Below, one piece after another: positions 1 through 48,505 of a stretch of 48,505 bases of DNA; the first letter of the stretch is position 1, and each line of letters starts with the position of its first letter. The translations under genes were made by a program, and so were the position numbers. The notes under the pieces are model-generated. The model was given only the letters and a program-made list of their open reading frames with translations, ran no database searches and was not told the origin of the DNA. The stretch is from Gemmatimonadota bacterium (GTDB taxonomy: Bacteria; Gemmatimonadota; Gemmatimonadetes; Palauibacterales; Palauibacteraceae). The DNA lies in the NCBI GenBank assembly GCA_021295785.1, contig JAGWBR010000025.1:1-48505 (forward strand), written 5' to 3'.

Positions 1-109
1 CTGGATTCAATGGGCGGTCTTCCGCAGGCAGTTCAACGACCTCCTGGGCCGCCGCCGGGGCTACAGCCAACAGGACTACCAGTGCGCCTGCATTCGATTC
101 ACCGTACAC
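1..109 (-). CDS. N-terminus of a secreted 6-bladed beta-propeller protein, cut by the window edge
   Basis: On the minus strand a GTG at 109 opens 36 codons that run off the left edge. A hydrophobic stretch at residues 9-17 is followed by APAAAQ, a typical signal-peptidase I site, and then by a mature start containing PAEDRPLNP. The lipoprotein at 1417 carries the near-identical SEDRPLAADFDEVYRIGG at the start of its propeller, so this is very likely another member of the same family. GGAGG lies about 10 bases upstream of the GTG. The predicted signal peptide lacks the usual basic N-region; an alternative frame starting GTG-AAT-CGA-ATG would supply one but meets a stop, so either the start is elsewhere or there is a frameshift. 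Only the leader and a few mature residues are in the window. Confidence 0.6.
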   Translation of the reverse strand, partial: MYGESNAGALVVLLAVAPAAAQEVVELPAEDRPLNP

Positions 110-555
110 GGCTCGGTGTCCTCCATCCGTCAGATAATCTGTTCACCTTCACACTCCTCTCGCCCTTCACCGGACCTGAAGGGACAATCAGCCCCAACCC
201 ATGGTTAGCGTTAGATGTTCGCCAAGACTAATCCCGTTGCCCGGGAGCCGCACCGGAGGCACCTCAGAGCGCGCCGCGACCATCACGGTGCGGCGCACGG
301 CAACTTACTAGATCATAACCCTATACAATACATAGCGTTATGCTCACAATAGGTTTCTATCGATCACCCCTGCGATCACCCTTTGCGCGGCGGGTAGTGG
401 AATCCCACGGACTGCCCCCACCTCCCCGTTCGCCGTCCGGTCGTCCCGTGAGACCCTCTCTCATCCCATGCGGTCTCCCCGAAGGACTTCGGCTCGGCCT
501 GGGCGGGGACGCTGGAAGCCGCCTCCTCAAGCTATCATCATAGAGCGGAGACACC
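110..555. other. Intergenic stretch between the divergent propeller and HU genes
   Basis: No coding region is supported here. An A+T-rich island at about 303-350 stands out from G+C-rich flanks and contains TATACAAT at 322-329, which could be a -10 element, but no good -35 lies 17 bases upstream. Two copies of a GATCACCC motif lie at 361-381 and are described separately. Confidence 0.45.
361..387 (+). repeat. Short direct repeats of the GATCACCC motif
   Basis: CGATCACCCC is immediately followed by TGCGATCACCCTTTGCG. The same 11-mer TGCGATCACCC recurs at 4458-4468, flanked there by two copies of TGGTCACCCTTT next to the recombinase start. The motif is therefore clustered at two places about 4.1 kb apart. 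Arm-type recombinase sites or operators are possible readings; this is inference. Confidence 0.35.
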
Positions 556-885
556 TTGGCCACTGCGGGCGAAGAGAAGAGAATGACGAAAGCCGACCTC
601 GTTAACCGGGTAGCGGATGTGATCGGACCACGGGTCACCAAGAGGGATTGCGGGCTCGTGGTCGACGCCTTCCTCGACGCCGTCAAGGACACGCTGGCGC
701 ACGGCGACCACATCGAGATCCGGGGCTTCGGCACCTTCAAGGTGCGGCACCGCAAAGCCCGCACGGCGCGCAATCCCAGAACAGGCGAGCCGGTCGAGGT
801 TCCACCGCGTGTTGCGCCGGTCTTCAAACCGTCGAGTCACTTCCGCAGCCGGGTGGACCGGGGCTCTGGCGTGTCCGGGGCGTAG
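556..885 (+). CDS. HU/IHF-family DNA-bending protein
   Basis: A 109-residue protein of the HU/IHF family, which binds the DNA minor groove as a dimer and bends it. The usual start MTKADLV is at residue 10. The upstream TTG at 556 is preferred because GGAG sits five bases before it, whereas the ATG at 583 has only a purine-rich leader. The beta-core GFGTF is at residues 57-61. The DNA-intercalating arm RNPRTGEPVEVPP spans residues 72-84, with the proline where the family expects it. The C-terminal lysine/arginine helix FKPSSHFRSRV is complete. HU- and IHF-like proteins assist tyrosine recombinases, and one is encoded 2.4 kb downstream, but most genomes also carry chromosomal HU genes, so no specific partnership can be claimed. 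The gene is followed at once by a stem-loop-rich gap. Confidence 0.93.
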   Translation: MATAGEEKRMTKADLVNRVADVIGPRVTKRDCGLVVDAFLDAVKDTLAHGDHIEIRGFGTFKVRHRKARTARNPRTGEPVEVPPRVAPVFKPSSHFRSRVDRGSGVSGA

Positions 886-1416
886 GAGCCCTTGGAAGCC
901 GCCGCCGAGACGGCGTTGGGCGCTGGCTCGAAGCACCGTTAGGTGCTCAAGCCAGCCCACCCTTTGGGGCCACGCTTCGCGCGTCACCGGCAGGGGCTGC
1001 CGAGGGGCTCCGCCCCTTCGATCCCCACCCGTCCCGCGCTCCACCTGATTCTCCGCGCTGTAATGCCTGCCGCCCTCCTCGCCCTTCGAGTCGGTCGCGC
1101 ACTTTGTCCCACTCCCTCGCCAGCCGGTTGTCTTCCCTGCCAAAGGGGACTCCACCATTGCCCGTCTGCGATCCCGGTGTACGAGCGCCGTCCAAGGTGG
1201 CAGCCACGCCGAACCGTTCCGTGATACCTCTCTAGAGCGGTCCAACGGCGCAGCGAACGGCGGGTGGCGAGAGGGCGGTTCAGCGTCCGAGCTACCGCTT
1301 GTCGCCGGACGGCGGCGTCGCGCCCAAACTCCCTACGGTGCGGCTCCCATGCAACGGAATTGGTCCGGCGAACGTCCAATAACTGTTAAGGTGTACCTGG
1401 CTCTGGAGGTTGATTC
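886..1416. other. Gene-free stretch with stem-loops, upstream of the propeller lipoprotein
   Basis: No credible gene is seen on either strand. The 5' part holds a paired stem-loop element listed separately. Another simple inverted repeat, GGGGC-TCC-GCCCC, lies at about 1003-1015. The last 40 bases contain TAACTGTTAAGG at 1379-1390, a possible -10 region for the lipoprotein gene. The sequence after the stem-loops does not match the 3' halves of the long repeats at 2786 and 4592. Confidence 0.4.
901..958 (+). repeat. Two adjacent stem-loops resembling the core of the long structured repeat
   Basis: A short hairpin (CGCCG-AGA-CGGCG, about 904-916) is followed by a longer one. In the longer one CTGGCT (923-928) pairs with AGCCAG (950-955), and AGCACC (932-937) pairs with GGTGCT (942-947) around a GTTA loop. 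The same order, ending in AAGCCAGCCC, occurs in both long repeats beside the recombinase gene, but with different inner-stem bases. It may be a diverged third copy, or it may act as a terminator for the HU gene, although no T-tract follows. Confidence 0.4.
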
Positions 1417-2766
1417 ATGAGATTCCGATGCGCTGTGTTCAGTACGCTGCTGGCTGCCTGTGGCGGCGACACCGGAGGATCGTCCGGTCCACCGCCGAGC
1501 GAGGATCGTCCGCTCGCGGCCGATTTCGATGAGGTGTACCGGATCGGTGGAATCGAGGCCGAGGGGTGGGATGCGTTTACGGAGATCGCGGACATGGGCT
1601 TCGACGCGCGCGGTCATCTCTACATTCGGGACGAGGCCGGGTCCTCCACCCGGATCGTAGCCATCGATGGGGCCGGTGCCTTGGTGGCGGAGTTCGGGCG
1701 CATGGGCGATGGCCCAGGCGAGTTCCGGGGAGTCGGGCACATGGTGGCCCGGCCCGAGGGTGGGGCCGTGATTGTCGACGATGGACACCGCGCCTACCTC
1801 CTTTTCGGAGCCGACGGCTCGTTCGAGCGCGCGATCCGCTTTGCAGATCCGGGTTCCTCGCAGACGGCTCCCGCTCGGACGGTGCGCCACGGTCGGGAGG
1901 GAGCGGAGTTGTTCCTGGTGCGAGGTGCGACAGCGAGCTTCTCCCAAGGGGAAGCGTCCGTGAGCTCTGGGGACCGCACGCTTTACCGAGTATCGCTCGA
2001 GGAGGGGGAAGAGGCCGCTACGGTTCCGTTCGTGGAGGGTTGGGAACCACGCCCTGAGCGGCAGGTCACGACGGAGGCCGAGGATCTTTCGGACATGTTC
2101 GGTATGCTCCGAGACGCGTACGTCTACTTCTCGCCCAGCATGGTGTTCGATGTCGTCCCCGGCGGCGGAGTGGCGTATTCGGATTCCTCCGCGTATGAGA
2201 TCAAGATCCGGACCGCAAGTGCGCCGCCGCGCGTGGTGAGCCGACCGCTGCACCCCCAACCCGTTACGGAACAGCTTCGGGAACGCGCGCGGGTGCGGGC
2301 GCTGGAGGGCTTTGAGTCGTCCGCCGAGGAGCAGTACACCGTCTCGGGGCTTGGCGACGATGTTCCAGCGGCGGCCCGTGAGCAGATGGCAGTCATAATG
2401 GAACCCATGATGGCTGGCGTGCGTGACATGGTGGAGAACGCGAGTTTCATGCCCGAGGTGCCCCTTGTGCGGGATCTTCGCACGACCTGGGACGGCACTA
2501 TCTGGGTGGAACGCTGGGGGAGCGACCCTTTGCCGCAAATCAACGTCGCCTTCGGAGGATCGGATGACCGGAATCGGGAGGGCGAGGCTGCCGATGGATG
2601 GATTGATGTCCTGGCGGCGGGAGGCGAGTACGTGGGCACGTTCTCGCAGGAGGAAACGCCCATGCCCGGCGCATTTGGACCCGGTGGCCTCGTCGCTTTC
2701 GTCGAAACGGACGAATTCGACATCCCGACGATCATCGTGAAACGGCTGCCCGAGCCCGTCCGCTAG
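1417..2766 (+). CDS. 6-bladed beta-propeller lipoprotein
   Basis: A 449-residue protein with a short leader ending in a lipobox (LAAC, Cys15), so it is probably anchored in a membrane. After a Gly/Ser/Pro linker the propeller begins with EDRPLAADFDEVYRIGG. GDGPGEF at 97-103 is the hallmark of this secreted propeller group, whose members show repeated patterns of the kind 'D-x-x-G-x-L-Y' and 'F-x-x-D-G'. The fold is NHL-like. The true function is not known; roles in binding or sensing extracellular ligands have only been guessed for this group. The ATG is preceded by GGAGG at seven bases. No operon partner is visible: an unusual stem-loop stretch lies upstream and the long structured repeat downstream. 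Related genes lie at 1, 5421, 7328 and 21318. Confidence 0.8.
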   Translation: MRFRCAVFSTLLAACGGDTGGSSGPPPSEDRPLAADFDEVYRIGGIEAEGWDAFTEIADMGFDARGHLYIRDEAGSSTRIVAIDGAGALVAEFGRMGDGPGEFRGVGHMVARPEGGAVIVDDGHRAYLLFGADGSFERAIRFADPGSSQTAPARTVRHGREGAELFLVRGATASFSQGEASVSSGDRTLYRVSLEEGEEAATVPFVEGWEPRPERQVTTEAEDLSDMFGMLRDAYVYFSPSMVFDVVPGGGVAYSDSSAYEIKIRTASAPPRVVSRPLHPQPVTEQLRERARVRALEGFESSAEEQYTVSGLGDDVPAAAREQMAVIMEPMMAGVRDMVENASFMPEVPLVRDLRTTWDGTIWVERWGSDPLPQINVAFGGSDDRNREGEAADGWIDVLAAGGEYVGTFSQEETPMPGAFGPGGLVAFVETDEFDIPTIIVKRLPEPVR

Positions 2767-2785
2767 AACTACGCGGGGCTGGCGA

Positions 2786-3216
2786 TCAGCCAAGCGCGCT
2801 TTAGCGACGACCGGGTTCGCGGGCGGCACGCTCCCAACGCCCGCTGCTGCGCCAACGGCGCGGGAACGCTGGGGGATCAGAAGGGGGGCGCAGCATCCCC
2901 TCGCCAGCCGAAACGTTCAACGTTGCGTGGGCTGGCTTGGGACCAGTAACGGGTCCAAAGCCAGCCCTTCGGCCGCTCGCGTAGAGCCTCCCCGGGCACC
3001 GCCCGGAACCGCGACCATCCGACCGTCGCGGGCAAGCTCCCCGGCCTCGTGGTCGCCAGCCTCCCGCGCGACGAGGGCGACCGACTCCGTTCACTACTTG
3101 GCGACGGCGGCACTCTCTGCCGCGCGGCCGATTTCTGCCCTACCCTTACCCCTCGGGGACCGGAGATCGTCGATCTCGGGCGATCCTGTGGCCCGTAGTT
3201 TCCCCGAAATGCCCTT
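2786..3216 (+). repeat. Long structured repeat, copy 1 (downstream side of the recombinase)
   Basis: This block aligns with 4592-5030 in the same orientation, offset about 1,820 bases. Shared blocks include GGGGGGCGCAGCATCCCC (near 2883), GTGGGCTGGCTT (2927), CGCGGGCAAGCTCCCCGGCC (near 3028) and GGAGATCGTCGATCT (3162). Three stem-loops are visible: GCGCC-AAC-GGCGC (2849-2861), AACG-TTCAA-CGTT (2912-2924), and GGGCTGGCTT (2929-2938) pairing with AAGCCAGCCC (2958-2967) with an inner GGACC/GGTCC stem. In the other copy these stems have different bases that still pair. Open frames exist but shift between copies, so coding is unlikely. The identity of the element is unknown to me. Confidence 0.7.
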
Positions 3217-3227
3217 GGAACAGCCAG

Positions 3228-3250
3228 AAAACGGGCTCAGAGCCCGTTTC
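3228..3250 (-). terminator. Probable intrinsic terminator of the recombinase gene
   Basis: AAACGGGCT (3229-3237) and AGCCCGTTT (3241-3249) form a perfect 9-bp stem with a three-base loop. On the minus strand the stem runs into TTTTCT. It lies 28 bases past the recombinase stop. A second inverted repeat, CCGAGGG/CCCTCGG, at 3266-3288 spans the stop codon itself. Confidence 0.7.
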
Positions 3251-3277
3251 GGTATGTGGACGGGACCGAGGGTCGGA

Positions 3278-4444
3278 TCAGCCCTCGGTGTCTGCTCTCC
3301 GGCTCGCCAGATATTCCGCCCACTGCTCCATCAGAACGCGGCGGCGCTCGAACAGGTCCGAGCGGGCGTAGGCCGCCTCCACCTGGTTGCGGACGACATG
3401 CGCCAAGGCCGCCTCCATGACCGCGTGCGGCGCATCCGTCCGTTCCGCCGCCCAGTCGCGGAAGCTCGAACGGAACCCGTGCGGCACGGCCCCGATCCCC
3501 AACTCCCTGAACAGATCGCTGAAGCGCAAGGCTCGCAGCTGCAACCCCCTCGCGGACGGGAACACCAACTCCGACCGGGGTGCGTGCGCCTTCGCCTCGG
3601 CGAGAATCTCCCGCGCCCTGCCCGACAGCGGCACCCGGTGCCCACGCCGGCCTTTCATCCGCTCCGGAGGAATCGTCCACACCCCGCCCGCCGCGTCGAT
3701 CTCCCCCCAGCGAGCCCCGCGCACCTCACCGGACCGGCAGGCCGTGAGCGCGAGGAACTCCAGCCCCAGCTTCACGGATGCTCCGGCCCCGGACCGCCGG
3801 ATCGCCTCGATCGCGCCGGCCACCTCCTCGTAGGGTAGGGCCTTGAGGTGCTTCTGGACGTGGCCGGGCCTCGGCAGCGCCGCCCGGATCGCCTCGCCCG
3901 CCGGGTTGTCCACCCGGTAGCCTTGCGCGATCGCCCACTTCATCACCGTCCCGATCCGCTCTCGAACCCGCTTGGCCGTCGTGTGCTTCGCGCTCCAGAT
4001 CGGCATCAGCACGCCCATCACGTCGGCCGACGTGATCCGGTCCACCCGCTTCCCCCCGATCCTCGGATGCGCGTACATGCGAAGCGTCGACGCCCATTGG
4101 GCGGCGTGCTTGGCGCTCCACGAGGTACGATGCATGGCGAAGACCTTCGCCGCCGCCCGCTCGAACGTCGGCACCGAGCGGCGGCGTGTCGCCCTCGGGT
4201 CGCCGCCCGCTCTGGCCACTTTGCGGTTGGCCAGCGCGGCGTCCCGCGCCTCGGCCAGCGTCACGAGGCGGACGGGACCGAGTCCCAACTCCCTGCGCTT
4301 GCCGTGGATGAACAGCCGCTGGATCCACTGCTTGTAGCCGGACGGCTTGACGCGGAGCACGAGGCCGTGCTCGTCCCAGTAGAGTCCCGGCTCGTGGACG
4401 CTCCTCACGAAGGCGGCGGTGAGTTGTCTGCCGTGTTTGCCCAT
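3278..4444 (-). CDS. P4-type tyrosine recombinase (integrase)
   Basis: A 388-residue site-specific recombinase of the P4 integrase group, the kind that moves genomic islands. An N-terminal arm-binding (DUF4102-like) domain covers about residues 8-90, a SAM-like core-binding domain about 95-190 and the catalytic domain about 205-370. All active-site residues are present: Arg237 (CRSGEVRGARW), Lys264 (MKGRRGH), His322 and Arg325 (PHGFRSSFRDW), His349 and the nucleophile Tyr359 (AAYARSD). The protein looks full-length and intact. It lies between two direct copies of the long structured repeat, is followed by a good terminator, and has short repeats overlapping its own leader (4446-4483). No tRNA, which this group usually targets, is seen nearby, and no excisionase or cargo is obvious. 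The start has GGGTGACC upstream as a weak ribosome site. Confidence 0.93.
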   Translation of the reverse strand: MGKHGRQLTAAFVRSVHEPGLYWDEHGLVLRVKPSGYKQWIQRLFIHGKRRELGLGPVRLVTLAEARDAALANRKVARAGGDPRATRRRSVPTFERAAAKVFAMHRTSWSAKHAAQWASTLRMYAHPRIGGKRVDRITSADVMGVLMPIWSAKHTTAKRVRERIGTVMKWAIAQGYRVDNPAGEAIRAALPRPGHVQKHLKALPYEEVAGAIEAIRRSGAGASVKLGLEFLALTACRSGEVRGARWGEIDAAGGVWTIPPERMKGRRGHRVPLSGRAREILAEAKAHAPRSELVFPSARGLQLRALRFSDLFRELGIGAVPHGFRSSFRDWAAERTDAPHAVMEAALAHVVRNQVEAAYARSDLFERRRVLMEQWAEYLASRRADTEG

Positions 4445-4445
4445 C

Positions 4446-4483
4446 TGGTCACCCTTTTGCGATCACCCCATTGGTCACCCTTT
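4446..4483 (-). promoter_or_regulatory. Three short repeats over the recombinase leader
   Basis: TGGTCACCCTTT occurs at 4446-4457 and again at 4472-4483, with TGCGATCACCCC (4458-4469) between them. GGTCACC is nearly palindromic. The first copy sits where the ribosome-binding site of the recombinase would be. These could be arm-type recombinase sites or operators giving autoregulation; neither is shown. The motif recurs at 361-381. Confidence 0.4.
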
Positions 4484-4591
4484 CGGTGCTGGAACACACC
4501 GAACGTCCTGAAACGGCAATGTAACATAAATCGCTTGATAGCAACAGGTTCACCTACGTTATTGGATTTCCTGAAACCCTGCTGGATCATG
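4484..4591 (-). promoter_or_regulatory. A+T-rich upstream region of the recombinase gene
   Basis: Bases about 4517-4570 are markedly A+T-rich compared with the flanks and lie 75-125 bases upstream of the recombinase start. On the minus strand TTGCTA and TACATT are separated by 15 bases, a poor but possible sigma-70 pair. The island contrast fits acquired DNA. Confidence 0.35.
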
Positions 4592-5030
4592 CAATGGCGG
4601 AGCGGTGCTCAGGCACGGGCGCGCCGGAGCGGGGGGTGCCGGGGCGCGGTTTCCCAGCGCCCGCCCGCTTCTCCGGTAGCGGAGTGGGACGCTGGGTGTT
4701 CGAGGGGGGCGCAGCATCCCCTTCGCCAGCCGCGATGTTGAACATCGCGTGGGCTGGCTTGACCACCGTACAGTGGCTCAAGCCAGCCCCGGCGGAGCCG
4801 CTGAAACGCCTCTCCGGGCACCGCTCGGAACGACGGACTCCCGCTCGTCGCGGGCAAGCTCCCCGGCCTCTTGGCCGTCTGCCTCGAAAACGGCGACGGG
4901 CGGCCAGTCACTTTTGGGTGACGGCGCGCTCGCTGCCGCGCACCGCTTTTTCCCGCTACCCCGTACCCCTCGGAGACAGGAGATCGTCGATCTGGGGCGA
5001 TTCTGGAGCCCGTATCTACCCCGAAATGTG
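4592..5030 (+). repeat. Long structured repeat, copy 2 (upstream side of the recombinase)
   Basis: Direct copy of 2786-3216. The stem-loops are CTCCG-GTAG-CGGAG (4671-4684), CGCGATG-TTGAA-CATCGCG (4731-4749), and GGGCTGGCTTGA (4751-4762) pairing with TCAAGCCAGCCC (4778-4789) with an inner CCAC/GTGG. Against copy 1 the paired bases change on both sides of each stem. The 13-base palindrome AGATCG-T-CGATCT is at 4981-4993, identical in both copies. The block ends near CCCCGAAATG, where the IS3 transposase remnant begins. Confidence 0.7.
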
Positions 5031-5399
5031 CGTGGGCCGCCCCAGGGTCTCGAACGACAACCCGTACTCGGAGGCACACTTCAAGACCATCAAGTACCAC
5101 CCGGGCTTCCCAGGTCGCTTGGTACAACACCGAACACCGCCACGGCGGCATCGGCCTGCTCACCCCTGAGCAGGTCCACTTCGGCCGCGCCCCCAAGGTG
5201 ATCGAGAACAGACGGCAGGTGCTGGCCGCGGCCTACGTCGCCAGACCCGACAAGGCCGCCGAACTCCCGCACGAGGTCTGGATCAACCGCGCACTCCCCG
5301 TCACGTCGGCCGTTGGAGCAGAGCCGGCCAACGGGGGAAGGGAGGACTCGCTAGCACTAAACTGAATCGGAAAGCGTCTCAAAGTCGTTGGCAGGTTCC
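5031..5399 (+). pseudogene. IS3-family transposase (orfB) C-terminal remnant with the IS right end
   Basis: Frame 1 encodes RPRVSNDNPYSEAHFKT, the typical integrase-core segment holding the last catalytic Glu region of IS3 transposases, up to GFPGR at about 5117. The sequence then jumps to WYNTEHRHGGIGLLTPEQV in another frame from 5120, skipping the roughly 15-20 residues normally found between. The second frame runs to a TGA at 5363-5365 (ending SLALN). Beyond it the sequence up to GGCAGGTTCC at 5399 matches the flank of a second remnant at 22621, which marks the outer end of the element. The gene is truncated at its 5' end, internally deleted and frameshifted, so it is dead. Confidence 0.85.
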
Positions 5400-5420
5400 A
5401 ACCGCTCTACGCACACCGGC

Positions 5421-6545
5421 CTATTGCTGCAGGGGTTGAATCGCCAACTCCAAACGCACGATAATCGGGACATCGGTCTCCGGATCCGTGAGCGAAGCCA
5501 GAATGTCACCGTTCTGGCACCTGAACCATGGCGAGTACGGTTCGCTCACTCTGGTCTCGGCTACCAGCCGAGTGTCCCCCTCTGCTGGTCCTTCACTCTG
5601 GTCGAACAACTGCCAGATGGATTCGCCATCGTCTTTCAAGACGACGATGTTCAGGACCAGCCCTCCCTCGACCATCCAAACTGCTCGGGACTGCGGGTAC
5701 GAGACATCGAAACTCCGAATGGGAACTCCGTCCTCAACTGTCTCGACGATCACTGCGTCCCCAGGAGCATCCAGCAATCCTTCGAGCGCGGCCACCGGAT
5801 GTTCGCGTAGGTCGTCGTCGCCAGCACCACCGCTCGGTATCTCGTAGCGAGCAATCCAATGAGGAGCCCCTTGCGAATACAGCACGGACCCGTCGGGTAT
5901 CCCGCTGACCGCACCTCCGGTTGCTATCAAGCCAGCTCGCCAGTTGTCGGCTGGCGCTTGGTGTCCCCAACTTCGCAGCAGCCTGCCCTCGCGACCGAAG
6001 TAGTGAATGGCCGCATCGATTCCAGGCACCGAACCGCTGATCACGAACCCGCCGGCCGGTAGAACATCAAAGCCCTTGACCCAGGTTACCCGAACAGGAA
6101 ACCGTACGCGTCGCAACGGCTCACCCGACGGTGCATAGACCTCGACCCCGCCACGACCGATATCGTACACTGCCACGCTTCCGTCAGTGGCGACCCCCAT
6201 GCGCCCCGGCCCCCACACCTCGCCCGGTCCCTCGCCATAGCCCGCCACTACCCTCACGTCAGTCTCCTGTGACTGGTCGAACCTCAGGACCCTTCCCCTG
6301 CCAGCGGCCATATCGGACACCCAAATCGCTCCGGGTTCGGCCTCGGCGAGACCAGCGACCGACGTCAGCCCGTCATGAAGTGTCGCACCATGCACTCTCC
6401 ATGCTTCGGTCAGGACCAACTCGCGCTCTTGCTGGTCCTGAACAGCCCGCAGATTCCCGGGGTAGGCCGGGAGGACGACGCCAAGCCACACGAGGACCGC
6501 CGTATGAGCGCTGGATGCCGCCCCCCCGCGCCATGCGACGACCAT
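5421..6545 (-). CDS. Secreted 6-bladed beta-propeller protein
   Basis: A 374-residue protein with a hydrophobic leader (about residues 14-30, AVLVWLGVVLPAY) and the family motif GEGPGE at 104-109. Repeated blade-like segments follow (WVSDMAAGRGRVLRFDQ, GVATDGSVAVYDIG, GVEVYAPSGEPLRRV). The C-terminus PIIVRLEL resembles the end of the lipoprotein at 1417 (PTIIVKRLPEP) and of the propellers at 7328 and 21318, so these are paralogs. Its ATG overlaps the stop of the upstream gene (TAATG at 6543-6547), which suggests translational coupling to the Cys-rich protein. Function unknown; an envelope or extracellular role is inferred. The 3' end lies 21 bases from the IS3 right end, so the gene seems to have escaped that insertion. 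Confidence 0.78.
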   Translation of the reverse strand: MVVAWRGGAASSAHTAVLVWLGVVLPAYPGNLRAVQDQQERELVLTEAWRVHGATLHDGLTSVAGLAEAEPGAIWVSDMAAGRGRVLRFDQSQETDVRVVAGYGEGPGEVWGPGRMGVATDGSVAVYDIGRGGVEVYAPSGEPLRRVRFPVRVTWVKGFDVLPAGGFVISGSVPGIDAAIHYFGREGRLLRSWGHQAPADNWRAGLIATGGAVSGIPDGSVLYSQGAPHWIARYEIPSGGAGDDDLREHPVAALEGLLDAPGDAVIVETVEDGVPIRSFDVSYPQSRAVWMVEGGLVLNIVVLKDDGESIWQLFDQSEGPAEGDTRLVAETRVSEPYSPWFRCQNGDILASLTDPETDVPIIVRLELAIQPLQQ

Positions 6546-7255
6546 TACTCTAGAGTTGACTGCTGTGACACCAAGATGCGATCCCCAAGCAGACCGATGT
6601 ACCGCTCGAATCCGTAATGGCTCTTGTAGAAGCGGAAGTCGGCGGCAACGACCCTGACCAACACCCCTTCTGAGTCCTCACTGTATGCCACTCGGAGTTC
6701 CCCGTCGCAATCCCAAGAGCCGAAGACGTTGCCCGCGAGCCGAACCAACGGCTGAGTGGCCCCGTCTGCCTCGATGATTCGCCGGTCTTCGGGCTCCACG
6801 TTGAGAGCGGTGGTGGGGTTGCAATTGCCGTCGATCTCCCGACACTTACAATCATCGCCCCCCTTGTAGTCACAGGCCTGTCCTCCCCAGTCGCCCGGGA
6901 CACAGAGGTCGCAAGTAATGCAGTCGGAGCAGTCCTGGTCACCGGGAGGACCCCCTCCTGCCTCCGCTAAGGAAGTCCATGACTTCGCCCCTATTGAGTC
7001 CTGATCGAACAGCAGGTCGTGATACGCTTCAAATGCTCCAGCCTGAGCCGCACATTCGGAGGCAATCGCCGCTGAGCGAGAGAACTCACGAACTATACCG
7101 GGACGATGACGACAAACGACCACCACTTCATTTGGAAACTTGCGCGCTATGGCTCGCAACACAGGCGCTTGGCGCACGCAAGGGTGCGGAATTCGCGGGC
7201 GAGGCCTGCTAGAGTGCCCGACACGGAGCGGGAGTTGGAGGGGGCCTTGAGCCAC
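6545..7255 (-). CDS. Degenerate thioredoxin-like domain joined to a Cys-rich C-terminal region
   Basis: A 236-residue reading frame. Residues about 32-97 (VLRAIARKFPNEVVVV, then SAAIASECAAQAGAFEAYHD and LLFDQ) match the part of DsbA/Thioredoxin_4 proteins that follows the active site. The CxxC-bearing first strand and helix are missing: a one-base shift near 7175 would join EFRTLACA in another frame to this segment. From about residue 104 the sequence becomes Cys-rich (CSDCITCDLC, then CDYKGGDDCKC), which I do not recognise, and it ends in an Asp/Glu-rich, beta-strand-like tail. The stop overlaps the start of the propeller gene at 6545, which supports translation of the C-terminal part. The GTG start at 7255 is doubtful. 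It may be a decaying gene, a real chimera, or a sequencing frameshift. Confidence 0.5.
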   Translation of the reverse strand: MAQGPLQLPLRVGHSSRPRPRIPHPCVRQAPVLRAIARKFPNEVVVVCRHRPGIVREFSRSAAIASECAAQAGAFEAYHDLLFDQDSIGAKSWTSLAEAGGGPPGDQDCSDCITCDLCVPGDWGGQACDYKGGDDCKCREIDGNCNPTTALNVEPEDRRIIEADGATQPLVRLAGNVFGSWDCDGELRVAYSEDSEGVLVRVVAADFRFYKSHYGFERYIGLLGDRILVSQQSTLE

Positions 7256-7327
7256 GACCTCTTTTGCTGGGGAGAATAGACGCCGCGAGCCGTCGGTGCG
7301 TCGTACAAGGCCGGATCGCGCCAGGGG

Positions 7328-8428
7328 TCAGAAGGCCCACTCCACCCGGTAGATCACAATCTGTGGAACCAGATCATCGGTGTATTCCAGAACGCGAATC
7401 GCCGGCTCACCGCCCAGATTCATGAGCCTGATTCCCGTCAAATCCCAAGTGTAGCTGCCCACATGGCGCCTCCCGTCCAGATCAAAGATATCAAGACGGC
7501 TGTCCCGATAGTCATCCGAGCGTCCGTCGGGAATAATAGCCGCGCCCGCTTCGGGCCCCGCTTCCAGTTCGACATCCCGCCACTCCGGATCGGCGGTCCG
7601 AAGGGCCATCCAGAGGTGGCCACGCCGATCCAGTGCGATCGACCGTAGCAGGGTGGGAGGCGGTTGTGTGAAGGGATCGGTTGGGCCCGCGACCTCTGGG
7701 AACCATGGAAGCTCTCCCTCCATGACCGTCAGCAGCTCGTCTTCCACCGACCACTCCTGAAGTCGGGGACTACCGACCGTGGCCCACCAGAGGGTGCCGG
7801 GTCGGCCGAGAACGCTACCGATCACACTCGCCCCATAGCCGCGAATCGTCCAGTTGTCGCTCGCCGCCCCGAAATGCAGCGAAGGTACACCGCTGTCAAG
7901 GTCTACCAGATGCAGGGGATTCCCCTCAACACTTGGCCTTCGGTCCATGGCAATCACGACCACGCGGTTGCCGCCGATGGGAACAAACGATCCCGCCATA
8001 AAGCCGTAGCGGCGCTCGGCCAGGAAATCGCCTGCCGCATCGAAAATGACCCAGGCCCGCTTCAGGGCATCCAGCCCCACGATCCTGCCTTCAACCGCAT
8101 GGGCATCCACGACCGCTCTAAACTCTCCCGGTCCCTCGCCCGCCCGACCCATCGCCCGAACAAAGCGCCCATCCGAGTCAAAGCGTTGGATCGTGGTGAG
8201 AGCAGCCACCAAGTACCCAAAGTCCTCGCTCCAGGAGACCATCGGACTGGCGAGAGTGATCATCCCTGGCCCCTCCGCATCACCCAGTCGCACGACCTCG
8301 GTCAGCCGCAGCGGACAGTCCTGGCAGAGTTGGAAGTCCCGCCACCGCACAGTTTCCTGCGCGGCCACGGGGGCCGCGATCACGGCGAGCAGAAACGCAA
8401 CCATGAAGAAAAGCCGAGGCAGTCTCAT
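7328..8428 (-). CDS. Secreted 6-bladed beta-propeller protein
   Basis: A 366-residue protein from the ATG at 8428, chosen because it gives a textbook signal peptide (MRLPRLFFMVAFLLAVIA, cleavage near PVAAQE). The frame stays open upstream to 8584, but those residues look non-coding and no start there has a ribosome site. The start at 8428 has none either, so the start is uncertain. The mature protein begins with a CxxC pair (Cys35, Cys38), carries GEGPGEF at 97-103 and repeated propeller strands. It ends in PQIVIYRVEW, like the other propellers here. The pair of cysteines close to the N-terminus is not shared with its paralogs. Function unknown; exported. Confidence 0.78.
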   Translation of the reverse strand: MRLPRLFFMVAFLLAVIAAPVAAQETVRWRDFQLCQDCPLRLTEVVRLGDAEGPGMITLASPMVSWSEDFGYLVAALTTIQRFDSDGRFVRAMGRAGEGPGEFRAVVDAHAVEGRIVGLDALKRAWVIFDAAGDFLAERRYGFMAGSFVPIGGNRVVVIAMDRRPSVEGNPLHLVDLDSGVPSLHFGAASDNWTIRGYGASVIGSVLGRPGTLWWATVGSPRLQEWSVEDELLTVMEGELPWFPEVAGPTDPFTQPPPTLLRSIALDRRGHLWMALRTADPEWRDVELEAGPEAGAAIIPDGRSDDYRDSRLDIFDLDGRRHVGSYTWDLTGIRLMNLGGEPAIRVLEYTDDLVPQIVIYRVEWAF

Positions 8429-9077
8429 CAGGGCGGAGACTCTGTGACAGCTTCTCCAATCGAAATGGACGAATAACATGGTCCCGTATGGTTTCGGATC
8501 AGTCAAGGTTGGCAACGGTTGGATTGCAGGCGTGATCCTCGCATGACTCTGGAGTCGCACAGCCATGTTCCTCGCCCGTGTCATTGCCCCCTGAGAACGC
8601 CTGATTCACTGTCCGTCGTGGCTGCCTCATCCATTTCGAATGGCGGATCAATTAATAGCATTACCGCCGTTGGCTGGTGGAGTCAAGCGTGATTCCCCGT
8701 TCATCAGCAGCGGCTCGGACCGTGATCGCGATTACGCCCCGGCCCGCGCAGGCGCATCGCCGTCACCAACATCACAAGGTCGCGGCGAGCGTGCCGTAGC
8801 ACTCGGCTAAGCGTGTAACTTCCTCGTCCAGCCACTCGATTCGCCTCTGCAAGGCTTCGATCTCTCCGCCTTGCCGCTCGACGTGCCCTTGCAAGGCTTC
8901 GACCTGCTCGGAGTGCCGCTGCTGTTCCTCGGACGGGATGGATCGGTCAGTCTGCGTCGCGCTGAGATTCCGAGCGGGGCTTTTCTCGCGGGGCCGATGT
9001 TTGACTGGAGAGTAGTCTTCTTGTAGTCAACGCAGGCTGCCTGAAGCGCGCCCGAGAATGCGGAGGTTGGTGTATCG
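8429..9077. other. Gene-poor interval with a possible promoter and a coding relic
   Basis: No complete gene is seen in these 650 bases. On the minus strand TAATGCTATTAATTGATC at about 8647-8664 is an A+T-rich patch that could promote the propeller at 7328. A start-less coiled-coil frame at 8772-9026 is listed separately. Confidence 0.4.
8772..9026 (-). pseudogene. Start-less coiled-coil fragment
   Basis: 84 sense codons open on the minus strand with no ATG or GTG; the first TTG comes after about half of them. The translation has heptad-like spacing (SEQVEALQGHVERQGGEIEA, then LQRRIEWLDEEVTRLAE) and ends in a TGA at 8772. Two internal copies of an EALQxxxE unit are visible. This looks like the C-terminal coiled coil of a lost protein, but a chance open frame in G+C-rich DNA cannot be excluded. 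Confidence 0.3.
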
Positions 9078-9656
9078 ATGCTTGAGATAGCAGGGGCAGG
9101 GGCTGCCTCCGGGCGCCTGCCGGTGGTTGGGGTCATGGGTTCTGGCGTCCATTCCCACGAGAGTCTGGCCCGACCACTGGGCCAGGGGCTGGCCCGCATC
9201 GGGGTTCACTTGTTGACGGGTGGAGGGGGTGGTGTGATGGCGTCGGTTTCCCGCGGGTTCGCAGAGGTCGAAGACAGGGCTGGGCTGGTGATTGGAGTAA
9301 TGCCCGCGGCGACAGAGGGCCCCACCCAGGCCCCGGAAGGGTACCCCAACCGTTGGGTGGAGGTTGCGATCCGTACTCACCTGAACCGCGACGGGGACGA
9401 TTCAGCATCCCGAAATCACGTCAACATCCTGACGTCCAACGTGGTGGTTGCGCTCCCCGGAGGCCGCGGCACCGCTTCGGAGGTGGCTCTGGCGATCCGC
9501 TACGGACGGCCCTTGGTTGTGCTCGGGGATCTGCAGAGGATGCGGACACTTCCCGCGTGTGTCGACGGGCCGATGCGCGCGTCGGTGCAGACTGCCGAGA
9601 CGGCCCGGGAAGCCTTGGGTTTCGTCCGCGAGTTTGCGGAATGCAGGGCGAAATAG
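9078..9656 (+). CDS. SLOG-superfamily (TIGR00725/LOG-like) Rossmann protein
   Basis: A 192-residue cytosolic protein. The nucleotide-binding signature VVGVMGSG is near residues 15-22, followed by TGGGGGVMASVSRGF near 48-62 and the LOG/SLOG-type motif LPGGRGTASEVALAI near 125-139. TIGR00725 proteins are annotated variously as cytokinin-riboside-hydrolase-like or molybdenum-cofactor-carrier proteins; the sequence does not decide between them. A link to the molybdenum hydroxylase subunits elsewhere in the window is tempting but only suggestive. GGAGG lies 11 bases upstream of the ATG, slightly far. It is convergent with priA, with a 120-base gap in between that lacks a clear terminator. Confidence 0.8.
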   Translation: MLEIAGAGAASGRLPVVGVMGSGVHSHESLARPLGQGLARIGVHLLTGGGGGVMASVSRGFAEVEDRAGLVIGVMPAATEGPTQAPEGYPNRWVEVAIRTHLNRDGDDSASRNHVNILTSNVVVALPGGRGTASEVALAIRYGRPLVVLGDLQRMRTLPACVDGPMRASVQTAETAREALGFVREFAECRAK

Positions 9657-9776
9657 CGTCTTGGTGAGGCGGGGCCCCGGGCACTCTGGCCGGGTTTCCT
9701 ACTGCCGATACTCTGCGGGCCTTGCCCCGAGAGCCCTCCCGCCCAAACAGAACGGACCCCTCTTGGAGGACTAGAA

Positions 9777-12122
9777 CTAGAGCAGCGCCTCGGGGTCGCG
9801 GTCGATGTCGAGGCGCAGCCCTCCCGGGAGCGACAACCGGGCCCTGTCGACCCCGTCGAGAACGCGGCCAAGAGCTTTGGCGCGGGCTGATGCAACCAGA
9901 ATGTGCCAGCGCCAACGGTTCTTGATCTTCTCAATCGGACACGGGGCCGGGCCGGCTACGTCGGTCCCGAGCAGTTCGTTCTTCCTGATCAGCTGCCGGG
10001 CGATCGAAGCGATCTCGCCGGCAAACGCGGACACCTTCTGCTCGGACCGGCCGTGCACGATCAGCCGCGCCAGCCGGGAGTGCGGCGGAAACCCCAACTC
10101 GGCGCGGTCTTCCAATTCCTGCTCCACGAAACTGTGATAATCGTGGGAAGCGGCGAACCGGAGGGCCGGGTGCCGGGGGCGCAAGGTCTGAACAAGCACT
10201 TCGCCCGGTTCATCCCCTCGCCCCGCGCGCCCTGACACCTGTTCGATCAACTGAAACGTGCGTTCGCTGGCCCGGAAGTCGGGCAGGTTGAGCCCTGCGT
10301 CGGCATTGATCACCCCAACGAGGGTCACGCCGGGGAAATCCAGGCCCTTGGCCACCATCTGGGTCCCGACAAGGATGTCGATCTCTTTTCGTCCGAACGA
10401 ATCGAGCGTGTCGCGGTGGGCCCACTTGGTGTCTGTAGTATCGCTGTCAAGTCGGGCCACGCGAGCGTGCGGAAACGTCTCGCACACCTGGCGCTCCAGC
10501 TGCTCGGAACCGACTCCCGACTGCAGAACGCCTGCCTGGCCGCAGTCGGGGCACCGCGCCAGGGTGCCCTGCTGAAAGTCGCAGTAACGGCAGGCCATGC
10601 GCTGTCTTCGTCGGTGGTACGTCAGAGTGGCCGAGCACCTGCGACAGGTCCAGACCCGGTTGCAGCCGCCGCACTCCAGAATCGTCGAGTAACCCCGGCG
10701 GTTCAGTAGCAGAATGGTCTGTTCGTCGCGCTCAAGCCTGGCGGCGATGGCGTCGGCCAGTTCTTCCGAAAGGACCGACCGGGAAGCTTCGTTGCCGGGC
10801 GCGCTGATCCGCTCTGCCTGTCCGTCGACCAACTTCACCCCGGGCAGCCCCCGCGGCGTGACCCGGTGCGGCAGTGCGGCGCGGGCGTAGCGGCCGCCCA
10901 CAGCGTTGTGCCACGATTCAAGCGAAGGTGTGGCCGACCCCAGCACGCAAATTGCTTTGGTGGACCGGGCACGCATCGCGGCAACCGAGCGGGCATGGTA
11001 CCGGGGTGCCCGGTCCGACTGCTTGTAGCTGGAGTCATGCTCCTCGTCCACGACGATGATCCCCAGTTCCGGGGCAGGGGCCAGCACCGCCGAACGGGGT
11101 CCGATGGCGATACGGCGTCTGCCTTCCCGCAGAGCCCGCCAGGCATCGTGCCGCTCTCCGGCCGACAGCCGCGAATGGAGTACGGCCACCAGATCTCCGA
11201 ACCTGGCGCGAAAACGCCGCACCGTCTGCGGCGTGAGCGAGATTTCGGGGACGAGGACGATCGCGGACCGACCCCTGGCCAGCTGACGGTAGATGAGTTC
11301 GATGTACACTTCGGTCTTGCCGGAGCCGGTAACTCCGTGCAGGAGCGCCGTGCGGCCGGTCCCGTCAAGGCGGTCGATTGCATTGACCGCCGCCACCTGG
11401 TCGTTTGAGAGGTCGAACTCCGGCCGGCTTCCGACCCCTCCCCCAGGGCCGCCGTCGTCCCCGAACGGATCTCGCTCTACGGGTTCGTCCACCATCTTGG
11501 CCAGGCCACGGTCCACAAGACCCTTCAACACGGGTCGCCCGAATCCCAGCCGGCCCACAAGATGGGCCACGGAGGCGGCCCCGCCCATGGATTCGATAAC
11601 CTCGTAGGCTGCCCGCTGCCGGTGCGCCCTGCCAAACACCTCGACCCGCTCCGAGAGGGTTCCAAGGGTCCGGGTCAGTATTAGCCGCCGCCGGACCTTG
11701 GGAGGCGGTTCGCGGCGGGAGTCCTGCCTCCCCAGCATGCCCGGCGGAAGGACCGTCTGGGCCACCAACCCCAGCGGAGCCAGGTAATAGTGCGCCATCC
11801 ACCGGCAAAGCCGCACCATGTCTTCGTCAAGAACGGGCCGGTCATCGAGCACTTCCCGAATCGCCCGGAGGCGCAACGGACTTGGCCGAGGACGCATCCC
11901 CACCCGTTCCACGATTCCGACCGCGGTGGCCTTGCCGATGGGCACCTTCACCCTCACTCCCAGCGAGAGGCGGCCCCGAAGCGAGGAAGGAACTTTGTAT
12001 GCGAAAGATCCCTGGACGGCCAACGGAAGAGCGACTTCGCAGGTATCTTCTTCCTCGAAGAACGGCAACTCAATAGGTTTTGGTGGCTTTGGAGGCCGTG
12101 TGGAGTCAGGCAGCAGAATCAT
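9777..12122 (-). CDS. priA: Primosomal helicase PriA
   Basis: A 781-residue superfamily 2 3'-5' DNA helicase that restarts stalled replication forks. The N-terminal 3'-end-binding domain is at about 30-135 and a winged-helix region at about 160-215. Walker A GVTGSGKT is at 263-270, DEEH at 359-362 and GSATPS at 395-400. Eight zinc-binding cysteines are intact: 484, 487, 493, 496, 511, 514, 524 and 527. The helicase C-terminal motif QVSGRAGRG and the C-terminal domain with PCPIEKIKNRWRWH are complete. The ATG at 12122 lies only 14 bases from the divergent HNH start, leaving no room for separate promoters; a later start such as the TTG at residue 19 is possible. Length and motifs are normal for the family. 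Confidence 0.96.
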   Translation of the reverse strand: MILLPDSTRPPKPPKPIELPFFEEEDTCEVALPLAVQGSFAYKVPSSLRGRLSLGVRVKVPIGKATAVGIVERVGMRPRPSPLRLRAIREVLDDRPVLDEDMVRLCRWMAHYYLAPLGLVAQTVLPPGMLGRQDSRREPPPKVRRRLILTRTLGTLSERVEVFGRAHRQRAAYEVIESMGGAASVAHLVGRLGFGRPVLKGLVDRGLAKMVDEPVERDPFGDDGGPGGGVGSRPEFDLSNDQVAAVNAIDRLDGTGRTALLHGVTGSGKTEVYIELIYRQLARGRSAIVLVPEISLTPQTVRRFRARFGDLVAVLHSRLSAGERHDAWRALREGRRRIAIGPRSAVLAPAPELGIIVVDEEHDSSYKQSDRAPRYHARSVAAMRARSTKAICVLGSATPSLESWHNAVGGRYARAALPHRVTPRGLPGVKLVDGQAERISAPGNEASRSVLSEELADAIAARLERDEQTILLLNRRGYSTILECGGCNRVWTCRRCSATLTYHRRRQRMACRYCDFQQGTLARCPDCGQAGVLQSGVGSEQLERQVCETFPHARVARLDSDTTDTKWAHRDTLDSFGRKEIDILVGTQMVAKGLDFPGVTLVGVINADAGLNLPDFRASERTFQLIEQVSGRAGRGDEPGEVLVQTLRPRHPALRFAASHDYHSFVEQELEDRAELGFPPHSRLARLIVHGRSEQKVSAFAGEIASIARQLIRKNELLGTDVAGPAPCPIEKIKNRWRWHILVASARAKALGRVLDGVDRARLSLPGGLRLDIDRDPEALL

Positions 12123-12136
12123 GGAGAACGCGGGTT

Positions 12137-12733
12137 ATGGGTTGCCTCGCACTTAATGCATCCTATGAGCCGCTGACGATCATCCCGGTCCAACGGGCGA
12201 TCTGCCTTCTGCTTGACCGCAAGGCCGAGGCCCTTGAGGTGGACGCGAACCGCCCGGTCCGGTCACAGAATCTGCGGCTACAAACGCCGGTAGTGATTCG
12301 GCTCGCGAAGTTCATTCACGTGCCGCATCGGTTCCGTCGCCAGGTCAACAATACCTTCCTGTTCGCACGGGACGGTTATCGGTGCGTCTACTGCAAGAGA
12401 ACGCGTGCCGAGCTGGCCCGCCACGAGTCGCTGACCCGGGACCATGTTGTACCGCTGGCCCGTGGGGGCGGCAACACTTGGGATAACGTGGTCACATCCT
12501 GCGGGCGGTGCAACCTTAAAAAGGCGGACAGGCTGCCACGGGAATGCGGAATGACTCTGAGCGTTTTGCCGCGGGAGCCGAACCACGTGGAACTGGTATG
12601 GGCGGTTCGGAGGGTGACCCCGGTTCAGGCCAAATACGTGCGCCTGTTCTACGGCGAAGACGTTTTGGCGGCGCTGAAGCCGGGGGGCCCGGCGAACGGC
12701 GCTCACCCGCAGTTGCTGAGTACGCAGTCGTAG
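12137..12733 (+). CDS. HNH endonuclease-family protein
   Basis: A 198-residue protein from the ATG at 12137. The conserved beginning MGCLALNASYEPLTIIPVQR is the usual N-terminus of this small, widely conserved HNH group. An in-frame start at 12080 would lie inside priA and is rejected. The HNH/McrA-like fold shows CVYCKR, then LTRDHVVPLARGG with His as the catalytic residue, NTWDNVVTSC and CGRCNLKK. Four cysteines in two CxxC pairs are expected to bind structural zinc. Members occur next to housekeeping genes in many phyla; the physiological DNA target is unknown. GGAG lies about 10 bases upstream. The stop is followed one base later by the ATG of the Tat-like gene, so the two probably form an operon. 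Confidence 0.88.
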   Translation: MGCLALNASYEPLTIIPVQRAICLLLDRKAEALEVDANRPVRSQNLRLQTPVVIRLAKFIHVPHRFRRQVNNTFLFARDGYRCVYCKRTRAELARHESLTRDHVVPLARGGGNTWDNVVTSCGRCNLKKADRLPRECGMTLSVLPREPNHVELVWAVRRVTPVQAKYVRLFYGEDVLAALKPGGPANGAHPQLLSTQS

Positions 12734-12734
12734 A

Positions 12735-13244
12735 ATGAATTTCACCGGAATCGGCTTTGGCGAGATGCTCATTATTGGCATGGGCATCTTGATCGTGTTC
12801 GGCCCTCGTCGTCTGCCCGAGGTCGCGCGAATGGTGGGCAAAGGAATGCGCGAGGTGCGCAAGGGAATGAACGAAGTTCGGCGTGAGCTGGAAGAAGCGG
12901 GGCGCGAGACTCGGTGGCAACCGCCGCCCGATTCCCCCAAGATCGCCGTCCCGGCCGCGAAGGGAACCCGCCCGGTGCATCGATCTCCCCCGGATTACCT
13001 GGACAATGCTCTTCCGCCCGGGACAGCGAAGGCCGGGGAGAGCGGCCCGGAGAAGGCCAACTCCGGCGGTACGGACAAACCGGGAGCGGACTCGGGCAGT
13101 TCGGATCCCTCGGATGAAGACCACACGGGCGCGGACGGGGATGGTGAGGACCGGAGCCTGCGGCCGGGCGGCCATCAACCGCCGCCCGTGTCTCGCGACG
13201 TGCCGGATCCGGCGCAGGATTTTGTGGAGGGCGCGCAGGGCTGA
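12735..13244 (+). CDS. TatA/TatB-like twin-arginine translocase subunit
   Basis: A 169-residue protein with a single N-terminal membrane segment (IGFGEMLIIGMGILIVFGP, residues 5-24) followed by the LPEVARMVGKGMREVRKGM amphipathic helix. IGFGE with a polar Glu10 resembles TatB, while FGPRRLPE resembles TatA; the sequence does not separate the two. The rest (about 60-169) is a low-complexity, Asp/Gly/Pro-rich tail, longer than usual for TatA. It acts with TatC to export folded proteins carrying twin-arginine signals; no tatC is in the window. It lies one base after the HNH gene. It is convergent with, and only four bases from, the gene at 13249. Confidence 0.88.
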   Translation: MNFTGIGFGEMLIIGMGILIVFGPRRLPEVARMVGKGMREVRKGMNEVRRELEEAGRETRWQPPPDSPKIAVPAAKGTRPVHRSPPDYLDNALPPGTAKAGESGPEKANSGGTDKPGADSGSSDPSDEDHTGADGDGEDRSLRPGGHQPPPVSRDVPDPAQDFVEGAQG

Positions 13245-13248
13245 CCGT

Positions 13249-14730
13249 CTAACCGGCCTCCACCGCCGAAACCGCGGGGGTTTCTTGCTCGCCCAGGAGC
13301 GCCGTTACGCCGAGCGTCCGACCCCTGCGGCACGGGGAACACAACACGCCGTCCCCGGCGACCATTCCATCAACGGTCCATTCCCCCCCGACAGCCCGCA
13401 CCTTGAAACCGTCGAAGTCGTCTGGGATTCGCAGGGTTCCCTCCAACCGCCCGCTCCCCCCGGCGGCCCTGGTCAGGCCGTCGATGGCGATCCGGCCCCG
13501 CAGCGCGCGGTCGATGCCGGCGGACGGCAGGGTCCCGCGAAGTTCGCGGGCACGGGCGTCGGGCCACTCTGCCCTTAACCGAAGGCGGTCCTGGCGTGCG
13601 GCGGCCAACCGGGCATTGCGCAGCGGCACACTGACTGTGAAGGTCCTGGGAGCGCCCGGCCGCAGGCCGGCCAGCCACGAGCGCACCTCTTCTCCCGCCA
13701 CGTCAATACGAACCGACCCGCCCGTGGGGGCAGGTCGGCGCTGGTCGAAATCACCCCGAACCACTGCAATCATGGCCATTCGCTGAGGGTCCGCCTCAAA
13801 TCCGTCTTGCCCCGCGATGGCAGACCCTCCTGGTGCACCCGACTGTCGTCCGCCGCCTGCTCCCCGGCCTCCGGGCCGTCCGTCCACGGAAACCGCCCCG
13901 CCCCGCCCCCCTCGTCCGGCAGCTGACCTCGGCGCAAACCCGCCCCACGAAGTGACGCTGTAGGAGAGCTGCGCCTCCAGGTCACGGGAGTCCGCGGACC
14001 AGGTGAGGCTCTCGACCCGAACGGAATCGAATGTGATCCACCCGTTTGGAAACTGCCGGTACTGCCCCGGAGGTCGGGAGGCCTGCACCCGCACCTCGGC
14101 GGGATCGATAGCCTGGTCGCGGTCGGTCAGGCTGCCCGGATCGCCGGTCTCGCCACCCAGTGAGGCGCTCCATCGCGGCGGGCAGTCGCTGTTGCCGGAC
14201 ATCGCCACAAGGAGAGTGTTCCACCCCATGCCAAGTCTCACAAGGCCGCCCTCGCGTGGGAGTTCCTGCCCGTTCAGCCACAGCCCCGCGTCGAGGCAGT
14301 CGGGTGCATCGAGCACGAGGACGAGCGTCCCGTCGCGATCCGACTCCAGGTAGGCATGCGCCAGCACCGCGCGAGCCCCCGTGGCGTCGCCGCCTGCGCC
14401 CGCGGTGTCGGCTGCCGAAAACTCAGACTCCCCGTCTCGGCGAACCAGGTTCCACCGCCCGGGCCCGACGACCAGTCCACGGTCGGGGAACACCGGCCGG
14501 GCCGGATCAACCAGTTCGTCGGCCGCCGCCAGCGGGTTCGCGGCGGCACCGGGTTCGACCTCAACGACCAGCCAGCGATCCACCGGCACCCACGCCAGCC
14601 CGGCGCTCCCCCGTGTGGCCGCCGGGGCCAGCATTGCAGCCGCCAGAGCGGCGACCGCCGCGACCAGAAGCGCAACCACGGCCGGTCCAGGGGTTGCGAG
14701 GCGTTCGGAGTAGCCTGACCTTGCTGTCAT
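13249..14730 (-). CDS. Membrane-anchored or secreted protein of unknown function
   Basis: I do not recognise this 493-residue protein. The ATG at 14730 is chosen over an in-frame TTG nine codons upstream. A hydrophobic segment (PAVVALLVAAVAALAAAML, about residues 15-33) is a signal anchor or signal peptide. The rest reads as beta-strand-rich extracytoplasmic sequence. It includes a region resembling a galactose-binding-like or jelly-roll domain (about 120-180, with a DCLDAGLWLNGQELP segment), a very Gly/Arg-rich linker (about 270-310), and a C-terminal part with an FDGFKVRAVGGEWTVDG segment and a CSPC pair near the end. Its start codon overlaps that of the divergent 2Fe-2S gene inside one CATG. 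No operon partner is on this strand. Confidence 0.6.
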   Translation of the reverse strand: MTARSGYSERLATPGPAVVALLVAAVAALAAAMLAPAATRGSAGLAWVPVDRWLVVEVEPGAAANPLAAADELVDPARPVFPDRGLVVGPGRWNLVRRDGESEFSAADTAGAGGDATGARAVLAHAYLESDRDGTLVLVLDAPDCLDAGLWLNGQELPREGGLVRLGMGWNTLLVAMSGNSDCPPRWSASLGGETGDPGSLTDRDQAIDPAEVRVQASRPPGQYRQFPNGWITFDSVRVESLTWSADSRDLEAQLSYSVTSWGGFAPRSAAGRGGRGGAVSVDGRPGGRGAGGGRQSGAPGGSAIAGQDGFEADPQRMAMIAVVRGDFDQRRPAPTGGSVRIDVAGEEVRSWLAGLRPGAPRTFTVSVPLRNARLAAARQDRLRLRAEWPDARARELRGTLPSAGIDRALRGRIAIDGLTRAAGGSGRLEGTLRIPDDFDGFKVRAVGGEWTVDGMVAGDGVLCSPCRRGRTLGVTALLGEQETPAVSAVEAG

Positions 14731-15250
14731 GTTCACTACCTTGAATCTGAAGATCAATGGGGACGATCGGTCCGTCGCCGTACCGTCTCATTTTACGCTG
14801 CTTGAGACCCTGCGTTACGCCCTTGGACTGACAGGTTCCAAACAGGGCTGCGACAAGGGAGACTGCGGCGCCTGCACCGTGGTCCGGGACGGGGTCTCCG
14901 TACTGTCTTGCATTTTGCCGGTACACGAGGCCGAAGGCTGCGAGGTCACGACAGTGGAGGGGCTGGCGGCGCGGTGGCCCGGTGCCGGGCCGCATCCGCT
15001 GCAGGACAGTTTCGACCTGACAGGCGGCGCGCAGTGCGGTTTTTGCACGCCTGGCATCTTGTGTTCGGCCTTCGCGCTTCTGGAGGAAAACACCGCCCCG
15101 AGCCGGAGCGACATTGCCGATGCCCTGGCCGGGAACCTGTGCCGGTGCACGGGCTATACGAAGATTTTCGAGGCCGTGGAACTGGCGGCCGAAGCCATCC
15201 GGGAGGGACGGACCCCCGAGAAAGTTCTGGCGGTCGCGAGCGAGACCTGA
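14729..15250 (+). CDS. 2Fe-2S subunit of a molybdenum hydroxylase (xanthine dehydrogenase/CO dehydrogenase small subunit)
   Basis: A 173-residue protein binding two [2Fe-2S] clusters. The N-terminal plant-ferredoxin-like cluster uses Cys41, Cys46, Cys49 and Cys61 (GCDKGDCGACTV). The C-terminal helical cluster uses Cys103, Cys106, Cys138 and Cys140 (QCGFCTPG, NLCRCTGY). It passes electrons between the molybdenum and flavin subunits. The only molybdopterin subunit in the window is 9.9 kb away at 25152, and no FAD (CoxM-like) subunit is present. All eight cysteines are present and the length is normal. The ATG has no clear ribosome site and shares a CATG with the divergent neighbour. Confidence 0.93.
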   Translation: MFTTLNLKINGDDRSVAVPSHFTLLETLRYALGLTGSKQGCDKGDCGACTVVRDGVSVLSCILPVHEAEGCEVTTVEGLAARWPGAGPHPLQDSFDLTGGAQCGFCTPGILCSAFALLEENTAPSRSDIADALAGNLCRCTGYTKIFEAVELAAEAIREGRTPEKVLAVASET

Positions 15251-15269
15251 ACCGGGAACCGCCTCGCGG

Positions 15270-15857
15270 TCATCCCGGGGGCGACTGGGTCGCGGCCCGC
15301 ATCCTTTCCAGCGCATCGTCGGTGAGGTCTACGCGGTCACTGTGCACCAGCACGGTCGCGGTGCCTCCGCTGAGGATCAGGTCGTAATTCCGCTCGCTCT
15401 GAATCTCCTCCAGAATCGGCAGTACGGAATTACGGATCCGCTCGATGCCCTCGGCCCGGATCTGGTCAGCCTGGCTCTGGGTATCCTGCCGAAACCGCTG
15501 GAGCGCCGTGAGCGCGTCCTGGAGATCTCGCTCAATTATCCTGGTTTCTTCGGGCGTGGGATCGGCGGGTGAATCGGCCGCACGGGCCTCGGCCTCGGTC
15601 ACCGCCTGCTCCAGCGCGACAGCTTGTTGGTCGTAGCTGTTTTGCAGAGCCTGCAGTGCCTCGGCGAGTTCAACCCCGGCGGGGGATTCAAGCGTGATTC
15701 GGTCCAGATTGATAACCGCGATGGTCAGCGGGCCACTGCTCTCGGTGGCGGCCTCTTCCTGCCCGGCAAGCGGAGCGGCGGCCGCCCCAAGGCCCAGCCC
15801 GACGAAAAGGGCTGTGCACAAAGCGGAACGCAGTGAAGACGAGTCGAATGTTTGCAT
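15270..15857 (-). CDS. OmpH/Skp-family periplasmic chaperone
   Basis: A 195-residue exported protein of the OmpH/Skp group, which holds outer-membrane proteins during transit to the BAM complex. The signal peptide (ALCTALFVGLGLGAAAAPLAG) is followed by the family's first strand TIAVINLDRI. A long charged helical stretch (about 65-150) forms the coiled-coil tentacles, and a last strand pair includes NYDLILSGGTATVLVHSDRV and VDLTDDALERM, the usual OmpH ending. GAGG lies about eight bases before the ATG. Skp genes commonly follow bamA; here the gene stands alone, divergent from the D-aminoacylase and convergent with the 2Fe-2S gene. It implies a diderm cell envelope. Confidence 0.88.
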   Translation of the reverse strand: MQTFDSSSLRSALCTALFVGLGLGAAAAPLAGQEEAATESSGPLTIAVINLDRITLESPAGVELAEALQALQNSYDQQAVALEQAVTEAEARAADSPADPTPEETRIIERDLQDALTALQRFRQDTQSQADQIRAEGIERIRNSVLPILEEIQSERNYDLILSGGTATVLVHSDRVDLTDDALERMRAATQSPPG

Positions 15858-15959
15858 CAAGGTGCCTCAAATGGGAGCTTCGGGAAGTCGAGCGGTGGGC
15901 CGAATCGCTGAAAGCAAGTCTGCCCCGCCCTGAGTGAACAACCGGAAAATATCGCAATC

Positions 15960-17573
15960 TTGATTATCCCACGCGATGGCCTGCCGGGCTTGGCGGCAAG
16001 GGTCCGCCCTTCCGGGGCCGGCTTCCACCCTTCCATTTGGGCCGCACGTGCCTTGATCGCTGCCGGGTTGCCAATGTCCGCACTGGCTTCCGCCCCGGCG
16101 CCTGTCCGCGCAGCGGCGCAGGAGGCCCCCCGGCAGGTCCTGTTCACCGGAGGCCTGGTCGTTGACGGGACAGGGAGTCCCCGGCGCCACGCCGATGTTC
16201 TGATCGGCGGCGGCCGAATCTCCGAGATCGGTCCTCCCGGGAGTATCGAAGCTCCGCCGGGCACGGAGATCCGCGACGTAAGCGGACTGGTTGTAGCGCC
16301 CGGGTTCATCGACATCCACAACCACTCAACCGACCGGATGTGGGACCGTCCATTGGCCACCACCCAGATCGCACAGGGGATCACGACTCTGATCGTGGGG
16401 GCCGACGGGAGTTCGCCGTTCCCCATTGACGAGTACCTGGTCAGAATCGATACGCTTGCCCCAACCGTGAACGTGGGAACGTACGTCGGGCACGGGACCG
16501 TGCGCTGGGGCGCGATGCAGGAAGACTACAGCCGCCCCGCGACGGCACTCGAAATCGCTCACATGGCCAGGCTGGTGGAGCGCGGTATGATGCACGGAGC
16601 CTTCGGCTTCAGCAGCGGGCTCGAATACTCAATGGGGCTCCACTCGACCACCGAAGAGCTCATCGCCCTGGCGAAGGTCGCGGCAGAGCACGGCGGGCAC
16701 TACGCAACGCACATGCGTGACGAAGAAGAGAACCTCCTCGAAGCAGTGGACGAGGCCCTTGCCATTGGAGAGGCCGCCGGGATTGCAGTCCACATCTCGC
16801 ACGTCAAGGCGGGCAATGCCTCGGTGTGGGGCGCCGCCCCCGAAGTGTTGCGCCGCATGGAAGCCGCGCGCGAGAGGGGTCTGGACGTGACGGCCGACCA
16901 GTACCCGTATGCCGCCTGGCAATCCGGACTCAGCATCATCGCCCGTTCCCGCGCCATCGATAACCCCGATTCGGTGGCCGCCGGGATTGAGGCCGCGGGC
17001 GGGCCGGGCCGGCTCCAGATCGTAGCCTTCAACCAAGAACCATCGCTGAACGGACTGCGCCTGGACGAAATCGCCCGGCGCAAGGAAATGACCCCGGTCG
17101 AAACGGTGCTGTGGACTAACGAGTCGGGCGGGGCCGGCGTGATCGGGCACACGATGAGCGACGAGGACGTGGAAACGTTCATGCAGTCGCCGCTGGTAAT
17201 GACCGCTTCGGACGGCGGTGTCGGGACTGCACACCCCCGGGGAGCCGGAGCCTTCGCGCGGGTGCTCGGCCTGTACGCACGGGAAAAGGGCCTCCTGACC
17301 CTGGAGCGTGCGGTGCAGAGGGGCACTTCGCAGCCTGCCCGCCGCCTTGGCCTGACCGACCGGGGTACGCTTCGGGAGGGGGCGATAGCTGACATGGCGA
17401 TTTTCGACTGGGCCGGAATCATCGACCGTTCGACCTTCGACAGCGGTCTGCGCCCCGCCGAAGGCATGGTCAGCGTATGGGTCAGCGGGGTGGAGGTGTG
17501 GTCAGGCGGCGAACCGACCGGAGCCAGGCCGGGCCGGGCCCTGAGGAGACCCGGCACCGACCAGTCCGGTTAG
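15960..17573 (+). CDS. N-acyl-D-amino-acid deacylase (D-aminoacylase), amidohydrolase superfamily
   Basis: A 537-residue amidohydrolase likely to hydrolyse N-acyl-D-amino acids. The N-terminal beta-sandwich strand VLFTGGLVVDGTGSPRRHADV is followed by the metal-binding HNH at His120/His122. ATHMRDEEENLLEAV, HISHVKAGN (His278, His281), SDGGVGTAHPRGAGAF (Asp418) and the C-terminal GxIADMAIFD complete the family pattern. About 50 residues before the domain contain a hydrophobic stretch ending in APVRAAAQ, probably a signal peptide. The TTG at 15960 is the only upstream start; it has no nearby ribosome site and the true start is unsure. A second homolog lies at 34976. It is convergent with the BNR gene, overlapping it by four bases. 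Confidence 0.88.
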   Translation: MIIPRDGLPGLAARVRPSGAGFHPSIWAARALIAAGLPMSALASAPAPVRAAAQEAPRQVLFTGGLVVDGTGSPRRHADVLIGGGRISEIGPPGSIEAPPGTEIRDVSGLVVAPGFIDIHNHSTDRMWDRPLATTQIAQGITTLIVGADGSSPFPIDEYLVRIDTLAPTVNVGTYVGHGTVRWGAMQEDYSRPATALEIAHMARLVERGMMHGAFGFSSGLEYSMGLHSTTEELIALAKVAAEHGGHYATHMRDEEENLLEAVDEALAIGEAAGIAVHISHVKAGNASVWGAAPEVLRRMEAARERGLDVTADQYPYAAWQSGLSIIARSRAIDNPDSVAAGIEAAGGPGRLQIVAFNQEPSLNGLRLDEIARRKEMTPVETVLWTNESGGAGVIGHTMSDEDVETFMQSPLVMTASDGGVGTAHPRGAGAFARVLGLYAREKGLLTLERAVQRGTSQPARRLGLTDRGTLREGAIADMAIFDWAGIIDRSTFDSGLRPAEGMVSVWVSGVEVWSGGEPTGARPGRALRRPGTDQSG

Positions 17574-20500
17574 CCGATCGGACGCCCCGGGGTCCAGGGC
17601 GCCCCGGCCGCTTCCAGCGCAGCCTGAAGACGGGCCATCGGTCCCGCGACAAGCGCGGCAATTTCATCTTCCAGACCGGCCAGCTCGGAGGCCGCGATCT
17701 CAATGTTGGTCCGCTGCGTTGCCGTGGGGAGCTGGGTGGTGCGCCAATGCCCGCCCATCACATTGCCGATCCGGCCCGAAACCGTGGGGCTCGACGACTC
17801 GTTCAGGCCGCCCCTGACCGGATCGCCGTTCAAGCGCAGCGAGATGCTCGCCACCTCGGCCGAGGCAGCGTCGAGCATTTCAAACAAATCCGCGTCCGGG
17901 CCGTTCACGGCAGTAGCCGCGGCCCGCATGTAGCGCAGATCATCTTGCACCTGCTCGAGTTCGCTGCTGGCGATCCCCGCGCGGCGCCGCAGCTCGGCGA
18001 CCTCGGCCTGGAACGCGCTGCCGGCCGCCAACACTTCCTGGTCCACATCGAAGGCTGAACGCACCTCGAACGTCTGTGCCTCCCCGATTTCTTCCGTCCC
18101 CCCGGCGGTCACCAAGATCAACTGGGCCGAGTATGTGCCGGGCGGTGCCATCGGCCCGATCGGATCCGACGCCCACGGCGGACGAAAGTCGGGGCTGGCC
18201 AACGAAATCGGATCAGGCGCCGGACCGCGCAGGTCCCACGCAACCCGGTGGAGCCCGGCCCGCGCCGGCCCTTCGACCAGACGGACCGGTGCTCCACTGG
18301 CGTCCGAAATCGCGACCAAGGCGAACGGACCCGATTCGACAGCCTCTTCGCGAAGGCGTTCGTACCCGGGAAACGGCGTGTCTTCCCCCCGCTCCCGCAT
18401 GCCCCGTTCGGCCGATTGCCGGGCCTGCCGCACAGTCTCGGGCACGTCGGGCAGGAAATAGCTGATCACCGCACCAAACGGGGGGTTCGGCGCGGCGTAG
18501 GCATCGGTCCCCAGGGTCGGCCGGCCCCTGGCCTGATTGGTCAGGTTGGGGACGTACTGCCACGCAGATCGCACTGGCCACACTCCGCCTTCGCCGTCGA
18601 GCGCGCCCGCCGCGATCTGCCGAAGCGGGTCGTAGTCGTCCAGCACATAGAACCCGCGGCCGAACGTCGCGCCAACAAGATCGCCGTCACGCCGCTGCAC
18701 TTTCAGGTCGCGGAATGCGATTGTCGGCGCCCCTTTCAGTCGGTGCCAGGTGCTGCCCGCGTCGGGACTGAAGTACAGGCCGTTCTCGACACCGGCAAAC
18801 AGCAGGTCAGGGTTTTCGTGGTCCTGCTGAATCGCCCACACAATGGCACCGTAGGGCAGGTCGCCCGAGACCGAAGTCCAGCTCGCCCCGGCGTCGTCGC
18901 TGCGAAAGACGTAAGGGGTGTAGTCTCCGATCTTGTGCGCGTCGGCCACGGCAAAGACCGTCCGGGCCGCGTGCCGGCCGGCTTCGACATCGTTAATGAA
19001 TGACCGATCGGGAACGCCCGGCAGCGCGGCGGCCGTCTCCCAACCGCCGCCCCCATCCAGCGTTCGGTTGATCAGCCCGTCGTCGGTGCCCGCGTAGATC
19101 GTCCCCGCGGCGACCGGGCTCTCGCTGACCGCCGTAATCGTGGCGTATTTGGACATGGCACCGTTGTCGTGGAGCGCGTCCAGCTCCCACACCCGGCCCA
19201 TGAAAGGCAATTCGTAGCGGTTGGTGTTGGTCGTCAGATCCCCGCTGATGGCCGTCCACGAGTTCCCCCGGTCTTCCGATTTCCACACGCGCTGCGAAGC
19301 AAAGTAGACAGTGGCATTGGAATGGGGGCTGATCAACACCGGCGAATCCCAGTTCCAGCGCTCGGGAGGATCGCCGGAGGCGGGCTGCGGCTGAATCTGG
19401 ATCGCTTCGCCGGTGCGCCGGTCAACGCGGTACAGATTCCCTTGCTGGGTCATCAGGTAAAACAGCTCCGGATCGCCCGGATCGAAATCAACGCCGTATC
19501 CGTCTGCGCCCATCGGGAAATACCAGTCGGAGTTGCGGATGCCCTCGGTGGTGGTGGTGCGAGACGGCCCCCACAGAGTTCCCAGGTCCTGCGCGCCCCC
19601 CAGGATGTGCGCGAACGGGAGGTGATTCGACACCGCGACCTTGTAGAATTGCGAAATGGGCATGTTGGGGAAGTGCCGCCAGGATCCGCCCTCGTCGAAG
19701 GTCTCGTAAAGGCCGGCGTCGGTGCCGGCCAGCATGTGCGAAGTGTTGTCCGGGTCGATCCACAGAGCGTGATTGTCCGAGTGTTTGTCGTGCCCCGATT
19801 CAAAGGGACCGAACGTCGCGCCGCCGTCCCTCGTGATTCGCATGAACACATCCATTTGGATTACCAGGTCGGGGTCGGTCGGCGAAGCTTCGATCTCTTG
19901 GTAGTAGTGCGGTCCCGTGCCGCCGGAGATGTAGGAGTTGCGGTGTTCCCAGCTCTCGCCCCGGTCCATTGACCGGTAAAACCCGCGTTCGCCGTCGCCC
20001 GCCTCGATCGTGGCGTAGACCACGTCGGGTGCGGCGGGAGTCACGGCCAGGCCAATCTTGCCCATGTCCCCGCCGGGCAGTCCGGTTGTTATTTCGCGCC
20101 AGGTCTCGCCGCCGTCTTCGGATTTGTGGATGCCCGAATTGGGGCCGCCCGCCATGAATCCCCAGACGTGCCGTCTCCGCTGGTACGAAGCCGCGTAGAT
20201 GACCCTCGGGTCGGCCGGGCTGAACTCCAGATCGGTAACGCCAGTGTTCTCGTCGACGGCCAACACCTGCCGCCAGGTCGCGCCGCCGTCGGCGGACTTG
20301 TAGACGCCGCGCTCGCCGCCCTCGTTCCACAACGGGCCCTCCGCGGCCACCAACAGCGTGTTTCCGTCTTTGGGATGGATGAGGATCTTGCCGATGTGTT
20401 CCGTGCCTCCCAGGCCCATGTTCTCCCAGGTGGATCCTCCGTCGCGGCTCCGGTAGATGCCCGTGCCCCACGCCACGTGCCTGCCGCTGACGTTCTCGCC

Positions 20501-20890
20501 GGTCCCGACCCAGATCACCGAGGGACTGGTCGGGTCGATGGCCACGTCGCCGATCGAGTAGCTGGGCTGGTCGTCGAAGACGGGCGTCCAGGTGACCCCG
20601 GCGTTGACGGTCTTCCACAGGCCGCCCGAGCCTACCGCGACGTACCACGTTGACTTGTCGCGCGGGTGGACGGCGATGTCGGCGATCCGCCCGCCGGCCA
20701 CGGCGGGTCCGATTTCGCGCAGCGGCATCCCCAAGAGCGCATCATCCACCGATACTTGTGCCTGCAGTGGGGCCGCGGAGGACCATCCGAGTGCGAAGGC
20801 GGCCAACAGCGCGAGGGCAAGCGAAACCGCTGCGGGTAGCGGGGGGGCGGTGTTGGCCAGGACAGCGCCAAGCGGACGGGTTTTCCGCAT
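17570..20890 (-). CDS. Large secreted Asp-box (BNR/sortilin-like) beta-propeller protein
   Basis: A 1,106-residue exported protein. A signal peptide ends near residue 45 (APLQAQ). Many Asp boxes follow, each closing a blade: SRDGGSTWENM, SADGGATWRQV, SEDGGETWREI, SMDRGESWEH, SEDRGNSWTAI and SDDAGASWTSV. The whole N-terminal 750 residues read as a ten-bladed VPS10/sortilin-like propeller, often labelled glycosyl hydrolase in databases although no catalytic residues are evident. The C-terminus holds a beta-sandwich region (about 850-960) and a helical tail rich in Glu/Ala. AGGAG lies seven bases before the ATG, an excellent site. It stands as a single gene, convergent with the D-aminoacylase. 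Ligand and role unknown. Confidence 0.87.
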   Translation of the reverse strand: MRKTRPLGAVLANTAPPLPAAVSLALALLAAFALGWSSAAPLQAQVSVDDALLGMPLREIGPAVAGGRIADIAVHPRDKSTWYVAVGSGGLWKTVNAGVTWTPVFDDQPSYSIGDVAIDPTSPSVIWVGTGENVSGRHVAWGTGIYRSRDGGSTWENMGLGGTEHIGKILIHPKDGNTLLVAAEGPLWNEGGERGVYKSADGGATWRQVLAVDENTGVTDLEFSPADPRVIYAASYQRRRHVWGFMAGGPNSGIHKSEDGGETWREITTGLPGGDMGKIGLAVTPAAPDVVYATIEAGDGERGFYRSMDRGESWEHRNSYISGGTGPHYYQEIEASPTDPDLVIQMDVFMRITRDGGATFGPFESGHDKHSDNHALWIDPDNTSHMLAGTDAGLYETFDEGGSWRHFPNMPISQFYKVAVSNHLPFAHILGGAQDLGTLWGPSRTTTTEGIRNSDWYFPMGADGYGVDFDPGDPELFYLMTQQGNLYRVDRRTGEAIQIQPQPASGDPPERWNWDSPVLISPHSNATVYFASQRVWKSEDRGNSWTAISGDLTTNTNRYELPFMGRVWELDALHDNGAMSKYATITAVSESPVAAGTIYAGTDDGLINRTLDGGGGWETAAALPGVPDRSFINDVEAGRHAARTVFAVADAHKIGDYTPYVFRSDDAGASWTSVSGDLPYGAIVWAIQQDHENPDLLFAGVENGLYFSPDAGSTWHRLKGAPTIAFRDLKVQRRDGDLVGATFGRGFYVLDDYDPLRQIAAGALDGEGGVWPVRSAWQYVPNLTNQARGRPTLGTDAYAAPNPPFGAVISYFLPDVPETVRQARQSAERGMRERGEDTPFPGYERLREEAVESGPFALVAISDASGAPVRLVEGPARAGLHRVAWDLRGPAPDPISLASPDFRPPWASDPIGPMAPPGTYSAQLILVTAGGTEEIGEAQTFEVRSAFDVDQEVLAAGSAFQAEVAELRRRAGIASSELEQVQDDLRYMRAAATAVNGPDADLFEMLDAASAEVASISLRLNGDPVRGGLNESSSPTVSGRIGNVMGGHWRTTQLPTATQRTNIEIAASELAGLEDEIAALVAGPMARLQAALEAAGAPWTPGRPIG

Positions 20891-21317
20891 TGAGATTCTC
20901 CTGTCGCACTTCTAAGTTTTGTACTTGGCAGGGTGTTCCGTACCGGGTATATCCAGAGGTTCCCTCTTCGCAGATCTTGAAGGACGTGCAATCCAGCCGG
21001 CATATGCTTCCGCAGATCTGGGTGGCTCCCCCGGGGCCTTCCCGGAATCTCGCACGTCGCCGAGTATCCTGCGGCATCAGTGCACGGGAGCAATTGTTAC
21101 CCGGACACCCTATGCTCCAGCTGCCGCTACGTGAACTCCTGGCGACCCCCTCACGGGCCACCAAATAGTTTGCGTGTTCGTGGGGAAGAAGCCCAGTGGA
21201 ACCCTCTCTGCCAACGTCGAGCGAGACACGAGGGGCAAGAGCTATTAGAGTAGGGCTAGCCAGAGAGATGCAGTATGGCACGAGGAGGAGGGTGAAGGTG
21301 AACGCGGTCTACCGTTC
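20891..21317. other. Intergenic stretch between divergent propeller genes
   Basis: No gene is supported in these 427 bases. Both neighbouring genes read outward, so the interval should hold two promoters. On the minus strand TACAAAACTTAG (about 20913-20924) just before the BNR ribosome site is the only A+T-rich patch that could be a promoter element. I see no repeats or clear hairpins. Confidence 0.35.
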
Positions 21318-22499
21318 ATGAGATGGCTACACGGTGCAGGCCGTGTTGTGTTCCTCATCGTGCTCAGTGTGTCGCCGGCCAAAGCCGCAACACAGGTAAC
21401 GGAAAAGCAGATGGAGGACTGGGCGCTTTCCCGGTCCTCGGTGGTGGGGGTTCCAGCCACGGGGGGCCGAAAGGGTGAGCCAGAGTTCTCGCGAATCGGA
21501 TCAGTCCTGGCGTGGGCCGATCGATTGTACGTCGGCCAACCGGACGAGAATCAATTCCGTATCGTTTCCACCGCCGGCGCTGATATCGGCAGTCTCGGTG
21601 GTCCCGGGGATGGACCGGGGGATTTTCGGCGCCTAGGCGCCATTGGGCGTATTGGTGACTACGTCTGGGTGGCAGATCCGGTTTTGAACAGAGTGAGCTT
21701 CTTCGACCACACGGGAAAATACACATCGTCAGAGACTGTGCCGCGATACCTCCCTGATGCCGATGGATCGCTGATGCCGCGAGCTGTGTTCGAGGACGGG
21801 TCGGTCCTTGCTCGACGAATAGTCGGGGACAATGTGAGCGTAGGAAGCCAGGGAACAGAGCAGATACTGCGAATCGTCAACGGAGGGGAGGTGGTGGATA
21901 CGTTGGTGGCGTTTGGGGCTCCAGACGCCGCTGTGCAAATCCGTGATGGGGTGCGCGGCGTGGCTAATATTCTGCGGCCGGTAGTAGACTCACCGCTCTG
22001 GTCCGGTTTTCCCGATGGTTCCGGCGTTCTCGTGGTGCATCGCCCCGCGAGAGCTCGCGTGGGTGCCTACTATTCTCGCGTCCTCCGCCTGGACGTTGCG
22101 GCAGATACCGTGTTTGACCAGTGGATTTCATACCGTCCGGTGCCGGTCTCTCGTTCCTTCCTCAGGCGCTATGCGGAGGCGCGCTTGCGCGAGCTTGATT
22201 CCATTGTAACGGATGCCGGGCGATTTCGAGAAGCGGCCTTGGAAAGCTTCGCCGCCCCGGATTTATTTCCGCCGGTTGACCGAACTTATATTAATGTTGA
22301 AGGATTAGTCTGGCTGAAGCTCAGAACAGGCGAAACGTCTTTCGAATGGTGTATTCTGGATGGTATGGGTCGCCCAATCGGAAGATTCAAAGTACCCGAC
22401 AACACCCGCTTGGCCGCCGGCGACCGTGAAGGTGTTTGGCTCGTAGAAACGGACCAATGGGATGTCCCCTATTTGGTCCGGTATACGTTTGTGAAATGA
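21318..22499 (+). CDS. Secreted 6-bladed beta-propeller protein
   Basis: A 393-residue protein with a signal peptide (VVFLIVLSVSPAKAATQ). It carries the family motif in variant form, GDGPGDF at 97-103, the same position as in the proteins at 1417 and 7328. Blade-like segments include YVWVADPVLNRVSFFDHTG and RPIGRFKVPDN, and it ends in PYLVRYTFVK like its paralogs. The start codon has no strong ribosome site (GGTGAACG 14 bases upstream). Codon use and base composition look somewhat less G+C-rich in the 3' third (about 22250-22499) than in neighbouring genes, which could reflect recent acquisition. An IS3-family remnant lies 120 bases downstream. Function unknown. Confidence 0.75.
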   Translation: MRWLHGAGRVVFLIVLSVSPAKAATQVTEKQMEDWALSRSSVVGVPATGGRKGEPEFSRIGSVLAWADRLYVGQPDENQFRIVSTAGADIGSLGGPGDGPGDFRRLGAIGRIGDYVWVADPVLNRVSFFDHTGKYTSSETVPRYLPDADGSLMPRAVFEDGSVLARRIVGDNVSVGSQGTEQILRIVNGGEVVDTLVAFGAPDAAVQIRDGVRGVANILRPVVDSPLWSGFPDGSGVLVVHRPARARVGAYYSRVLRLDVAADTVFDQWISYRPVPVSRSFLRRYAEARLRELDSIVTDAGRFREAALESFAAPDLFPPVDRTYINVEGLVWLKLRTGETSFEWCILDGMGRPIGRFKVPDNTRLAAGDREGVWLVETDQWDVPYLVRYTFVK

Positions 22500-22620
22500 T
22501 CCAGTAACAGTCTCGTCCCGCCTCTAGAGGGGCGCGGCGCAGTCATGTGTGGAGGTGGTCAGATGGTGCTGTCTTGCATCCGGCTATGGATTCTGCCCGG
22601 GTCTACGTTCTTTGTCGGGC

Positions 22621-22836
22621 GGAACCTGCCAACGATTGTGAGACACTTGCCGATTCAGTTTAGTGAGCCCTCCTTTCCCCCGTTGGGCGGCCCTGCTCCA
22701 TCGTCCGCCGTGACGGGGAGTGCGCGGTTGATCCAGACCTCCGCCGGGAGCTTGGCCGCCCTCGGCGGGCCGCAGCGTAGGCCGCAGCCAGCACCTTTCG
22801 CCGGTGTTCGATCACCTCGGCGGCGCGCCACGCTCG
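22621..22836 (-). pseudogene. IS3-family transposase C-terminal remnant with the IS right end
   Basis: Read on the minus strand, this matches the last third of the remnant at 5031: EVIEHRRKVLAAAYAA, then KLPAEVWINRALPVTADDG in another frame, ending SLN at the TGA 22655-22657. The flank down to 22621 (GGAACCTGCCAACGA) matches base for base the outer end seen at 5385-5399. Only the 3' end survives, and a frameshift separates its two halves. Its 5' end merges with the 3' end of queF, so insertion or a later deletion joined them. Confidence 0.8.
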
Positions 22837-23219
22837 GCCACAGCGACAATTTCGATGCCCCCGCGAACGGCCTGGTGGACAGTGACCCGAACCCCGCGCG
22901 GCGCAATCGCGCTGACCACGTCGTCAGCGATCCTTGCCGACAGATCCTCGCAAAAGGCACCTTCGTCCCGGTAGGCCCACAGGTAGAACTTCAGCGCCTT
23001 CGATTCCATGCACTGGTCCCGGGGGGCGTAATCGATGGTGACGGTGCCGAAATCGGGCTGGCCGGTTCGCGGGCAGATGGCCGTAAATTCCACGGCCCGC
23101 AAGGTAACTCGCTGCACGTTGCCGGCGGGAATGGCCTCCTGCCGCAAGACCCTGCGCGCCTCCGACAAGTCAGCGGGCCGGGGCAGCGGCCCCGATTCGG
23201 GGAGGCCTGTGTCCTTCAT
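22812..23219 (-). CDS. queF: NADPH-dependent 7-cyano-7-deazaguanine (preQ0) reductase QueF
   Basis: A 135-residue type I QueF that reduces the nitrile of preQ0 to preQ1 in queuosine synthesis. The nucleophile Cys49 sits in FTAICPRTGQPDF. The substrate and NADPH-binding signature ESKALKFYLWAYRDEGAF is at about residues 73-90, and VRGGIEIVAVAE closes the tunnel fold. The ATG at 23219 gives the family's usual length; an upstream in-frame start at 23381 would overlap queC. The last codons (GAPPR) and the stop lie inside the IS3 remnant, so the natural C-terminus may have been replaced. It is divergent from queC with 59 bases between. Confidence 0.92.
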   Translation of the reverse strand: MKDTGLPESGPLPRPADLSEARRVLRQEAIPAGNVQRVTLRAVEFTAICPRTGQPDFGTVTIDYAPRDQCMESKALKFYLWAYRDEGAFCEDLSARIADDVVSAIAPRGVRVTVHQAVRGGIEIVAVAERGAPPR

Positions 23220-23278
23220 GGCGAAGAACCTAGCAAGCCCTAATCGGGCGCGCCCCCGGCGGATTACCTTGAGTTGCC

Positions 23279-24049
23279 ATGAAACGTGAACCGACTGGGG
23301 GCGGAAGCCAGGGCAATCGCGCCAGCGAGCCAGGCAAGGCGGTTGTGCTGCTGAGCGGGGGATTGGACTCGGCAACGGCACTGGCCGTGGCCCGGAGTGA
23401 AGGGCTCACGACCTTTGCCCTGACTCTGCGTTACGGGCAGCGGCACGGGGGCGAGGCGGAGGCCGCGGCGCGGGTCGCAAGGGCCGCGGGTGTTGAGCGT
23501 CACCTTGTGATGGATGTGGACTTGGCGAGGTGGGGCGGTTCATCGCTTGTCTCAGAATCCGGCGATCTGGCGTCGGTCGACCGCGGCGCGGCCGACAGGG
23601 CCATCCCCGACACCTATGTACCGGCGCGGAACACGATCTTCCTCTCGTTGGGTCTGGCCTGGGCCGAGGCGCTGGGGGCGGACCAACTGTTCGTTGGTGT
23701 CAGCCAGGTGGACTGCTCGGGCTATCCGGACTGTCGGGCGGAGTTCATCGACGCGTTCCAAAAGGTGATCGACACGGGGACCAAGGCGGGGGTCGAAGGT
23801 CGGGCGGTCTGCTTGCGCGCACCGCTTCTTCACCTGTCCAAGGCCGATACGATCAGGTTGGGCCTCGAACTGGGTGTGGACTACGGGTTGACGACCAGTT
23901 GCTACGATCCGGGCCCGTCGGGCGACTCCTGCAACGCCTGCGAGTCCTGCGCGCTGAGGGCGAGAGCATTCCAGGAAGTCGGGGACCCGGACCCCGGTGC
24001 CACTGGGCGCGTCAGCTTCGGCGGCGGAGCTTCCACAGGCCCACCGTAA
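23279..24049 (+). CDS. queC: 7-cyano-7-deazaguanine synthase QueC
   Basis: A 256-residue ATP-dependent enzyme that converts 7-carboxy-7-deazaguanine and ammonia to preQ0. The PP-loop SGGLDS is at 26-31. YVPARNTIFLSLGLAWAE and GVSQVDCSGYPDCRAEF are family signatures, and the zinc site uses Cys208, Cys218, Cys221 and Cys224. The first ~18 residues are a variable Gly/Ser-rich extension, and a later start is conceivable. It supplies the substrate for the divergent queF. QueD and QueE, needed for the earlier steps, are not in this window. The 3' end overlaps the convergent membrane-protein gene by 38 bases. Confidence 0.95.
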   Translation: MKREPTGGGSQGNRASEPGKAVVLLSGGLDSATALAVARSEGLTTFALTLRYGQRHGGEAEAAARVARAAGVERHLVMDVDLARWGGSSLVSESGDLASVDRGAADRAIPDTYVPARNTIFLSLGLAWAEALGADQLFVGVSQVDCSGYPDCRAEFIDAFQKVIDTGTKAGVEGRAVCLRAPLLHLSKADTIRLGLELGVDYGLTTSCYDPGPSGDSCNACESCALRARAFQEVGDPDPGATGRVSFGGGASTGPP

Positions 24050-25091
24050 GCACGGGCACGGCGTAGAGGGCCACCCACCCCCAGGTGATTGTGCCGTAAC
24101 CGCGGGCAATCAGGTCCACCAGCCCAAATTCGGCCAGGCCCAGAGCCAGGCCCAGCGCGGCAATCGCAACGGCCGGGCGCGCCCACCGGGCCAAATCGCG
24201 CCCCCGCGCCTGCCAGGCCCCGGCGAGCCGCTCGTTGACCGCGTGAATCATCCCCGAGCCCGTCTCGATCAGGGTCCCCAGCAGAACGATCTGGTACGCC
24301 ACCACAAACCACTTGGAGCCGAGGGCGTCCAGCACGAATGAAGCCGGAACCACTTCCGAGACGATGCCCGGCCAGTGCGGCACCGCGGCTACGAAAAACA
24401 GCAGTGCGGGAGCCATCCCGATCACCCCGGCCAGCAGCCCTGACTGAACGGCCTCGCGGGACGACCGCAGGTGCCGGACAGCCATCATCGCCACAATTGC
24501 CGAGGCCAGGTTGTAGCCGGCGTAGCGCACGCCGCTCCCAAACCAAGCGCCGCCGGCCGAACTCGCCTCAAATGCCTGGCCGACGTCGCCTCCGAACTTG
24601 ACCGCCGACCACACGAATAGCGTGATCCACACGGCATAAAGGGCCACCGACCATCCGGCGAAGAACCTCTCGATGGCGGAGCTGCCCAGGAATGCGAGCA
24701 GCCCCACGCCCCCCAGGGTCAGCCCCACGCCAAGCGCGTAGGGCGCGCCGAACGTTCCACCGGCAATCGCTCCGGCCGCCGCGGCCACCACGGCCAACAC
24801 CAGAAGTAGCTGCGCCACGTAAACAATCTCAAACGCTTGCCAAGGACGCCCCAACAGGTGCTGAAAAAAGGCCCGGTAGTCGTAGCAGCCGAACCGCCGG
24901 GCGAACACAAAAGTGGCCGCGCAAACGGCGCTCCAGATCAGAGTGGAAACCGCCATGGCGGCCAGGCCCGGCCTGGGTCCGAGCGAAAGGAAGTACTCCA
25001 CGATCTCCCTGCCGGTCCCGTAGCCACCTGCAATCGTCGTCGACTGGAAAATGAGACCTGGCAGCAGAATGCGTCTCATCCGAGAGTTCAT
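24012..25091 (-). CDS. YkvI-family integral membrane protein (APC-superfamily-like transporter)
   Basis: A 359-residue membrane protein with about ten hydrophobic segments. The opening LPGLIFQSTTIAGGYGTGRE and IVEYF match the glycine-rich first helix of YkvI proteins, which resemble amino-acid/sodium symporters of the LeuT fold. LGTLIETGSGMIHAVNERL in the seventh or eighth helix region is another conserved stretch. Substrate unknown. GGGAG lies nine bases before the ATG. It is divergent from the molybdopterin subunit gene (60 bases apart), whose substrate it might help import, but this is only positional. Confidence 0.78.
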   Translation of the reverse strand: MNSRMRRILLPGLIFQSTTIAGGYGTGREIVEYFLSLGPRPGLAAMAVSTLIWSAVCAATFVFARRFGCYDYRAFFQHLLGRPWQAFEIVYVAQLLLVLAVVAAAAGAIAGGTFGAPYALGVGLTLGGVGLLAFLGSSAIERFFAGWSVALYAVWITLFVWSAVKFGGDVGQAFEASSAGGAWFGSGVRYAGYNLASAIVAMMAVRHLRSSREAVQSGLLAGVIGMAPALLFFVAAVPHWPGIVSEVVPASFVLDALGSKWFVVAYQIVLLGTLIETGSGMIHAVNERLAGAWQARGRDLARWARPAVAIAALGLALGLAEFGLVDLIARGYGTITWGWVALYAVPVLTVGLWKLRRRS

Positions 25092-25151
25092 GCGCGGAAT
25101 CTCCCGTCCTTGTCGGCGGCGGCGCGGCGGCGGGCCGAATAATTTGGCCGT

Positions 25152-27578
25152 ATGAGACCAGAAGACCTCAATCCCCGGCAGGTCGCCTCCGCGGTAGCAC
25201 CGGAGGACCTCGCCGGCCTGGCAAGCTCCGAACTTAGGGCGTTGGGCCGACGTGCCCGCCGGGTTGAGGGTCTCCGCAAGTCAACCGGGGCGGAGGTCTA
25301 CACCGACGACATCGTTCTGCCCGGCATGCTCCACGGCAAGATTCTGCGTTCGACCGAGGCGCATGCACGTATCCTGAGCATTGACCCCGGGGCCGCACTG
25401 GCGCTTCCCGGAGTCCACGCGGTAATCACGGGCCGGGACATGCCGACGCCGTACGGCATCATCCCGTGGACGCCCGACGAACACGCTCTCTGCCTCGACA
25501 AGGTGCGGTTCATCGGGGACGCCGTCGCGGCCGTTGCAGCGGTCGATGAAGACACCGCCAACCGGGCGCTCGAATTGATCGAGGTGGAGTACGAGGCGCT
25601 TCCCGCCTACCTGAACGCCGAGGCCGCACTTGCCCCCGAAGCAGCCGGGGAACCGATCCATGCCCCCAAACGGCCCGGGCGCAACGGCAACATTCTCAAG
25701 CACGTCCAACTGGAGTTCGGCGACGTGGACGGCCTGATGGCGGAGTCAGACGAAATCGTGGAAGGCGAATACGAATTCCACGGCACCACGCACACCCCCA
25801 TTGAGCCGCACTGCGCGATCGGTCGCCACAACGCAAACGGCCTCCTGGAGGTGTGGTCGTCAACGCAGGTGCCGCATTACTTGCAGCGCGAGCTGGCCCG
25901 CGTGCTGGATCTGGATGTCGCCACCGTGCGTGTGGTCCAACCGGCCGTGGGGGGCGCATTCGGAGGCAAGTCGGAGCCCTTCGACCTGGAGTTCTGCGTG
26001 GCGCTGCTGGCAATTCGGACGGGCCGTCCGGTCAAGATCCTGTACACCCGCGAGGAGGTCTTCTACTCTCACCGGGGCCGGCACCCGATGAAGATGCGCT
26101 ACCGGCTGGGGGCCTCGGGCGACGGCGTCCTGAAGGCCCTCGACGCAAAGACGGTCCTGGACGGCGGCGCGTACGCGTCGTTCGGGCTGGTCACGACTTA
26201 CTACTCGGGCCAGCTCCTGACCGCGCCGTGCCATCTTGAGTCTTACCGGTTTGACTCGAAACGGGTCTACACGAACGTGGCGCCGTGCGGGCCAAAACGC
26301 GGGCACGGGTCAGTCCAGCCCCGATTCGCGTTTGAGATTTCGCTCGACAAGATGGCCGAGCGGCTCGAGATGGATCCGTTCGAGATTCGACGCCGTAATT
26401 TCATGGGACTCGGCAGGACCATCAACCAGTTCAAGGTCAACTCCAACGGGTTCCTGGAATGCCTGGAAGCCGTGGAAGGGGCGAGCGACTGGAAGGCACG
26501 CCGCGGCCGCCTCGGCCACGGACGCGGCCTGGGCGTTGCCGCCTCGTCGTACATCTCTGGCACCAATTATCCGATCTACCCGAACCCGATGCCGCAGGCG
26601 GCCGTTCAGGTGCAGGCCGAGCGGTCGGGCCGGGTCACGGTCCTGCACGGTGCGTCGGAGATAGGCCAGGGATCCGATTCCACCATGGCCTATATCGCCT
26701 GCGAGGAACTGGGCGTGCCGCTGGACTACGTGCGCGTGTTTTCGGCCGACACCGACCTGACGCCCGTCGACCTGGGGGCCTATTCGTCGCGCGAAACGGT
26801 CATGGTCGGCAACGCCTGCCTGGAGGCCTGCCGCAACCTGCGGCGCGCGGTGGTCGGGGCGCTGGCGGAGCACTGGGGGGTGCCGGGGGACCGAGTCCAA
26901 CTGGCGGGAGGCTGGGCGTTTGACACCGCTGCCGTGCCGCCTGGCGATGGTACGACTGACCGCTGCATTCCTATTGCGGAAGCATTCCAAATTGCCGAAT
27001 CGGCACGAGGGCTGTTGGGGGCGGTCGGCTCGTACAATACCCCCAAAGACGTACACGGCGACTACCGGGGCGGGACCATCGGCGCGTCGCCGGCGTACAG
27101 CTTCACCGCACACGTGGCGGAGGCAGAAGTGGACGAGGAAACGGGAGAGGTGAACGTCAAAACCATCTGGGTGGCGCACGACTGCGGCCGCGCGCTGAAC
27201 CCGGTCCTGGTCGAAGGGCAGATGGAGGGATCAGCTTATATGGGGTTTGCAGAGGCGCTGTTCGAACAACAGCTGTTCAAGGAAGGTGGGCCCGAAGCGG
27301 GACTGCACGACGGCCCGTCGCTTCTGGACTACCGTCTGCCGACATCGCTGGACTGCCCCGAGTTCGAAGCCCTGATCGTGGAGTCGATCGACCCCGAGGG
27401 TCCCTACGGTGCGAAAGAAGCCGGGGAGGGACCGCTTCATCCGTCGCTGCCGGCCATCGCCAACGCGATCTACGACGCGGTCGGGGTGCGGATGGACAGG
27501 CTTCCGTTCACGCCTGCGCGGGTGTGGCGGGCCATCCAGGAAAGCCGCGAGTCGGCGGCACAGCCCACCGCCGCATAA
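25152..27578 (+). CDS. Molybdopterin-binding subunit of a xanthine dehydrogenase-family hydroxylase (HcrA-like)
   Basis: An 808-residue large subunit carrying the Mo-pterin cofactor. The N-terminal a/b-hammerhead domain includes LHGKILRSTEAHARILSID (about 57-75). The molybdopterin domains contain VGGAFGGK (about 267-274) and an RGHGSVQPRFAFE segment that resembles 4-hydroxybenzoyl-CoA reductase alpha more than CO or xanthine dehydrogenase. ASEIGQGS follows, and GAKEAGEG (753-760) holds the predicted catalytic Glu759. No CoxL-type Cys-Ser loop was seen, so CO oxidation is unlikely. The expected partners are the 2Fe-2S protein at 14729 and an FAD subunit absent from the window. The start has no clear ribosome site. 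The lipoprotein-like DUF1460 gene follows within three bases. Confidence 0.9.
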   Translation: MRPEDLNPRQVASAVAPEDLAGLASSELRALGRRARRVEGLRKSTGAEVYTDDIVLPGMLHGKILRSTEAHARILSIDPGAALALPGVHAVITGRDMPTPYGIIPWTPDEHALCLDKVRFIGDAVAAVAAVDEDTANRALELIEVEYEALPAYLNAEAALAPEAAGEPIHAPKRPGRNGNILKHVQLEFGDVDGLMAESDEIVEGEYEFHGTTHTPIEPHCAIGRHNANGLLEVWSSTQVPHYLQRELARVLDLDVATVRVVQPAVGGAFGGKSEPFDLEFCVALLAIRTGRPVKILYTREEVFYSHRGRHPMKMRYRLGASGDGVLKALDAKTVLDGGAYASFGLVTTYYSGQLLTAPCHLESYRFDSKRVYTNVAPCGPKRGHGSVQPRFAFEISLDKMAERLEMDPFEIRRRNFMGLGRTINQFKVNSNGFLECLEAVEGASDWKARRGRLGHGRGLGVAASSYISGTNYPIYPNPMPQAAVQVQAERSGRVTVLHGASEIGQGSDSTMAYIACEELGVPLDYVRVFSADTDLTPVDLGAYSSRETVMVGNACLEACRNLRRAVVGALAEHWGVPGDRVQLAGGWAFDTAAVPPGDGTTDRCIPIAEAFQIAESARGLLGAVGSYNTPKDVHGDYRGGTIGASPAYSFTAHVAEAEVDEETGEVNVKTIWVAHDCGRALNPVLVEGQMEGSAYMGFAEALFEQQLFKEGGPEAGLHDGPSLLDYRLPTSLDCPEFEALIVESIDPEGPYGAKEAGEGPLHPSLPAIANAIYDAVGVRMDRLPFTPARVWRAIQESRESAAQPTAA

Positions 27579-27580
27579 CC

Positions 27581-28528
27581 ATGAGAGGCCTCGGCAGACT
27601 CGGAGTGATACTGGTGGGTACCGCCTCGGTGATGGCGGGTGTCTGCGGCGGGACCAGTGAACAGGCCAACGCGCAGGCGCAGGCGGAACCGGACGAGGGA
27701 TTCGCCGCCGGTTCGGCCTGGCTCGACGAAGACTGGCGGATTTTCGAGTCGAAGGTGCGTTTTGCGGACGAGGCGGGCCTTGCCGACTTGTCCATGGGCG
27801 AGACCGCGGCCCGCATCGGAGAAACGTTCGTCGGCACCGAATACATCCCCGCCACGCTCGAACAGCCGGGCCCCGAGTCGCTGGTCATCAACTTCCGGGC
27901 CCTCGACTGTGTGACCTTCGTCGAAAACGTGTTGGCGATCGCGCGGTTCGCCAGGGAACATGGGGCCGAAACCTTGTCTGACCGCGCCGCGGCCGAAGCC
28001 GCTTACGAGCGGTACCTGACGGAGCTGAGGTATCGGGGGGGCGTGCTGGACGGCTATCCAAGCCGGCTCCACTACTTCTCGGAGTGGTTGACCGACAACG
28101 AATCGGCCGGGCTGGTTCGGGTGGTCACATCCGAGTTGGAGCCCGCGCGGGACGCGGAGCCCGTCAACTTCATGTCGCGGCACCCCGACGCCTACCGTCA
28201 GTTGGCGGACCCCGAGGTGCTTGCGGCTATCGAAGAGATGGAAACGCGGCTCAACGCCGGCGGCCCGCGCCTGTACGTGCCCGAAGACCGCTTGGCCGAC
28301 GTAGCGGACGGAATCATGAACGGGGATGTGATCGCGGCCCGGTCAACTCTGGCCGGCCTCGACATCGCCCACACCGGACTGGCATTCTGGAAGGACGGCA
28401 ACTTGCATTTGCTTCACGCACCCCTGGTAGGGGATTCGGTGGAAGTCTCGGAGCGGCCGCTGGCCGAACGCATCGTCGGTCTCGGCTCGCAAGACGGGGT
28501 GATGGTCGCCCGGCCCCTGGACCGGTGA
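27581..28528 (+). CDS. DUF1460 (amidase-like NlpC/P60-fold) exported protein
   Basis: A 315-residue protein with a hydrophobic leader (VILVGTASVMAGVCGG). The DUF1460 signature is clear: ALDCVTFVENVLAIAR with the predicted catalytic Cys110, RYRGGVLDGYPSRLHYFSEW, and IAHTGLAFW with His264 followed by LLHAP. Family members are thought to cleave amide bonds in peptidoglycan fragments. The ATG at 27581 is preferred to an in-frame start 57 bases upstream inside the preceding gene. A Cys at the end of the leader might act as a lipobox, but GGVCGG order makes this unsure. Its TGA overlaps the GTG of the phosphatase gene (GTGA), so the two are probably co-translated. Confidence 0.85.
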   Translation: MRGLGRLGVILVGTASVMAGVCGGTSEQANAQAQAEPDEGFAAGSAWLDEDWRIFESKVRFADEAGLADLSMGETAARIGETFVGTEYIPATLEQPGPESLVINFRALDCVTFVENVLAIARFAREHGAETLSDRAAAEAAYERYLTELRYRGGVLDGYPSRLHYFSEWLTDNESAGLVRVVTSELEPARDAEPVNFMSRHPDAYRQLADPEVLAAIEEMETRLNAGGPRLYVPEDRLADVADGIMNGDVIAARSTLAGLDIAHTGLAFWKDGNLHLLHAPLVGDSVEVSERPLAERIVGLGSQDGVMVARPLDR

Positions 28529-30216
28529 GGCGAGGTGTGTCGCGGTCACTGGTCTCCGCCGCCCTTGCCGCGAGCGTCGCCGCGACCTGCTCTGCTCCCG
28601 CCGAGGTTGACCTGCCCAAGCTCACCGTCGTGTTGGTGGTGGATCAAATGCGCCAGGACTATCTGACCCGGTTCGGGCCGCTGTTCAAGGGGGGACTGGG
28701 CCGCTTGCTGGACCAGGGGTTGATCTTCACCAACGCGCACCAAGACCACGCCGTAACCAACACGGCGCCGGGTCATGCGACTGTAGCCACCGGGGTTTTT
28801 CCGGCCAAGCACGGGATTGTATCGAACGAGTTCATGATCAGGAGTGAGCGGGCCCGCCGCTACGCGGTCGGAGACGATGAATCTCCGGTTCTGGGGGTCC
28901 CGGATGCGTCGGGGAGGTCGCCGGCCCTGATGTTGCGCGACGGTCTGGCCGATTGGGTGAAAACCGCCAAACCCAGCGCCATAGTCGCCAGCCTGGCTAT
29001 CAAAGACCGGTCGGCGATCACCATGGGCGGGCGGACGTCTGACCTGGTCTACTGGTACCATGACCGCAGGCCGGGGATGGTGACTTCACAGTGGTACGGT
29101 GGCCCGGAGCCCGGGTGGTTCACGGAATTTGACGCGGCGGCGCGGGTCGCGTCGCACTACACCGAACCCTGGACGCGGGCACTTCCCGAGGAGGAGTACG
29201 CCGGAATCTCGCGCGAGGACGCGTTTGAAGGCGAAGGTGAAGGGTGGGGCAGCACCTTCCCGTACGATTTCACCGAGTTGTTCCCGCCCGAGCAGGCCTC
29301 CGCCGACGATCTTCCCCCGGACGATTACTTCGACGATTTCCCCTACACCCCCTTTGCGGACCAGTTCGTGCTGGAAATGGCGCGCGAAGCGATCCGGGGC
29401 GAAGGGATGGGCGCCGACGATATCCCGGACCTGCTGATGCTGGGCCTGTCAGCGGCAGACTACATCGGGCACCGCTGGGGGCCGCAAAGCCAAGAGGTGC
29501 AGGACTACTACATCCGGCTCGACGGCTGGCTCGACGAATTCTTCAGGTTCCTCGACGCAGAAATCGGTGAGGGCGAGTGGGCTCTGGCGCTGACCGCCGA
29601 TCACGGAGTGGGGCATCTGCCCGAGTATCGCGCAGCGCAGGGTGACGACGCCAGGCGCCTCTCTTTCCGCGAAGCCCGGCAACTGCGCCAGGCGGCCGTG
29701 AAACCGGTGTTGGAGGGCGACACCGGAGTGCCAAGGGTGGAACCGATGTGGTTTGAGGGACTGCATCTGTTCTTCGAAGAGGGAGTCAGCGCGGACGACG
29801 TGGACCCGGCGGCGCTGGCCCGGCTCCGCGAAGCCCTGGCCGATGCCATCGAAACGCTGGATTTCATCGAAGCCGCCTACACGCGGGACGAGATCGAGGC
29901 CGCCGATCTGAACGCGGGCGACGTGGTAGGGAAGTTCCGCCGGTCATATCACCCGGACCGGTCGGCCGACGTTCTGCTCCAGACTCGCCGCCATTACTCC
30001 ACCAACAGTACTCCGGCCAACCATGGCACGCCCCACGATTACGATACCCACGTCCCGCTGGTTTTCCTGCGAGGCAACTTGCCCGCCGGCGTGGACGGCA
30101 GCTATGTGAGAACCGTGGATATTGCGCCTACCGTTGCTGCCTGGATGGGTGTTACGAGCCCCGATGATCTTGACGGGATCCCCCTGATCCAGGCCATCCA
30201 GCCCGCCATCCGCTAG
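28525..30216 (+). CDS. PafA-like alkaline phosphatase-superfamily enzyme
   Basis: A 563-residue exported enzyme of the alkaline phosphatase superfamily, probably a phosphomonoesterase. The GTG at 28525 overlaps the previous stop. A weak signal or lipobox region (VSAALAASVAATCSAP) precedes TVVLVVDQMRQDYLTRF, the first metal-binding Asp. The nucleophile Thr80 lies in TNTAPGHAT. LMLGLSAADYIGHRWGP gives the Asp and His ligands, ALTADHGVGHLPE another Asp-His pair, and the C-terminal NHGTPHDYDTHVPLVF the last His. The overall order matches PafA of Bacteroidota. An Asp/Glu-rich insertion lies at about 205-275. Phosphate release outside the cytoplasm is the inferred role. Confidence 0.88.
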   Translation: MRRGVSRSLVSAALAASVAATCSAPAEVDLPKLTVVLVVDQMRQDYLTRFGPLFKGGLGRLLDQGLIFTNAHQDHAVTNTAPGHATVATGVFPAKHGIVSNEFMIRSERARRYAVGDDESPVLGVPDASGRSPALMLRDGLADWVKTAKPSAIVASLAIKDRSAITMGGRTSDLVYWYHDRRPGMVTSQWYGGPEPGWFTEFDAAARVASHYTEPWTRALPEEEYAGISREDAFEGEGEGWGSTFPYDFTELFPPEQASADDLPPDDYFDDFPYTPFADQFVLEMAREAIRGEGMGADDIPDLLMLGLSAADYIGHRWGPQSQEVQDYYIRLDGWLDEFFRFLDAEIGEGEWALALTADHGVGHLPEYRAAQGDDARRLSFREARQLRQAAVKPVLEGDTGVPRVEPMWFEGLHLFFEEGVSADDVDPAALARLREALADAIETLDFIEAAYTRDEIEAADLNAGDVVGKFRRSYHPDRSADVLLQTRRHYSTNSTPANHGTPHDYDTHVPLVFLRGNLPAGVDGSYVRTVDIAPTVAAWMGVTSPDDLDGIPLIQAIQPAIR

Positions 30217-30255
30217 ACCCGCGCTTGCGCTGATGCACCCCCCCGACTATCCTTA

Positions 30256-30287
30256 TTGTCACAAACATGCAACAAATTGTGTTACAA
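30256..30287 (+). promoter_or_regulatory. A+T-rich region with two TTGT...ACAA inverted motifs
   Basis: In the 140-base gap before the aspartyl protease, TTGT-C-ACAA (256-264 of 30xxx) and TTGT-GTT-ACAA (30277-30287) are two short palindromes 12 bases apart in an A+T-rich patch, followed by TGATAA. They could be an operator overlapping a promoter; no -35/-10 pair is convincing. Confidence 0.3.
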
Positions 30288-30356
30288 AACAGTGATAAAG
30301 GTTGCACGAGCGGGGGCAGGGAGCCCCGGTGTCCGGGTTGAGGGAGGGGATGTTCC

Positions 30357-31446
30357 ATGCGGGCATTGCACGCGAAAACAAAGGGAGGCGCGCCCGGACG
30401 GGCGGAGCCACGCAGGGGCGTTGACCGTGGTTGTTCGGCTGCTGCATTCGTGGTGGTGGTGGCCGGTGTCGCCCTGCTCTGCAGTTTCCGGCCGGCGTGG
30501 GCCGCGACGGATGCTCAGGAGTTACAACGTGTGGCTGCCTACCCGACCGCCACATCCGCTGGCGTCGCTGCCAACAGCCCTGGGCCGCCACATCTCGTAG
30601 AAGAGCTCCCGCTGGACATTGAACACGGTTGGATGATCACCACCGGTCGGACCGGGCCGCGACACGGGTGCCGGCGCGCACGCGCTTGGCCAGAGCCTGG
30701 CGTCAGACCTGGGCCTGCCCCGCGTTGCCTGGACCGAGGTCCGGGGCGCCAGCGACGCGGACCTCGCCTGGGTGGTGCGTGGACCGCCGATTCATCTGGG
30801 GTCGGTTCACATCGGTCGCGGCCTGAGGGCGGTGGTGGACGACGGCGTACTGACCGGGCCGCGGGGGCAGCGATACGACGGACTGCTGGGGACCGCGTTG
30901 CTGGCCCGGTACGATGCCCTGATTGACGTTCCGAACGGGCGCATCAGGTTGTACCGGCCCGGCCGGGCAGGCCCCGTGCCGGGAACGGGCGCTCCGATTC
31001 CGCTTGTTGAAGGTGCCGGCGGGCTCATCGTTTTCCGGGCGGTTGCCGACGGCCCAACGGTCGGACAGCGGGCCGAAGTGATCGTGATTCTGGACACGGG
31101 GGCGCCGTACACCATCGTCAACGGCACGGCCGCGGAGGCGCTTGGACTTGCATCAACCGAGCCGGAGTTTGTGCTGGCCTCGCGCGGTGCAGGGGAAGCC
31201 CGGGTGCCCGCCACGCAGGCGGTGCTGGGCGGATTGACGCTCGGAGAGGCTGAATTTGGACCCATGGACGCAGTCGTGGCCGACCTTCCCGCGTTTCGTT
31301 ATCTGGGGCTGGCAGACCGGCCGGTTATCATGTTGGGCACGCCCACCCTCCAGCAGTGTGCAGCGCTCGTTTCGCGCGCACGGGAGGAAGTGAGTTTCTG
31401 CCGCATACCGGTTCCGGCCGGAGGGCAGTCCCAAACGGCCCCGTGA
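30357..31446 (+). pseudogene. Aspartyl protease (two DTG motifs), frameshifted
   Basis: A secreted retropepsin/pepsin-like protease split between two frames. The first part (from 30357, after a GGGAGGGG ribosome site) gives a signal peptide (AAFVVVVAGVALLC, then FRPAWAATD) and the strand LPLDIEHGWMITTGRTG. At about 30640-30660 the frame shifts by one, and the second part reads DTGAGAHALGQSLASDLGLP from 30661, then GLLGTALLARYDALID. A second active-site motif, ILDTGAPYTIVN, is near 31092, and the product ends at 31446. Each lobe supplies one DTG, as in bilobal aspartyl proteases. Both halves are otherwise well preserved, so the break is recent or is a sequencing/assembly indel. The stop overlaps the GTG of the MFS gene. 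Confidence 0.75.
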
Positions 31447-32663
31447 ATTCGCCGTCCCACGGGAAAGCGCCACGCCTGCCCTCGGTCGTGGCGCTACTCG
31501 TGGTTTCCCATCTGGTGGTGGATGCCTGTACCGCCTTCCTGCCGCCCCTGCTCCCGCGGATCATGGACCGGCTGGACCTCTCCATCGCACTGGCATCGAC
31601 CTTGGCCGGGGGACTGTCGCTGGCCACGTCGTTGCCGCAGCCCTTTTTCGGCTACCTGGTGGACCGGTGGGGCAGGCGCGCATGCCTTGCGGCGGGCCCG
31701 GTGGTGGCCGGCGTGACGCTGTCGCTGTTGGGTCTTGCCCCGAGCTATGCCGCCCTCTTGGCGCTGCTCCTGGTCGGGGGGCTGGGGGCGGCATGCTTCC
31801 ACCCGCCGGCGGCTTCGCTGGCTGCCGGCCCCGCCGGGCAGCGCCGGAGCGGGCGCGCGCTGTCGGTGTTCTCGTTCGGCGGTGCACTGGGGTACGCGAT
31901 TGGCCCGGTCGCCGCCGTTGGCTTGGTCGGTTGGTTGGGTCTGAAGGGTCTTTGGGTGGCGATGGCGCCCGGCCTGGTGCTGGGAGTGGTCCTTTGGCGG
32001 AAGATTCCCGACCGCGAACCCGGCGCGCCGCAGAGGCGGAGGCCCGGCCTGGCCGAGATGATCAGGGCCCTGCGCGGCCCCTTGGGAATTGTCTTTGCGA
32101 TCTCCGCGCTGGCGGCTTTCGGACAGCGGGCCTTTCTGACGTTTTCCCCAATCATATCGAACGAATCGGGGGTTACCGAGGTACGGGGGGCATTTGTGCT
32201 GAGCGCCTACCTGGGCGCGCAGGCCCTCGGTACCCTTACCGGGGGTGTGTTGACCGACCGACTGAACCGCCGCCTGGTGCTGATCGTGGCGGGAATCGCC
32301 GCCTTCCCCGCCCACGTGCTTGCGATCGTGCTCGAACCGGCCAGCGGCTGGACATTCGTTGCCGCCACGGCCGCCGGATTCCTCAACATGGTGATGACGC
32401 CCCCCGTGGTGATCATGGCGCAGGAAATGCTGCCCCGCGCCACGGCGGTCGGTTCGGCGGTGGTGATGGGCCTGGCCTGGGCTACCGGCACGTTGGGCCT
32501 GCCACTGGTCGGCCTGGCCGCTGACCAGACGGGACCTGTCATGGCGTCGGTCTTGCCCATGCCGGCCTTCCTGATAGCCGCGGCCCTGGCCAGCCGCCGG
32601 TCGCTTCGTCCTTACGCCCGGTCGGGCCGAGGTCGCTCTCGTGTAAGTTCCAAGATCACCTAG
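31443..32663 (+). CDS. MFS transporter, fosmidomycin-resistance (Fsr)-like
   Basis: A 406-residue, 12-helix major facilitator. The GTG at 31443 overlaps the TGA of the protease (GTGA); an earlier in-frame ATG at 31356 would put 29 non-membrane residues inside that gene and is rejected. Helix 1 (VVALLVVSHLVVDACTAFLP), the loop motif GYLVDRWGRRACLA (MFS motif A), and GLGAACFHPPAASLA in helix 4 match Fsr-like exporters. A second motif-A-like LTDRLNRRLVL follows in the C-half. An efflux role is likely but the substrate cannot be read. The tail after helix 12 is Arg/Ser-rich. It is located in the series of exported hydrolases. Confidence 0.85.
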   Translation: MNSPSHGKAPRLPSVVALLVVSHLVVDACTAFLPPLLPRIMDRLDLSIALASTLAGGLSLATSLPQPFFGYLVDRWGRRACLAAGPVVAGVTLSLLGLAPSYAALLALLLVGGLGAACFHPPAASLAAGPAGQRRSGRALSVFSFGGALGYAIGPVAAVGLVGWLGLKGLWVAMAPGLVLGVVLWRKIPDREPGAPQRRRPGLAEMIRALRGPLGIVFAISALAAFGQRAFLTFSPIISNESGVTEVRGAFVLSAYLGAQALGTLTGGVLTDRLNRRLVLIVAGIAAFPAHVLAIVLEPASGWTFVAATAAGFLNMVMTPPVVIMAQEMLPRATAVGSAVVMGLAWATGTLGLPLVGLAADQTGPVMASVLPMPAFLIAAALASRRSLRPYARSGRGRSRVSSKIT

Positions 32664-32690
32664 CAAACCACCGAACCGCGGAGGACCCGC

Positions 32691-34979
32691 ATGCGCCACC
32701 CCGCAGCTTCCGTCGCCTTTGTCGCCCTTGCCGCCGCAGCCGCTGGGGCTGGTTGGCCCGCACCCCTGGTTGCAATTCAGGAAGGGGCCGCCACCAAGAC
32801 CAAGCTGGTCAAGCAAGTACCGCTTGGGTTTTCGTACGAAACGGGTGTTGCCCAACTGGCCGCCGAAGAGCAGATCGATGCGCGCGTGAACCCGTCCAAC
32901 CTGGAAGAGTGGATGTACCGGATGACCAGGGCCCCGTTCTACGTCGGAGCACCCCATAACATCGAAAACGCCCGGTTCACGGCGGAACTCTACCGCTCCT
33001 GGGGATACGAGACCGAGATCGTAGAATACGAAGTTCTGTTTCCGGCTCCGCTACTCCGCAGCGTCGAGATGCTCGAACCGACGCCGTTCACGGCTTCGCT
33101 GCAGGAACCCGAGATCCCCGAGGACCCGAGTTCGGGAGTCGACGGGAAATTGCCGACCTACAATGCCTATTCGGCGGACGGCGACGTGACTGCCGAACTG
33201 GTCTACGTCAACCAGGGCATTCCGCGAGACTACGAGGAACTTGCCCGCATGGGGATCGACGTGCGCGGCAAGATCGTCATTGCCAGGTACGGCGGATCCT
33301 GGCGCGGCATCAAGCCCAAGGTGGCTCACGAACACGGCGCGATCGGGACCATTCTCTATTCGGATCCGCGGGACGACGGGTATTTCCAGGGCGACACCTA
33401 CCCGGATGGACCCTACCGGCCCGGGTTCGGGGTGCAGCGGGGGGCGGTCCAGGACATGCCCCGGTATCCGGGAGACCCGCTGACGCCCGGCGTGGGCGCC
33501 ACGGCCGATGCCGAGCGCCTGACGGTCGAAGAGGCCCCCACCATCATGAAGATCCCGGTGCTGCCGATGTCGTGGGAAGATGCCCTGCCGCTTCTGTCGG
33601 CTCTGGAAGGGCCCGTGGCACCCCCGTCATGGCGTGGAGCGCTACCGATTACCTACCACGTGGGTCCGGGCCCGGCGGTGGTGAGGATTCAGCTGGAATT
33701 CGACTGGAAGCTGGAGACGGCCTACAACGTCATCGCCAAGCTACCTGGAAGCGAGTTGCCCGAGGAGTGGATAATCCGCGGTAACCACCGGGACGGGTGG
33801 GCCATGGGTGCCCAGGACCCGATCAGCGGTCACGTGGTGATGATGGAAGAGGCCAGGGTGCTGGGCGAACTGGCGCAACAGGGACAACGATTGCGACGCA
33901 CCGTTGTCTACGGGTCTTGGGATGCGGAGGAGCCCGGACTGCTGGGCAGTACTGAATGGGTGGAGCACAACGCGCCGGAGCTTTCTGAAAAAGCCGTGGC
34001 CTACATCAATACCGACGGCAGCGGGCGCGGATTTCTGGGAATGGGGGGCTCGCACAGCCTGCAGACCTTCATCAACGAGGTTGCCCGGTCAGTTCAGGAT
34101 CCCCAGACGGGTGTTACTGTGTGGGAGCGGCTCCAGGCAGCCCGCGCGGTGAGCGGTTCGCGGTCCGCGGGCCAGAAGGACGACATCTCCATCAGTCCGC
34201 TCGGCTCGGGATCGGACTACACGCCTTTCTTGCAGCACCTCGGCATCGCCTCGCTGAACCTGGGTTTCGGCGGCGAGAGCGGGGGTGGTTCCTACCATTC
34301 GCAGTACGATTCATTCGAGCACTACACCCGGTTTGGTGACCCGGGATTCCTGTACGGGGCCGCCCTCGCCCGGGTGACCGCGAAGGCTGTGTCGCGGCTG
34401 GCCAACGCCGACGTGCTCCCGTACCAGTTCACGCCGCTGGTCGGGCACATCCGGACATACCGCGACGAGGTGGAGGCGTTGGTGGAGGCGGCCCGTGCCG
34501 AGACCGAAACCCGAAACGCACTCCTGGCGGCGCGGGCCTTCGAGCTTGCGGCGGATCCGACAAAGACCTCCGTGCCGCCCGGTGCTCTCGGGCCGGTCCC
34601 GTTCCTGAATTTCGCCCCCCTGGACAATGCGCTGGCCCGTCTCGCAGGCAGTGCCGCCAGCTGGGACGGGGCGGTGGCGGGGGCGCTCAAGGCCGGCCGG
34701 CCGGAAGTGTCCGTTGAACTGGGAGCTGCGCTCATTGCCACGGAGCGGGCGCTGATTCGCCCCGACGGGTTGCCCCGGCGTTCCTGGTACCGCCATCAGA
34801 TCTACGCCCCGGGGTTCTACACGGGTTACGGGGTCAAGACGCTGCCAGGCATTCGCGAAGCCATCGAAGAGCGCGCTTGGGACGAGGCCGCTGCCCAGAT
34901 TGAACGGGTCGCCGGCACTTTGGAGAGTCTGGCCGAAGTGCTTGACGAGGCGGTCGAGCTTCTGAAGCCGTCTTTGTGA
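32691..34979 (+). CDS. M28-family metallopeptidase (glutamate carboxypeptidase II/PSMA-like)
   Basis: A 762-residue exported exo- or carboxypeptidase with two zinc ions. The signal peptide (VAFVALAAAAAGAGWPAP) is followed by the apical/PA domain (about 150-320, with GIDVRGKIVIARYGGSWRG) inserted as in PSMA. The catalytic domain keeps all metal ligands: His366 and Asp376 (GNHRDGWAMG, AQDPISG), Glu413/Glu414 (WDAEEPGLLGSTEW), Asp442 and His536 (YHSQYDS). A C-terminal helical dimerisation domain (about 615-760) resembles that of the transferrin receptor. GGAGG lies six bases before the ATG. Its stop overlaps the GTG of the following deacylase. Related bacterial proteins release C-terminal Glu or Asp from peptides. 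Confidence 0.92.
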   Translation: MRHPAASVAFVALAAAAAGAGWPAPLVAIQEGAATKTKLVKQVPLGFSYETGVAQLAAEEQIDARVNPSNLEEWMYRMTRAPFYVGAPHNIENARFTAELYRSWGYETEIVEYEVLFPAPLLRSVEMLEPTPFTASLQEPEIPEDPSSGVDGKLPTYNAYSADGDVTAELVYVNQGIPRDYEELARMGIDVRGKIVIARYGGSWRGIKPKVAHEHGAIGTILYSDPRDDGYFQGDTYPDGPYRPGFGVQRGAVQDMPRYPGDPLTPGVGATADAERLTVEEAPTIMKIPVLPMSWEDALPLLSALEGPVAPPSWRGALPITYHVGPGPAVVRIQLEFDWKLETAYNVIAKLPGSELPEEWIIRGNHRDGWAMGAQDPISGHVVMMEEARVLGELAQQGQRLRRTVVYGSWDAEEPGLLGSTEWVEHNAPELSEKAVAYINTDGSGRGFLGMGGSHSLQTFINEVARSVQDPQTGVTVWERLQAARAVSGSRSAGQKDDISISPLGSGSDYTPFLQHLGIASLNLGFGGESGGGSYHSQYDSFEHYTRFGDPGFLYGAALARVTAKAVSRLANADVLPYQFTPLVGHIRTYRDEVEALVEAARAETETRNALLAARAFELAADPTKTSVPPGALGPVPFLNFAPLDNALARLAGSAASWDGAVAGALKAGRPEVSVELGAALIATERALIRPDGLPRRSWYRHQIYAPGFYTGYGVKTLPGIREAIEERAWDEAAAQIERVAGTLESLAEVLDEAVELLKPSL

Positions 34980-36676
34980 AAAGCGCCTGCCGGCGGGCCG
35001 CCACCGCCTTCGCTGTCGCAGTCACGGCCGCGGGTTGCGTCGCGTGCACTCCGGGCGGCGACCCGGGGTCTGATTCGGCCGCCGAGCCCGGTACCAAGCA
35101 ATCCTACGAGGAACTCGCCGGCCCGCCCGCCAGCGTGCTGATCGCCGGCGTGCAGATGATCGACGGCACCGGAGAACCCGCGTTCAACGCCGACGTGGGG
35201 ATCAGCGAAGGGAAAATAACCCTGGTTCGGCCCGCGGCGGCCGACACGCCCGCCGGCCCGGCCGCGAGTGATGGCACCTTCGCGGACACCATCGACGGCT
35301 TCGGCCTGCTGCTCACGCCGGGGTTCATCGACATGCACAGCCACATCGACCCCCTGGTCGAGTGGGGGCGCCCGGCAACCGAGTTCATCACGCAGGGCAT
35401 CACGACCGGCGTGGTCGGCGTCGACGGAGGTGGTACCTCCGATCTGGACGACTTTTTCCGGCAAGTTGAGGGGGGCGGCGTCGGGCACCACATCATCTCT
35501 TACGTTGGCCACGGTTCGATCCGGGGCCGGGTGATGGGCATGGACGACCGCGCGCCCGACGCCGCCGAGCTCGAACAGATGCGTGACTTGGTGCGTCAGG
35601 GGATGCGAGAAGGGGCGTTCGGGTTTTCGACGGGTTTGTTCTACACGCCCGGCTACTATGCCGATACCGATGAGGTGGTGGCACTGGGGCAGGTCGCGGC
35701 CGAGTTCGGCGGACCGCAGGAGATCATCTACGACACCCATGACCGTGACCTGGGGGCGGCATACCAGGGCATCGGCTACCTGAACTCGATTCGCGAGGCA
35801 GTCGACATCGGCTCCCGGACCGGGCTCAGGGTGATTTTCAGCCATTTCAACGCGCAGGGTGCCGCCAACTACGGCCGTGCGGCGGAGGGAGCTGCCCTGA
35901 TCGATTCGGCCCGCGCCGAGGGTCTCGAAGTGGCCGGAGCCCAGCACGTTTACACGTCCACGATGTCCAGCCTGCGGGCGTATACCATTCCCCGTTGGGC
36001 CCAGTCGGGCGGCCCCGAGCAGATGGTGCGCCGGTTCCTCGATCCAGACACCGCGGCCATCCTGGACGTCCAGACCATGGAGATGCTCGACATCCGCGGA
36101 GGGCCGGACCAACTGGTGTTCGCGGATCCCCTGCCGGAGTTGAACGGCAAGACACTGGCGGAGGTGGCCGCCGAGCGCGAAAAGCCGGTGCCCGAAGTGG
36201 TGAGAGACTTGATGGCCGGCGGGAATCCGGGCGTGATGAACCGTAATTTGTACGATCCGGTCAACACCCGGTTCCTGGCCGCGCAGTCGTGGATGATGAC
36301 CTGCACCGACGGCGCCACGTCGCGACCGGGCCAGTACATGACCCATCCCAGGGCGTACGGAGCGTTCCCGAAGAAGGTGCGGGAGTATGTGCGCGAAGAG
36401 GGGTTGATTTCGATGGAGTTCGCAGTGCGTTCGATGACAGGGCTGGCCGCCGATTTTCTGGGGCTCGACGACCGTGGCTACGTCCGCGAAGGAATGGTGG
36501 CGGACATCGCGCTGATCGACCCGGCGGGCTTCACCGACCGGGCAACGTACGAGGACCCCCATCGATACTCCGAAGGGGTGGTCCATCTGCTGGTGAACGG
36601 GCGGTTCGCCATCCGCGACGGAGAATCCACCGGCGTGCTGGCCGGGCGGGCGATCCGCCGGCCAACGAGTGGTTAG
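34976..36676 (+). CDS. D-aminoacylase-like amidohydrolase, probable lipoprotein
   Basis: A 566-residue amidohydrolase. The GTG at 34976 overlaps the previous TGA. The leader AVAVTAAGC has a lipobox with Cys20. The domain starts at VLIAGVQMIDGTGEPAFNAD and has GFIDMHSHIDP (His121, His123), EFITQGITTGVVGVDGGG and VIFSHFNAQG in place of the usual HxxH. A TRPGQYMTHPRAYGAFP segment matches the D-aminoacylase SDG..HPR region with the Asp shifted to CTDGAT. Compared with the protein at 15960 it lacks the THMRDE motif (THDRDLG here), so its substrate probably differs. It is likely envelope-attached and works with the M28 peptidase before it. Confidence 0.85.
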   Translation: MKSACRRAATAFAVAVTAAGCVACTPGGDPGSDSAAEPGTKQSYEELAGPPASVLIAGVQMIDGTGEPAFNADVGISEGKITLVRPAAADTPAGPAASDGTFADTIDGFGLLLTPGFIDMHSHIDPLVEWGRPATEFITQGITTGVVGVDGGGTSDLDDFFRQVEGGGVGHHIISYVGHGSIRGRVMGMDDRAPDAAELEQMRDLVRQGMREGAFGFSTGLFYTPGYYADTDEVVALGQVAAEFGGPQEIIYDTHDRDLGAAYQGIGYLNSIREAVDIGSRTGLRVIFSHFNAQGAANYGRAAEGAALIDSARAEGLEVAGAQHVYTSTMSSLRAYTIPRWAQSGGPEQMVRRFLDPDTAAILDVQTMEMLDIRGGPDQLVFADPLPELNGKTLAEVAAEREKPVPEVVRDLMAGGNPGVMNRNLYDPVNTRFLAAQSWMMTCTDGATSRPGQYMTHPRAYGAFPKKVREYVREEGLISMEFAVRSMTGLAADFLGLDDRGYVREGMVADIALIDPAGFTDRATYEDPHRYSEGVVHLLVNGRFAIRDGESTGVLAGRAIRRPTSG

Positions 36677-36677
36677 G

Positions 36678-36815
36678 GTGGCGCGATTCGTCGCGGGCAC
36701 GCCGGTAGGTCTGGTGGGTGCCACCGGCCGGGTCACGGGCCCGCATCTCCACTGGGTGACGCGCTACGGGGACATCAGCGTGAACCCGCTGAGCTTCTTT
36801 TCGCTACCACACTGA
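36678..36815 (+). pseudogene. Orphan C-terminal tail of an M23 (LytM) peptidase
   Basis: A 45-codon frame beginning with a GTG one base after the deacylase stop. VGLVGATGRVTGPHLHWVTR is the zinc-site end of M23 endopeptidases, with the HxH pair intact, followed by the typical VNPLSF ending. The rest of the domain, including the first His and Asp ligands and all upstream sequence, is missing. Such a tail cannot fold as an enzyme, so it is a relic of a deleted gene. Confidence 0.7.
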
Positions 36816-36877
36816 CGGGATCCGCTGGACCCGTTCGGCCGGTCGCCCCGACCGGGTCCGCCGACTGTGATCTGGCC

Positions 36878-37870
36878 GTGGTTGGGGCCGGGTTTGCCGG
36901 GCTGGCATGTGCCAAGCGGGCCGCCGAGTTGGGTCTGTCGGTCGTGGTTGTGGAGCGGCAGTCGAAGCCTGGCCAGCATATTCACACAACCGGCATCCTG
37001 GTGCGGGAGGCATGGGAGCTGTGGCCTGTGCCGGATCACCTGGTGCGGCGCCTCCGGACGGTGCGGGTCTATTCTCCCGGCCTGCGGTCGGTCGATCTAA
37101 GGGGCGACGACTATTTCTTCATGGCCACCGACACGGCGGGGCTGCTTGCGCAACTGGCGGAAGAAGCAGCCGGGGCGGGGGCCGAAATTCGATTCGGCAC
37201 CTCATTCGAGGCGGCCGGGCTGACGTGCCGGTACCTGGTGGGGGCCGACGGTGCCCGCTCGGGCGTGGCCGAACACTTCGGCCTGAGCCGCAATCGGCAC
37301 TTTCTGGCGGGGGTTGAATGGGAGTTTGAACCGTCACCTGACGACGGCGACCGGATCCACTGTTTCGTCACCCCTGACCATGCGCCCGGCTACATCGGGT
37401 GGTTTGTACCCGGGGTGGAGGCCGCGCAGGTCGGCCTGGCCGTCCGCGGAAACCGAAAGCCCAATCTGCGTAGCTTCGTCAGTCAAGTCGACGGGTTGTT
37501 TGGCATCAGCGACCGCCGCGTTCTGGAACGGCGCGGGGGGTTGATTCCAGTTGGCGGCCCCCTGCGAAACGTGTTCACCGACCGCGTCCTGCTGACCGGC
37601 GACGCGGCCGGGCTCGTCTCGCCCCTCACGGCCGGTGGAATTCACACCGCCTACCGATTCGGGAAACTGGCGGGCGAAGCCGTGGCCGATTATCTGCGCG
37701 GGGGACCCGACCCGGGGCCGCGCGTGGTCTCGTGCCATCCCTCGTTCGGCTGGAAGCGGGCCATGCGCTGGGCCTGGGATCACCTGCCGGTGGCACAGGC
37801 CCTGGACGGCGGCCTGCTGGGAAGGGCCGTGTTCAAGCGAGCAGCCGAGGCGGTTTTCTTCGACCGCTAG
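36878..37870 (+). CDS. FAD-dependent oxidoreductase, geranylgeranyl-reductase-like
   Basis: About 330 residues with an FAD-binding Rossmann start VVGAGFAGLACAKRAAELGL, the acidic end of strand two VVVVERQ, a YLVGADGARSGVAEHF segment (GD-like motif) and LLTGDAAGLVSPLTAGGIHT, the second FAD motif typical of geranylgeranyl reductases and related hydroxylases. The GTG at 36878 falls inside the first strand; no ATG, GTG or TTG exists in frame further up, although the frame is open past 36680 and DCDLA, the missing strand residues, is encoded just upstream. The true start may be a CTG at 36872, or the 5' end was lost with the M23 deletion. Substrate unknown. Confidence 0.75.
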   Translation: MVGAGFAGLACAKRAAELGLSVVVVERQSKPGQHIHTTGILVREAWELWPVPDHLVRRLRTVRVYSPGLRSVDLRGDDYFFMATDTAGLLAQLAEEAAGAGAEIRFGTSFEAAGLTCRYLVGADGARSGVAEHFGLSRNRHFLAGVEWEFEPSPDDGDRIHCFVTPDHAPGYIGWFVPGVEAAQVGLAVRGNRKPNLRSFVSQVDGLFGISDRRVLERRGGLIPVGGPLRNVFTDRVLLTGDAAGLVSPLTAGGIHTAYRFGKLAGEAVADYLRGGPDPGPRVVSCHPSFGWKRAMRWAWDHLPVAQALDGGLLGRAVFKRAAEAVFFDR

Positions 37871-37900
37871 TCGGCCGAACGACAGCCCCCCTCCGGGGAA

Positions 37901-39163
37901 CTAGCGGATTTCGGTGTCTACGTCGGTTTCGCCCTCCCACCGGGCGATGATCGCCGTACCGCAGGAGTCGCTGAACACATTGACGGCGGTCCGGCACATG
38001 TCGAGCGGACGGTCAACCGACAGCATGGCGAGCACAATTGTGTTGGCCGCCGGGTTTTCCCCAAGGCCAATGGCGCCGAGCACGATAAAAATCACCACCA
38101 GCCCGGCCGAGGGTACCGCGGCCGCCCCTATCGAAGCGAGCAGCGCCGTCATGACCACGACCATCTGCTGGAAGATCGACAGGTCAAATCCGAGCACCTG
38201 ACATATGAACAGCGCACCGACACATTCAAAGACCGCGGTGCCGTCCATGTTCACCGTGGCACCCATCGGCAATACGAACGAAGACACCTTGTCCGAAACG
38301 CCGACCTTCTCCTTGAGGGTCCGCATGGTAACGGGAAGGGTGGCGGCGCTCGAACTGGTCGAAAACGCCACCAGGAGCGGCTCGCGCAGATTGGCGAAGT
38401 GGATGCGCGGCGAGATACGGGCCAGCAGGTAGAGAAGCAGTGGCAGGGTGATAAACAGGTGCGTCGCCAGGCCGGCCCCCAGAGTGGCGGCGTATTTGGC
38501 GAGCGGCGCGAACGCCTCCAGCCCGGTCTCGGCCACCATGCGCGTGATCAGCGCGAACACGCCCAGCGGCAGGAGAACCATCACGCCCTGAACCAACTTC
38601 ATCATCACCTGAAACAGGGAATGGGCCATGGACGTGACCGACTCGCGGTAGCGGTCAGCAACCGCGGTCACCGCAACACCAAACACGATTGAGAAGAAGA
38701 TTATCCCCAGCATGTCCGAGCCGGCCATCGAATCGATGAAGTTCCGCGGGACAATGTTCAGGATCAGCTCCGCGGGACCCTCGGGCGTCTGGAGGTCCGG
38801 CATCTGCTCGCCCGTGCCGACGCCGGTCAGATCCGCGTCATCCCCGGGGCGAATCAGGTTGACGAAAAAGAGTCCGGTGGCCGCCGCCAATAGGCTGGAA
38901 GTCAGGTAGTAGAGGAACGTCTTGGAGAACAGGCGACCAACTGCGCGGCCGCCGCCGATCGAGGCCACGCCAGAGATTATCGACGTCACCACCAGTGGCA
39001 CGATCACCATCCGCAACAAGCGCATGAAGAGATCTCCGAGCCAGCCGATTTGACTGGTTACCCAGTCCCCAACGGGCGAAACACCGACAATGACGCCCAG
39101 CGCCATGGCGATGAACACCTGGGTATGCAGCTTGAACTTCAGGGGGTTGTATCCGCCGGACAT
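37901..39163 (-). CDS. Dicarboxylate/amino-acid:cation symporter (DAACS family, GltP/DctA-like)
   Basis: A 420-residue sodium- or proton-coupled importer with eight helices and two re-entrant hairpins. FSTSSSAATLPVTM (hairpin 1, serine-rich), MGATVNMDGTAVFE (helix 7, NMDGT), PSAGLVVIFIVL (hairpin 2) and DMCRTAVNVFSDSCGTAIIA (helix 8, substrate-binding Asp, Thr and Asn) are all present. The second Asp in helix 8 suits glutamate/aspartate or C4 dicarboxylates. GGAG lies seven bases before the ATG. Uptake of Glu or Asp freed by the nearby M28 peptidase, or of C4 acids for the PEP carboxykinase at 42287, would make sense but is inference. Confidence 0.93.
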   Translation of the reverse strand: MSGGYNPLKFKLHTQVFIAMALGVIVGVSPVGDWVTSQIGWLGDLFMRLLRMVIVPLVVTSIISGVASIGGGRAVGRLFSKTFLYYLTSSLLAAATGLFFVNLIRPGDDADLTGVGTGEQMPDLQTPEGPAELILNIVPRNFIDSMAGSDMLGIIFFSIVFGVAVTAVADRYRESVTSMAHSLFQVMMKLVQGVMVLLPLGVFALITRMVAETGLEAFAPLAKYAATLGAGLATHLFITLPLLLYLLARISPRIHFANLREPLLVAFSTSSSAATLPVTMRTLKEKVGVSDKVSSFVLPMGATVNMDGTAVFECVGALFICQVLGFDLSIFQQMVVVMTALLASIGAAAVPSAGLVVIFIVLGAIGLGENPAANTIVLAMLSVDRPLDMCRTAVNVFSDSCGTAIIARWEGETDVDTEIR

Positions 39164-39283
39164 CTGAGGTCTCCAGGTCGGGAGGTTCGCTGTTACGCCC
39201 CGCGGGGCGGGAGTAGACTACACGCCCCAGCCTCATGGTAGCAACCCAACGGGCGCGAATGCGCGCCCCGGTGGAGGAGAAAC

Positions 39284-39868
39284 GTGCCCGTTCCCGATGC
39301 CCATCCCAAATCCGACAACACCCAAACCCCTGCCGAAACGGCGGTTCTGGCAGGAGGGTGTTTCTGGTGCCTCGAAGCAGTCTATCCGCGGGTGCGTGGC
39401 GTGGGGGCCGTGAAGTCAGGGTACACCGGCGGCCACGTGGCCAACCCCGGTTACGAGCAGGTGTGCCAGGGCGGCACGGGGCACGCCGAGGCGGTCCGCG
39501 TGGATTTCAACCCGTCGGTTGTGTCTTTCGGAGACCTGCTCGACATCTTCTTCACCATCCACGACCCGACCACGCTGAACCGGCAGGGTGCCGACGTGGG
39601 AACCCAATACCGATCGGCGGTTTTCTGGACCACCGCCGGGCAACGAGACCAGGCGCGGCGGAAGATCCGGGAGATCGAAGCCGCCGGAATCTGGGAAAAC
39701 CCGATCGTCACACAGATTGAGGAGCTGGGCGAGTGGTACCCGGCCGAGGCCTACCACGATGACTATCTGGCGCTGAATCCCCGGCAACCGTACTGCGCCG
39801 CGGTGGTGGCTCCGAAGGTGGCCAAGTTCCGCCAGCGCCACCGGCACCTCCTCAAGCGGGGGGCCTAG
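39284..39868 (+). CDS. msrA: Peptide-methionine (S)-S-oxide reductase MsrA
   Basis: A 194-residue repair enzyme that reduces methionine-S-sulfoxide in proteins. The catalytic Cys26 is in GGCFWCLEAVY (GCFWC motif). GYTGGHVANPGYEQVCQGGT, then GHAEAV, and the HDPTTLNRQGADVGTQYRSA segment complete the substrate pocket. Resolving cysteines may be Cys29, the Cys of YEQVC or the C-terminal YCAAV. The GTG start is backed by GGAGGAG six bases upstream. The length and motifs are normal for cytosolic MsrA. It is divergent from the symporter gene and a hairpin follows the stop. Confidence 0.95.
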   Translation: MPVPDAHPKSDNTQTPAETAVLAGGCFWCLEAVYPRVRGVGAVKSGYTGGHVANPGYEQVCQGGTGHAEAVRVDFNPSVVSFGDLLDIFFTIHDPTTLNRQGADVGTQYRSAVFWTTAGQRDQARRKIREIEAAGIWENPIVTQIEELGEWYPAEAYHDDYLALNPRQPYCAAVVAPKVAKFRQRHRHLLKRGA

Positions 39869-39876
39869 GCTCCGCA

Positions 39877-39894
39877 AACGGGATTTCCCCCGTT
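39877..39894 (+). terminator. Possible terminator after msrA
   Basis: AACGGG (39877-39882) and CCCGTT (39889-39894) form a 6-bp stem around ATTTCC, nine bases after the msrA stop. The following GGTTATCTTTG is only partly T-rich, so this is a weak candidate. Confidence 0.4.
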
Positions 39895-39990
39895 GGTTAT
39901 CTTTGCGCCCCGTGCGTCCCGGACTATACCAGACCGAAGGGTCCGGGCAGGCGGTTTGGGAAGAAACCTACGGAAGAGGATCAAATCTCT

Positions 39991-42201
39991 ATGAAGGCGG
40001 ACGATTTTCATGACTGCGCCGGTTCGCGCGCAGGCAACCTCGCCAGGACAGTAACCGCTTTGGCTACCGGTGCGACGGCTGCGGCGGTCGGGGCCTGCGG
40101 GGACGGTGGCGGCCCGCCCACAGGAGACGACGCCCCGCCGACCCCGGTCGCGGAGATGCGGCCAACAGAGTTGGAGGCGCACGGCCATGTGCGGACCGAC
40201 AACTACTACTGGCTGCGGGAGCGCGACAACCCTGAAGTCATCGAGTACCTGGAAGCCGAAAACGCCTATACGGACGGGATGACGGCCCACACGGCCGGAC
40301 TGCGCCAGGACCTGTTCGACGAGATCAAGGGTCGCATCCGGCAAGACGATTCCAGCGTGCCCGTCCGTCGAGGCGATTACTTCTATTATTCCCGCACCGA
40401 GGACGGGCTCGATTACCCCATCCATGCGAGGAAGCGTTACTCCCTGGACGCCGACGAGGAGATAATCCTCGACGTCAACGAGCTGGCCCAGGGGCACGAC
40501 TATTACAGCGCCTTCCCGGATGTGGGTCCCGACGGCAACCTCATGGCCTACGCCGAAGACACCGTCGGCCGCCGTCTCTACACGATCCGGTTCAAGAACC
40601 TTGGCCTGAACCGCGAATTCGGCGAGGTAATCGAAAACACTTCGGGCAACACCGCCTGGGCCGAAAACGGGCGCACCATCTACTACACCAAGCGGGATCC
40701 GAACACGCTCAGGGCTTATCAGGTGTTTCGGCACTATCTGGGCCAGGACCCGGCAAACGACGAGCTGGTCTACCAGGAAGATGACGAGGAATTCAGTGTC
40801 GGCGTCTGGAAGACCAAGTCCAAGAAGTTCGTGGTCATCTCATCGTCCCACACGACGATGGACGAGCACCGCATCGCAGACGCCACGGACCCCGAAGCGG
40901 AATTCTCGGTCTTCGTTCCTCGCGAACGCGGGCACGAGCACTCTCTTGACCACATCGGTTCTAGTTTCTACATCCGCACCAACAGGGACGGCGCGACCAA
41001 CTTCAAGTTGGCGGTGGTACCCGACGAGAACTGGGAGGGGCTAGGGTGGCGGGACGTGGTTCGGCACCGCGGCCACGTGTTTCTGGAGGGTTTCGAGCTG
41101 TTCGAAACCCACCTTGTGGTGGAAGAGCGCACCGGCGGGCTGGTCAGGTTGTTGGTGGCACCCTGGGGCGAGGTGTTTGGGGGCTCGTTTGGCAGTAGGG
41201 GGGAAACCCATCACATCGAATTCGGCGACCCGGCCTATCTCGCCTGGATCGATGCCAACCCGGAACCGGCAACCGAGATCCTGCGCTTCGGGTACACTTC
41301 CCCCGCCGCTCCCCGCTCCGTCTACGATTACAACATGCGCACGGGCGAGCGCACCCTCCTGAAGGAAGACGAGGTTTTGGGGGGTTTCGACCGAACCGAC
41401 TACCAGGTGGAGCGTCTTGAGGTGCCGTCACGCGACGGCTCCGTGGCGATACCCGTTTCGATCGTCTACCACCGGGATCATCGCGGAGACGGGCCTTCGC
41501 CTCTGCTCCTGTATGCCTACGGGTCGTACGGAGCGAGCACCGAAGCCACGTTTTCCTCGTCGAGGCTCAGTCTGCTGGACCGGGGCTTCGTGTATGCCAT
41601 CGCCCACGTGCGAGGCGGCCAGGAATTGGGCCGCGAGTGGTACGAGGGCGGGAAGATGTTCAACAAGATCAACACCTTCACCGACTTTATCGACGTCGCC
41701 GATCACCTGGTTGGATCCGGCTGGGTCACCCCGGACAAGTTGTTCGCCATGGGAGGTAGCGCCGGCGGACTGCTGATGGGGGCTGTGGTCAACATGCGGC
41801 CCGAGTTGTTCCGCGGCGTGGTTGCGGCCGTGCCGTTCGTGGATGTGGTGACCACAATGCTGGACGAAACGATTCCCCTGACCACGTTTGAATACGACGA
41901 ATGGGGCAACCCGAACGAGCAGGAGTCCTACCAGTACATGCTGTCCTACTCACCCTATGACCGGGTGGAGGCCAAGGATTATCCCAACATTCTGGTGACC
42001 GCGGGGTTGCACGACAGCCAGGTGCAGTACTGGGAGCCCGCGAAGTGGGTGGCCAGGCTCAGGGCGATGAAGACCGACAACAACACGCTCCTGCTCAAGA
42101 CACACATGGACGCCGGGCACGGCGGTGGTTCGGGCAGAGATCGGCGTTACGAAGAGATCGCCTTCCAGTACGCGTTCCTGCTCGATCTCCTGGAACGTTG
42201 A
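39991..42201 (+). CDS. S9A prolyl oligopeptidase / oligopeptidase B-like lipoprotein
   Basis: A 736-residue serine peptidase. A leader (TVTALATGATAAAVGAC) with lipobox Cys36 suggests membrane anchoring, unlike the cytosolic enteric enzyme. The seven-bladed propeller spans about 120-450 and the alpha/beta-hydrolase domain about 460-736. The triad is complete: Ser590 (MGGSAGGLL), Asp675 (GLHDSQV) and His710 (DAGHGGG). YGSYGAS and HVRGGQELGREWY are oligopeptidase B signatures that suggest cleavage after basic residues, though YxxxxEY-type S2 residues were not checked. AGAGGATC lies about ten bases before the ATG. It is probably involved in peptide use outside the cytoplasm. Confidence 0.92.
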   Translation: MKADDFHDCAGSRAGNLARTVTALATGATAAAVGACGDGGGPPTGDDAPPTPVAEMRPTELEAHGHVRTDNYYWLRERDNPEVIEYLEAENAYTDGMTAHTAGLRQDLFDEIKGRIRQDDSSVPVRRGDYFYYSRTEDGLDYPIHARKRYSLDADEEIILDVNELAQGHDYYSAFPDVGPDGNLMAYAEDTVGRRLYTIRFKNLGLNREFGEVIENTSGNTAWAENGRTIYYTKRDPNTLRAYQVFRHYLGQDPANDELVYQEDDEEFSVGVWKTKSKKFVVISSSHTTMDEHRIADATDPEAEFSVFVPRERGHEHSLDHIGSSFYIRTNRDGATNFKLAVVPDENWEGLGWRDVVRHRGHVFLEGFELFETHLVVEERTGGLVRLLVAPWGEVFGGSFGSRGETHHIEFGDPAYLAWIDANPEPATEILRFGYTSPAAPRSVYDYNMRTGERTLLKEDEVLGGFDRTDYQVERLEVPSRDGSVAIPVSIVYHRDHRGDGPSPLLLYAYGSYGASTEATFSSSRLSLLDRGFVYAIAHVRGGQELGREWYEGGKMFNKINTFTDFIDVADHLVGSGWVTPDKLFAMGGSAGGLLMGAVVNMRPELFRGVVAAVPFVDVVTTMLDETIPLTTFEYDEWGNPNEQESYQYMLSYSPYDRVEAKDYPNILVTAGLHDSQVQYWEPAKWVARLRAMKTDNNTLLLKTHMDAGHGGGSGRDRRYEEIAFQYAFLLDLLER

Positions 42202-42286
42202 GCGAGCACGGCGACGCCGCGGCGCCGTCCCATACTCGAGTCCCCGCGGGCCCGGCAGGCGGCCCGGATCAACTAGGGGAGGCGAT

Positions 42287-43870
42287 TTGAGCGGCGGCGG
42301 AGTCGATCTGAGTGTCCACGGGATCACGGGCCCCGTGGTACGCCGGAATCCGGCGCCCGCGAAACTGTACGAAGACGCCGTGAACGGGGGCGACGACTGC
42401 CTCTCGGCCGAAGGGTGCCTGGTGTCATATTCGGGGGCCAAGACAGGGCGCTCGCCCGAAGACCGCCACATAGTCCGCGACAAGGCCACCGAAGAAGAGG
42501 TGTTCTGGGGGTCGGTGAACAAGGCCATTTCGCCGGAATCGTTTGCCCGTAACCGCGACCGCGCCAGGGACTTTCTGGCCGCACGGGAATGCCTCTATGT
42601 GGTTGACGGGTTCGCGGGCTGGGACCCCGGCGACCGACTCAAGATCCGCATCATCTGTTCGCGTCCGTACCACGCGCTCTTCATGCACAACATGCTGATC
42701 CGGCCGACCGCCGATGAGCTACGGAGCTTCGGTATACCGGACTTCGTGGTGTACAATGCGGGTCAGCAGGAGGCGGACGAGAGTGTGCCGGGAGTTACGT
42801 CCCAGGTCAGCGTCGACCTTTTCTTCAGCGGTCGGGAGGCGTCGATCCTCGGCACCGAGTACGCCGGGGAAATGAAAAAGGGCGTCTTCACCGTCATGAA
42901 TTTCCTGATGCCGCTGCGGGGCGTGCTCAGCATGCACTGCTCGGCCACCGCCGACCGTGCGACAGGCCGCTCTTCGCTTCTTTTTGGACTCTCGGGCACC
43001 GGCAAGACCACGCTTTCCGCCGACCGCCGGCGCGCCCTGGTTGGGGACGACGAGCACTGCTGGGGGGCAGACGGCATCTACAACATCGAGGGTGGCTGCT
43101 ACGCCAAGACCATCGATCTCTCGGAGGCCAGGGAGCCCGACATTTTTCGTGCTCTCCGGTTCGGGGCCGTGCTGGAGAACGTGGTGTTGAGCGACGACCG
43201 AAGCGTTGACTGGGCAGACGGATCGGTGACTCAGAACACGCGCGGCAGCTACCCGATAGAGCACATCAGCGGGGCGCAGATCCCGTGCCGGGCCGGCCAC
43301 CCCACCGACGTGATTTTCCTGACGGCAGACGCATTCGGAGTCCTGCCACCGGTGAGCCGGCTCACGCCGGAACAGGCCATGTACCATTTTGTCAGTGGCT
43401 ACACGGCCAAGGTGGCGGGGACCGAAGTCGGGGTTACCGAGCCGCAGGCGACCTTTTCGCCGTGTTTTGGGGGTCCGTTCATGCCACTGCACCCCGCGCG
43501 CTACGCGCAACTGCTGGCCGACCGTATCCGCGAGCACGGGACCAGGGCCTGGCTTGTCAACACGGGGTGGAGCGGCGGGGCATACGGAACCGGATCCCGG
43601 ATTGATCTCAAACACACGCGAACGATGGTTGACGCCATTCACCGGGGCGATTTGACCGGCGCACCGGTGGAGCGGGACCCGACCTTCGGGTTGGATTTCG
43701 TGACCCGGGCGCCCGGGGTGCCCGACGAGATACTGCATCCGCGCGGAACCTGGTCCGACGGGGCTGCCTACGATGCGCAGGCCGGCCAGCTGGCCCGGCT
43801 GTTTCGGGACAATTTTTCCAAATACGAAACGACCTGTTCAAGAGAGGTGTGTAACGCGGGGCCCGCCTGA
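42287..43870 (+). CDS. pckA: ATP-dependent phosphoenolpyruvate carboxykinase
   Basis: A 527-residue enzyme converting oxaloacetate and ATP to PEP, the entry to gluconeogenesis. The TTG at 42287 has GGGAGG five bases upstream and gives the family's usual length; earlier in-frame codons overlap the peptidase gene. The P-loop GLSGTGKTT is at 234-242, EYAGEMKKGVFTVMN precedes it, and the oxaloacetate and metal sites (GRSPEDRHIV, HCSA, ENVVLSDD, YTAKVAGTE) are intact. The C-terminus NTGWSGGAYGTGSRIDLKHTR also matches. With the DAACS symporter it links C4 acid uptake to sugar synthesis. The TPR gene follows after 56 bases with its own strong ribosome site. Confidence 0.96.
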   Translation: MSGGGVDLSVHGITGPVVRRNPAPAKLYEDAVNGGDDCLSAEGCLVSYSGAKTGRSPEDRHIVRDKATEEEVFWGSVNKAISPESFARNRDRARDFLAARECLYVVDGFAGWDPGDRLKIRIICSRPYHALFMHNMLIRPTADELRSFGIPDFVVYNAGQQEADESVPGVTSQVSVDLFFSGREASILGTEYAGEMKKGVFTVMNFLMPLRGVLSMHCSATADRATGRSSLLFGLSGTGKTTLSADRRRALVGDDEHCWGADGIYNIEGGCYAKTIDLSEAREPDIFRALRFGAVLENVVLSDDRSVDWADGSVTQNTRGSYPIEHISGAQIPCRAGHPTDVIFLTADAFGVLPPVSRLTPEQAMYHFVSGYTAKVAGTEVGVTEPQATFSPCFGGPFMPLHPARYAQLLADRIREHGTRAWLVNTGWSGGAYGTGSRIDLKHTRTMVDAIHRGDLTGAPVERDPTFGLDFVTRAPGVPDEILHPRGTWSDGAAYDAQAGQLARLFRDNFSKYETTCSREVCNAGPA

Positions 43871-43926
43871 AATTGCCGGGGCCCGCAAAGGCCCCCGCGC
43901 GGTCCCCTCAGTCCGACGGAGGAATA

Positions 43927-45588
43927 ATGGAGAATTTCACGCATGTTGATCTGGACAAGGGGCGCAGGCTGCTGAGGGTGGCCGAGGCTGGCGCGACCAA
44001 GGCCGCGTTGCTGGCGGTGCTGCTGACCGCGTTCGGCCCACCGGTGCAGGCCCAGGAAAACGGCGCCGAAGACGGCGGCGCGCACCAGGCACCCCTGTAC
44101 GGAAATTTGGGACCGCTGACCCGCTCCGTTACCACCGACTCCGAGTTGGCCCAGGCCTATTTCAACGAAGGTCTGCTGTTCATGTACGCTTTCGGGACCT
44201 CGTCCGCCACGGAGGCATTCAAGGCGGCCCAGGCCGAGGACTCCGAGTGCGCCGCCTGTTTCTGGGGCGAGGCCTGGTCTCTGGCACCCTACCTGAATGG
44301 CGGGATGCCGCCTGGTGATGAACGCGAGGCCCACGCGGCGATTGCCAAAGCGAAGGAACTGGCCGACGCGGGGCACGCCAGCGAGGTCGAGCAGGCGCTG
44401 ATCGATGCGTTCATGGTCCGGTTTGAGGGGGAGCCCGACCGCGACCGGCGGCGGTTGCTTGACTCGCTCTATGCGGTTGCAATGGAGGAGGTGGCGGCTC
44501 GCTTCCCCGATGATTTGGATGTGCAGACCCTGTACGGCGAGGCCTGGATGCTGCTGCGTCCGCGCCGCGGCGACGTGGACCTGAACGCTGCCGACGTGCA
44601 GAAAATCAAGAGGGCGCTGGAGGGGGTCATGTCAGCCGATATCTCGCATCCCGGCGCCTGTCATCTCTACATCCACCTGGTCGAGGCGTCGCAGGATCCG
44701 TCGCTGGCGGAGGACTGCGCCGATCTGCTGGGTAGCCAGATCGCGGTCAGTCATATCCGGCACATGCCATCGCACATCTACATGAACATCGGCCGCTGGG
44801 GCGACGCGGTCCGTGGGAACCAGCAGGCCTGGCACGCCGACCAGAAGGCAGGCCACGGCGGACCTCCCGGAGTCTACCCGTCCCACAACCTGCACATGCT
44901 GATCAACGCGGCGGTGATGGACGGGCAGAGCGCGGTGGCCATGCAGGCGGCCAAGGATCTGGCCCGGCATCCGGGGCCGTGGGCGGTTTACGTGCCGCTC
45001 ACCCATGCGGCGTTTGGCCGGTGGACCGAAATCCTGGAGGCCGACACGTCACCCGAGGGCCCGATGGAAACCGCCGGGTGGGCGTTTGCCCGGGGCATGG
45101 CCCGCCTGCGCACCGGCGACCCAGACGGGGCGGCCGCGGAGTTGGAGGCCCTGGACCGTGTGCTGGCCGAAGACGTGGGCGAAGATGCGATGTTCCGGTT
45201 CAGCCCCATGTCAGAGGTGATCGGTATTCCGCGGTCGATCCTGGCCGGGGAAATCGCGCACGCCGACGGGCGGTCTGACGAAGCCGTTGAACTGCTGCGG
45301 GGCGGCGTGGAAATTGAAGACGGGTTGGTCTACTCGGAGCCCCGGGCGTGGCACATGCCGGTGCGGCATCACCTGGGGGCGGTTCTGCTGGAATCCGGGC
45401 GGCCGGCCGAGGCAGCCGACGTGTTCCGCGGCGCGCTGGATGATTTGCCCAACCAGGGGTGGGCGCTGTTCGGGCTGGAGCAGGCGCTGCGCGATCTGGG
45501 CGAGCACGAAGAGGCGGATGCGGTGTGGACCGAGTTCACGGAATTCTGGTCGCGAGCCGATGTTTGGCTGATGAGCTCCCGCTTCTAG
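43927..45588 (+). CDS. Exported TPR-repeat protein with a CxxC-FW motif
   Basis: A 553-residue protein with a signal peptide (ALLAVLLTAFGPPVQAQ) after a longer N-region. TPR-like helical pairs run through the whole protein, starting at AQAYFNEGLLFMYAF and ending at GWALFGLEQALRDLGEHEEA. CAACFWGEAWSLAPYLN (Cys108, Cys111) and HPGACHLYIHLVEAS followed by RHMPSHIYMNIGRW are hallmarks of a conserved family of unknown role. The His- and Cys-rich pattern hints at metal or haem binding, but there is no CxxCH. The ATG at 43927 has GGAGG five bases upstream, better than the ORF's earlier in-frame start. Function unknown; probably periplasmic. Confidence 0.82.
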   Translation: MENFTHVDLDKGRRLLRVAEAGATKAALLAVLLTAFGPPVQAQENGAEDGGAHQAPLYGNLGPLTRSVTTDSELAQAYFNEGLLFMYAFGTSSATEAFKAAQAEDSECAACFWGEAWSLAPYLNGGMPPGDEREAHAAIAKAKELADAGHASEVEQALIDAFMVRFEGEPDRDRRRLLDSLYAVAMEEVAARFPDDLDVQTLYGEAWMLLRPRRGDVDLNAADVQKIKRALEGVMSADISHPGACHLYIHLVEASQDPSLAEDCADLLGSQIAVSHIRHMPSHIYMNIGRWGDAVRGNQQAWHADQKAGHGGPPGVYPSHNLHMLINAAVMDGQSAVAMQAAKDLARHPGPWAVYVPLTHAAFGRWTEILEADTSPEGPMETAGWAFARGMARLRTGDPDGAAAELEALDRVLAEDVGEDAMFRFSPMSEVIGIPRSILAGEIAHADGRSDEAVELLRGGVEIEDGLVYSEPRAWHMPVRHHLGAVLLESGRPAEAADVFRGALDDLPNQGWALFGLEQALRDLGEHEEADAVWTEFTEFWSRADVWLMSSRF

Positions 45589-45641
45589 GCCTCGTGTACG
45601 TGGAAGCTGCGCTTTTGACCACGGACTCGTAGGCAGGACCC

Positions 45642-46553
45642 ATGCAAGTCGTGCATGGCCCTATCCTTGCCAGCCTCTCGAGCGTAACGCATCGATACGG
45701 ACCGGTGCTGGCGCTGGACGGCCTCGATCTGGAGGTCCGGCGTGGCGAGGTGCTGGGGGTACTGGGCCCAAATGGCGCGGGCAAGACCACTGCCATCAGC
45801 CTCCTCCTCGGGAGCCTGCATGTACAGGAGGGCGTGGTTAGCGTCTTCGGCTCTGCGCCGGGAGCGGCCGAAGTGCGGGTACGCCGCGGGGCGATGCTGC
45901 AGATCTCGGGCATTTCCGCGAACCTGACGGTGCGCGAGCACATCGAGCTGTTCCGTGCCTACTATCCCGCGCCGCTCCCGGCGTCCCGACTGATGGCCAT
46001 GGCGGGCCTCGAGGATCTTGCCCGGCGCCGATATGGCAAGCTCTCGGGCGGCCAGAAGCAGCGCGTGATGTTTGCGCTGGCGCTGGCGGGCGATCCGGAG
46101 CTGCTGTTCCTGGATGAGCCCACGACTGGGCTCGATGTCGATGCCCGGCACCGGCTATGGAGCGAAATCCGGGCCCTCAGGGAGTCTGGGCGCACTACCG
46201 TGCTCACGACCCACAACCTGGACGAGGCGGACGCGCTCGCTGACCGCGTGGTGGTTGTCCACAACGGGCGACGGATAGCCCAAGGGACCCCCGCGGAGAT
46301 CAAGTCGCGCACGGCGGGGCGCCTGGTGCGCTGCGTCACACGGATCGGACCCGAGGAGGTTACGCGCATGCCCGGTTTCCTCAAGGTCGGGACCCGTGGC
46401 CAGCACCTGGAGGTTTTGACGACGCGGCCCGAGGAGTTGGTCCGGGAGCTGCTCGGCCGCGACCGGGGGCTGGCGGATCTGACGGTGGTCTCTGCCGGGC
46501 TCGAGGAGGCGTTTCTCGCGCTGACGAGGGAAGGAAAGGAGGGGGCGGGATGA
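45642..46553 (+). CDS. ABC transporter ATP-binding subunit
   Basis: A 303-residue ATPase. Walker A GPNGAGKTT is at about 42-50, the Q-loop in MLQISGIS, the signature LSGGQKQR at about 128-135, Walker B LLFLDEPTTGLD at about 148-159 and the switch His in TTHNLDEAD. A C-terminal extension (about 220-300) ending in LEEAFLALTREGK is typical of drug/polysaccharide exporter (DrrA-like) ATPases. It overlaps the permease gene by four bases (ATGA) and forms an exporter with it. The exported substrate cannot be read from sequence. Confidence 0.94.
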   Translation: MQVVHGPILASLSSVTHRYGPVLALDGLDLEVRRGEVLGVLGPNGAGKTTAISLLLGSLHVQEGVVSVFGSAPGAAEVRVRRGAMLQISGISANLTVREHIELFRAYYPAPLPASRLMAMAGLEDLARRRYGKLSGGQKQRVMFALALAGDPELLFLDEPTTGLDVDARHRLWSEIRALRESGRTTVLTTHNLDEADALADRVVVVHNGRRIAQGTPAEIKSRTAGRLVRCVTRIGPEEVTRMPGFLKVGTRGQHLEVLTTRPEELVRELLGRDRGLADLTVVSAGLEEAFLALTREGKEGAG

Positions 46554-47392
46554 CCCGTGGGGCGGAAACCGCCGGCAAAGGCGGGGGCGCATTGGTGCAA
46601 GTTCGCGGCACACGTCGGCTCAGCCCGGCCCGACGCCTTCACATCTACCTGCTGGAGGCGCGCTTCCAGGTCGTGGAGGTGCTGCGGGAGCCCGCGTTCG
46701 CCATCCCCACGCTGGTATTCCCGCTCATCTTATACCTGTTCTTCGGTGTGATCATGGGCACGGGCGGCCCGTCGCTGGCCGTACCGACGTACGTGCTGGC
46801 GACCTACGGCGTTTTCGGCGTCCTGGGCCCCGCGCTCTTCGGCTTCGGGGTCGGGCTCGCGAACGAGCGCGACACCGGCGTCCTGCTCCTCAAGCAGACC
46901 ACACCCATGCCAGTCGGCGCCTATCTGTTCGCCAAGGTGATGGCGGCGCTGATCTTCGGCACGGCGGTCGTGCTCGGCCTGTTCCTGCTGGCCTCCCAAG
47001 CAGCCGGCGTGGCGCTCTACCGCTGGCAGTGGTTCGCGCTGGCCGGGGTGCTGCTCGCCGGCGTGATCCCGTTCTGCGCCCTGGGCTTGGCGGTCGGCGC
47101 GTGGGCCAGGGGACGCTCGGCCGTCGCCGTGGTCAACCTCGTCTTCCTGCCCATGGCCATGCTCTCCGGGCTCTGGCTCCCCGTCTATATGTTCCCGGAA
47201 ATCATGCAGGACATCGCCTTGGCGCTTCCCGCCTATCACCACGCGCAACTCGCGCTCAAGGTCGTCGCCATGGACGCGGGGCAGTCGGTCCCGTTGCACG
47301 TGGCGATTCTGATGGCCGAGACGCTCGTTTTTCTCGCGGTCGCGAGGTTGGGGTTCCGCCGCGCGGGCACCTTCGCGCTGGGAGGAAAGTGA
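46550..47392 (+). CDS. ABC-2-type permease subunit
   Basis: A 280-residue membrane protein with six hydrophobic segments: TLVFPLILYLFFGVIMG, YVLATYGVFGVLGPALFGFG, FGTAVVLGLFLLASQAAG, FALAGVLLAGVIPFCALGLA, AVVNLVFLPMAMLSGLWLPV and ILMAETLVFLAVARLGF. NERDTGVLLLKQTTPMPVGA is the usual cytosolic loop following helix 2, and PLYMFPEIMQD-like residues after helix 5 match ABC-2 exporters. The first 30 residues are basic and may lie in the cytosol. It overlaps the ATPase gene by four bases. Its last base is the first base of the next ATG, so all three genes form one operon. Confidence 0.92.
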   Translation: MTRGAETAGKGGGALVQVRGTRRLSPARRLHIYLLEARFQVVEVLREPAFAIPTLVFPLILYLFFGVIMGTGGPSLAVPTYVLATYGVFGVLGPALFGFGVGLANERDTGVLLLKQTTPMPVGAYLFAKVMAALIFGTAVVLGLFLLASQAAGVALYRWQWFALAGVLLAGVIPFCALGLAVGAWARGRSAVAVVNLVFLPMAMLSGLWLPVYMFPEIMQDIALALPAYHHAQLALKVVAMDAGQSVPLHVAILMAETLVFLAVARLGFRRAGTFALGGK

Positions 47393-48144
47393 TGCCGAAG
47401 ACAGATCGGCCCGGCCCGCGCAGCCTTACCTGGATCCTGGTCGGAATCGCGGTGTTCGTCGCGGTCCTGGCCACGCTGCCGGTCCCGGAGGTCGCCGACG
47501 GGCCGGCTCCGGGGACGCACGAAGAGAACTTCGCGATCGTGGATGTCACGCTCTTCGACGGCGAGGTCTTTCGGCACGGCTGGGACGTGTGGGTCGAGGA
47601 CGGGCGGATCCGGCAGGCTGGTCTGAGGCTCGACCTGCCCGAGGACCTTTTCCGCCGGCTGGCCGCGACCGCCCCGGACGGTGACGGCACGCAACACGAG
47701 ACCTCCGTGCAGACTCTCGCCGACCCGGACGAGGCGGCGGGGTGGGTGGGAGCCCGCAAGGCCAAGGACTCCGCCGTGGCGCAACTGGTAAAGGAGACGG
47801 ACGAACCGCTGCTCTCACCGATGCAGCGCCAGACACTCGTTGATCGCTTCTCGGGCAGCCTGACGGAGGGTGCAAGAGTGGCGATGGAGAACGTCCGGCG
47901 TCTGCGCGCGGCCGGAGTGCGCCTAGTCGCGGGCACGGACGCTCCCAACTCGGGAACCGGCGCGGCCCCGGCCGGGCCGCCACCCACCGTGACGTTCATC
48001 TCGCCCGATGAGTGGACTCAGGTGGAGATCCGCTTGGAAGACTTCCCGACGGCCACGTCGGAGCTCATCGCGGGGCTGGCGTTTGTGGCGGAGGGACCGG
48101 TGGGGGTCTACGTGTTCGAGGTGGATGAGGTGGAGGTGGGGTGA
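47392..48144 (+). pseudogene. Collapsed amidohydrolase with CIA30-like C-terminal end
   Basis: A 250-residue open frame after a strong GGAGG site. A membrane segment (LTWILVGIAVFVAVLATLP) is followed by the amidohydrolase strand NFAIVDVTLFDGEVFRHGWD and VWVEDGRIRQAG. The HxH metal site that should come about 40 residues later is absent. The sequence moves to a mid-domain part (SVQTLADPDEAAGWVGARKA, then ENVRRLRAAGVRLVAGTDAP). Here the C-terminal half of the barrel is lost, and TFISPDEWTQVEIRLEDFPT leads to a CIA30-type end (GVYVFEVDEVEV). Three segments of one long ancestral gene seem joined by two in-frame deletions. Without the metal ligands it should be inactive as a hydrolase. Confidence 0.65.
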
Positions 48145-48505
48145 GGCAGCGTGGTGGATAGGTCTGATGGACAAAGTGTCGAGACCGGCTGCGTCGTGCT
48201 TGTCGGCAGACCGGGAACCCGTCCTCGCTGGCGTCCAGGAGTTCCTCGGTCAGCAGGTTGGGCTCGGGCCGCCAGCGCACGATCTGCTCTACCGTGTGTC
48301 CGGCAGACGCCAGGTGACCTCGGGCCTGTCGGACCTCGTGTAGACGAACTACCCCGCAGCGACCGTGACCTCTCCAACGGGCCGGATGATCGGCCTCGGC
48401 TGCCCCGACTAGGAATGTCCCCCCCTGGGTGAGTGTCTTTCGCCCCCGGCCAGCCGCAGCGGGTAGGGGGTGGGGTGGACACCCTCGCGAGACAGTCGCG
48501 GGGAG
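48145..48505. other. Right-edge stretch without a clear gene; possible IS3 orfA trace
   Basis: No intact gene is seen. On the minus strand (about 48160-48350) a frame reads HTVEQIVRWRPEPNLL and VCRQ further on. This is reminiscent of the helix-turn-helix start of IS3-family orfA proteins (xxEQIVxxLREAExLL, then VCRxLG). The match is loose and no start is visible. Confidence 0.25.

Follow-up and report, generated by a model that had tools for sequence, protein, structure and literature searches.

The closest described relatives of the sites reported here are the origins of transfer (oriTs) of MOBP5 (MOBHEN, ColE1-type) plasmids. A MOBP5 oriT predicted upstream of mobC in two plasmids reads GGGGGATTGAAGGGGGCC...GGCCCCCTCACAAGC (PMC3832669). 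In pMARC2/pAES4 (PMC3832669) and ColE1, the region upstream of mobC shows a GGGG-loop-CCCC hairpin, a CCAGCC-like box and a variable inverted repeat followed by a GGCTGGCTT-like box. Elements with their own tyrosine integrase, an oriT and no relaxase are described as iOriT elements (PMC11389934) and as Vibrio islands, e.g. MGIVflInd1 (PMC5704250); the latter measure 18-33 kb and have an oriT of the SXT type. Staphylococcal oriT mimics (PMC8136818) are non-conjugative elements with oriT subtypes fitting different helpers.

The window, i.e. the whole stretch of 48,505 nucleotides that was analysed, contains two alignable non-coding copies, A (2786-3216) and B (4592-5030). We estimate a probability of about 90% that both are oriTs of the ColE1/MOBP5 type and that A lies on a relaxase-less mobilizable island inside the mobC gene of an older element. 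Homology, gene neighbourhood, a structure with covariation and the site-specific insertion of a sister island were all observed. The original prediction knew of no named element that would match; the MOBP5 oriT does, as indicated by the position beside mobC, the matches of our site model R1 in plasmids and the published predicted motif. The copies have the hairpin, boxes and variable repeat listed above, and their first part is a string nearly identical to the oriT predicted in PMC3832669. Unlike the MOBP5 plasmid oriTs, the sites of the window family lie on chromosomal islands, mostly without a relaxase, and have a long palindrome formed with an extra box that follows the putative nic in inverted orientation, whereas the plasmid sites form a short hairpin at most (seven folded). 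The islands resemble iOriT elements and Vibrio islands in their tyrosine integrase, oriT and lack of a relaxase. They differ from the Vibrio islands in their size (~4.3 kb in the window and ~5.6 kb for the sister island L048), the ColE1-type oriT and the paired inverted oriTs. Compared to the staphylococcal mimics the relaxosome family is another one, and here two subtypes are inverted on one island. Table 1 gives the coordinates.

Table 1. Observed and predicted features of the window, in order of position.
Feature	Position	Strand	Basis
mobC start remnant of the presumed older (outer) element, reads RRTVMVAAR	269..296	-	translation, MobC starts in related loci
Presumed left attachment core of the inner island, GCGGCGC	290..296		analogy with the mapped ends of L048
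HU-like DNA-binding protein gene	556..885	+	PF00216
Third probable oriT copy, inverted, subtype II, long inner hairpin	920..1028	-	R1 52.3 bits
Putative nic of the inverted copy	between 952 and 951	-	
Cargo: predicted lipoprotein-like gene (by eye) between the inverted oriTs	1417..2766	+	ORF, GC3 signal
Copy A, probable oriT of the inner island, subtype I	2870..2967	+	R1 87.4 bits (copy A is among R1's own training sequences), inverted repeats, covariation
Putative nic of copy A, palindrome across	between 2935 and 2936		
R, conserved segment after the oriT palindrome	2972..3063	+	nhmmer
T, conserved segment ~65 bp from the integrase gene 3' end	3132..3211	+	nhmmer
P4-type tyrosine integrase of the inner island	3278..4444	-	PF13356, PF22022, PF00589; PRK09692 below cut-off
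Presumed right attachment core of the inner island, GCGGTGC	4602..4608		homology to the L048 island stops just before, at 4586
Leader from mobC start to oriT, presumed outer element	4609..4691	+	copy B matches related loci to their mobC starts
Copy B, probable oriT of the outer element, subtype I	4692..4789	+	R1 90.1 bits (copy B is among R1's own training sequences)
Putative nic of copy B	between 4757 and 4758		
R segment, presumed outer element	4793..4885	+	nhmmer
T segment, presumed outer element; no integrase after	4950..5028	+	nhmmer, tblastn

In the segment from oriT to T, copies A and B agree in 237 of 323 gap-free columns and differ by indels of 1, 1, 5, 1, 1 and 2 nt. Stem 1 is formed by GCGCC (2849-2853) and GGCGC (2857-2861) in copy A and by CTCCG (4671-4675) and CGGAG (4680-4684) in copy B. 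For stem 2 we observed AACG-TTCAA-CGTT in A versus GATG-TTGAA-CATC in B, and the inner arms of stem 3 are GGACC/GGTCC in A versus CCAC/GTGG in B. These stems had been predicted with the same letters and are all present in the sequence. The third copy, on the minus strand, is more divergent. Each of the six frames contains stops in at least one of the 13 copies compared, which agrees with the earlier claim of two non-coding copies whose frames are not kept. The frames and indels also argue against a decayed protein gene as the source of the copies.

The profile for collecting further sites was derived from a pattern in which the outer arms of stem 3 are fixed and the inner stems free, and hence the outer-arm pairing of stem 3 is partly built in. 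From 44 near-complete copies we removed six for their length and two as near-duplicates, five partial copies also being excluded, and obtained an alignment of 36 rows. The covariation test covered the modelled segment; stem 1 lies upstream of it. In the alignment of these 36 sites, 87.2% of the cells are paired under the named structure, compared to 40-48% when it is slid. Changes on both sides of a pair were found in 115 cells, versus 47.3 (sd 5.4) in shuffles, with 0 of 500 shuffles reaching 115, and 8-41 cells when slid. Selection on RNA or single-stranded DNA structure, as originally proposed, is supported by this excess of compensatory changes over shuffles in the 36 sites. Counted by pairs, however, a both-side change occurs in ten, which is not above the shuffles (10.7; 489 of 500 reach 10). 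RNAalifold, run on the 36 homologs with no structure supplied, predicted the GGGG/CCCC stem and stem 2, with both-side changes preserving 5 of 17 pairs. It did not predict stem 3 from these homologs and paired the left arm with an upstream GCCAGC instead.

In ten of ten genus loci with a readable mobC start and upstream sequence, the site lies at the mobC start and is directed away from mobC. Nine of them have a relaxase gene, whole, cut or broken (L061/L173, L063, L069, L159, L161, L162, L163, L167 and L170), and in the tenth, L055, mobC alone is in view. The site matches in L161, L162, L163 and L170 are weak (nhmmer 15.6-17.8 bits; R1 E-values 0.0003-0.004). The tally leaves out L158 and L165, which are cut inside mobC, and the relaxase pieces without mobC (L164, L166, L168, L171 and L172). 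Also uncounted are L169, where the upstream sequence is present without a site and mobC lacks its first 79 residues, and L160, with no site match in the ~90 bases upstream of mobC. Remnants of mobC adjoin the site in L049 and L062 too, and the window copies themselves have a mobC remnant only. The MobC proteins beside the site match NikA-like/MobC. The relaxase beside it is of the MobA/VirD2 type and matches PF03432; the scores against NCBIfam MbeA (111, 86 and 92 bits) are well under the cut-off of 500. It gave 24 matches in 9 of the 17 genus genomes. No relaxase of this MbeA-like genus family was found in the window's own genome, which is 85% complete, and there is none among the predicted genes of the window island.

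Relatives of the genus relaxases were found in 3487 plasmid records, none of them matched over 80% of the query, and among the 15 matches listed at most half of the query is covered. We examined eight of these 15 plasmids and ColE1; the sequence upstream of mobC is readable in eight of the nine (L222 is unreadable). R1, a model of 97 positions made from the genus, also recognizes mobC-adjacent sites in Proteobacterial plasmids: the matches have E < 0.001 in five of the eight (L190 36.2 bits, L224 35.1, L223 34.5, L188 32.6 and L225 23.0), are weak in two and absent in one, the E-values of R1 being rough. The site in L189 gave a weak match beside mobC (17.4 bits, E 0.03), that in ColE1 was marginal (12.6 bits, E 0.08) at 341 bases from mobC, and in L191 R1 gave no match in the readable mobC upstream region. 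Off-target matches of R1 were encountered at L172:129-213 (E 1.5e-4) and L223:366-436 (E 0.007). We take the nic of ColE1 to lie between CTGG and CTTA; among the matches listed, the literature on these letters was unrelated by title.

The ends of the island could be studied in a relative. The stretch 3129-4586 of the window, from T through the integrase to just before copy B, is 81% like the L048 island. Both ends of the latter could be mapped from five genomes in which its flanks adjoin each other (empty sites). They are ~5.6 kb apart, outside the HU and integrase genes and away from the stem-loops, and an 8-9 bp core flanks the island at both ends (GCTTCCCAG/GATTCCCAG). The interrupted gene is, by eye, TonB receptor-like. 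The islands L048 and L050, from two species, are 99.1% identical over 5.37 kb and their right-hand flanks differ; other stretches of the two genomes, those compared being mobile-element regions, are 76.9-94.6% alike. In L050 the right-hand flank is the end of a second integrase gene and the left end is off the contig. This island apparently sits at the 3' end of that other integrase gene, at Asp-Trp-Glu codons (L050:2825-3970), and by eye another one is apparently inserted in a katG-like gene (L177:5800-6200).

In the window the positions corresponding to the ends of L048 are ~290 and ~4602, and the start of mobC is split there, with RRTVMVAAR on one side and VPEHR on the other; L055 reads MAEHRTVMVAAR. 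The attachment cores would be those given in Table 1, by analogy with L048. They form a short, imperfect repeat, and we found no empty site for the window island. Judged by its sequence, ~290-4602 appears to be an integrative mobilizable element without a relaxase and with its own P4-type integrase, probably inserted in the mobC gene of an older element whose oriT would be copy B. In this reading copy B, along with its R and T, would be part of the older element. The original prediction had placed the copies on both sides of a recombinase gene. This gene is the integrase, which together with the copies belongs to an integrative mobilizable element, and the flanking pair most likely arose because the inner element is nested in the outer one. 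A transposase-like remnant was noticed by eye after copy B (5035-5360), the expected place of the outer element's integrase.

It is highly improbable that the tyrosine recombinase uses the stem-loops as attP or attC-like sites (for attachment or for cassettes) and recombines them as folded single strands. A palindrome with inverted boxes does adjoin the integrase, and there are chimeric copies with one half only in common: the HU gene and its flank are similar in five genomes (G000, G020, G026, G027 and G028), with a common flank from the HU gene to the far palindrome arm and differing arms thereafter. However, the ends of L048 mapped by the five empty sites lie outside the stem-loops, and the site adjoins mobC in relaxase operons and on plasmids. 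A crossover in the folded site, as for attC, was not observed in this sister island, whose ends are elsewhere. Stem 3 as a recombinase core, considered in view of the chimeric copies and the HU flank, was abandoned after the empty-site mapping in L048, and an integron was rejected as the integrase is P4-type.

A structured non-coding RNA or a transcription terminator or attenuator would be in line with the covariation, with a location between or after genes and with copy B, which folds clearly better than its shuffles (z -5.67). In contrast, the folding of copy A hardly exceeds that of its shuffles (z -1.55, with 10 of 100 shuffles equally good), the window gave 0 Rfam matches at the gathering score, and position and homology are those of an oriT, so that we consider such an RNA very unlikely; the element may have a side role in ending transcription. 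The number of R1 matches at E <= 0.001, 64 in 13 of the 17 genus genomes (without the divergent sites of L161, L162, L163 and L170, and with one being the other strand of a counted palindrome), could also suggest a short repeat of the MITE or REP-like kind that does not move autonomously and owes its spread to a transposase or the recombinase. Such a repeat is exceedingly improbable given that the copies adjoin mobC and occupy a recurrent position within larger islands, and that in 15 of the 18 named contigs with strong matches the integrase 3' end is followed by a site on the minus strand, i.e. in one orientation downstream of the integrase.

If copies A and B are MOBP5-type oriTs, as we prefer to read them, the hairpin region would be the binding site of a MobC (NikA-like) protein. 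The nick, made by an MbeA-like relaxase in one of the strands just after stem 2, would presumably fall between GGCTGG and CTT of the box. The nicked strand of the island could then enter a recipient cell by way of a mating channel that a helper provides. The inner island would move into and out of the chromosome by its own P4-type integrase, with the mobC gene of the older element as its probable insertion target. Islands without transfer genes of their own might thus still pass between cells with help.

Other noticeable characteristics concern the arrangement of the sites. The two-site loci of the genus, ten of ten, have a minus-strand site first and a plus-strand site second. These are the inverted copy of the window with A, L046, L048, L050, L051, L053, L177, L065, L083 and L175, where L048 and L050 are the same island and a partial extra match in L176 is excluded; copies A and B of the window, plus-plus and read as nesting, are outside this tally. 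A predicted gene lies between the sites in nine of nine annotated two-site loci; the cargo gene of the window has no Pfam match at 0.001. R1 matches with E <= 0.01 were found on 19 of 78 named integrase contigs. At E < 1e-7 eight of the named integrase contigs have two or three sites, with a minus-plus pair on seven (L227, L230, L231, L233, L238, L241 and L265, of which L231 is the contig of L050) and not on L228. We grouped the sites into subtypes I and II for the present analysis. The inverted copy is 85% identical to the subtype II sites of relaxase operons and 67% to subtype I, whereas copy A is 84% identical to subtype I sites and 67% to subtype II. The reading with two subtypes comes from one island, that of the window, since both members of the eight other genus pairs tested are nearer to subtype I.

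Stem 3 repeats the box GGCTGGCTT, inverted, beyond the putative nic. In 31 of the 36 rows this palindrome forms five or six of its six outer pairs; it is missing in L053:8686, L080, L062, L063 and L069. Of the ten sites adjacent to mobC, three (L055, L167 and L173) have the palindrome and seven do not, four of the latter retaining an inner hairpin only. We can only guess that the palindrome eases melting at the nic or forms a hairpin in the leading strand. The oriT copies L046:46-114 and L083:8613-8677 break at GTGTGCTG, exactly where the nic is presumed, and share another sequence after the break; they look as if they had recombined there.

In the 26 other genomes of the same order R1 gave no match under strict filters, by which weak matches are lost. 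Outside the order, six contigs binned as Gammaproteobacteria (L228, L229, L230, L232, L234 and L265) have R1 matches and integrases that are 81-89% identical. An Acidobacteria contig (L287) has an R1 match of 68.6 bits and an integrase with 68% identity, and the Terriglobia contig L263 (OX638355.1) a match of 65.4 bits and an integrase with 54% identity; the bins may be contaminated. The Terriglobia record is a chromosome-level assembly. The oriT-like site and related integrase of L263 suggest spread between phyla. A core-pattern scan of viral contigs found nothing. VirB4 (PF03135) was not found in the 17 genus genomes, with the control search positive in 1 of 14 known genomes; the mating channel would therefore have to come from elsewhere.

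What is unusual about these islands is the combination of paired inverted oriTs (of two subtypes in the window), a long palindrome over the putative nic and no VirB4 in the 17 genomes. Palauibacter, probably the genus of the window, is sponge-associated. Tentatively, and with the odds somewhat against it, the islands could form a minimal relaxase-less class in uncultured, probably sponge-associated hosts, with two inverted oriTs around cargo, in some islands of different relaxase subtypes, and an inverted nic box that creates a palindrome across the nicking site; they would be usable by either of two helper relaxases and move between phyla. Titles and abstract beginnings on oriT in Gemmatimonadota and Palauibacter revealed no paper on the present system. 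At the same level, none appeared among the matches listed for relaxase-less integrative mobilizable elements, for mimics, for MOBP5 with integrative elements, or for two inverted oriTs with an integrase or relaxase. The oriT family is known from plasmids and the novelty of the present system rests on this title- and abstract-level comparison. An anonymous structured repeat of an uncultured lineage has become a testable transfer origin, and one oriT family appears common to relaxase-bearing and relaxase-less islands. Hitch-hiking islands are easily missed because they have no conjugation genes, and R1 provides a model for finding them; gene flow between bacteria of different phyla is hinted at.

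Two further observations concern the segments R and T. T (~80 bases) is conserved beside integrases that are 46-81% like that of the window and also occurs after a relaxase gene and other ORFs; it was seen in L068, L070, L076, L078, L079, L081 and L082, in the last of these after the relaxase gene. Between R and T we noticed by eye GIY-YIG-like, NUDIX-like and lipoprotein-like cargo in L048, L054, L057 and L071.
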